IMG/VR virus record: IMGVR_UViG_3300006641_000077
Location: 1 to 37,363 of that record
Source of the DNA: a virus
Length of the DNA: 37,363 nucleotides
Strand: one strand, 5' to 3'
The notes below the pieces were generated by a model that had not been told where the DNA came from, did not search any database, and saw only the letters and a list, made by a program, of their open reading frames with translations. Below, in pieces: positions 1-37,363 of the stretch (its first letter is position 1; every line of letters begins with the position of its first letter). The position numbers and the translations under genes are program-made.

Positions 1-111
1 GCCGTTTGGCAGAACTATAACATCTGGTATTGATCTTGAACCATTGTTTTCATACCAACTTTCAATTATATTGTTATTTTGATCTATTAGTGAATAACCT
101 GTATGTTGCAT
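1..111 (-). CDS. 5' fragment of a small phage tail/fibre-associated protein
   Basis: The first 37 codons of a leftward gene are present and the rest lies beyond the window edge. The start ATG is at 109-111 and is preceded by AGGAAAGAAA, a good ribosome binding site, 9 bp after the stop of the glycine-rich gene upstream. The visible residues run MQHTGYSLIDQNNN and end in IPDVIVLPNG. A 'PxxVxLPNG' opening is common in small accessory proteins next to phage fibres (DUF4376-like or fibre-assembly type), but too little is present to name it. The position says it is the next gene of the fibre operon. Confidence 0.6.
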   Translation of the reverse strand, partial: MQHTGYSLIDQNNNIIESWYENNGSRSIPDVIVLPNG

Positions 112-120
112 TTTCTTTCC

Positions 121-1320
121 TTACATTCCTAGCATTGGCATGTTGAAACCAGATATTTTTAGAGGTTCATATGTAATGATTATTAGACCTTGACCGCCTT
201 TTCCACTTGTGTGCGTACCAGAGCCACCATTGCGAACGCCGCCAGTGCCACCACCATAACTTCCGCCAGAACCACTAGTAGTAGTTGCTCCCATAGCTCC
301 AGCTGCACCTCCTGATCCACCACCGGAACCATATGCAGGAGATGCCTGTATTTCTGAACCGTTTCCTCCACTAGAAGATGTTGCTCCTCCGCTTCCATTG
401 AACACTCCTGCGCTTCCAGTTCCACCAGTATTGTTATCACCTCTTCCCCCACTTGTAGCTTGACTAATTCCCGTGACATCAGTACCATTACCGCCTGCAC
501 CGTTTGGACCAGCTGCTCCACCTCCGCCAGAAGCAGAACCATCACTATTACAATTACCACCTCTTCCCCCATTAAATGAAGATGATCCGATACCAGATGA
601 ACCTACTCCTCCGGCGCCTCCATTATTTGTCGAACCAGAGCCACCGCCGCTTCCAGGACTACCGCCTTTAGCCAAAACTCCTTCAGAAGTAGATGTTGGT
701 GCAGAATTATTAATGGAAAACCAAGTATCACCTCCACTGTTACCAGAAGCAGTAACAGTTGTTGTTCTAGCAGCTCCACCGTTTGAAATATTATAATAAT
801 CTGTCGCACCTCTAGTAGTAGGAACATTATTAGTTCTATTCCAAGCTCCTCCGCCTCCGCCAGATCCTCTTGATCCTGTAGCCATACCTACTCCTCCGCT
901 GGCACCTCCACCTATTGCTTGAATATTATTGTTATTAGGATTAAAATCTGATGGCATAGTATATGCTGTATTACTATTTGTAGGTGATGTCAAAAACGTA
1001 GTAGTTGCAAATTCATAACTTATTAGTTCACCAAGATATGGCTGCCAATTTGGAGTTGGTAAATCCCATAATGATCTTTCTTGTTTCAGTGTTCCTAAAA
1101 CTATTGCCCATATAAAAGCATCAAAATCCGCTCTATCATCAAACCAACCTGTCCAAATAACAACACCATCATTAGACTTGGCATCTATTCTGAATAGAGT
1201 TCTATTTTCATTACCAAACATATCTTTAGGTTGTGCTAAAGATGGAGTTCTCCATTCTTTATCAAAGACTGGCATAAGAAACTTGGCACGTGGAATATTA
1301 CGATCAGGGAGAATAATCAT
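121..1320 (-). CDS. glycine-rich tail-fibre tip / adhesin
   Basis: A protein of 399 aa. The upstream seven codons of the open frame would need a TTG start, so I chose ATG at 1318-1320, which follows the stop of the 767-aa fibre by 2 bp and has GGAAGG upstream. Residues 1-100 form a conserved phage domain with the signatures DAFIWAIVLGTLKQ and LWDLPTPNWQPYL, which I recognise from T4-like phages of aquatic bacteria. From about residue 125 to 380 the protein is glycine-rich (GGGxGG, SGGGxGG, NGGxGG), like polyglycine-sandwich fibre tips of T-even gp38 or Gly_rich_2 type. The C-terminus GQGLIIITYEP closes the glycine domain in the manner of other such adhesins. Role inferred: receptor-binding tip on the fibre encoded just upstream. 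No enzyme motif is seen. Confidence 0.8.
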   Translation of the reverse strand: MIILPDRNIPRAKFLMPVFDKEWRTPSLAQPKDMFGNENRTLFRIDAKSNDGVVIWTGWFDDRADFDAFIWAIVLGTLKQERSLWDLPTPNWQPYLGELISYEFATTTFLTSPTNSNTAYTMPSDFNPNNNNIQAIGGGASGGVGMATGSRGSGGGGGAWNRTNNVPTTRGATDYYNISNGGAARTTTVTASGNSGGDTWFSINNSAPTSTSEGVLAKGGSPGSGGGSGSTNNGGAGGVGSSGIGSSSFNGGRGGNCNSDGSASGGGGAAGPNGAGGNGTDVTGISQATSGGRGDNNTGGTGSAGVFNGSGGATSSSGGNGSEIQASPAYGSGGGSGGAAGAMGATTTSGSGGSYGGGTGGVRNGGSGTHTSGKGGQGLIIITYEPLKISGFNMPMLGM

Positions 1321-1322
1321 TA

Positions 1323-3626
1323 TTACTGTAAAGCCTTCCAAACATAGGTAGAAATACTATTTATTCTACGAACCATTAGCAAAAATCTTTGTGTATTAGT
1401 GGTGGCATATGTATCACCACCACCTCCTGAAGGAGCAGTAAATCCTGATAGAGTAATAGCGCCAGCAGTAGCACTATTTGTTACAAGAATATCAATGGCA
1501 CAATCAGAACCTGGTGCTGCAATAGTATGAGCGCCACCATTTGTATAATATTGATAGTTGCCAGAACCAGCAGATAGTGTGGTAGTTCCTGATGAAATTG
1601 TTCCTAAGTTACCTGGAGTAACATTGAAACCTCCTGTAACGCTACCCGTACCTGTAAATGTTGGAGATGCAAAACTCTGACTTGCTAGAAATGAAGCAAC
1701 CTTAGCGGCTGTGGCAGAACGATAATAATTATCACCAAATTTAGCCATAATATAGGTAATAGTTCCCGCAGAAATATCGTCTGTAGAGTTAAAATAGTTG
1801 TTATTGATAAAGCCACTTGCGTCTGCAACTACTATACGATTTCCTACACCATTTGTTTGTGATGGAGTAAACCCTCCTGCGGTAGTTGCATTGCCTGCTG
1901 TCAAACTGGCCGCTGTTCCTGTTAGACTTGTTCCTGCACCACTAAATGTTGTGGCGGCAACAGTTCCAGTAAATGTGTGAGTGCCACCAGGTGTTCCCAA
2001 CTGCACTCTATAGGTATTGACGCCATCAGACCAACCACCGATTCTAAATATGTTATCTGTATCAAGTCCCATGTTAATAGCATAGGCAGATGGTCTATGG
2101 AAAGATATAACAGCAGCATTCGTAGCGTCACCTCTAGCTGATAAAGCTCCACCATCGTTTGCTACTGAGGTATTAGCTCCAGTTGTTGTTCTACCAATTA
2201 TCAGACCGGTCATCGTACCACCTGCTAGTGGTAATCTTGCAGCAGTTGCCGCTGCCAATACGTTTACGTTAGCAGATAGTGTTTGTGTATTAGATACGAA
2301 TGCCGCTGCCAATACGTTTACGTTAGCACTTAATGAGATATTGTTAGCATTAGCGGCAGCAAATGTTCCTGCCAATACGTTTACGTTAGCAGATAGTGTT
2401 TGTGTATTAGATACGAATGCCGCTGCCAATACGTTTACGTTTGCTGATTGTGAGATCGAATTAGCATTAGCAGTATTAAAATCTGTTGTTGTAAGATATC
2501 CACTAGGATTAGATGCCAAATAGAAAGAAGATGCCTGAATACCATCAACAGTATCAGCGTCAAGACCTGAACCAGCGCCATCATTACCAGCGTGCCATAA
2601 TTTATTCCAAGCAGTAGTTCCTGAGTTCATAGTTGCTCTATAATACAATGCATTAGAATCAAAGAAACTACCTGCAAATTGCATAGAGAAATAGTTAGCA
2701 TCATTACTATGCGTTGATGTTATTAAATGATACCAAGTTGCTGTGCTTTCTGGCCAACCAGTAGATATTTGAGCATTAGATGTTTGCCAAAATCCTGAAT
2801 CAATTCTAGTATTAATTGTATCGTCGGTTCCTACGCCAAATCCAGAAGCAGACTGAATAACACGACCTGTTAGTGTGCCTCCTGCTAGTGGTAGATAATT
2901 TGCTAACTGTCCTGTTGTAGCATATCCTGATAATGCAGCCGCAAGAACGTTAACGTTTGCTGATAGAGAAACATTATTGGCGTTAGCAGAAGCAAATGTT
3001 GCTGCTAGTGTGTTAACGTTTGCAGATAGTGATTGACTATTAGATACAAAAGATGCTGCCAATACGTTTACGTTAGCAGATAGTGTTTGACTATTAGAAA
3101 CAAAAGATGCTGCCAATGTTGCAATGTTAGCGCCTTGTGAAGCATCGTTAGCAACTACCGCTGCTGCTAATACGTTAACGTTTGCGCTTAAAGTGGCCGC
3201 ATTGGCATTTGCCGCAGCAATAGCAGCAGAAACGTTTGTGCCACCCACCGTTAGATTTGGTAATGATATGTTGGCACCGCCGATAACATCTAACTTATAA
3301 TTATTAACATTAGATGCGTTAGTACCAATTCCAACGTTACCATAGAATTGACCTAGCGTAATCTGCTGTGATGCGACGTTAATTTCTAATAGAGGAATAC
3401 CTGAAACGTCATTAACAGAAAAGATAGTATTTGATAGATCATTTGTAATAGAAAACAGCTGGCCTGCATTGCCTTCAAAAGACAATGTACCATTTGATGT
3501 TGGATACACTCTAAGAATGATATCTGTGTTTGTATTAGAATCACCACCAGAAAAAACAATAGTAGGATCTCCAGTAGTTGATCCTGTGTTTGGTGTGATC
3601 ACAATGTTCTTATAAGTATTAGCCAT
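1323..3626 (-). CDS. long tail fibre with coiled-coil repeats and pyocin-knob-like domain
   Basis: A protein of 767 aa. The N-terminus (about 1-120) has the phrases TIFSVNDVSGIPLLEI and GNVGIGT, typical of virion fibre attachment domains. Two coiled-coil blocks of SLSANVNVLAA/FVSNTQ repeats follow (about 130-240 and 395-470). Between them, about 260-370, lies GFWQTS...GWP...WYHLI...LWHAGNDGAGSGLDADTVDG, the pyocin-knob or phage tail-fibre repeat type fold. The C-terminal third is beta-rich and ends in YVWKALQ. It has its own late-type promoter box at 3649-3656 and the site AGGAACAAATG. It follows the three lectin genes and precedes a glycine-rich tip gene. Role: distal or side fibre. The exact attachment partner is unknown. 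Confidence 0.85.
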   Translation of the reverse strand: MANTYKNIVITPNTGSTTGDPTIVFSGGDSNTNTDIILRVYPTSNGTLSFEGNAGQLFSITNDLSNTIFSVNDVSGIPLLEINVASQQITLGQFYGNVGIGTNASNVNNYKLDVIGGANISLPNLTVGGTNVSAAIAAANANAATLSANVNVLAAAVVANDASQGANIATLAASFVSNSQTLSANVNVLAASFVSNSQSLSANVNTLAATFASANANNVSLSANVNVLAAALSGYATTGQLANYLPLAGGTLTGRVIQSASGFGVGTDDTINTRIDSGFWQTSNAQISTGWPESTATWYHLITSTHSNDANYFSMQFAGSFFDSNALYYRATMNSGTTAWNKLWHAGNDGAGSGLDADTVDGIQASSFYLASNPSGYLTTTDFNTANANSISQSANVNVLAAAFVSNTQTLSANVNVLAGTFAAANANNISLSANVNVLAAAFVSNTQTLSANVNVLAAATAARLPLAGGTMTGLIIGRTTTGANTSVANDGGALSARGDATNAAVISFHRPSAYAINMGLDTDNIFRIGGWSDGVNTYRVQLGTPGGTHTFTGTVAATTFSGAGTSLTGTAASLTAGNATTAGGFTPSQTNGVGNRIVVADASGFINNNYFNSTDDISAGTITYIMAKFGDNYYRSATAAKVASFLASQSFASPTFTGTGSVTGGFNVTPGNLGTISSGTTTLSAGSGNYQYYTNGGAHTIAAPGSDCAIDILVTNSATAGAITLSGFTAPSGGGGDTYATTNTQRFLLMVRRINSISTYVWKALQ
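2254..2441. repeat. 71-bp exact direct repeat in the 767-aa fibre gene
   Basis: The 71 bases at 2254-2324 occur again at 2371-2441, offset by 117 bp (39 codons). They encode the coiled-coil element NVNVLAAAFVSNTQTLSANV. Exact identity at DNA level indicates recent duplication or recombination within the stalk. Confidence 0.85.
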
Positions 3627-3648
3627 TTGTTCCTATCTCTTTTGATAG

Positions 3649-3656
3649 TATTTATA
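3649..3656 (-). promoter_or_regulatory. T4-late-type promoter box TATAAATA
   Basis: The minus strand reads TATAAATA, an exact match to the T4 late -10 box, 23 bases before the ATG of the 767-aa fibre. The TAA of this box is the stop codon of the lectin gene upstream. AGGA follows before the ATG. The phage presumably encodes a gp55-like sigma factor elsewhere. Confidence 0.7.
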
Positions 3657-4347
3657 CTCTGTATCTTCCACGTAATGCATTAAAGTTTTGTCTGACATCT
3701 ATTTCCGATAATGCATATGTCCAAACTCTAACAACACCTATATCACCATTATAATAATATCCTGCCGTGTTATAACTTCCTATTCTTATACCACCAGAGT
3801 TTGTTCCTAAAGTTCCAGTCTGTGTGTCGGACGCTATAAGTTTACCATTTACATATAATCTTCTGGTGCCTGATGTAAACGTTCCTACTAGATGAAACCA
3901 ATCATTTGTATCTACATATGATGCTGCTGGTGCAGTTAAATCATTAATTGCGGAAATATTTGTGTAATACTGTCTCCATATAAAATTCGCACCCCCTTGA
4001 AATAGAGAATATTGAGTGTTTACTGTGCCTTTTTCAAAGAAGAAACCGTTTTGTGTAGTGGCATTTGTTCTTGCCCATACACCAACAGATATGTTTTGAC
4101 CATCTAACGTTGTATCGTCATTGAATGAAATAAAGTCGTCTGTAGTAAATGAAAGAAAACCTCCACGACTTCCTGAATATGTTGGACCATTTGTTAGTGT
4201 TCCAACACTTCTATTAATCATGTTGAAGCATGATGTGCCTGATCCGGGATAAGACCTTCTATTAGCAAAATCTACACTAAAGACAAGTCTACCAGATCCA
4301 GAAGGATTAGTAATACCAGAAACTTTAGGACCTCCATGAACACTCAT
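3652..4347 (-). CDS. LamG/concanavalin A-like lectin domain virion protein, copy 3
   Basis: A protein of 231 aa formed of one LamG (concanavalin A-like jelly-roll) domain. Signatures are RRSYPGSGTSCFNMINRSVG, the central TNATTQNGFFFEKGTVN, the strand DWFHLVGTF, the turn RLYVNGKLIASD and the tail FNALRGRYRV. It overlaps the previous lectin gene by 4 bp (ATGA), so translation is likely coupled. It is a paralogue of the two genes upstream and closest to the copy at 4344-5015. Compared with these it has lost the 'GLVxxxDAxN' opening form and has RLVFSVDFANRRS instead. Likely carbohydrate-binding adhesin on fibres or baseplate. LamG domains in phages are commonly decorations, and binding residues cannot be assigned by eye. 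Confidence 0.85.
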   Translation of the reverse strand: MSVHGGPKVSGITNPSGSGRLVFSVDFANRRSYPGSGTSCFNMINRSVGTLTNGPTYSGSRGGFLSFTTDDFISFNDDTTLDGQNISVGVWARTNATTQNGFFFEKGTVNTQYSLFQGGANFIWRQYYTNISAINDLTAPAASYVDTNDWFHLVGTFTSGTRRLYVNGKLIASDTQTGTLGTNSGGIRIGSYNTAGYYYNGDIGVVRVWTYALSEIDVRQNFNALRGRYRV

Positions 4348-5015
4348 AGTCCGAATCTTCCTCTTAGTGCATTGTAATTTTGTCTGACCTCTGCTGCTGA
4401 TAATGCACGGTTATAAATTTTAACTTGAGCAATATTTCCATTAAAATAATATCCACCAGTGCCACCATACACGCCTATCCACATTCCGCCTGAATTTACA
4501 GGTATCGTTGCAGTAGTCGTTCCAGTGCCAGCCACACTTGAATTAATATAACATACTTGAGAACCCGTAACAAAGGTAAACACAACATTGAACCAACTTG
4601 TCGTGTTCATAAAACTTGCAGTTACCGGTGCAATGGTATCGATGACTCCAGAACCGTTATTAATCCTACATTTAATTTGAGTACCTTCTTGAAATAACGC
4701 ATATTGGGCGTTTACAGTTCCTTTTTCGAACCAAAACCCGTTCTGAGTAGTTGCATTGGTTTTTACCCAAACACTGACTGTAAATGTTTGATTATCTAGT
4801 AAAGTGCTGTTAGTTGCTGATGCATACTGAGTTGAGCCATTAAATGCAAAACTTCCAGAAGAGAAAGTTGGGGAGTTGACAGTAGTCATGTTTAATTGAT
4901 TACCACTTAAATCTGTCCATGTAGTTCCGCTACCAGGATAACTACGAGTGTTACCTGCGTCCCAGTAACCAACTAATCCATTTGTGACTATACTAGGAGA
5001 ATGAGAAAGACCCAT
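4344..5015 (-). CDS. LamG/concanavalin A-like lectin domain virion protein, copy 2
   Basis: A protein of 223 aa with a single LamG jelly-roll domain. It starts with GLVGYWDAGNTRSYPGSG, followed by WTDLSGN, the central TNATTQNGFWFEKGTVNAQ, SWFNVVFTF, and the C-terminal KIYNRALSAAEVRQNYNALR. Start and stop codons overlap its neighbours (shared base at 5015 and 4-bp overlap at 4344-4347), so the three lectins form a translationally coupled cassette. The central segment is nearly identical to copy 3, which points to a recent duplication. Expected role is binding of cell-surface glycans. It carries no signal peptide, as expected for a virion protein. Confidence 0.87.
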   Translation of the reverse strand: MGLSHSPSIVTNGLVGYWDAGNTRSYPGSGTTWTDLSGNQLNMTTVNSPTFSSGSFAFNGSTQYASATNSTLLDNQTFTVSVWVKTNATTQNGFWFEKGTVNAQYALFQEGTQIKCRINNGSGVIDTIAPVTASFMNTTSWFNVVFTFVTGSQVCYINSSVAGTGTTTATIPVNSGGMWIGVYGGTGGYYFNGNIAQVKIYNRALSAAEVRQNYNALRGRFGL

Positions 5016-5683
5016 CAGATACCAAATCTCCCTCGTAATGCGTTGAAGTTTTGTTGGATTTCTGTTGCTAATAATGCACGGTTGTATAGTTGAACTGATC
5101 CTATTCTACCATTAAAATATCTTCCATTTGAAGTAGATTCACGACCTATATTAACAGATTCAAATGTCTGAGCCACGGTTGTAAAAGATTGTGTGGTACT
5201 ACTTGTATTCACCCAATGAGTTGTAGAAGTAGCACCAACAGAAACTGCAACCATTGACCAAGAACCTTGAGGAATTGTTAGTCCTGTATCATACTCATAA
5301 GTAGCGGGTACACCATTCCAATGCCATCCTAATCTAGTCGGATTATTATATTGAAAGTTCATACCACATACATTGGCGCCACTTCTAGTGAAAAACAAAC
5401 CAGCAGAAGGAGTTTGAGAAGCAGCATTAAAAATCCACATCAACATGGTACAAGTTGTTACAGAAGTCAGTGGTGTTGCTGCTAAAGTAAAGTATTGACT
5501 TGTGCCATTGAGTAAAAAATAACCATTTGTGTATGTTGGAGAACCAATGGAAGTAGCATTAAAACCATTACCACTCAAGTCTGTCCATGTAGTACCAGAA
5601 CCCGGATAACTACGGGAATTAACAGCATCCAAACACAATACTAATCCATTAGTTATCATTCGTGGATTATAGCCTACCGCCAT
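5015..5683 (-). CDS. LamG/concanavalin A-like lectin domain virion protein, copy 1
   Basis: A protein of 222 aa with a LamG domain: GLVLCLDAVNSRSYPGSG, WTDLSGNGFNATS, the central strand set TCTMLMWIFNAA and WSMVAVSVG, then NGRIGSVQLYNRALLATE and the end FNALRGRFGI. It shares the outer frame (PGSGTTWTDLSGN at the start, NALRGR at the end) with copies 2 and 3, while the centre has diverged. That is the pattern expected when the binding face changes and the scaffold is kept. It begins 1 bp after the stop of the 1,254-aa fibre, so it is part of that transcription unit. Role inferred as host-glycan binding. Confidence 0.87.
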   Translation of the reverse strand: MAVGYNPRMITNGLVLCLDAVNSRSYPGSGTTWTDLSGNGFNATSIGSPTYTNGYFLLNGTSQYFTLAATPLTSVTTCTMLMWIFNAASQTPSAGLFFTRSGANVCGMNFQYNNPTRLGWHWNGVPATYEYDTGLTIPQGSWSMVAVSVGATSTTHWVNTSSTTQSFTTVAQTFESVNIGRESTSNGRYFNGRIGSVQLYNRALLATEIQQNFNALRGRFGI

Positions 5684-5684
5684 G

Positions 5685-8600
5685 TTAATACTCCACTACA
5701 AGTTTCTCAACGTCTTTACGCTCACCATATACAGTGTAGTAACAATAAGGTTGTGTATGATTTTCTGTGTCAATATGAATCTTCAAACCATCAATAGCAG
5801 CAACGTATAGATTTTGAGCATGACCTATTGCTGTTAGTTGAACTGTAATAGTGTTTAAGTCTACTAAACCTCCCCAGTAATCAGGCAACTCAATAACTTT
5901 AATACCATCAAGTCTACCACGAACATATACACCGTTTTCAGGACCTTCGAGCGATCCATAACGTAGTTTCATACCAGGCTTGGTTGGATGATCGATAACG
6001 AATGACTTGGTGTTAGCAGCAAATGAACCGTTTACGTGAAGTTTATATAATGGCGATGTTGTACCAATGCCAATATTACCACCTGACAGCAATGTCATTA
6101 CAGTAGTATTTTGTGCAATAAAGTTGTTATTTGCTAATGTAATATCTAATCTTGTTCTAGAACCAACACCACTTGTACCAGCATTTTCATATCGTGACAA
6201 ATCAAATGCTGCTGCTGCACCAAATGCTTGACCGCCAGTTCCCTGTCTGGTCAACATCATAACAGTTTTAGGATCATTTAATGTAGTTGTGCCAGTAGGT
6301 GCTTGGTGCACCACCATAAACGTGTTTGCATCATATGTATAACTGGCATCATCAGCAACTTTTGTTCCAACATGCAATCTGGTTTGAGGTGCAGATGTGC
6401 CAATACCAACTAAACCAGAACCATCGATACGCATACGCTCGGATCCATTAGAATACCAAACGTGTGAGTAAGCGCCAGAAACAATATAATCAAGCTGAGA
6501 CGACGAAACACCGAAACCATATGTAATAGCGCCATCCCAGAACAGACGCAGCTTGGCATTTGTACCTGCTGCACTACTATATGTAGAACCAATACTGATT
6601 GAATCAGGAGTAGCCGTTGATGTTCCGCCAGTTTGTGCGCCAATTGATAATTTGTGACCTGGTGAAGTTGTTCCAATGCCAATATTACCAGCGGCAGTGA
6701 TACGCATACGCTCTACTTCAGCATTCGTACCACCACTCTCTCTTGTCCAAAAAGACATAAATCCTGGATAAACTCCACTACCTCCAGTCCATGCACCATC
6801 TTTACCCATTTGTATAGCAGCACCGTGACGGGTAACAGAAGTTGTATCATATGCTCTAAAAATTATACTGGTATTAGAAGATGATGTGGAGTTTGCTGCG
6901 GTTATATAAAATAATCCAGCGCCTGATGTGGGATATGCGGATATATCAGAAATAGTATCTAGAACATAAGATGTAAGTGCTGCACTACCAATGGTAACGT
7001 TACCTGTTGGGAAGAATAGATTACCATTGAACGAAACACCAGATGTGTTCGCAAGACCCACTGAACCGGCAAGAGTATTAACATTTGCTGCCAATACGTT
7101 AACGTTAGCACTCAAAGAAATGTTATTAGCGTTAGCAGATGCAAATGTTGCTGCCAGTGTATTAACGTTTGCAGACAGTGTTTGTGTATTAGATACAAAA
7201 GATGCTGCCAATACGTTAACATTAGTGGATAGTGACACTGAGTTAGCATTGGCAGAAGCAAATGCAGACTGTGTTAGATAAGTTGCAGCAGCAAAGTTAT
7301 TTGCTGCAAATCCAACATTGTTAGCATCAGTTTGTGATGCTATTATGGAATATACACCTGCTAACGTATTAGATGTAAACTGCCAAGAGTTCGCATTTTC
7401 ATTCCATATAAATGCTGCATTAGAAGTTCTGGCACCACGATTTATCTCAAGACCAGCATTCTCTGTTGGTTGGACGTTGCCTGGAAGATCAGCATTTAGA
7501 GTGACAAGATTATCACCTATTAATAGCGTTTGTGTATTAACATACGTAGTTGCACCAGATACAGTCAGACTTCCTGTAACAGTTACGTCACCAGAGATTG
7601 TTCCACCAGTCTTTGGATATGCTGCACCAGCAAGAGTATTAACGTTTGCTGCCAGTGTGTTAACATTAGCACTTAATGTCTGACTATTAGAAACAAACGA
7701 TGCCGCCAACGTTGCGATATTAGCACCCTGTGAAGCATCGTTAGCAACAACTGCCGCTGCCAATACTGCAACATTTGTTGACAATGATACAGCATTAGCG
7801 TTGGCAGAAGAAAATGTTCCTGCTAGTGTGTTAACATTAGCACTTAATGATTGGCTATTAGAAACAAAAGATGCTGCTAACGTATTAACATTGGTAACTA
7901 GCAACGAAATATTAGCATTAACTGATGGTAAAACTATTGAACTAAAATTCTGTGAGTCAACGGATTTACCGGCGATAGAAGTTGTTTCAATAGTATCAAA
8001 TGCTGTAACAAGTGAAATCTGCCAATCATTTCTCCAAATAGCAGCACTACCACCAGCATGCCCTGCTTCAACTTCTGTAATATAAACTTTAGGATATGAC
8101 CAAGTGGACGATGTTTCACCAATCCAAATACAATCAGTTGTAGCGTCGTAACCAAAACGAACATTTAGTTCTGGACCAGATTGTGTTTCTTGTGTAACAA
8201 AGGTGTTAAACCAACCACCTAAGTTATAATTATAACCACCAATTTGTAGAGTAGTTGATGTTGCACCAGAATAGTTATAAATCTTAATAGTGGTGCGGAG
8301 CATTGTGTTATTATTATTTGCCGCCGCCGGCAATCTAATTTTAATAGCACCTGTTGCTGTTGCGGAGTTATTAGAGAATGCGCCTCCACCAGGATTAATT
8401 ATTCTAACAGATAAACCACCTCCGGAAGTAACATCATCATAAACACTCTGAGTTGTGGATACAGATCCTAGAACAGCAACATTACCAGAAACAGTTAAGT
8501 TACCTGCAATAGTACCTGTAGCGTTGGCTAAGAAGTATGATGATGATAGTCCATTAAGCAGGACAGCATTATTAGCAGTACCAGTAAATCTTGTCGCTAC

Positions 8601-9449
8601 TGTGTTTGCGGTATACGCACCTGCCAAAATAGCAACATTAGCACTTAATGATTGACTATTAGAAACAAAAGATGCTGCCAATACTGCAATATTCGCACCT
8701 TGAGAAGCATCATTAGCGGAAGATGCTGCATTAGCACTTGAACCAACTAAATTGGCGTATGGATAATCCATACTACCACTGGACATTGGAGCCCCATTTA
8801 CATAGATAGCAGAAGCGTTGACAATACCATTAACATCTAGTGTATATCCAGGATCGGCTCTATTAACACCCATTCTAATGCTACCGCCACCAATAGCATG
8901 AAAGAAGTTAACATTAGAAACTGTGGTTCCTGACTCTGCAAATAGTCTAAAATTATTTTGATAAGAGTCCATATTCCAGTTGGTATTGCTACCAGTGGCT
9001 TGTAATTTAATTTCTCCGCCTTCCTGTCCTCCAACTGGAGTAACATATATAACACCATTCGCATAAATAGATCCAGTCGTGGTTAATGCGCCAGCAAGTG
9101 TTACCGTGCCATTAGAAAGTTTAGTATTTGCCCAACCGTTAGCAGATGTAAGATCAGCACCAATGGTGACTCTATCGTTAACAGCATCACCTGTAACTGT
9201 AATATTCTGTCCTGGAAGAATTGTGAAAACATCGCCAGCAATGGCAGATACCAACAATGTGCCGTTAGCATTTACTGTGCCAAAGTTTCTTCCTGGCGCA
9301 ATAAACTGTGCAACTTGTCCAACTAGATTTTTATAATAGATAACGCCGTCGGCAAAGTTGATTGCCAACTCACCGTTTGCTAGATTACCTGATGACGGAG
9401 AAGAACCAGGAGTAGATGATTTCTTTAATTGAATTACAGTGTTGGGCAT
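5685..9449 (-). CDS. giant tail fibre (1,254 aa)
   Basis: Residues 1-60 (MPNTVIQLKKSSTPGSSP, then NLANGELAINFADGVIYYKN) form the N-terminal virion-attachment motif seen in many aquatic phage fibres and shared with the 471-aa fibre. Coiled-coil blocks of SLSANVNTLAA/FVSNSQ repeats occur at about 250-280, 515-610 and 725-795, with a 125-aa beta cassette between the last two that is also present in the 471-aa fibre. The stretch at about 910-1140 has several 'GxIGIGTxxPxxKLxV' beta repeats. The C-terminus, from about residue 1148 (HPTKPGMKLRYGSLEGPENG), is a conserved end domain of large phage fibres, possibly a chaperone or trimerisation domain. The gene overlaps the upstream coiled-coil gene by one base in TAATG. 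Role: structural fibre. Confidence 0.88.
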   Translation of the reverse strand: MPNTVIQLKKSSTPGSSPSSGNLANGELAINFADGVIYYKNLVGQVAQFIAPGRNFGTVNANGTLLVSAIAGDVFTILPGQNITVTGDAVNDRVTIGADLTSANGWANTKLSNGTVTLAGALTTTGSIYANGVIYVTPVGGQEGGEIKLQATGSNTNWNMDSYQNNFRLFAESGTTVSNVNFFHAIGGGSIRMGVNRADPGYTLDVNGIVNASAIYVNGAPMSSGSMDYPYANLVGSSANAASSANDASQGANIAVLAASFVSNSQSLSANVAILAGAYTANTVATRFTGTANNAVLLNGLSSSYFLANATGTIAGNLTVSGNVAVLGSVSTTQSVYDDVTSGGGLSVRIINPGGGAFSNNSATATGAIKIRLPAAANNNNTMLRTTIKIYNYSGATSTTLQIGGYNYNLGGWFNTFVTQETQSGPELNVRFGYDATTDCIWIGETSSTWSYPKVYITEVEAGHAGGSAAIWRNDWQISLVTAFDTIETTSIAGKSVDSQNFSSIVLPSVNANISLLVTNVNTLAASFVSNSQSLSANVNTLAGTFSSANANAVSLSTNVAVLAAAVVANDASQGANIATLAASFVSNSQTLSANVNTLAANVNTLAGAAYPKTGGTISGDVTVTGSLTVSGATTYVNTQTLLIGDNLVTLNADLPGNVQPTENAGLEINRGARTSNAAFIWNENANSWQFTSNTLAGVYSIIASQTDANNVGFAANNFAAATYLTQSAFASANANSVSLSTNVNVLAASFVSNTQTLSANVNTLAATFASANANNISLSANVNVLAANVNTLAGSVGLANTSGVSFNGNLFFPTGNVTIGSAALTSYVLDTISDISAYPTSGAGLFYITAANSTSSSNTSIIFRAYDTTSVTRHGAAIQMGKDGAWTGGSGVYPGFMSFWTRESGGTNAEVERMRITAAGNIGIGTTSPGHKLSIGAQTGGTSTATPDSISIGSTYSSAAGTNAKLRLFWDGAITYGFGVSSSQLDYIVSGAYSHVWYSNGSERMRIDGSGLVGIGTSAPQTRLHVGTKVADDASYTYDANTFMVVHQAPTGTTTLNDPKTVMMLTRQGTGGQAFGAAAAFDLSRYENAGTSGVGSRTRLDITLANNNFIAQNTTVMTLLSGGNIGIGTTSPLYKLHVNGSFAANTKSFVIDHPTKPGMKLRYGSLEGPENGVYVRGRLDGIKVIELPDYWGGLVDLNTITVQLTAIGHAQNLYVAAIDGLKIHIDTENHTQPYCYYTVYGERKDVEKLVVEY
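7254..7635 (-). repeat. fibre cassette copy A (in the 1,254-aa fibre)
   Basis: Encodes GAAYPKTGGTISGDVTVTGS through AAATYLTQSAF. The same cassette, nearly identical in protein and differing at scattered, mostly silent positions in DNA, lies at about 10615-11005 in the 471-aa fibre. It is a beta-rich phage fibre module. Confidence 0.85.
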
Positions 9450-10087
9450 TAGAAGTCGTCATTCTCGTTTTTGACTTCCACTTTCATAATAACTTTAGAC
9501 GGTTCTAACGGTTTAACCTTTTCAACTACTGCGGAAGATTTTGTTTCTTTCTTATTTATAACCGCTTCCGCTATAGGTTTTTCAATTTTATATTTCTTTT
9601 CATACTCTTTGATCTGCTTAGTTAGTGTTTTGATCTCTTCTTTAAAACGCTCGTTCTCTTCCTTGAGATTATCACACTCAACATTTTTGCTTTTAAATTC
9701 GGTCTTTAGATCATTGAACTGATTACTTAAAGCATCCATATTAGATACTTTGTTTACCATGGCATGATACTGTTCTTCCCAACGCTTTGCATTGTTTAAA
9801 GAATCATTTAGATGATTTATGCTATTTTCACTATTTACTTTTTGTTCTCTTAAAGAGTTGATCTCCTTATTAAGAGAATCAATAACATGATCCTTTTGTT
9901 GTGAAAGATCACTAACAGTTTGGTCTTTTTCTTGAAGAAGATTGTTGATAACCTGGTCCTTTTCTTGGACCAGGTTATTTGAGATTTTGAGACTAGTTTT
10001 CAACTGCATAATCTCATTCACATTATTATGAAGAGTTTCTACTACAGTATCAACATAAGTGTTTATAAAAGTTGTTTGGTCACTCAT
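9449..10087 (-). CDS. coiled-coil protein of the fibre operon
   Basis: A protein of 212 aa with no recognised family. Residues about 15-165 are strongly heptad-patterned and charged, with a repeated element EKDQVINNLL / EKDQTVSDLS / QKDHVIDSLN (residues about 38-70). The last 45 residues are lysine- and valine-rich and probably disordered. Such a rod could be a fibre spacer, a fibre-assembly chaperone or a scaffold. It lies between two fibre genes. The site AGGAACTTATATAATG precedes the start. Codons about 37-48 form a perfect inverted repeat (see hairpin at 9948-9978). It is unlike its Asn/Ala/Ser-rich neighbours in composition. Function unknown. Confidence 0.8.
   Translation of the reverse strand: MSDQTTFINTYVDTVVETLHNNVNEIMQLKTSLKISNNLVQEKDQVINNLLQEKDQTVSDLSQQKDHVIDSLNKEINSLREQKVNSENSINHLNDSLNNAKRWEEQYHAMVNKVSNMDALSNQFNDLKTEFKSKNVECDNLKEENERFKEEIKTLTKQIKEYEKKYKIEKPIAEAVINKKETKSSAVVEKVKPLEPSKVIMKVEVKNENDDF
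9553..9560 (-). promoter_or_regulatory. possible late promoter box TATAAATA inside the coiled-coil gene
   Basis: An exact TATAAATA on the minus strand inside the 212-aa gene, about 100 bases before the start of the 1,254-aa fibre. Its distance from the start is longer than for the other boxes, so it may be chance in AT-rich DNA. Confidence 0.35.
9948..9978. repeat. perfect 12-bp inverted repeat (hairpin, 7-nt loop) inside the coiled-coil gene
   Basis: ATAACCTGGTCC at 9948-9959 and GGACCAGGTTAT at 9967-9978 are exact reverse complements with TTTTCTT between. It codes for LVQEKDQVI near the start of the 212-aa coiled-coil gene. In the transcript it is not followed by a U-run, so it is not a simple terminator. 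Confidence 0.85.
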
Positions 10088-10105
10088 TATATAAGTTCCT
10101 ATCTG

Positions 10106-11521
10106 TTAGAACGAACCACCATCAAGCATTGCAAACGATGGAACACCAGTCGATGATGCCTGCAATACTTGTCCTTCTGTACCAGCGGATGTTACTTGTA
10201 ATGCACCGCTACCACCACGACCAAATAGAACACCGTTTAGTGTAGCAGATACGATACCAGTACCACCGTATGCAACGTTAACTGTTGATCCATTCCAAGT
10301 ACCTGCTGTGATTGTTCCGACACCAGTGATACCAGTATATGAACCAGATAGTCTAGTAGTTCCTAGTGTGCCAGATGTGATGAATCCTGCATCGGATGCT
10401 GCTGCAGCCAATACTGCTACGTTAGATGCTAATGAAATGTTGTTAGCATTTGCGGAAGCAAAAGTAGCGGCAAGAGTATTTACGTTTGCGGATAGTGACT
10501 GAGTATTAGATACAAACGCCGCTGCTAGTGTATTAACGTTTGCTGATAGTGACTGGCTGTTTGAAACAAATGCTGCGGCCAATACTGCAACGTTTGCTGA
10601 CAATGATACGGCGTTAGCATTAGCAGTATTAAATGCAGACTGTGTTAGATATGTGGCTGCTGCATAGTTATTGGCAGCAGCACCAACGTTGTTAGCATCT
10701 GTTTGAGATGCGACGATAGAATATACACCAGCAAGTGTATTTGATGTAAACTGCCAAGAGTTTGCTGTTTCATTCCAGATAAATGCAGCATTGGATGTTC
10801 TAGCACCACGATTGACTTCAAGACCGGCATTCTCTGTTGGTTGAACGTTTCCAGGAAGATCAGCATTTAGTGTAACGATATTATCGCCAACTAGTAGTGT
10901 TTGAGTATTTACATATGTTGTGGTTCCTGATACTGTTAGACTACCAGTAACAGTTACGTCACCAGAAATCGTGCCACCAGTCTTAGGATATGCGGCACCA
11001 GCAAGAGTATTAACGTTTGCTGCTAGTGCGGCAACGTTTGTTGATAGAGATGCTGCATTACTGTTAGCAGCGGCATAAGCAACGTTGAGAACGTTGAATG
11101 CACCGGTTCCAATTGTTACACCTGAGTTTGCCTGAGTGTATGCAGCATTAGTAACTGCCCAATTAGAGTTTAGTGAACTAAGTGTAGTGTTACCTTGTGT
11201 ATATGCTGCATTGGTAACGGCCCAATTAGAGTTTAGTGAACTAAGTGTGGTGTTACCTTGTCCAAAAGCGGCATTTGCAGTATTGAATGCTCCAGTACCA
11301 ATAGCAGTAGCACCACCACCTGTATTAGCGGTAGTTGCTGCATATAGAGCAAGATTTGTCCAGTAACCACCACCAATCTCAATAACACCAGTACCAGTTG
11401 GATTACCAAGAAATAGTTTTTCTGAATTATAGGAATAAGCAAGTTCTGCTGCTGATAGAGAACCATCTACTGGCTTAGCAGTAGTAGATGATCTTTTAAT
11501 TTGAATGATTGTATTAGCCAT
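10106..11521 (-). CDS. tail fibre with coiled-coil repeats (471 aa)
   Basis: The N-terminus MANTIIQIKRSSTTAKP with LSAAELAYSYNSEKLFLGN is the same attachment domain type as in the 1,254-aa fibre. Residues about 60-130 hold a duplicated element, QGNTTLSSLNSNWAVTNAA, twice in tandem. A shared 125-aa beta cassette (AAYPKTGGTISGDVTVTGS to AAATYLTQSAF) lies at about 170-300, then coiled-coil repeats FVSNSQSLSANVNTLAA to about 375. The end is an aquatic-phage fibre C-terminus (GRGGSGALQ ... SFAMLDGGSF). A strong ribosome binding site, GGAGGAA, lies inside the last codons of the 77-aa gene upstream. Role: side or long tail fibre subunit. Attachment site unknown. Confidence 0.85.
   Translation of the reverse strand: MANTIIQIKRSSTTAKPVDGSLSAAELAYSYNSEKLFLGNPTGTGVIEIGGGYWTNLALYAATTANTGGGATAIGTGAFNTANAAFGQGNTTLSSLNSNWAVTNAAYTQGNTTLSSLNSNWAVTNAAYTQANSGVTIGTGAFNVLNVAYAAANSNAASLSTNVAALAANVNTLAGAAYPKTGGTISGDVTVTGSLTVSGTTTYVNTQTLLVGDNIVTLNADLPGNVQPTENAGLEVNRGARTSNAAFIWNETANSWQFTSNTLAGVYSIVASQTDANNVGAAANNYAAATYLTQSAFNTANANAVSLSANVAVLAAAFVSNSQSLSANVNTLAAAFVSNTQSLSANVNTLAATFASANANNISLASNVAVLAAAASDAGFITSGTLGTTRLSGSYTGITGVGTITAGTWNGSTVNVAYGGTGIVSATLNGVLFGRGGSGALQVTSAGTEGQVLQASSTGVPSFAMLDGGSF
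10615..11005 (-). repeat. fibre cassette copy B (in the 471-aa fibre)
   Basis: Second copy of the module described at 7254-7635. Protein differences are few (LLVGDNIV for LLIGDNLV, LEVNRGART for LEINRGART, WNETANSWQF for WNENANSWQF). Confidence 0.85.
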
Positions 11522-11522
11522 T

Positions 11523-11756
11523 TTAGAAAGTTCCTCCGTTTATGATAGGCAATTCTTTGACAACATATTTTCCACTTGCCTCATCATAAACTAACACTTC
11601 GTTATTATCAGCGTCGGAGGCATCGATATCTTGTAGTTTTGACAAAGTATTGATGCTTGGACCAACTTGATTAACAGACTTAACCTGTTGTCTTTGGTTA
11701 GTATTTATTAAAACACGATTACTTGATTTACTGAATACTGTTATTTTGTTTCCCAT
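11523..11756 (-). CDS. small conserved phage virion-associated protein (77 aa)
   Basis: A protein of 77 aa. The middle, LSKLQDIDASDADNNEVLVY, followed by DEASGKYVV, matches short fibre-adaptor proteins I know from T4-like aquatic phages, where a line such as 'LxDVDxxxxxDxxxLVYDxxxxKYVV' recurs. Its last residues, INGGTF, resemble the LDGGSF end of the next fibre, suggesting a shared C-terminal interaction motif. It starts 7 bp after the preceding gene with GAGAG upstream. Probably a fibre-associated structural protein. The exact function is not known. Confidence 0.7.
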   Translation of the reverse strand: MGNKITVFSKSSNRVLINTNQRQQVKSVNQVGPSINTLSKLQDIDASDADNNEVLVYDEASGKYVVKELPIINGGTF

Positions 11757-11763
11757 TGGACTC

Positions 11764-12099
11764 TCATCTAGTTATTCCTGGTGTAACAATCACAATTCCT
11801 TCAACCAATCTAGTGTAAATATCCGAATTACGTGTGCGAACGTCAAAAAGATATGTTCCGGGTCTGAGATTAGATGTGTTTGCAGCAGTCATACTTAAAG
11901 TAATTTCTCCATTTGCTGCATCTGTTATAGTGCATACAAGATTTGCTGCGGCATTCTGAGATAGCAAAGATTTTCTTAAAGAACTAGTTACGACATATCC
12001 TTGAACATTTTGATACAAGTCTGTTACATCATCCTGTAAAACAATAGATGTTGTAAAATCTGTTCCTTGATCTATATAAAGTTCAACGTAATCTGTCAT
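11764..12099 (-). CDS. small beta-sandwich baseplate/fibre protein (BppU N-terminus-like)
   Basis: A protein of 111 aa. The pattern YIDQGTDFTTSIVLQDD at the start, a central ITDAANGEITLSMTAANTS and the final RPGTYLFDVRTRN...TRLVEGIVIVTPGITR is typical of the small phage domain that opens upper-baseplate or tail-fibre proteins ('QGxDFxxxVxLxD ... LPAGxYxxDL'). Here it is a free-standing gene. It follows the 145-aa gene with 3 bp between stop and start. Role inferred as adaptor joining fibres to baseplate. Confidence 0.7.
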   Translation of the reverse strand: MTDYVELYIDQGTDFTTSIVLQDDVTDLYQNVQGYVVTSSLRKSLLSQNAAANLVCTITDAANGEITLSMTAANTSNLRPGTYLFDVRTRNSDIYTRLVEGIVIVTPGITR

Positions 12100-12102
12100 T
12101 TG

Positions 12103-12540
12103 TTAACTTTCGGTTGGTGTTAGTGATGGTAACTGTATCTCTATCCAATCCATGCTATTTTCATCCCAAGTAAAATATTTTCCAAGAACATTTGGATATG
12201 GTTTCGGTGCTGTCCATTCACCAGTAGTTTCGTTTAGTGTCCATGTATTAGCATATGGAAATGATTCTCTCATAGTCTGAATCTTGTTTGCTTTTTCAAC
12301 AGTAGACATAGGTCTTATGACATGAAAATCTTGATAGACACCATCTATTTTTCTATATTCAGTTCCTTCGTATATCTCAAAAGGTCCTGCTGCAGGAGTT
12401 GCGTTTCTGGTAAACTTTTCAAATCCTTCTGGAGGATTTTCTGAATCCAAATAAGGATATATCATTCTTAGATTTGATTCAGTAATAGGATGCTCGTATG
12501 GTGCTCCATCTCTTACTTGAATGTATAGTCTCTCTGTCAT
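12103..12540 (-). CDS. conserved phage fibre-region protein (145 aa)
   Basis: A protein of 145 aa. The N-terminal part, LYIQVRDGAPYEHPITESNL followed by YPYLD, and the tryptophan motif near the end (WTLNETTGEWTAPKPYP, then YFTWDENSMDWIEI) are found in small proteins next to T4-like fibre genes, some of them annotated as fibre-assembly or host-specificity proteins. The residue pattern 'TWxxxExxGxW..P' repeats as 'FTWDExxxxW'. GGAG lies 5 bases before ATG. It sits between the glycine-rich tip gene and the adaptor gene. Function is not established. Confidence 0.65.
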   Translation of the reverse strand: MTERLYIQVRDGAPYEHPITESNLRMIYPYLDSENPPEGFEKFTRNATPAAGPFEIYEGTEYRKIDGVYQDFHVIRPMSTVEKANKIQTMRESFPYANTWTLNETTGEWTAPKPYPNVLGKYFTWDENSMDWIEIQLPSLTPTES

Positions 12541-12541
12541 A

Positions 12542-13252
12542 TTAACTCCAACTTATCGTTACAGAGCCATTGGCTCCTGCTGATCCATTAGCACCACTAC
12601 CAGTGATACCAAATTTACCATCGCCACCCGCACCACCTTGTCCGACAACTACTGTATAACTACTTCCCCACACAACATATCCTGCTGTTGATGCAAATGT
12701 CCAGGACTTAGTTTGCCTATTACCTATACCACCAGCGAGTCCAGAACAATAACGAGTGGCTTCGATTAATGCACCTAAACCGCCGGCACCCCCAGATCCA
12801 CCGCCAGCGCCTTGATCAACACCACCAGATCCTGTGCCATTAGTGCCGATTAAACCACTATAACAACTACCATTACCTCCACCACCACCGCCGGCGATTA
12901 CTGATGTTGCTGATCCAAAAGATGAACTACCACCAACAATTCCTGGATCTCCGTTGATTGGAATTAATACTGCTATGGCACCGCCACCAGCACCACCACC
13001 TCCAGCACCTCTTACATCAACGCTTAATGTTTGATAAGCAGGACATAAAAATGTGTATGTTCCTGGTGTGTTGTATGTTGCTGATCCTGCAGCTGGCTTG
13101 TTTCTAAAATTTGATACGGAGATTGCACCAGATTGCACACCAGCCAAATATCTCACTAGAGATTCATTTAGTGATGTTTGTGCTGTTGAACTACCTTTTA
13201 CAAGTGATGCAATAGTAGAAAATGAAACTGGTCCGCTACCAGCAATAGGCAT
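12542..13252 (-). CDS. glycine-rich short fibre tip protein (236 aa)
   Basis: The N-terminus, MPIAGSGPVSFSTIASLVKG and the following LAGVQSGAISVSNFR, matches the 'GxISFSxI ... ISxSxFR' opening of short phage structural proteins. From about residue 55 (ATYNTPGTYTFLCPA) the sequence enters a glycine-rich adhesin domain with many GGGG runs and ends GSVTISWS. That layout fits a Gly_rich_2-type receptor-binding tip. It is encoded straight after the S74-chaperone fibre, whose stop lies 3 bp away. Role inferred as receptor contact on a side fibre. No catalytic motif. Confidence 0.8.
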   Translation of the reverse strand: MPIAGSGPVSFSTIASLVKGSSTAQTSLNESLVRYLAGVQSGAISVSNFRNKPAAGSATYNTPGTYTFLCPAYQTLSVDVRGAGGGGAGGGAIAVLIPINGDPGIVGGSSSFGSATSVIAGGGGGGNGSCYSGLIGTNGTGSGGVDQGAGGGSGGAGGLGALIEATRYCSGLAGGIGNRQTKSWTFASTAGYVVWGSSYTVVVGQGGAGGDGKFGITGSGANGSAGANGSVTISWS

Positions 13253-13255
13253 AGA

Positions 13256-14380
13256 TTAGACCTTTCTCTCCAGTTCCTCAACTCTATCTGAGAGTTGCTT
13301 TATGCATTCAATCAAAATAGGAACAACTTTAGAATAGTCAATTGTCTTAACTTTTTGTTCTTCGCTTAGACCTTCTACACCACCATCTACAGAAACAACT
13401 AGTTCTGGTAATACTTGTTCAACTTCTTGTGCAATTAGACCATATGAATGTTTACCAGTTTCAATCCAATCAAACGTAACGCCTCTGAGTTGCTTGACTA
13501 GTGATAATGGTTCTGAAATTGTTACAATGTTTTCTTTGAGTCTAGCATCGGAGAATGCTGTGATATCACCAGTAGCAGTAATTGATCCTGCAACTGTTAG
13601 TGAACCGTTTAAGGTTCCTGCTGTGTTTTGAAATGATGTGTTTGCTCTACTAAGCGATGCTACGGCAAAGTTATTAGCACTAATTGCAGTATAATTAGCA
13701 TAGTTATTAGCATTGGATGCTGTTGTATTTGCCCATGAATTTGCGATAGCAGTAACTACTGTAATTGCATAAGCGTTTGCAGATACAGCAGTATAGTTAG
13801 CATAGTTATTAGCACTAGATCCAACACTGTTGGCCCATGAATTTGCTCTTACTGCGGCTACGTTTGCATAGTTATTAGCATATGCTGTAACTGTTGTTGC
13901 AAAACTATTACCGCTTGTTCCAACAGTGTTAGCCCATGAGTTTGATCTGGCAGCAGCCGTATTTGAATAATTGAATGAATTTATGTTTGTTCCGCTATTA
14001 GACGAGGCACCAACACGTTCGGCATAAGCATTTGCTGAAGCACCAACTAATTCTGCATATGAATTGCTATAAGATGCAATCGTTAGCGTTCTAGAATTAG
14101 CAGAAGTTCCGACTGTATTTGCCCAAGTATTGGAATATCCTGTCAATAAATTGGTAAAGTTATTTGATCTGGTCGAAACAGTATTGGTCCAAGCATTTGC
14201 TCCAACAGAAACATCATATGCTAATAGATTCGCTGTGTTTGCCTTGTTAAATATGACATAAGAACTTTCGGTCACTCCATATGCATATGTGTTTGCTTGA
14301 TCTAACGCAACAATAATCTGATTTGTTCTCACTCGCCAAGTATCAAATGTGTCTGTTAGTGCGACGTTTGCTAAGGGCAT
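13256..14380 (-). CDS. tail fibre with hendecad repeats and C-terminal S74 intramolecular chaperone
   Basis: A protein of 374 aa. Residues about 15-230 form regular 11-residue repeats (for example YSNTWANTVGT, RANSWANSVGS, SANAYAERVGA), expected to form a right-handed coiled-coil stalk. From about residue 272 it carries a Peptidase_S74 intramolecular chaperone domain: SDARLKENI with candidate Ser277 and Lys282 of the autocleavage dyad, then YGLIAQEVEQVLPELV and a terminal coiled coil (IECIKQLSDRVEELERKV). In this family the C-terminal part drives trimerisation and is cut off after folding. ATG overlaps the previous stop (TAATG) and AAAGGA lies upstream. Role: trimeric side fibre. Confidence 0.92.
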   Translation of the reverse strand: MPLANVALTDTFDTWRVRTNQIIVALDQANTYAYGVTESSYVIFNKANTANLLAYDVSVGANAWTNTVSTRSNNFTNLLTGYSNTWANTVGTSANSRTLTIASYSNSYAELVGASANAYAERVGASSNSGTNINSFNYSNTAAARSNSWANTVGTSGNSFATTVTAYANNYANVAAVRANSWANSVGSSANNYANYTAVSANAYAITVVTAIANSWANTTASNANNYANYTAISANNFAVASLSRANTSFQNTAGTLNGSLTVAGSITATGDITAFSDARLKENIVTISEPLSLVKQLRGVTFDWIETGKHSYGLIAQEVEQVLPELVVSVDGGVEGLSEEQKVKTIDYSKVVPILIECIKQLSDRVEELERKV

Positions 14381-14640
14381 TACTTTACCAATCCTTTAAG
14401 TAATTCTTTGATTTCTGTCATATCGGTTTTTAATTGATCAATGTCATCCTTCATTGTATTTAGTTGAATGCTCTTTGCTTTCCTTAGTTTGTAGGCATTC
14501 AATGAGTTGTTGTCTTTACACACCACTGCACCGGATGGAGTCTTATAGAATCCATCCACATCTGTTTTTGTTTCTTTATCGGGAACAGGACTTTTTACAG
14601 TCTTGTTCCCGTTTATGTAAAGATAATCTAATACGTCCAT
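14380..14640 (-). CDS. small coiled-coil structural protein (86 aa)
   Basis: A protein of 86 aa. The first half contains FYKTPSGAVVCKDNNSLNAY, and the second half is a basic then heptad-patterned helix, MKDDIDQLKTDMTEIKELLK. I recognise the layout (GAVVNxDxxxLxAYKxxK, then a coiled coil) from small conserved proteins near fibre genes of T4-like phages; its role is unknown. It starts 5 bp after the 2,114-aa gene with only a weak AGAAG site, so it is probably translated by coupling. A near-perfect hairpin covers codons 10-20 (14580-14611). Confidence 0.75.
   Translation of the reverse strand: MDVLDYLYINGNKTVKSPVPDKETKTDVDGFYKTPSGAVVCKDNNSLNAYKLRKAKSIQLNTMKDDIDQLKTDMTEIKELLKGLVK
14580..14611. 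repeat. 13-bp inverted repeat (hairpin, 6-nt loop) inside the 86-aa coiled-coil gene
   Basis: CGGGAACAGGACT at 14580-14592 pairs with AGTCTTGTTCCCG at 14599-14611 with one wobble or mismatch. It covers codons 10-20 (GNKTVKSPVPD) of the small coiled-coil gene. In the transcript it is followed by AUAAAG, not a U-run. Confidence 0.82.
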
Positions 14641-14644
14641 GTTA

Positions 14645-17600
14645 TTACTTCTGCAATGCTATGACACGAAGATCGGCCACTCTTGGGAAAATAGCACTTG
14701 AATCAGACTTTAGACCAATCTTGATCTGATACTGTTTGAATCCTTGGAATAGTGTATTGGCACTATTTGTATATTCTACAATAGGAGAATCCTGATCATT
14801 TCTACCAGTCATATATGAATCTGGGAACTTGAACTGGAACTCACGCCAATCTTTTCTATTGGTCAAGGATGAATAAGACTTAGTATCAAATGCTTCCATT
14901 TCAATCCAATCTCTACCTCTAATAGACTCAAAGTCTTCTCCATGTGATATTCTAGTATAAACAATAAAGTCGGCATTTGATGTAGGTGGTCTATATGCTG
15001 TTAGAATGATTCGTAAATCTTCAGCATCTTGACCATCTGCCAGTGTTATGATCTGAGAGATATACTTATTCTTCAATCCACCACCAGAAGAAGCAATTTC
15101 ACCGGCAGTATTGGAATTGATTAGATTTTGAATATACACAGTATAAGTTCTATCAATGTTAACAACTGGTGATACATAGTCACTTGTTGTCGTCATGTTG
15201 ATCTTAACACGATTTGATTGTCTTCCAGCAAAAGTAGATATCTCTCTTGATCTAGAAAGAATTGCTTTTTCTTGATCAAAGTCTACTGGTGAACTAATTG
15301 CAATTGGCAAATAGTCGGTACCTTCGATCTCATTGTTACCTGTGGTTAACATCGAGAACTGACAATCGGTTGGAATAAAGTCTAAGTAACTTGGCTCAAA
15401 TTGAACAGATGAATACACAAACTTAGAAATGGCTGTAACATTTACAGTATTATCAGATAACTGTCCAAATAGAACGTCATTTGCTCTAAACAAACCATTT
15501 GATTCTGTAATTGTAAGAATTATACTATTACTATGTAATGTGCTTGTAGCATTTGATTTTGGATGTGCCTTATAAATTGTTCCTTCTGCTGTGTTCTTGG
15601 AAGCAATAGTGCTTGTTACACCCTTAGAAGTCATATTAGCAAAATAAACAGACAATGATTCGCCGACTTTATAGTGACCGCCTGTCATCTTGTAACGTGA
15701 ACCATCAATGCTACGAACTACGGAATTTGCACCAGAGTTCTGACCAATGATGAAATTACCTACCGAAATAGTACCTCCAACTGGAGTTGTGAGATTTAGT
15801 TCATCGTCGCTAAGTAATCTCTCACCAAACCATGCGCTGTTTGCTCCTGTTGCTGGTGTCAATGGAAGAGCAACATACTCTCTGCTCTGGTTACCTATAA
15901 CAGCTTCACCTGTTCTTGATGTGAACTTTGCTCTATAAAAATTGATTTTCAAATCAACTCTATCGACAATATTCCAATCTGTGTTATTGTTTGTAGTGTA
16001 TAATGTGCCTGTCAAAGGACGATCATTAACAGGTCTCTTAGTTAGAATGTCCTCTTGACCGAGAACAGAAACATACATATAATAATTTGGATTAATTCCA
16101 ACAGTGTGAATGATGAAAGCATACTCTTGATTGTTTAGCAAGAATATAGGTGCTTTGAATTTTACATTTGTTGCAACTGATCCATTACCAGATGTGTTAA
16201 CCTGACTTGATTCTAACCAAACTTCAGAATCTGGAACTTGTGTTTTAGTGATATTACCAGCAGCGTCCATTGCACGAACTTCAAACCATACTCCAAGATT
16301 TGGATCTTTTTCCGAGAAGAATACATCAACGCTCGTTAAGAATGTTCCTTCTTCTCCTGAAGGTGTATTCAACTTAAATGAATAAGCCATACAACTAATT
16401 CTATCTACATATTTACCTGTGACAGTTGTGGGTCCAGGAACAGTATTTTGTGACACAGATGTTGATGTGACAGAATATGTATTTGTTGTATTTGAAACAA
16501 CTACAGGATCAACTTGAACACCTGTTTTTGTTTCTGTTACTACATGAGATGTAGAAATAATAGTTTCTTGAACAGTCTGAGTAATACCCTGAGCATTAAA
16601 GAATGTTACGGCAGAAGATGTTGCATCAGGTTCATCTGTAGGACTATCTGTTACTGTAACTTCTTTTGAACCTGTTCTGAATGATTTACTAGAGTCAGAT
16701 GGAATTCTCAAGAAACCATAAACTCTACCATTTTCGTCAGAATACAGTTTGTCACCTTCTGCACCAGTTTTAACATAATTTGCAGAGTTGATTACTGTAT
16801 TTGAACCATTGTCTGGTGCTCCCATGACAACCACATCAGCAAGTCTTGCTGGTGTAACATAATCATTCATGAGTTGTCCATCAAAATAAACATAATGTCT
16901 AGTTGATGCCTTAACACCTCTTGCTTCAAATGCAATTGTTTGCGGACGAATATCTGCAATAGGAGCAACAGCAACAACCTTATCTCCAATACTTTGTGTT
17001 TCGGTTTGCAAACTCTGGAACGTCTCTGTAAATGTTCTTGACGCCTGAGTTGATGTCGAAGTAACAGTCTGATAAGTATTAGTTGTTGTCGTTGTGGCAG
17101 TAATAGAAATAGAACTGCCTGTAATCTGAAGTGTTAGTGTATCTCTTGGACTAATCCATACTGACGGTAATGGTGGTATCTGAGATGCACCATAAGTAAT
17201 TAAGTCATTAAGTTCGCCTAGTGTTTTTGGTAAAGTTCTGATAGGAATCTGCGGCGCCGGCGGCGGAGCAATCGCTGTAAGAAAATTATTAATTCCATAA
17301 ATCAATCTAGTGAAAAAGTTAGGATCAACAGTAATAGGTGTTGATGCTCCATAAGTAGAAATCAACGATGGTAGAGCAGTTTTAATTTCCATACCTGTAT
17401 ATGTTACTGTATTAGTTCCACCACTTGATGCTGGTCCAGCAACAGATGATGTTGATGATGTTGATGAAATCAATACAGGATCGGTTGTTGTGATACCAGT
17501 AACTGTTGTTTGATAAGCACCATACACCATTGAATATGGAGTAACGTCAGCATCGGTGGCGCCGAAACTAAATGTCTGACTTGCCAGTCTGTTAGTATTC

Positions 17601-20600
17601 ACCCAATAGTCACTATCTGGATTTAAATATAGTTTACCGATGAAACGATAAACGGTCGTTTCAACATTACGAGTTGTTGTTGCATATGGCTGCGATACAG
17701 ACAAAGTTTCGACATATGGAAGCATCAATAGATTACTTACTCTAACAATATTTGTGTTAGAATATAGTTCATATCCTATTGCTTGCGTATCATAAATTGG
17801 TCTAATTGAACCTTCTTTTGGATCATAACAAATGTGATGGTCAGGATTGCTTGTATCGGATGTGACAAAACTAGTGAATGAATCTACGAAGATACCATTT
17901 TTAAATCTATCCAGTCCGTTCTCATCAAGAATCTTAAGATCCATTGCAGACTTTTCAAGCAATGAAAGACTTACATAGTTTTCAATGTTGTCCACTCTTT
18001 GTTTCAATACACCAATGTCTTTCATAGTAAATCTAACTTGTGCTGTTCTGGCAGATCCGCAAGCCATATCGCCTCTACCAATTGCTTTGGCGAAAGCTGG
18101 TGATAGTGAAGGATATGGATTAATTGTTAGTTTTGCAACTGACATTAAATGTGGCGGACATGCAGGTGTTATAGGATTTACATTAGGAACACCCTGAATG
18201 ATCATAAATTGACCATACTTATTCAAAGTTACAATGTCTTTTCTTGCCAAGTAATAAGAGAAATCGTAACGAATTGTTTCTGAATCTGCAGGAAGTCTTA
18301 GGCCTGCAGATTCATATTGTAATGTAGTTGGAACAGCAGGATTTGTTGTTGCTCCTGCTGGTGTTGTAGAATCTGCTGCTGTGTTAGTATAAACTGGTCT
18401 AAAGTCCAAAAAGTTCTTTAGATCATATGTGACACCTGTTGTATCGGACTTGTAGATTGGAATTCCAATAGTTGTAATTTCAGTTGCAGAAGGATTCTGA
18501 TCATTAACTGGATAAGAGTCAACAGAAAAATATCCGACGCCTAGTGTATAATCTGGTTGGAAATAATCAAGACATACTAATAGTCTATCATTTGATGTTA
18601 GATATCCAGCTGGTGCGATCAATTGTGCGTGAGTATAGCAATCGTCTCGCTGGCCATTATTAAAAGCAAAATACTTGGTAACATCGGTTCCCTGGGTCGC
18701 ACTCGAAAATGTTGCGCTAGTATCTTTTCTAACTGACTTAACTCTATAAACATCTGAGAAACCTAGATCATAAGGACCGTTTGTTCCGTTTACAGAACTT
18801 GCACAGTTGATAACAACATAACGATCAACCTTAAGAACTTTTCTAACTTCACGAGCCAAGTTTCTTGACATTGTATATGAGACTGTTGCACTCTTAGTTG
18901 CTCCCAAAGTCTCATTAAGATCAAACGTCATACTCGTGTCGGTCGTTGTGACCGATCTAGTTCCAGAAACACCTTTACTAGTCAGATCAATCATATCACC
19001 AGCAAGATAAACTTTTGTCAAAGTATTGCTGGCAATGGTTGCTGGTAAATTTGTTGTAGTAGTTAGATATGTGTTATTAGATACAGATTCAATAATATAT
19101 GTAGAACTACTTCCTGACAATGTAATTCTATCACCAGGATTCAAATTGTTAAATGATGTTCCTGATCCTATTAGCGTCTTTGTGCCGCTTCCCCCGATAG
19201 CAGTACCAGTCAATGAAATAGATGCAGCATCATTAAGTGTTAGAAATATATCTTTAAGATCAGTATCTCCTAATGTACCTGATCCATATGGAAATGTTTC
19301 ATTTGCAATTGTTGAAGATAGTGTAAATGTTCCTGAACTTGTTACTGAAACATCTGATGTCTTTTTAAATAAGAATGATGTGTCAATGTTTCCATCTGGA
19401 CTTCTAATTGTCTTTGTGTGATTAGATCCTGTGTAATACAACATAGGAGTATATGTGTCAACAATGTAAGCATTGTTTGAACTATTTAAAATAACGTCAC
19501 CACCAATGTCTGCTGTAGTGCTGTTATTATAATACACACTCTTGACACTAGAGAATGCATTTGTGCCAAGCATATTGATGTCAAAGAGATGAACTTTCAA
19601 TACTCCATTTGGACTACCTAGATAACTATAAACTGTCCCTGCAGGAGGTGTGCTAGATGATATTGATTTAACTCTAGCAGTACCGATTTTCTTACCTGTC
19701 TGACTTGCTGCTGATCCACCGCCGGTTGAAATTCTTTTCTGTGGCGTGTCATATAGATCAATAAGTTGACCAGAATTGAGATTCCAGGAACCAACGGCTT
19801 CATTGATCTGAATATAGTTTCCTAATTTCGATGTTGATGTTTGATTATTAACATTTGAATATGTGGTTGCTTTTGGTAATGTTAGGAACTCAGTTTTTAT
19901 CTTATTAACTTCATATCCATGAACATATGCTTTACCCTGTTCGACCTGAACAGAAAGTAGATTAAAGTTACCGCCTTTAGAACTTGTTAAATATCCACCG
20001 TTTCCTTGATCTAGATGTTCTTCAATAACTGTGTTAAAGCCTTTTACATAGTAGTCGCCTGATTCATCATAGGTTCTTCTGGCAAGTTCATTCTTAATAA
20101 CGTTGTATTGTGGTCTCTCGTTAATCTCACTGACAATACCATTGTCAATAGTAAATAGATTAACATAGTCCGGGAACCCAGCATTACTATTTAAATCTAG
20201 TCTTGTTAGGATTGGTGTAATCTTAAATCTATCTGCACCTGGTGCTGCATAGTTAGATGACTCTAGAGCAGGGTCTAGAAGTGAACTATCCTTATCAGAT
20301 GTAACAATCTCTTCGTTTAGAACAAATCCGACTTTACAGGTTGGGTTAATACCATATCTATCTACAACTACAGTTTGTGTATCGTGATGAATGAAGTGCT
20401 GTTTGCAGAAACGAACACCCTCTGCTACGGTAAACACAGATCCATATCCTACAGGAATTGTGTTACCAACAATAATTGTTCCTACATTTGATATAAGTGG
20501 TTCATTTGCTGTGAACACTGTTTCATCTGTATTAGCATTACCAGCAGTATATGTTACATATAATGTTTTAGGTTTATCTGTACCTTCTGTTCCGTCTAGA

Positions 20601-20989
20601 ACTAGATTAACGTAAGCCTTAACACCAGTAGTCTGACCTGTAATAGTTTGACCTAGAAAACTATTAATGTCTACATCTTCACCAAATGCGTCTTTATCAT
20701 TGATCTTAACATAGTTTGCTCTGGTGTCAAGTGTAAACTTTCCACCAAGAACCATGCTTCCTTCCATGAACATATGCTGTCCAAATTTCTGGATCTGGTC
20801 TTGAAGTATTGACTGAATCTGTGTTAGTTCTCGTGACTGAACGGCAAATCCTGGCTTGAACAAAATCTTATAATAGTTGTTCTTATGATCAAAGTCATCA
20901 TAATAAGGATTTACATTGAAGTTGGTAGTAACAGAACTTACGTTGGAGTAGAAAAACTCATCGTTAGCATATACTAGGTCGTCAGCCAT
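14645..20989 (-). CDS. giant DUF4815-family baseplate wedge/fibre protein (gp10 position)
   Basis: At 2,114 aa this is the largest gene in the window. The N-terminus (about 20-420: NPYYDDFDHKNNYYKILFKP, then GFAVQSRELTQIQSILQDQI) matches the DUF4815 domain of aquatic T4-like phages. This domain stands in place of, and is often annotated as, baseplate wedge gp10 or a structural tail protein. T4 gp10 has 602 aa, so this is about 3.5 times longer. The middle, about 1150-1500, is Thr/Ser-rich low-complexity sequence (TTTTNTYQTVTSTSTQ). The C-terminal third is beta-rich. It follows gp8 with AAGGA before ATG, as gene 10 follows 8 and 9 in T4. Likely a wedge component that anchors fibres. Confidence 0.85.
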   Translation of the reverse strand: MADDLVYANDEFFYSNVSSVTTNFNVNPYYDDFDHKNNYYKILFKPGFAVQSRELTQIQSILQDQIQKFGQHMFMEGSMVLGGKFTLDTRANYVKINDKDAFGEDVDINSFLGQTITGQTTGVKAYVNLVLDGTEGTDKPKTLYVTYTAGNANTDETVFTANEPLISNVGTIIVGNTIPVGYGSVFTVAEGVRFCKQHFIHHDTQTVVVDRYGINPTCKVGFVLNEEIVTSDKDSSLLDPALESSNYAAPGADRFKITPILTRLDLNSNAGFPDYVNLFTIDNGIVSEINERPQYNVIKNELARRTYDESGDYYVKGFNTVIEEHLDQGNGGYLTSSKGGNFNLLSVQVEQGKAYVHGYEVNKIKTEFLTLPKATTYSNVNNQTSTSKLGNYIQINEAVGSWNLNSGQLIDLYDTPQKRISTGGGSAASQTGKKIGTARVKSISSSTPPAGTVYSYLGSPNGVLKVHLFDINMLGTNAFSSVKSVYYNNSTTADIGGDVILNSSNNAYIVDTYTPMLYYTGSNHTKTIRSPDGNIDTSFLFKKTSDVSVTSSGTFTLSSTIANETFPYGSGTLGDTDLKDIFLTLNDAASISLTGTAIGGSGTKTLIGSGTSFNNLNPGDRITLSGSSSTYIIESVSNNTYLTTTTNLPATIASNTLTKVYLAGDMIDLTSKGVSGTRSVTTTDTSMTFDLNETLGATKSATVSYTMSRNLAREVRKVLKVDRYVVINCASSVNGTNGPYDLGFSDVYRVKSVRKDTSATFSSATQGTDVTKYFAFNNGQRDDCYTHAQLIAPAGYLTSNDRLLVCLDYFQPDYTLGVGYFSVDSYPVNDQNPSATEITTIGIPIYKSDTTGVTYDLKNFLDFRPVYTNTAADSTTPAGATTNPAVPTTLQYESAGLRLPADSETIRYDFSYYLARKDIVTLNKYGQFMIIQGVPNVNPITPACPPHLMSVAKLTINPYPSLSPAFAKAIGRGDMACGSARTAQVRFTMKDIGVLKQRVDNIENYVSLSLLEKSAMDLKILDENGLDRFKNGIFVDSFTSFVTSDTSNPDHHICYDPKEGSIRPIYDTQAIGYELYSNTNIVRVSNLLMLPYVETLSVSQPYATTTRNVETTVYRFIGKLYLNPDSDYWVNTNRLASQTFSFGATDADVTPYSMVYGAYQTTVTGITTTDPVLISSTSSTSSVAGPASSGGTNTVTYTGMEIKTALPSLISTYGASTPITVDPNFFTRLIYGINNFLTAIAPPPAPQIPIRTLPKTLGELNDLITYGASQIPPLPSVWISPRDTLTLQITGSSISITATTTTTNTYQTVTSTSTQASRTFTETFQSLQTETQSIGDKVVAVAPIADIRPQTIAFEARGVKASTRHYVYFDGQLMNDYVTPARLADVVVMGAPDNGSNTVINSANYVKTGAEGDKLYSDENGRVYGFLRIPSDSSKSFRTGSKEVTVTDSPTDEPDATSSAVTFFNAQGITQTVQETIISTSHVVTETKTGVQVDPVVVSNTTNTYSVTSTSVSQNTVPGPTTVTGKYVDRISCMAYSFKLNTPSGEEGTFLTSVDVFFSEKDPNLGVWFEVRAMDAAGNITKTQVPDSEVWLESSQVNTSGNGSVATNVKFKAPIFLLNNQEYAFIIHTVGINPNYYMYVSVLGQEDILTKRPVNDRPLTGTLYTTNNNTDWNIVDRVDLKINFYRAKFTSRTGEAVIGNQSREYVALPLTPATGANSAWFGERLLSDDELNLTTPVGGTISVGNFIIGQNSGANSVVRSIDGSRYKMTGGHYKVGESLSVYFANMTSKGVTSTIASKNTAEGTIYKAHPKSNATSTLHSNSIILTITESNGLFRANDVLFGQLSDNTVNVTAISKFVYSSVQFEPSYLDFIPTDCQFSMLTTGNNEIEGTDYLPIAISSPVDFDQEKAILSRSREISTFAGRQSNRVKINMTTTSDYVSPVVNIDRTYTVYIQNLINSNTAGEIASSGGGLKNKYISQIITLADGQDAEDLRIILTAYRPPTSNADFIVYTRISHGEDFESIRGRDWIEMEAFDTKSYSSLTNRKDWREFQFKFPDSYMTGRNDQDSPIVEYTNSANTLFQGFKQYQIKIGLKSDSSAIFPRVADLRVIALQK

Positions 20990-21003
20990 TTAAATTTGTC
21001 CTT

Positions 21004-22329
21004 TTAGAATTTCAGAATTATTTTGAAGTCCTCAACTTGATCGGAGGATCTTTCTATTGGAATTATGTTATCAATATATAGTAAATTTCCAGTATAGCGT
21101 CTCATACCGGGATAAGTTATTGATCCTAAGAATCTAGATGCGGTGCTGGTGATACCATTAACTAGTTCTGATGATGGAACACCTTTTGTATTTGATACTT
21201 TAAGTTGATTGTTAGCAGAATCCCATTCAACAACGGTAGCACTAAATGTTGCTGCTGCTAATGATGTACCTTGATATACAATTTCATCTTCAATATATTC
21301 AGCAGATGTTCCATTTAATGTGAGTGTCATTAGTTGGTCTACTGCTGTATTAGACATTACTTTTGTGCCATCGTATGTGTAAGGGTCTTCAATTAAGGCA
21401 ACCTGTCTGTAATCGTTTTCTACTGTCAATACTCCATTTTCTGATGTTTTAATTCGTGTATTGATCAGAAGATTAGAACCACCAAGTTCAACTAATGGAT
21501 CTGAACCATGTCCTCCACGTGGACTTATAATAGGCTTTGCGATTGCTCCGCTACCGGTAGCAGAAGATAAAGTGACATTTGCATAAGTATAGTTTATACC
21601 ACGATTTGTCATGATGATAGAGGACACCGTATTTGATACTGTGTTTCTTACAGCAATTGCAGTTGCTTCTTGACCATCACCAACAATAGATACGGTTATA
21701 TCATTTGCAGTATAACCACTTCCGAAGTTTGTTAAGACTATACTATGAATGCCACCTTGAATAGCACTATTTTGAACCTGCCACTGCAACGAACCGTCAT
21801 TTACAGTAAGTGACTTTACAGGAATATAATCAGATGTTACGAATCTCAATTGTTCTTCGGCAGACACGGTATACATGTATTTCCAAATATAACCATCTTC
21901 GGATTGAACATCTGTTATGGTTGAGATAGATGTTGGTTTAGATGTAGAGTTTGCCCCATAATTATTGGCAATACATTTATAAACGTTCCAATCATCTGTT
22001 ACAACATAGAACTTTGAAGTATCAGATTTTAAAATTTTAGAGTCTGCTTTGTCATCATAAGCAGCATATACAGTATTTGCTGTCCAATCAAATCTAGGAA
22101 TAACGTGTCTAATGTCATTACCAGAAACCTTTTTAGCACCTATCATATTGTCCCAGACTTCATAAAAGGTGTTAATGCTTGTGTTGGCCTGAGGAGGAAC
22201 TGCATCGTCTGGCCATGCTGTTGTTCGTCCAAAAGTCAAATAAACATTAGAAGGTATCGGTTCATTGACCGACTCCTTAAACTGTTTTGCACTATAAACT
22301 TGAAGATATTTTGAATGTACCGATGACAA
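21004..22329 (-). CDS. 8: baseplate wedge protein gp8
   Basis: A protein of 441 aa against 334 in T4. The family features are SAKQFKESVNEP, YLTFGRTTAWPDD, the conserved VWDNMIGAKKV and VIPRFDW, then VYKCIANNYG and EDGYIWKYMY. The last residues, VEDFKIILKF, match the typical gp8 end 'E.INILFTF'. Residues about 196-275 are an insertion made of the GxGY...GxGxxA beta module also seen in gp6 and gp7. The start is TTG at 22327-22329, which has AAGGA 8 bases upstream; the first ATG in the frame lies inside the conserved domain. A late-type promoter box lies at 22354-22361. gp8 dimers bridge the wedge in T4 baseplates. Confidence 0.9.
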   Translation of the reverse strand: MSSVHSKYLQVYSAKQFKESVNEPIPSNVYLTFGRTTAWPDDAVPPQANTSINTFYEVWDNMIGAKKVSGNDIRHVIPRFDWTANTVYAAYDDKADSKILKSDTSKFYVVTDDWNVYKCIANNYGANSTSKPTSISTITDVQSEDGYIWKYMYTVSAEEQLRFVTSDYIPVKSLTVNDGSLQWQVQNSAIQGGIHSIVLTNFGSGYTANDITVSIVGDGQEATAIAVRNTVSNTVSSIIMTNRGINYTYANVTLSSATGSGAIAKPIISPRGGHGSDPLVELGGSNLLINTRIKTSENGVLTVENDYRQVALIEDPYTYDGTKVMSNTAVDQLMTLTLNGTSAEYIEDEIVYQGTSLAAATFSATVVEWDSANNQLKVSNTKGVPSSELVNGITSTASRFLGSITYPGMRRYTGNLLYIDNIIPIERSSDQVEDFKIILKF

Positions 22330-22349
22330 AAATATATTCCTTCTATTTT

Positions 22350-25300
22350 TTAATATTTATGTAACGTGACATATGCGTGTCCAGTATTGTTAGGTAGAAG
22401 ATTTGATAGATTACTGCTAACATTGATATCAGTATGCTTGATACTATATTCATTTGTATTGGCAACATTAGTTATAGTATATACGCCATTACTAATCTTA
22501 GACACATTACCTGTATCAATAAGAATACCTACAGAATTTCCTAACAATAATCCATGGTTCTGTCTAAACAATGAGACGTTTGCATATCCTCTATAGACAA
22601 CAACTGTTCCATTCGAGTTCAATACATTAGATGTGTCCATATACATTGTATTAGCATCAATGACAGAAATACTATAAACACCGTTTGAAATATTTGTAGT
22701 ATCACCACTGGTAAACCACATTCTAACATTATCATTGTTTGTGAAACCATGTGATTGAATCGTCAATATTACGTTAGATGTTTTAACATATGCACTACCA
22801 TTCTGAGTAATAGGATAAGTTGTGACAACATTAAATGTGTTCTGGGTTACACCTACTGCGGAATATATGGAGTTGACAGCATTTCCTGTGTCACCACTGT
22901 AAAATGTTACATATATCAATTCATTGTTGCTAAGACCGTGATTAGTTTTCGTTAGACTTACAATGTTCAAATGGACATTTGCTGATCCGCTATACGATGT
23001 TGCATTGCCAATGTCTCCATGAACAACTCTAAGTAATGTTGAGTTAGAAAACAAAACTTGATATCTGGTATTAACAAGAGTTGTGTCGCTTGACAAAAAT
23101 TTCAAATACACATTGTCATTGGTAATGAGACCTGTGCTATTTGCTAACACTGTTATTACAGGAACTGAAATAGAGACATTTCCATTTGCCTGATAAGGCT
23201 TCTTAATAACATCAACAGTTTGTCCTGATAGTCCACCTGTTACAGCAGGATATATTACGATTGTTGATGAATTGGCTTCGGTGTAAACGACTTCGGCTAA
23301 TGTGCTATTAACATTAACATAGTCACCAACAACAATAGAAATATCAGAATTTTGTGTCCATTGTGACAGTATAATATAGTTGTTAGTTGCTCCTGAACCC
23401 GAGGCCGCAGTTAGATTGGAAGTAACAGCGTTTGATGAAACAAAAGTTAGATTTCCATTAACAACAGGAACAACAAAGTAACTGGCGTTTGCCGATCTGA
23501 TTGTATATAAACCATTAGTAATATTAGCATATGCTGCTGTATGGAATTTCAAATACACATTATCATTTCTAGATAAGTTGTGGTTAGGAGAATATACAAT
23601 AATACTTGAATTTTGAGTAGAGTATGATGATGCAATATCCGACCTTACATTGTAAGATGCTTCAATAACTTTAGGAGCATATTCGGTTGTAAAGGTATTG
23701 ACGTTATATGTTCCTGTTAGCGTAACATCATCTAAGATGACTCTATAGTTTGTTAGTAACAATTTATTATTAGGAATCGTAGATGTAGCATTAGATGCGA
23801 TGTCAATATCATTGAAATCGGTTAGTAGATAATCACCAAACATCTTTGTGCCAGCAGGATGAACAAGATCCCTAATAGCCTTCGAATACTTTCTGGTTGA
23901 TTCATCTATCTTAATAACGTAAGAGAAGTTTTGATAATAATCTCTGTCTTGCAAGAAGTTAAATGAACTAATAAATCCATCATCGTTTAGGAATCTTCCT
24001 GGGAAAGTATATGCACCACTAACGATAGACAATGATGCTTGTGCGCCGCTACCAGATGCAACAGAGTCAAAATCTAAAGTTGGTTCGGTTGTATATCCTA
24101 CACCACCAGAAAGAAGTCTTAGACTTAAAATTTTACCGAACGTTGCTGCTGAAGCAACTAATGTTTCACCATCACCAATTATGGATCTAGCAACAATGTT
24201 AGCACCATTTCCTGTAGATGTTGAAACTGTTATTGCAGGCAGTGTTGATTGTTCATATCCGGATCCACCGATCATGTGTCCTGGCATTTGTCTAAACTTA
24301 ACTTCTGTGATCATACCATTAGCTGCCACGGCACTGACATTGGCTTTTGCACCGACACCATAACTGCCATAAGGATTAGTGAAAACTAGTTCATCGCCCA
24401 CTACATAATTAAGACCACCGTCAACAATTTCCATTCTACCTAGAATACCTAGAGAACGAATCACTGTATTTGCTTCCACGTCTATTGATGGACTTGAACT
24501 ATAACCATCGCCTGTGGTTAGAACAAGGCATGTGGTAACAGGTCCACAATTCGCAAATGTCCAGAATGACATTGAGTTCTGAACCCAATGATTAAGAGGA
24601 TTGACAATACTACTATTGAGATTGGTATATCTAACGTTATTAATCGCTGTATTTGATTCCAGGCTTATTGTAGATGACACCAAATTATAACTATTAGGAT
24701 GATACTTTTCAGACAAATCTACGGAGAATACATTACCAGTAGCACCAACTCCGCCGCCGCCAGATATGATCAGATCGTCATCAACTCTAAATCCAGCACC
24801 ACCTAAACTTACACCAATTGATGATAAAGAACCTTTTGTTGTAGATGATACAATAACCTGAGCACCATTGCCACCACCACCAACAACAGGAATTGTTGTT
24901 CCCTCAACATATCCAGTGCCTCCATTTGCTAGACTAATAGCAACTACAGCGCCGGAGAATAGATTTGCGGATAGATACTTAGTTCCTGTCTCCTCTTCAA
25001 ATAGAGAATATATGGTTTCACCATTGATAAATGATCTATACTCATTTGACAGTTTTAGTTCTGTTACAAGTTGTCCCTTGTCATAATAGACATCAATAGT
25101 TTCAACAATCGCCGTAGCACCAGACTGTAGTCCTGTAATTCTCTTATTAATAAAATTGTTATAGGCAATTGTGTTTGATGTATTGTTTACTTGAAGGTCA
25201 CCTATTCTGACAGACTTTTCGATAAACCACTTACCATCAGAAGCACGTAGAACATCTCTCTTTGGATAATAAAATTCAACTTCTTTGTTAAATAGAATGC

Positions 25301-25625
25301 GAAGAAGAAATCGCACAGACTTTTCCGTGCCACGTGAACGATAAAAGTCTTTAACATGCTTTAGTATTAATTTCTTATCAGCAAGAATATTTTCTGGAAG
25401 TAACTTAATAAAGTTGTCGTATAACTTTTGTAAAAACTCGTCTTCAGCAAGATCAACATTCTTGTATTGATTAAAGTTCTTGGCGACGTTGCCTACTTGA
25501 TTATTCTGTTCCAGAAATTTATAATAGTCTTCTAGAAAGGTAACAAAGGTCTCATGGTCGTCCTTAACGAACTGCGGTACTTGCGACGATATAAGGTGTG
25601 AGGTTTTGTTATTTGATACTGCCAT
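22350..25625 (-). CDS. 7: baseplate wedge protein gp7-like
   Basis: A protein of 1,091 aa, close to T4 gp7 (1,032). The N-terminal 140 residues (PQFVKDDHETFVTFLEDYYK, DFYRSRGTEKSVRFLLRILF) are the conserved wedge domain found in gp7-position proteins of T4-like aquatic phages. Residues about 228-545 contain several glycine-rich beta modules (NGGTGYVEGTTIPVVGGGGN). From about 650 to the end there are five repeats of about 60-80 aa with the signature 'HGxxNNDNVYLxFxSGDT...NGVYxI'. Gene order between gp6 (1-bp overlap in ATAATG) and gp8 supports the call, and gp6-7-8 is also the T4 order. Direct similarity to T4 gp7 is not visible by eye. Confidence 0.8.
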   Translation of the reverse strand: MAVSNNKTSHLISSQVPQFVKDDHETFVTFLEDYYKFLEQNNQVGNVAKNFNQYKNVDLAEDEFLQKLYDNFIKLLPENILADKKLILKHVKDFYRSRGTEKSVRFLLRILFNKEVEFYYPKRDVLRASDGKWFIEKSVRIGDLQVNNTSNTIAYNNFINKRITGLQSGATAIVETIDVYYDKGQLVTELKLSNEYRSFINGETIYSLFEEETGTKYLSANLFSGAVVAISLANGGTGYVEGTTIPVVGGGGNGAQVIVSSTTKGSLSSIGVSLGGAGFRVDDDLIISGGGGVGATGNVFSVDLSEKYHPNSYNLVSSTISLESNTAINNVRYTNLNSSIVNPLNHWVQNSMSFWTFANCGPVTTCLVLTTGDGYSSSPSIDVEANTVIRSLGILGRMEIVDGGLNYVVGDELVFTNPYGSYGVGAKANVSAVAANGMITEVKFRQMPGHMIGGSGYEQSTLPAITVSTSTGNGANIVARSIIGDGETLVASAATFGKILSLRLLSGGVGYTTEPTLDFDSVASGSGAQASLSIVSGAYTFPGRFLNDDGFISSFNFLQDRDYYQNFSYVIKIDESTRKYSKAIRDLVHPAGTKMFGDYLLTDFNDIDIASNATSTIPNNKLLLTNYRVILDDVTLTGTYNVNTFTTEYAPKVIEASYNVRSDIASSYSTQNSSIIVYSPNHNLSRNDNVYLKFHTAAYANITNGLYTIRSANASYFVVPVVNGNLTFVSSNAVTSNLTAASGSGATNNYIILSQWTQNSDISIVVGDYVNVNSTLAEVVYTEANSSTIVIYPAVTGGLSGQTVDVIKKPYQANGNVSISVPVITVLANSTGLITNDNVYLKFLSSDTTLVNTRYQVLFSNSTLLRVVHGDIGNATSYSGSANVHLNIVSLTKTNHGLSNNELIYVTFYSGDTGNAVNSIYSAVGVTQNTFNVVTTYPITQNGSAYVKTSNVILTIQSHGFTNNDNVRMWFTSGDTTNISNGVYSISVIDANTMYMDTSNVLNSNGTVVVYRGYANVSLFRQNHGLLLGNSVGILIDTGNVSKISNGVYTITNVANTNEYSIKHTDINVSSNLSNLLPNNTGHAYVTLHKY
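22354..22361 (-). promoter_or_regulatory. T4-late-type promoter box CATAAATA before gp8
   Basis: The minus strand reads CATAAATA (7 of 8 to TATAAATA) in the last codons of gp7, 25 bases before the TTG start of gp8. AAGGA follows 8 bases before the start. Such a box could give gp8 and the downstream fibre genes their own late transcript. Confidence 0.55.
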
Positions 25626-27706
25626 TATGATTCAGCAACTACTTCTATTTGAATACTTTGAAAATTGTTTTCGTCAATTGCAAGTATTCTATTTCTTAGT
25701 GGATAGATAATATCGCCATTAGGAACAACATTTATAGATACCACGTTTGTATCATAGAAATCATTACTGCTAACTGCTAGAGGTATTAGCGATGATAGTT
25801 GAATTTTTCCTGTATCATAATTTATTGTTCCGGCATTCTGATTAACAACAACTTTCTCACCATTAGTCTTATAATAAAAAGTTCTTAGAATACCATTTCG
25901 AGCCTGAAGAACTGGTATACCAGTAGCTTCGCTACCTTCTCCGGTAATACTAATAGTTGCTCTACTGTAGTTTATACCACTATTGGTTACCGTGATTGAT
26001 TTAACACGACCATCACCAGTGATATCTGCAACCGCAGTCGCTCCTGTTCCGTCTCCAGTAATAGTTACTGTTGGAACTGAATAATAACCAGAACCAGCAT
26101 TTGTTATTTTTATTAAATCAATACCTGTAAACGAGTTCGGAACTTCTTCAATGAAGACGTTTCTGAAAACGGATGCACTGTCTACGACGGTGTATGATGG
26201 AAAAGAATATACTTTTTCAATGAAGTCACCCTTTTTGAGAGCGGCATTAAAGTTAATGGTGTAATTCTTAGTCTGATTGAGTGTTAATGGTAATCTCTTT
26301 TGCAAGTAAACAACAATATCAGAACCTGTGATTGATCTTTCAGCGTTCTCAATATAATATTGTAACTTTGATTTCTTAAAGGTTGACTTGAACTTTGCCA
26401 ACTCATCATCGTTGTATTTCTTGATTGCGTTATTGACAACTGTTCTGATTTCTCCCGCAGTTAAAGATGTTAACGAAGGATTATAAGTTACTCTTCCCTG
26501 CACCATTAGAAACACATAATCGGGATCAACAATCTCAGGAAGAATTGTCAATACATTACGCTTCTCAACTAAGTCATTTTTAATTCTTTCTTTCTCTAGA
26601 TTGGAAAGAACATAATAACCACGAGTCTTTAATGACATATATACTTTGCCATAGACCACAGGATCATTGTCTTCTCCACCCCAGATTGAAACGGAGTCAA
26701 TGTTGTTATAGTCTTTTGTGATTAGACTTTCATAGTCAGGAACTGTAACTGCACGATTTTGTGCTGTGTAATAGTATGGCGCACGGAAACGAATGTTCTC
26801 GACAGTTTCTTTATCTGAACCACCATACGATGTTTCAACTGTATTGACTATGACACTATCTCTATATTCTGGACCACCAATTGGATCAATAAAAGTAAAC
26901 TTTGAAATGTTATTTGATATAGATCCAACAGTGTCTAGATAAGTGGCAATGACAATGTTACCGTTCTTAGGTTTGTATCCTAGAACATCATCACCAAAGT
27001 AAATTGTATAGTTTAACTGATCGTCTTCTTCTAAGAAATAAACCTTAGAGTTAGCAGTAATTGTTGTTAGGTCTTCTGCAAGTGTATAACTGGTTGTGGT
27101 TGTGTTTGCAGCAGACTCTTGCACAGTAACAACAAGAGTATCAGTATCAACATTAGCAGATGGAATCTGAAATCTTCTGGATGTATTGTTTGCTGTTACA
27201 GCGAACTGCTGAGTAATAACCTCACCTTGCTTAATAAAGACATTAGAGAAGGTAAATGAACCTGCAGACTTATATGCTGTGTTGGAATTTAATGTGACGA
27301 ATGTAAAGTTTACGCCATTCTTATCTTGACCTAATATTCTAGTGTATTTGTCAAGAGTAATGACATTGGTAACTTGATCTTCAGCAGTAGATGGTGTGAC
27401 AATAATATTTACTTTAGACAAAGAACCGTGAGCGGAATCCGGAACATAGTTTATGTTCTTGGCATGTGAAAGGATATTATTTCTTACTTGTGCTGTATCT
27501 AGAAAAGACTCGTTGGCGGCCATATTTAAATAGTAAGAGTTGTAGTATGTGTTATATGCCAGAACATCTAGCAATACGGCCATACCAGAACCTTCAAAGT
27601 CATAGTCTGTAAAAGTAGACTGACTACGAAGAAACTCTTTAAGATTGTTTCTAATACCAAAGAAATCTAAATCTGCAACTTGAAGTGCTGTATTGGAAGT
27701 TGCCAT
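25625..27706 (-). CDS. 6: baseplate wedge protein gp6
   Basis: A protein of 693 aa (T4 gp6 has 660). It has the gp6/J-like pattern: DLDFFGIRNNLKEFLRSQ, then VLLDVLAYNTYYNSYYLNMA, NESFLDTAQ, a later VPDYESLITKDYNNIDSVSI and GKVYMSLKTRGYYVLS. In T4, gp6 dimers form the inner ring of the baseplate. Residues about 532-601 hold an inserted glycine-rich beta module (ITNAGSGYYSVPTVTITGDG) like that of gp7 and gp8. It follows gp25 by 3 bp, and gp25-gp6 adjacency is common in contractile systems. High confidence in family, moderate in the details of the C-terminal part. Confidence 0.93.
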   Translation of the reverse strand: MATSNTALQVADLDFFGIRNNLKEFLRSQSTFTDYDFEGSGMAVLLDVLAYNTYYNSYYLNMAANESFLDTAQVRNNILSHAKNINYVPDSAHGSLSKVNIIVTPSTAEDQVTNVITLDKYTRILGQDKNGVNFTFVTLNSNTAYKSAGSFTFSNVFIKQGEVITQQFAVTANNTSRRFQIPSANVDTDTLVVTVQESAANTTTTSYTLAEDLTTITANSKVYFLEEDDQLNYTIYFGDDVLGYKPKNGNIVIATYLDTVGSISNNISKFTFIDPIGGPEYRDSVIVNTVETSYGGSDKETVENIRFRAPYYYTAQNRAVTVPDYESLITKDYNNIDSVSIWGGEDNDPVVYGKVYMSLKTRGYYVLSNLEKERIKNDLVEKRNVLTILPEIVDPDYVFLMVQGRVTYNPSLTSLTAGEIRTVVNNAIKKYNDDELAKFKSTFKKSKLQYYIENAERSITGSDIVVYLQKRLPLTLNQTKNYTINFNAALKKGDFIEKVYSFPSYTVVDSASVFRNVFIEEVPNSFTGIDLIKITNAGSGYYSVPTVTITGDGTGATAVADITGDGRVKSITVTNSGINYSRATISITGEGSEATGIPVLQARNGILRTFYYKTNGEKVVVNQNAGTINYDTGKIQLSSLIPLAVSSNDFYDTNVVSINVVPNGDIIYPLRNRILAIDENNFQSIQIEVVAES

Positions 27707-27709
27707 AAC

Positions 27710-28117
27710 TTATCTGATCCTTTCGAGGAATATGCTCGTTATTATAGGTTCTTCTCTGTTTTTAATAACGTATTGAAGATTGACACTAAAACCATTTCTA
27801 TCTAAATCTGCTGATACTCTAACCACAACGTCTTTGACTCTTGGTTCAAACTTTGCTATGACACCCTTGATTTCATCTTCAAGATGATATGCTGTAAATG
27901 TATCTACATTTTCAAACAATAATTTTCTTACATTACTACCAATAAATGATCTAAAAGGTCTATCATAATAGTTTGTAAATACCAAATTTCTAATTGATCT
28001 TTTAACTGCTTCATTACCTGTCTTAGTCACAACATCGTTTGTTGTTGGGTGACGTAGAAAGTCTAGATCCAAATCTGAGTAGTCGGGTTTTCTATTTACA
28101 AATACTAGGCTAGCCAT
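27710..28117 (-). CDS. 25: baseplate wedge protein gp25 (GPW/gp25 family)
   Basis: A protein of 135 aa (T4 gp25: 132). Features are DLDLDFLRHPTTNDVVTKTG, EAVKRSIRNLVFTNYYDRPF, then the conserved FEPRVKDVVVRVSAD carrying the EPR motif of the family, which links the sheath and the core bundle of the wedge. In T4 it interacts with gp6 and gp53 and templates sheath polymerisation. A late-type promoter box (CATAAATA) at 28134-28141 and AAAGGAA before the start suggest it leads its own late transcript with gp6, 7 and 8. Confidence 0.96.
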   Translation of the reverse strand: MASLVFVNRKPDYSDLDLDFLRHPTTNDVVTKTGNEAVKRSIRNLVFTNYYDRPFRSFIGSNVRKLLFENVDTFTAYHLEDEIKGVIAKFEPRVKDVVVRVSADLDRNGFSVNLQYVIKNREEPIITSIFLERIR

Positions 28118-28133
28118 TGAAATTCCTTTTGAG

Positions 28134-28141
28134 TATTTATG
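28134..28141 (-). promoter_or_regulatory. T4-late-type promoter box CATAAATA before gp25
   Basis: The minus strand reads CATAAATA, 7 of 8 to the T4 late box, 17 bases before the gp25 ATG. The TAA inside it is the stop codon of the beta-helix spike gene. AAAGGAA lies between box and start. Confidence 0.6.
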
Positions 28142-29123
28142 CTAGATTATCAATAGATGATTTATCGGATGCAACTGCCTGTGGTGGTTTTGTTCCCTTT
28201 GAGTTGCCTTGTTTTTTCTGTGCTTCTTCACCTTGATCAGGATTAGATGTGCCACTGGCCATATAAATCATCTGACCAACATCTTTGTGATAGTTACCAG
28301 AGTCGGCCTTAACATGAATATCACCGCTCTGAGAATTAATACTAATATTACCATTCTTGGCAATGATGTTTGCTGCTTCTTGTGCAATCATATGCATTGC
28401 TCCAGACTCGGATAGAAATTTAATAGCATCTTTAATCTTTGCTTCAAATGTTCCATCTTTGGCAGCAAAGTGAAAGTTTCCCTTTTCAACATTACCAGTG
28501 ATATCACCTTCATTAGCAAACAGATTAAGACCAGAACCACCGCCAAGATGCATTTGATCGCCATGTGATACTGCGGTAAAAGAATCCTTAGACGCCATCG
28601 CAACAGCACCCTGTGCATTCAATACAGAAGATCCTTCTAACTTTTTGGTTTCATTCTTTGCTTGTGTGTCGATGTTACCACGAACATTTCTGTTTAGATT
28701 TTCTGCTGTCAGGTTCATATCACCAGTGGCAGTCAGATTGTAATTGCCATGAACAGTTTTATTAAAATCTCCATAGACCATCAATGATCCGTCACCTTTA
28801 ACAGTAAGATCATTTGCGCCTGTCACGGTTAATCTGTTCTGACCAAACACGAGATTATACATTGAGTTATGAGCAACAATCTGAATAGCACCATTTGGTT
28901 GAAACTGCATTGCTGATCCGCTTCTCGCCTGAAAGGTCATGCTTTCCCAACCTTCAGAATCGTCAACCACAATGTTGTGTCCTGATCTAGTATGCAATAC
29001 CCATGCTTGATTTGGATATGTGCCTGCACCCTTTTCACGACGACTATCTTTAGGACCTTTCCACTTTTCTGGAGTCTTCTTTTTATCTTGTTCTAAGTTT
29101 TTATCAGACTTTCTAGTTGTCAT
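28137..29123 (-). CDS. central spike beta-helix protein (gp5 C-terminal domain as a separate gene)
   Basis: A protein of 328 aa. ATG at 29121-29123 is preferred over the in-frame GTG just upstream because AGGA lies 6 bases before it. The charged N-terminus (about 1-40) is followed by WVLHTRSGHNIVVDDSEGWE, the entry strand typical of gp5/VgrG spikes, and then by short beta-repeats (NLTVTGDMNLTAENLNRN, GNISINSQSGDIHVKAD) that give a trimeric beta-helix needle. The tail 295-328 is polar and probably disordered. No lysozyme domain is seen. It lies 8 bp after the OB-like hub gene; in T4 these parts are fused in one gp5 chain. Role: membrane-piercing spike. Confidence 0.85.
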   Translation of the reverse strand: MTTRKSDKNLEQDKKKTPEKWKGPKDSRREKGAGTYPNQAWVLHTRSGHNIVVDDSEGWESMTFQARSGSAMQFQPNGAIQIVAHNSMYNLVFGQNRLTVTGANDLTVKGDGSLMVYGDFNKTVHGNYNLTATGDMNLTAENLNRNVRGNIDTQAKNETKKLEGSSVLNAQGAVAMASKDSFTAVSHGDQMHLGGGSGLNLFANEGDITGNVEKGNFHFAAKDGTFEAKIKDAIKFLSESGAMHMIAQEAANIIAKNGNISINSQSGDIHVKADSGNYHKDVGQMIYMASGTSNPDQGEEAQKKQGNSKGTKPPQAVASDKSSIDNLA

Positions 29124-29131
29124 CACTATTC

Positions 29132-30535
29132 CTATGTAAAGTTGGACGGATTAAGAGGATTACCCCCTTTTAGAGTGTCCTCAGCAAACTTCCAAAGTTT
29201 CTGAGCAGTATCACTTTGATTTAGTTTTTCAGTCATCTTCTTGGACTCTTTTTCATTGTTAGGTCCTAATCTTTTAAACATATCTTGCATGATGCCAGAA
29301 GACTTGCCAAACATATTGCCAATGCCACCTCCGCCTCCTCCACCGCCGCCACCACCAGCTGGCGAACCACCTGCACTTGGACTTGAAGATGGAGAAGAAA
29401 GACTTTGAGAAAAACTGTTTGATATATTAGCATTGGCATATTGAAGTGAAAATTCACCAGTCGCAGATATCGTTGTGTTGGCATTGCCCCATGGTGTTTC
29501 TGTTTCTATTACAACGTCAGGAATCTTTTCTAAACCAAATAGACTTTCATCATACTGCAATCTATGTAAAGCAACAAATAAATCTTCAAGTGTAGTTACT
29601 TGACTAAGAAGTTCCTCGGCATTTTTTAAATATGTTTCAGAGTGGACTCTATTAGATGTTGGAAAAGAAGCGACTGAAGATTCCGCATCACCTTGAACAA
29701 GAACAGACATGCTTCCCATAGCATCATACATTTCAGGACTTACATTTGTCTTAATGCGATCCATTGGTGTTTCTTGAAAACCAACAGAGAAGTTTCCTTG
29801 TCCTGCTGTAGCGCCTGCTCCTGCACCTGCGCCGCCACCAGCACCTCCTCCACCGCCCATGCCACCCATGAGACCTTGAAACATTCCACCAAGAGACATC
29901 ATATCTCCGGGTATCATACCCATCATATCATTTGTTGGCAATGCGCTAAATTTTTGTTTAGCAGTCGGAACTTCTTTTAATTCTTGAAGTTTATAACCTG
30001 TTGTCTGTTGTTGAGCATTATGAGAACTGAGACCTTTAAGTAAAGAGTGCTTGTGCTTCTTTTTCTTCTCTTTGATTGCTTTAACCTTAACACCATCTTC
30101 TTCTGTTTCTTGAATGTCTGGTGGTATGTTGATGCCAGTTTCACGATCAAACAATTGTTGAAAGTATTGTGCTCCTAATAAATTTTGTCCACCACCTTGA
30201 CCCTTGTCATAGTTAACAATATCATTAGCCTGTCCTAATATGATGCCCTGATTTTGTCCGGGCATCTTTAGAACATAAACTAAACTACCAGGATCCATGA
30301 CACCAGGAAAAGAGAGTTGTGACATTGATGTGGGTGAATGCATCAATGGTGAAAATGCTAGATGCTCTTGCTTAACATTATTAGGATCATGAACACCTGG
30401 CAAGATTACTTTTTGATTAGATGATTTGTCAGAAGGATGATCACCTTTGTTAGCACCTTTGCCATTTGGATCTCCTCCAGAAGCAATAACACCTATTTGT
30501 ATAAAGTCAAAAATACTAGAATTAATATTTCCCAT
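29132..30535 (-). CDS. 5: baseplate hub/spike OB-fold protein (gp5 N-terminal-like) with polyglycine linkers
   Basis: A protein of 467 aa from ATG at 30533-30535, which has GGAGAAG upstream. The longer frame begins 7 codons earlier inside the gp27 gene. Residues about 1-120 form the gp5/VgrG OB-like domain (FDFIQIGVIASGGDPNGKG, VYVLKMPGQNQGIILGQAND). A basic stretch KEKKKKHKHSLLKG follows, then a Met/Gly segment and a polyglycine linker (about 220-245), then a helical and beta part (about 275-380), then an 11-Gly run (about 395-405). There is no visible T4-lysozyme-like catalytic region between OB and spike. Its neighbours gp27-type hub and beta-helix protein support a hub role. Confidence 0.78.
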   Translation of the reverse strand: MGNINSSIFDFIQIGVIASGGDPNGKGANKGDHPSDKSSNQKVILPGVHDPNNVKQEHLAFSPLMHSPTSMSQLSFPGVMDPGSLVYVLKMPGQNQGIILGQANDIVNYDKGQGGGQNLLGAQYFQQLFDRETGINIPPDIQETEEDGVKVKAIKEKKKKHKHSLLKGLSSHNAQQQTTGYKLQELKEVPTAKQKFSALPTNDMMGMIPGDMMSLGGMFQGLMGGMGGGGGAGGGAGAGAGATAGQGNFSVGFQETPMDRIKTNVSPEMYDAMGSMSVLVQGDAESSVASFPTSNRVHSETYLKNAEELLSQVTTLEDLFVALHRLQYDESLFGLEKIPDVVIETETPWGNANTTISATGEFSLQYANANISNSFSQSLSSPSSSPSAGGSPAGGGGGGGGGGGIGNMFGKSSGIMQDMFKRLGPNNEKESKKMTEKLNQSDTAQKLWKFAEDTLKGGNPLNPSNFT

Positions 30536-30536
30536 A

Positions 30537-31769
30537 TTAAACTTCTCCTTGACCAACAGTCTTAGAAACGCAATCTAATGTTGTGGTAGCAAAACCACCA
30601 AACTTAATAGTATGCATCATTGATGATATCAAATATTCTCCAGATCCATAAACTTTTGACTGATCAAATCTATTTTTCCAATCTAACTTTATGACCTTGC
30701 CAGCGTGTAGTTTAGGATCCCATGGCACGACTATTCTTAATGCAATCTTATCTTTTTCTAATAGACCCATTCTTGCCTGTCTTTTCAATAGATGCGATTC
30801 AACATCCAGATTACAACTATTTTGCTGCTGTGCGGTTGACTTATTAGATAGACCTTCTTTGTAGTTATGTGATCCCATACCACAATCACCTGAGAATCCA
30901 CCACCACCCGAACTCATTCCCATAATCTGCTTAAAGACTTTATTGTAGAATGCACCACTATTTTTATCTTCTCCGTTTTCATCTATACCATTTAACAAAT
31001 CAGAAAGATAATCATAGTCACATGGAAAAGAAAAACTTAACGCCACGTTCATTGTCTGATATCCGCCGCCAGAACCACCAGTGTCACCATATACGTATGT
31101 GGCAATAGCACTACCGTCTGTCATTGATTTTAGTGATTCGAAATGATGCACACCCTTGCCAGACTGTTCATTCAAGGTCATAAAATGAAGAAACGATGGA
31201 TCATCTCCATCTAATGCTACTTGTGCTTGTTGTGCGATTACTTGAAATGGATGAATATTTTCTGCGATGTAATCTCTTGCAGGATCAGCATTTTTAACTT
31301 CCGTTTCGTCTGCTTCAAGACATTCGTTTAAAACGTTTTCTACTACCTGAGATGGTTGAGTGCATTTCCATGATCTACTAATAAGAGTCTGTGCATCTTT
31401 AAGAACAGTCTTATCAATCGCATGAAAGGTCATTTCTTCTGCATTGCTGACATTGACAGCAACAAAGTTACGTTGATCCAATCTGTAACATTGCTGATTG
31501 ACTTTCATTCTATCTTTAGGCTGTCCGCTTTTGTCTCTTCTTATCAAAGTAAAAGTCATCTCTTTATTTTTAAGAGAATCAAAATTTTTTCCTGATGGTG
31601 TATAAAGATCGGATTGCAATGTGGCAGAGACTTGCACAGCAGGATTCAATAAACTCTCTACGATGTTCAACTCTCTGAGAGTCATATTATCTGGAAGACT
31701 TCCGCCAATGTCAAAGTTCTGAACTGATATAACACCAATCGGATCCTGAATATCAAACGTAATTGCCAT
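30537..31769 (-). CDS. 27: baseplate hub protein gp27-like
   Basis: A protein of 410 aa (T4 gp27: 391). Its start overlaps the gp53 stop (TAATG). The N-terminal part MTLRELNIVESLLNPAVQVS, with VTLR-type hub strands, the centre (CTQPSQVVENVLNECLEADE, then NIHPFQVIAQQAQVAL) and the final LDWKNRFDQSKVYGSGEYLI followed by TIKFGGFATTTLDCV match the gp27/VgrG1-type tube-domain hub. It would form the trimeric torus on which gp5 sits. A polar Gly/Ser segment lies at about 290-320. The next gene, the OB-like protein, is its expected partner, as in T4. Confidence 0.85.
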   Translation of the reverse strand: MAITFDIQDPIGVISVQNFDIGGSLPDNMTLRELNIVESLLNPAVQVSATLQSDLYTPSGKNFDSLKNKEMTFTLIRRDKSGQPKDRMKVNQQCYRLDQRNFVAVNVSNAEEMTFHAIDKTVLKDAQTLISRSWKCTQPSQVVENVLNECLEADETEVKNADPARDYIAENIHPFQVIAQQAQVALDGDDPSFLHFMTLNEQSGKGVHHFESLKSMTDGSAIATYVYGDTGGSGGGYQTMNVALSFSFPCDYDYLSDLLNGIDENGEDKNSGAFYNKVFKQIMGMSSGGGGFSGDCGMGSHNYKEGLSNKSTAQQQNSCNLDVESHLLKRQARMGLLEKDKIALRIVVPWDPKLHAGKVIKLDWKNRFDQSKVYGSGEYLISSMMHTIKFGGFATTTLDCVSKTVGQGEV

Positions 31770-32488
31770 TATCTAACTCTTCTAATATATGGCGGAGTAA
31801 ATGATGTTAGATCGTCAAACTCTGTCATTATTTGCTCGTAATATTCTTTCTTAATAACTTTGATCAATCTTCTACTTTCATTTAGATCCATTTCATACTG
31901 ATAGTTGGTGACTGCTTCACCTTTGATTGTTTCAGTGACAGTCTTGCCTTCTATATTATATGTTTCAACAGATTGTGTGAATGCCAAAGAACCGGGATCC
32001 ATGCCATGAACTTCGTAATAGTTGTAAGGAACATCTAGATTATTGTCTGTTAGTTTTTCTTTATTAACAACATATCGTGTTTCTGTTATTATATCGTCAG
32101 GTTGTAGTTCTCTGGTAATCACCATATTGTAATGATGATATGTTATCTCTGAATTTTCAATTGATCCATACTTATTGATAATATACTTGTTGAATGCATC
32201 GTATCCAAGAGGCCATTCAAACTGTGGATCGATAATCTGATTTGCCAATAGTATCATCCAACCAGCACCAGCATCGTTGTAGACCTTCTCTGCAATGATT
32301 TCTGGTGTTTCGCTATCCTCTAACTCAATACCATAATATGACGATAGATTGTTTAATACTTCACTGATATACTTTACACGAAAGAATATGTTGGTGACCT
32401 TTTCATACTGTTTGTTAATAACAGCATTTCTAATGTCATAATCGACTTTAGGAAACTTACCAAAATATGAGTTATATACTACTGCCAT
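31769..32488 (-). CDS. 53: baseplate wedge protein gp53
   Basis: A protein of 239 aa (T4 gp53: 196). The family pattern is a short N-terminal part (MAVVYNSYFGKFPKVDYDI), then a LysM-like core GIELEDSETPEIIAEKVYND with AGAGWMILLANQIIDPQFEW, followed by PLGYDAFNKYIINKYGS, which matches the 'PxWxWLLxxxNxIxDPxxxWP' region of gp53. In T4 it joins wedges at the last step. It is downstream of gp4 and the 172-aa gene, as gene 53 follows gene 4 in T4. Site AAGGCAGATAGATG. The C-terminal region is longer than in T4. Confidence 0.93.
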   Translation of the reverse strand: MAVVYNSYFGKFPKVDYDIRNAVINKQYEKVTNIFFRVKYISEVLNNLSSYYGIELEDSETPEIIAEKVYNDAGAGWMILLANQIIDPQFEWPLGYDAFNKYIINKYGSIENSEITYHHYNMVITRELQPDDIITETRYVVNKEKLTDNNLDVPYNYYEVHGMDPGSLAFTQSVETYNIEGKTVTETIKGEAVTNYQYEMDLNESRRLIKVIKKEYYEQIMTEFDDLTSFTPPYIRRVR

Positions 32489-32497
32489 CTATCTGCC

Positions 32498-33016
32498 TTA
32501 TTGATTGAATACCCAGTCTTCTACTGGTAATTGAACTGCTAAATCATACTCACTTGGATATATTTCAATGAACTTTGATCTTACCTGACTGAATAGATAT
32601 CTATGCACACAAGGCATTGCCAACTGTTCAACTTTTGAATTTGTCAATAACCTTTGATAATTAACTTGCATTATCGTCTTATCACTGATAACTGCTTCGC
32701 TTCGTGTCTGTAACAGTATTTCGAGCAATGCTGCTCTCTGTGCTGCACCTATGTAATGCAAATTCAAACCAAGAAATCCATTATTATATCTTTCTATAGG
32801 AACACAGAGCGGCAACTTGTCATACTTGGGCAGAGTATATCTACCTACTGGATTATATCTAAATAAATATAATCTTCCAATTACAGTAAATGCTCGTCCT
32901 CGTTCCTCATTAGACATAGCAAGTTTTCTGGCAGTTCTAGGATCCTTTGCAGCAGCGGCCTTTTCAAACAACCATTTCTGCATTTCTTCCGAGGTATATT
33001 TCTTTTTTTCTGCCAT
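32498..33016 (-). CDS. conserved T4-like myovirus structural protein (172 aa), family unknown
   Basis: A protein of 172 aa. Residues about 40-100 hold LYLFRYNPVGRYTLPKYDKL followed by PLCVPIE and NNGFLGLNLHYIGAAQRAAL, a motif that I recognise from uncharacterised proteins placed between gp4 and gp53 in T4-like phages of aquatic bacteria. The N-terminal 40 residues are basic and helical. The start ATG has GGAAT just upstream and lies 5 bp from the gp4 stop. Position and conservation suggest a neck, tail-completion or baseplate part; T4 has no obvious partner that I can see. Function unknown. Confidence 0.7.
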   Translation of the reverse strand: MAEKKKYTSEEMQKWLFEKAAAAKDPRTARKLAMSNEERGRAFTVIGRLYLFRYNPVGRYTLPKYDKLPLCVPIERYNNGFLGLNLHYIGAAQRAALLEILLQTRSEAVISDKTIMQVNYQRLLTNSKVEQLAMPCVHRYLFSQVRSKFIEIYPSEYDLAVQLPVEDWVFNQ

Positions 33017-33020
33017 ATTC

Positions 33021-33476
33021 CTATTTATTGTTCTTGTTGAACAGTTCTTTCTCGGTGATCAATTTAAACTCCCATCCTTTGCTCTGAGCATATCTGGAGG
33101 CAGCATCCCACTTGGCCTGATTGACGCCATATGTAAAGACTTCGTTGATATATCTTTTAGTCTTTCTACCAGGTGCTTTAGGTTCCATAGTCTGTGCTGC
33201 TGGTTTAACCTCTAATAGCATAACCTTGATAGATCCATCTGGTGCTTTTGCTTCAACATAGAAATCGACAAAGTATCGATGTATCTTATTATCTACTGGT
33301 GATTTGTATGGTATGACAATCTCTTCGGATGACCAAGCGATGACGTTGGAGTTTTCGTCTAGTGATTGCATAACTCTACGTTCCCAACCAGATCGATATA
33401 CTATATTAGATGCGTCACCTCTATACTTGGCAGGAAATTTGGGTTTAAAAAATCCCTGTTTAAAATTAGTCGCCAT
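33021..33476 (-). CDS. 4: head completion protein gp4
   Basis: A protein of 151 aa, the same size as T4 gp4 (gp50). It has the TnsA-like/restriction-endonuclease-type layout: NIVYRSGWERRVMQSLDENS with a conserved Glu (WE) at the start of the fold, SSEEIVIPY, HRYFVDFYVEAK with the key Asp, and VMLLEVKPAAQT with the 'E-x-K' catalytic-like pair, then KWDAASRYAQSKGWEFKLIT. In T4 it is needed to finish DNA-filled heads before tail joining. First gene of the leftward operon, site AGAGGTATATC before ATG. Confidence 0.93.
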   Translation of the reverse strand: MATNFKQGFFKPKFPAKYRGDASNIVYRSGWERRVMQSLDENSNVIAWSSEEIVIPYKSPVDNKIHRYFVDFYVEAKAPDGSIKVMLLEVKPAAQTMEPKAPGRKTKRYINEVFTYGVNQAKWDAASRYAQSKGWEFKLITEKELFNKNNK

Positions 33477-33524
33477 GATATACCTCTACTAAATATATGT
33501 AGTCTATTCCTATAGAGGTAATAA
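33477..33524. promoter_or_regulatory. divergent promoter/RBS region between gp4 and gp48 operons
   Basis: Only 48 bp separate the two divergent start codons. The segment holds an inverted pair TACCTCTA (33481-33488) and TAGAGGTA (33513-33520), each of which is the ribosome binding site of its own gene, and an AT-rich centre (ACTAAATATATGTAG). On the + strand ACTAAATA fits 6 of 8 positions of the T4 late box TATAAATA, 29 bases before ATG. On the - strand no clear late box is seen. Both operons must start here or be read through from genes outside the window. Confidence 0.5.
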
Positions 33525-34340
33525 ATGGCAGATAGAACAGTTTTTCAGACAATTACAGGCGCACTAGATGTTATTGCAGCACCAGTAATTGCCGCTGCGG
33601 AAGCACTCGATCCTACAGGTGCAATTAAAGCAATTGAACAACAAGTATTTGGATCAAGATATCAATTTAAGTCTGCTTTTTTTCCTGAGGATCTAGGCGC
33701 AGAATATATGGGTCATTGGATGACCGTTAAACTTTTCGATTCAGCATACGGAACAGGCACAGGAGCTGTTGGTGCGGGTCCAGGAACCGCTGTATTTGGT
33801 GCAGCACTGTTTATGCCATCTGCAACAGGCGGTGGATCAACACCCATTTATACAGATACACATGAATATGCTGACGTTAAACTAACAAATATTGTTACTG
33901 ATAAGTTTTTAGGTATAGCAGGTGTCAATGCTTTGGGTGTTGCTCGTCGTGCTATCAATCCTGGTGTCCAAGTTCTATACAGAAGCACCGCACTAAGAAC
34001 ATTTCAGTTCGGATTTTTATTTGCACCAAGATCAGAAAAAGAATCTCAGAACATGGAGGAGATTATCTTAAACATAAGAAAGTTTGCTGCTCCTGTCAAT
34101 CAAGGAATCACACTCATAACTCCAGCAGAAGTGGAAATCAAGTTCTGGTTTAACGGACAAGAAAATCCTCACATTCCTAAACTTAAAAGATGTGTCATTG
34201 AAGCAATAGAAACAAACTATTCACCTCAAGGAGAATGGTCTACGTTCACAAATGGATATCCTGTATCTTGTCTATTTACTTTTAAAGTCAGAGAAATGGA
34301 AATTATTTTCCGTGATGACATAACTCCTGGTGGTTACTAA
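33525..34340 (+). CDS. 48: baseplate tail-tube cap protein gp48-type
   Basis: A protein of 271 aa (T4 gp48: 364). The conserved C-terminal half has VQVLYRSTALRTFQFGFLFA with PRSEKESQNMEEI, then EIKFWFNGQENPHIPKLKRC and YSPQGEWSTFTNGYPVSCLF, the typical pattern of tube-cap proteins of T4-like phages. The first 40 residues are Ala-rich. It would sit on the hub and end the tail-tube starting complex. It is followed by the gp54-type gene with a 1-bp overlap (TAATG), the same order as 48-54 in T4. It could alternatively be called gp54-like, since both are fold relatives. Confidence 0.82.
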   Translation: MADRTVFQTITGALDVIAAPVIAAAEALDPTGAIKAIEQQVFGSRYQFKSAFFPEDLGAEYMGHWMTVKLFDSAYGTGTGAVGAGPGTAVFGAALFMPSATGGGSTPIYTDTHEYADVKLTNIVTDKFLGIAGVNALGVARRAINPGVQVLYRSTALRTFQFGFLFAPRSEKESQNMEEIILNIRKFAAPVNQGITLITPAEVEIKFWFNGQENPHIPKLKRCVIEAIETNYSPQGEWSTFTNGYPVSCLFTFKVREMEIIFRDDITPGGY

Positions 34341-34987
34341 TGGCATCTTTTAACATTTCAAACCCTCCATCTAATCTGACTATGCTAGACTTTAACAGCA
34401 AGATTAACAGTCTTGGTGCAGTAGCAAAACAGTGTCGTTTCATGGTTAGAATCAGTCCTTCTAATCCAAATAATCTAATGGCTCAATTAGGTTATAATCA
34501 ACTATTTGGAGAACTGTCATATCTATGCGAGTCAACAGAATTACCAGGTAGAGGTTCAGAGATATCAGAAACAAGATATTATGGACCTCCAATCATGTTT
34601 CCATATAATACGAAATACTCAAATGAAATCTCTATGTCATTTATTTGTAGAGGTGAATCATTTGAAAGACAGTTGTTTGATGATTGGATCGGTGTCATCA
34701 ACCCTATCAATAACTTCAATTTTAACTATCCAGAAAGATACTATTGCACGGTCGATGTGTTTCAGTTATCAGAAGCACCTAAGAATGCTGTCGGCGCAAC
34801 GGCACCTAAAGCAGTTTATCAATGGTCATTACAAAAAGCATGGCCGGCACAAGTTAATCCACAACCAGTAACATGGGCTGACAATGAAGTATTAAGATTA
34901 TCAGTTACGTTTGTTTATCAGTATTGGACTAGACCTGGTAGAGATGCAACACCAGGTGGACCACCAACAAGTTTATCAGGATTATAA
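34340..34987 (+). CDS. tail-tube-fold protein, gp54 (baseplate tube initiator) or gp19-type
   Basis: A protein of 215 aa. It has the tail-tube signature: CRFMVRISPSNP, LSYLCESTELPGR, the RYYGPPIMFPYNTKYSNEIS loop, LFDDWIGVINPIN and a C-terminal EVLRLSVTFVYQYW, all of which align with gp19/gp54-type tube proteins. Its place directly after the gp48-type gene and far from sheath genes favours the tube initiator gp54, although it is shorter than T4 gp54 (320 aa) and longer than gp19 (163 aa). It ends in a Gly/Pro tail. Start overlaps the previous stop in TAATG. Confidence 0.78.
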   Translation: MASFNISNPPSNLTMLDFNSKINSLGAVAKQCRFMVRISPSNPNNLMAQLGYNQLFGELSYLCESTELPGRGSEISETRYYGPPIMFPYNTKYSNEISMSFICRGESFERQLFDDWIGVINPINNFNFNYPERYYCTVDVFQLSEAPKNAVGATAPKAVYQWSLQKAWPAQVNPQPVTWADNEVLRLSVTFVYQYWTRPGRDATPGGPPTSLSGL

Positions 34988-35004
34988 CAGTGGAGATTTA
35001 AAAT

Positions 35005-35757
35005 ATGCCTTTGCCAGTTGAAACGGTAGAAAGACCTCTACCAAAAATTGATGTGCCAGTTTATACAGTAAAGATACCATCAAGCGGAAAGACTATCAAG
35101 GTCAGACCATTTACAGTGAAAGAAGAAAAGTTATTGTTTATGGCTGCCGAGTCAAACAATCTTGAAGATATTATCACTACAAGTAAGCAAGTATTGAATA
35201 ACTGTATTGTTAATGGTGACATAGACTTAGACAAGATGCCATTCTTTGACATAGACTTTTTGTTTATCTTTCTTCGTGCCAAGTCTGTCGGAGAATCGGT
35301 TGAAGTAAATCTAACGTGTAACAATACACTAGAAGATGGAAATAGATGTGGTCATACATTTCCCACACAGATGGACATTGCAAAATGCGAAGTAGTAAAA
35401 GATGACAGTATAAGCAATGACATAAAGTTTGACAAGTATAGCGGTGTTAAAATGAAATATCCGAACTATGCTTTAGTCAAAAAACTAGATGAAGCATCTG
35501 AGATAGACAAGAAAACGACGATCATTATTAACTCTATTGAACACATATATGATAAGAAGGGCGTCTACTCATCCAAAGATTATTCATCAAAAGAACTAAA
35601 AGACTTTGTTGAAGGACTTACAGAAGAAAACTATAAGAAGATGGAATCATTTGTCGATAACTTTCCAACCTTCGTTGTTAAACTTGAAGCAGACTGTCCT
35701 AAATGTGGATTTCATCATGTCGTGAGGTATTCAGATTTCTTAGATTTTTTTTACTGA
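35005..35757 (+). CDS. 26: baseplate hub/tail assembly protein gp26
   Basis: A protein of 250 aa of the T4 gp26 (T4_baseplate) family. It has the opening VYTVKIPSSGKTIKVRPFTV and KEEKLLFMA, the central FFDIDFLFIFLRAKSVGE and a zinc-ribbon-like cysteine set, Cys105, Cys115 and His117, then Cys231 and Cys234 (CPKCGFHH) near the end, before DFLDFFY. In T4, gp26 with gp51 helps hub assembly. Here the stop follows an 8-T run (35745-35752), and the next reading frame (-1) is open into a gp51-like region, so a minor product of about 324 aa is predicted. Spacer of 17 bp from the previous gene, site GTGGAG before ATG. Confidence 0.92.
   Translation: MPLPVETVERPLPKIDVPVYTVKIPSSGKTIKVRPFTVKEEKLLFMAAESNNLEDIITTSKQVLNNCIVNGDIDLDKMPFFDIDFLFIFLRAKSVGESVEVNLTCNNTLEDGNRCGHTFPTQMDIAKCEVVKDDSISNDIKFDKYSGVKMKYPNYALVKKLDEASEIDKKTTIIINSIEHIYDKKGVYSSKDYSSKELKDFVEGLTEENYKKMESFVDNFPTFVVKLEADCPKCGFHHVVRYSDFLDFFY
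35745..35751 (+). promoter_or_regulatory. predicted -1 ribosomal frameshift (slippery heptamer T TTT TTT)
   Basis: In the gp26 frame the end reads GAT TTT TTT TAC TGA, giving T TTT TTT, a valid X XXY YYZ slippery heptamer. It lies one codon before the gp26 stop. Slipping back by one base leads into TTA CTG ATT CTG GGA, the frame that encodes the HHHWSISELE region. GAGG at 35724-35727, about 17 bases upstream, could act as an internal stimulator. I see no strong downstream hairpin. The pairing of an 8-T run with overlapping frames and no start for the second gene is the basis for the call. Confidence 0.72.
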
Positions 35758-35978
35758 TTCTGGGACATGATAAACTTGGCAATGTCTTTAAAACAAACTT
35801 TTCGCTAATGCAGCATCATCATTGGAGTATTAGCGAACTTGAAAACATGATGCCCTGGGAAAGATATATCTATATTGATTTGCTTGAAGCATTCTTGATA
35901 GAACAAGAAAAACTCGCAAAGCAAAGAGAACAAGAGATGAAATCACAAATTAAACAGGCACAGAGAAGAAGACAATAA
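35751..35978 (+). CDS. 51: gp51-like C-terminal extension, expressed by -1 frameshift from gp26
   Basis: The -1 frame from the slippery site to the stop at 35976-35978 encodes 75 codons, LLILGHDKLG...NFSLMQHHHWSISELENMMP followed by WERYIYIDLLEAFLIEQEKL and a basic tail. The pattern 'HHxWSxxELExMxPWExxIYxxLL' is that of gp51-position hub-assembly proteins in T4-like phages. The only ATG in a useful place (35808-35810) lacks a ribosome binding site, so independent initiation is unlikely. The fusion with gp26 would have about 324 aa. In T4, genes 26 and 51 are adjacent but separate. Organisation recalls the G/GT tail-assembly chaperones of siphoviruses. Confidence 0.75.
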   Translation, partial: LLILGHDKLGNVFKTNFSLMQHHHWSISELENMMPWERYIYIDLLEAFLIEQEKLAKQREQEMKSQIKQAQRRRQ

Positions 35979-37363
35979 TGCCATTTAGTCAAGCAAGAAA
36001 AACAAACTTCAATGCTCTAAGAAATTTAAATCTGGAACAGAGAATAGAGGCTATTAGTGATCCTAGAATGGGCCAGTTTCTGATCTCTATGCTGTCTCCT
36101 ACACAAGCAGCGGAGTTATTTCCAAAGTATTATATTGAACGCAATCAGAACATTAGTGGATTTCTGAAAGCAATACCATCTTCATTAAGTGCTGCAAAAC
36201 AAAAAGAATATGAACAACAGTTAGAGAATACTGCATCTGGTGAGTCCGCCGGCGCAAACTATAATGCTGGTGGATATCGTAAGAAGTGGCAAGAAAATGT
36301 AGATGCTCAAAGAGTGACCGTTAGCAAAAAGGGCGTCACGCCTCCTCCACAATTATCTCCAGAACAAAAGGCTGCCTTTGATGCATTGAAGGCCGGCGAC
36401 ATTGATATTAACGATGACAGAATGAAGTGGTTAAAGAATGCGCCGAAAGAAGTTCTTAAAGAGGTTGGCATCAGCACTGTAAAAGATGATAAAGGTAATG
36501 AGAAATTTCATTATACCGCTCCTCAGGTTAGTGAAGAAGAAGCAAGAAAAAGTATGATATCTAAACCCGGGGAGGACTCAGCGAGAAAATCTGCGGAATC
36601 ATATTTGGGAAGACAGATGAGTGATCATGAATGGTCATTACTTCTATCGACAACGAAAGCAGAAGCGACAAGTCACAAGGGTGAAACTGCCATGGTTATG
36701 GCTACAATTTTAAATAGAGCAAGAAGTGGAAATTGGGGAGGACATAGTATAGAAGAAGTTGTGTCCGCCAAAAACCAATTTTCATCTTGGATGAATGGCA
36801 CGGCAAGACAAGAACCTACAGAAAAAAGAAAACTGTCTATGTATGAGTCTGCTACAATGCTTTCAGGTATTTCTCATAGACAAACAGAATTTGCTTCAGC
36901 AAGTGTTGCCGCATATAATACATCAACCGACGGAGGTGGTGGAGAAAGAAAAATTCGTGAAAGATTGGCTAGAGGTTTCACTCAAGTTGGCGGTCAGATA
37001 TTTAATGCAGCATCAGAATCAACAATAAAATCAAATGTAGTTTCTCCAGATCCTATCACCCAAAACTACACACCTCAGCAAATTGCTGCTAGACAACAGC
37101 AAATGCAGGTTGAAGCAGAAGCAGGTCGTTTAGGTAAACTTGCCGGGATTACTCAACCAGACGGTCCTGTGAATGCGGCTGGTCCTGTTAAATATGACGG
37201 TGCTATGCCAAATGTTAAAGTTGACTATGAAAAATCGATGAGTAGATGCGGCATCGGTGTTCGACATATCGCTGAACAGATGTATGGTAGTAAATATTTC
37301 CAAGGAGGTTTAGGTGGTCCGGCATCTACACTTTCTAAAGGAAATTCTTATCTTTCCAATTCT
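35978..37363 (+). CDS. large tail-associated protein with SleB-like cell-wall hydrolase domain (3' end beyond window)
   Basis: An open frame of 462 codons runs from ATG at 35978-35980, overlapping the gp51-like stop (TAATG), to the window end without a stop. Residues 1-70 are a helical N-terminus (MPFSQARKTNFNALRNLNLE). Residues about 210-320 match the SleB/CwlJ hydrolase family: a Glu229 in the 'KAEA' position of the catalytic Glu, then KGETAMVMATILNRARSGNW and VVSAKNQFSSW. A new domain begins near residue 420 with SRCGIGVRHIAEQMYG, where Cys424 sits in a context like that of CHAP/NlpC-type peptidases. It probably cleaves peptidoglycan during infection. A tape measure (gp29) role, by position after 26/51, is possible. 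Confidence 0.8.
   Translation, partial: MPFSQARKTNFNALRNLNLEQRIEAISDPRMGQFLISMLSPTQAAELFPKYYIERNQNISGFLKAIPSSLSAAKQKEYEQQLENTASGESAGANYNAGGYRKKWQENVDAQRVTVSKKGVTPPPQLSPEQKAAFDALKAGDIDINDDRMKWLKNAPKEVLKEVGISTVKDDKGNEKFHYTAPQVSEEEARKSMISKPGEDSARKSAESYLGRQMSDHEWSLLLSTTKAEATSHKGETAMVMATILNRARSGNWGGHSIEEVVSAKNQFSSWMNGTARQEPTEKRKLSMYESATMLSGISHRQTEFASASVAAYNTSTDGGGGERKIRERLARGFTQVGGQIFNAASESTIKSNVVSPDPITQNYTPQQIAARQQQMQVEAEAGRLGKLAGITQPDGPVNAAGPVKYDGAMPNVKVDYEKSMSRCGIGVRHIAEQMYGSKYFQGGLGGPASTLSKGNSYLSNS

Follow-up and report, generated by a model that had tools for sequence, protein, structure and literature searches.

The window analysed here is a 37,363-nucleotide stretch of viral DNA (IMG/VR record IMGVR_UViG_3300006641_000077), and toward its 3' end lies a gp26-type gene whose last codons read GAT (35743-35745) TTT TTT TAC (35752-35754) TGA (Table 1). 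The T8 run at 35745-35752 is the sole run of at least eight T in the window, in which two runs of exactly seven T occur elsewhere, and it contains a heptamer with the zero-frame codons TTT (35746-35748) and TTT (35749-35751). When 26 window ORFs, each of at least 100 amino acids, were screened for a run of at least six T (or A) in the last 24 bases before the stop, the gp26-type gene was the only one to have it (1 of 26).

The -1 frame around the T run has no stop codon between 35703 and the TAA at 35976-35978, and Markov-1 simulations gave 73 open -1 codons beyond the stop in 0.8% of cases. Up to the conserved block that this frame encodes, its only start codons of the ATG, GTG or TTG type are ATG 35703, within gp26, and ATG 35808, within the block itself, and no Shine-Dalgarno-like sequence precedes either of them in the window. 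The ATG of the downstream gene overlaps the TAA of the extension to form TAATG, an overlap that also occurs in VAP7 and K452. A preliminary description of this DNA had reported the TTT TTT TAC TGA ending with its eight T, the -1 frame open across it with a conserved region that lacks a start preceded by a ribosome binding site, and the TAATG overlap, and the sequence bears out all of these features. Both parts of the window gene match family profiles of T4 gp26 and gp51 (PF12322, phrog_150, and phrog_634); besides its phrog_634 match, the extension aligns with columns 229-277 of 282, at the C-terminal end of phrog_150, the gp26 family profile.

Table 1. Positions in the window of the gp26-type gene, its candidate slippery site, the predicted extension, and the next gene
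Feature	Position	Strand	Evidence
gp26-type gene, short form (TAC-N), 250 aa	35005..35757	+	PF12322 T4_baseplate, E 5e-55; phrog_150 baseplate hub, E 2e-58; model matches solved tail assembly chaperones
Candidate slippery heptamer T TTT TTT	35745..35751	+	Sequence; T7 invariant in clade; T TTT TTC in 50/50 distant loci
Predicted -1 extension, gp51-type (TAC-C), 75 codons then TAA	35751..35978	+	phrog_634 'baseplate hub assembly catalyst', E 2e-24; all relatives keep extension; colinear with T4 gp51 C terminus; third-position excess
Next gene, truncated by contig end, cell wall hydrolase domain	35978..37363	+	PF07486, E 5e-09

The next gene, which runs off the contig, may encode a tape measure or hub protein that carries a lytic domain. 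The gene at the same position in P-SSM4 is 1064 aa long and annotated as an endolysin, the Cr30 record has an annotated tape measure protein 0.4 kb downstream of the pair, and the T4 gene order is 51-27-28-29. Elsewhere in the window, a 2114-aa ORF on the minus strand (14648-20989) matches phrog_358, a family of unknown function, and lies within a cluster of baseplate wedge and hub genes.

Predicted frameshift and conservation of its site

The analysis shows the anatomy of this gene, its conservation, the homology of its fused product to T4 gp51, which is encoded in a single frame, and a chaperone-like predicted fold; the occurrence of a shift, its rate, and the binding partners of its products are inferred. 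We consider it very probable that one gene makes two tail assembly chaperones here by -1 programmed frameshifting. Most ribosomes would stop at TGA (35755-35757) and release the 250-aa short form (TAC-N, gp26), and a minority would move back by one base at T TTT TTT and read the -1 frame as far as 35975, which would yield a 324-aa long form (TAC-NC; 249 residues from gp26 and 75 from the extension) with a gp51-type C-terminal domain. The junction predicted from a slip at this heptamer is ...DFLDFF-LLILGHDK..., in agreement with the preliminary description, and the junction peptide DFLDFFLLILGHDK would mark the fused long form. By analogy with lambda G/GT, coating of the tape measure or hub protein would fall to the short form and recruitment of tail subunits to the extension, and neither form would remain in the virion.

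Our scan of IMG/VR yielded 80 loci, 78 of which have the gp26 stop within the contig. A T run lies directly 5' of the gp26 stop in all 78 readable loci, and their -1 frame is open to the end of the extension or of the contig, with open lengths of 58 to 78 codons where contigs are long enough. The isolate genomes P-SSM4, S-ShM2, MA10, Cr30, Ps15, X1, ORM_20, S-WAM1, and Melnitz-3 agree on the site. Differences among relatives in the -1 frame fall mostly on its third codon positions (13268, 6114, and 23729 at positions 1, 2, and 3), which indicates that the extension is a translated protein.

A codon-level control was made with 50 distinct loci outside the window's clade, which form 24 clusters at 80% DNA identity and show pairwise DNA identities down to 52%. 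The last two Phe codons of gp26 are TTT and then TTC, each in 50 of the 50 loci, and the Ser or Asn codon before them ends in T just as regularly (50/50), so that the heptamer always reads T TTT TTC. At five further Phe columns of gp26 that are almost invariant, both codons occur (TTT 20-41, TTC 8-30), and the remaining gp26 Phe codons of these loci comprise 388 TTT vs 160 TTC. Since the heptamer codons are invariant while other Phe columns are mixed, protein constraint, on this comparison, cannot explain them. Within the window's clade, a run of T7 to T9 is found instead, and all seven sequences compared (the window and six relatives) have the T7 without variation. The preliminary description had seen in this locus a -1 frameshift arrangement of the G/GT chaperone type and had proposed that relatives be compared for the T run and the -1 relation; both are kept at the loci counted above, and the comparative data and the predicted fold support the arrangement.

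In four loci of Ackermannviridae and Vibrio (L085, L087, L100, and L101), the extension is retained in the -1 relation with a shorter T run, and the sites there (GTTTTC, ATTTTC, GTTTTTC, and CTTTTTG) are candidate slip positions only.

Signals that might stimulate a shift were also sought. No conserved downstream RNA structure was found in an alignment of 29 sequences; a window hairpin about 50 nt downstream of the site (z -2.7) is too distant to be a stimulator, and shorter segments fold no better than shuffled sequences. Most relatives have the motif GARGG some 9 nt 5' of the heptamer; we rejected it as a Shine-Dalgarno-like stimulator because conserved Glu-Gly codons already prescribe it and the window lacks it.

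Relation to T4 gp26 and gp51 and predicted fold

T4 gp26 (208 aa) consists of the PF12322 domain alone, and T4 gp51 (249 aa) consists of the same domain (residues 1-201) followed by the extension in a single frame; their genes are paralogues on opposite strands. A profile of the fused products aligns with T4 gp51 straight through the junction, and T4 gp26 ends where the slip point would be. At the slip position, the ten T4-type gp26 genes that we examined (T4 and nine IMG/VR loci) read TTC TTT (GAG TTC TTT GAG) or have lost the Phe-Phe pair, and what follows in these ten genes is gene 25, with no extension. Judged by sequence, phages with a dedicated gene for the long form lack the frameshift signal, and T4 gp26 is the counterpart of the short form (lambda G) and gp51 that of the long form (GT, not T). 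The preliminary description had likened T4 gp26 and gp51 to a frameshift chaperone pair, which holds for the pairing of a short with a long form; its equation of gp51 with the extension alone does not hold, as T4 gp51 is the full-length long form. Vladimirov, Gautam, and Davidson reportedly concluded in 2022 that T4 genes 26 and 51 are a separate-gene solution and that several T4-like groups keep the frameshift. Both T4 proteins appear in a list of hub assembly chaperones, and gp51 is reported to be required yet absent from the particle (PMC3004832).

As a side observation, T4 gp26 (L082, 3303-3929) weakly matches the T4 gp28 family phrog_1140, 'baseplate hub distal subunit' (E 9e-4), a hint that gp28, too, may be a distant paralogue.

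An AlphaFold2 model of the window gp26-type protein (mean pLDDT 88) finds its best structural matches in 3fgx (Z 8.5), the HK97 tail assembly chaperone 2ob9 (Z 7.8), and 5ir0 (Z 5.4), all three over approximately residues 7-104 and followed by an unrelated entry at Z 3.0, where values of Z below 8 can reflect a common arrangement. 3fgx and 2ob9 are treated as tail assembly chaperones (PMC9603447). When Foldseek alone was run against the PDB, the chaperone matches were not significant (E-values 2.7 to 4.3); sequence profiles found no solved relative of the window protein, and the model of a T4-type gp51 gave no chaperone match in the structural comparison. With moderate confidence, we assign the modeled N-terminal domain of the window protein to the tail assembly chaperone fold. 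5ir0, which stands third beside the two chaperones, is an uncharacterized protein of a Vibrio cholerae PICI-like element and may itself be a chaperone homologue.

Alternative routes to the long form

Public records annotate the extension as a separate small gene 51, and its translation might begin past the gp26 stop, either by translational coupling or by reinitiation. A short 'gp51' is annotated in P-SSM4, S-ShM2, MA10, and Melnitz-3, and an ATG lies at or just past the gp26 stop in P-SSM4, Cr30, and loci L006, L008, L012, L013, and L066. However, over the interval -10 to +47 relative to the gp26 stop, the -1 frame of 49 of 59 loci (the window and 48 others) lacks any ATG, GTG, or TTG. The next ATG would truncate the conserved block and is not preceded by a ribosome binding site, nothing at the protein level accounts for the invariance of the heptamer codons, and T4 makes the equivalent product as one fused chain. 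We regard a separate gene 51 as very improbable, and reinitiation in the minority of relatives that have an ATG at the stop is unlikely to be the main mechanism. Many public records appear instead to split one gene into two or to miss its second part: the extension is left blank in S-WAM1, and in Melnitz-3 its annotated start is an internal ATG, so that part of the conserved block is cut off.

Transcriptional slippage would supply the long form by another route, with RNA polymerase adding a U on the T8 or T9 run and thereby placing part of the mRNA in the -1 frame. Runs of eight or nine T are the lengths at which polymerase slippage becomes plausible, and the window has T8 and loci L012 and L013 have T9. 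Against this, most relatives have only T6 followed by C, which is too short for efficient slippage, the phasing of T TTT TTC is exact, and a shared mechanism is simpler, so that we give this alternative little chance, and polymerase slippage on the long T run of the window's clade is unlikely to be the main mechanism. It is conceivable, at slim odds, that in this clade (T7 to T9) the long form arises partly or wholly by polymerase slippage, in which case the chaperone family would have three routes to its long form, namely, frameshifting by the ribosome, slippage by the polymerase, and, as in T4, a fused gene of its own.

A chance T run, a pseudogene, or a sequencing error, with gp26 and the extension truly in one frame, has next to no likelihood: homopolymer runs are error-prone, but dozens of independent contigs, and isolate genomes as well, share this frame relation, many of them with the short T6C site, and T4-type phages encode both forms as separate genes.

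Place among known frameshifting chaperones

Ribosomal frameshifting in T4-like chaperone genes is not new. The preliminary description was unsure whether a gp26/gp51 frameshift pair had been described; according to PMC12846349 and PMC10885494, this was done in 2022. The former credits knowledge of poly-T slippery sites in the TAC-N genes of T4-like phages to Vladimirov, Gautam, and Davidson (2022, Virology 566:9-15; PMC12846349), and the latter credits to the same work that some T4-like phages have a short gene and a fused long gene instead of a frameshift (PMC10885494). As the general insight was already published, the window is a well-supported further example of a known arrangement and not a discovery; what this analysis contributes is a further clade, the codon-level statistics, and the structural match.

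The proposed frameshift also bears on two older observations. In 2010, cyanophage and marine vibriophage gp51 was noted to lack about 200 N-terminal residues, an oddity for which we found no explanation in the pertinent part of that paper (PMC3037559); these residues would come from gp26 via the frameshift. In 2016, G-T frameshifting was described as widely conserved except in T4 (PMC5009743), and the relatives of this listed exception would now fall under the chaperone frameshift rule of long-tailed phages.

Lambda G/GT and P2 E/E+E' resemble the window gene in having a short and a long form with a common N-terminal domain and a -1 shift shortly before the short form ends, and HK97 gp13 (2ob9) is a solved member. 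The lambda slippery sequence is G GGA AAG, whereas the window would slip on a T run. Moreover, the window protein is larger than the lambda/P2-type chaperones, and the chaperone-like fold covers only approximately residues 7-104 of it. Neither lambda chaperone form is found in the mature virion (PMC5009743).

In the Vandenendeviridae and Andersonviridae, the chaperone locus (phage Adele) resembles the window in its -1 shift at a conserved T-rich GTTTTT, and the long form of Adele has been misannotated as a separate gene (PMC12846349). These are different phage families, and the likeness to the window drawn here is one of arrangement. T4 itself offers gp26 as the counterpart of the predicted short form and gp51 as that of the long form, colinear across the junction, and differs from the window in having two paralogous genes on opposite strands and no slippery site. 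The T4-like TAC-N/TAC-NC genes belong to the same gene family as the window gene and have poly-T slippery sites, and in the window's clade a run of T7 to T9 takes the place of the usual T TTT TTC.
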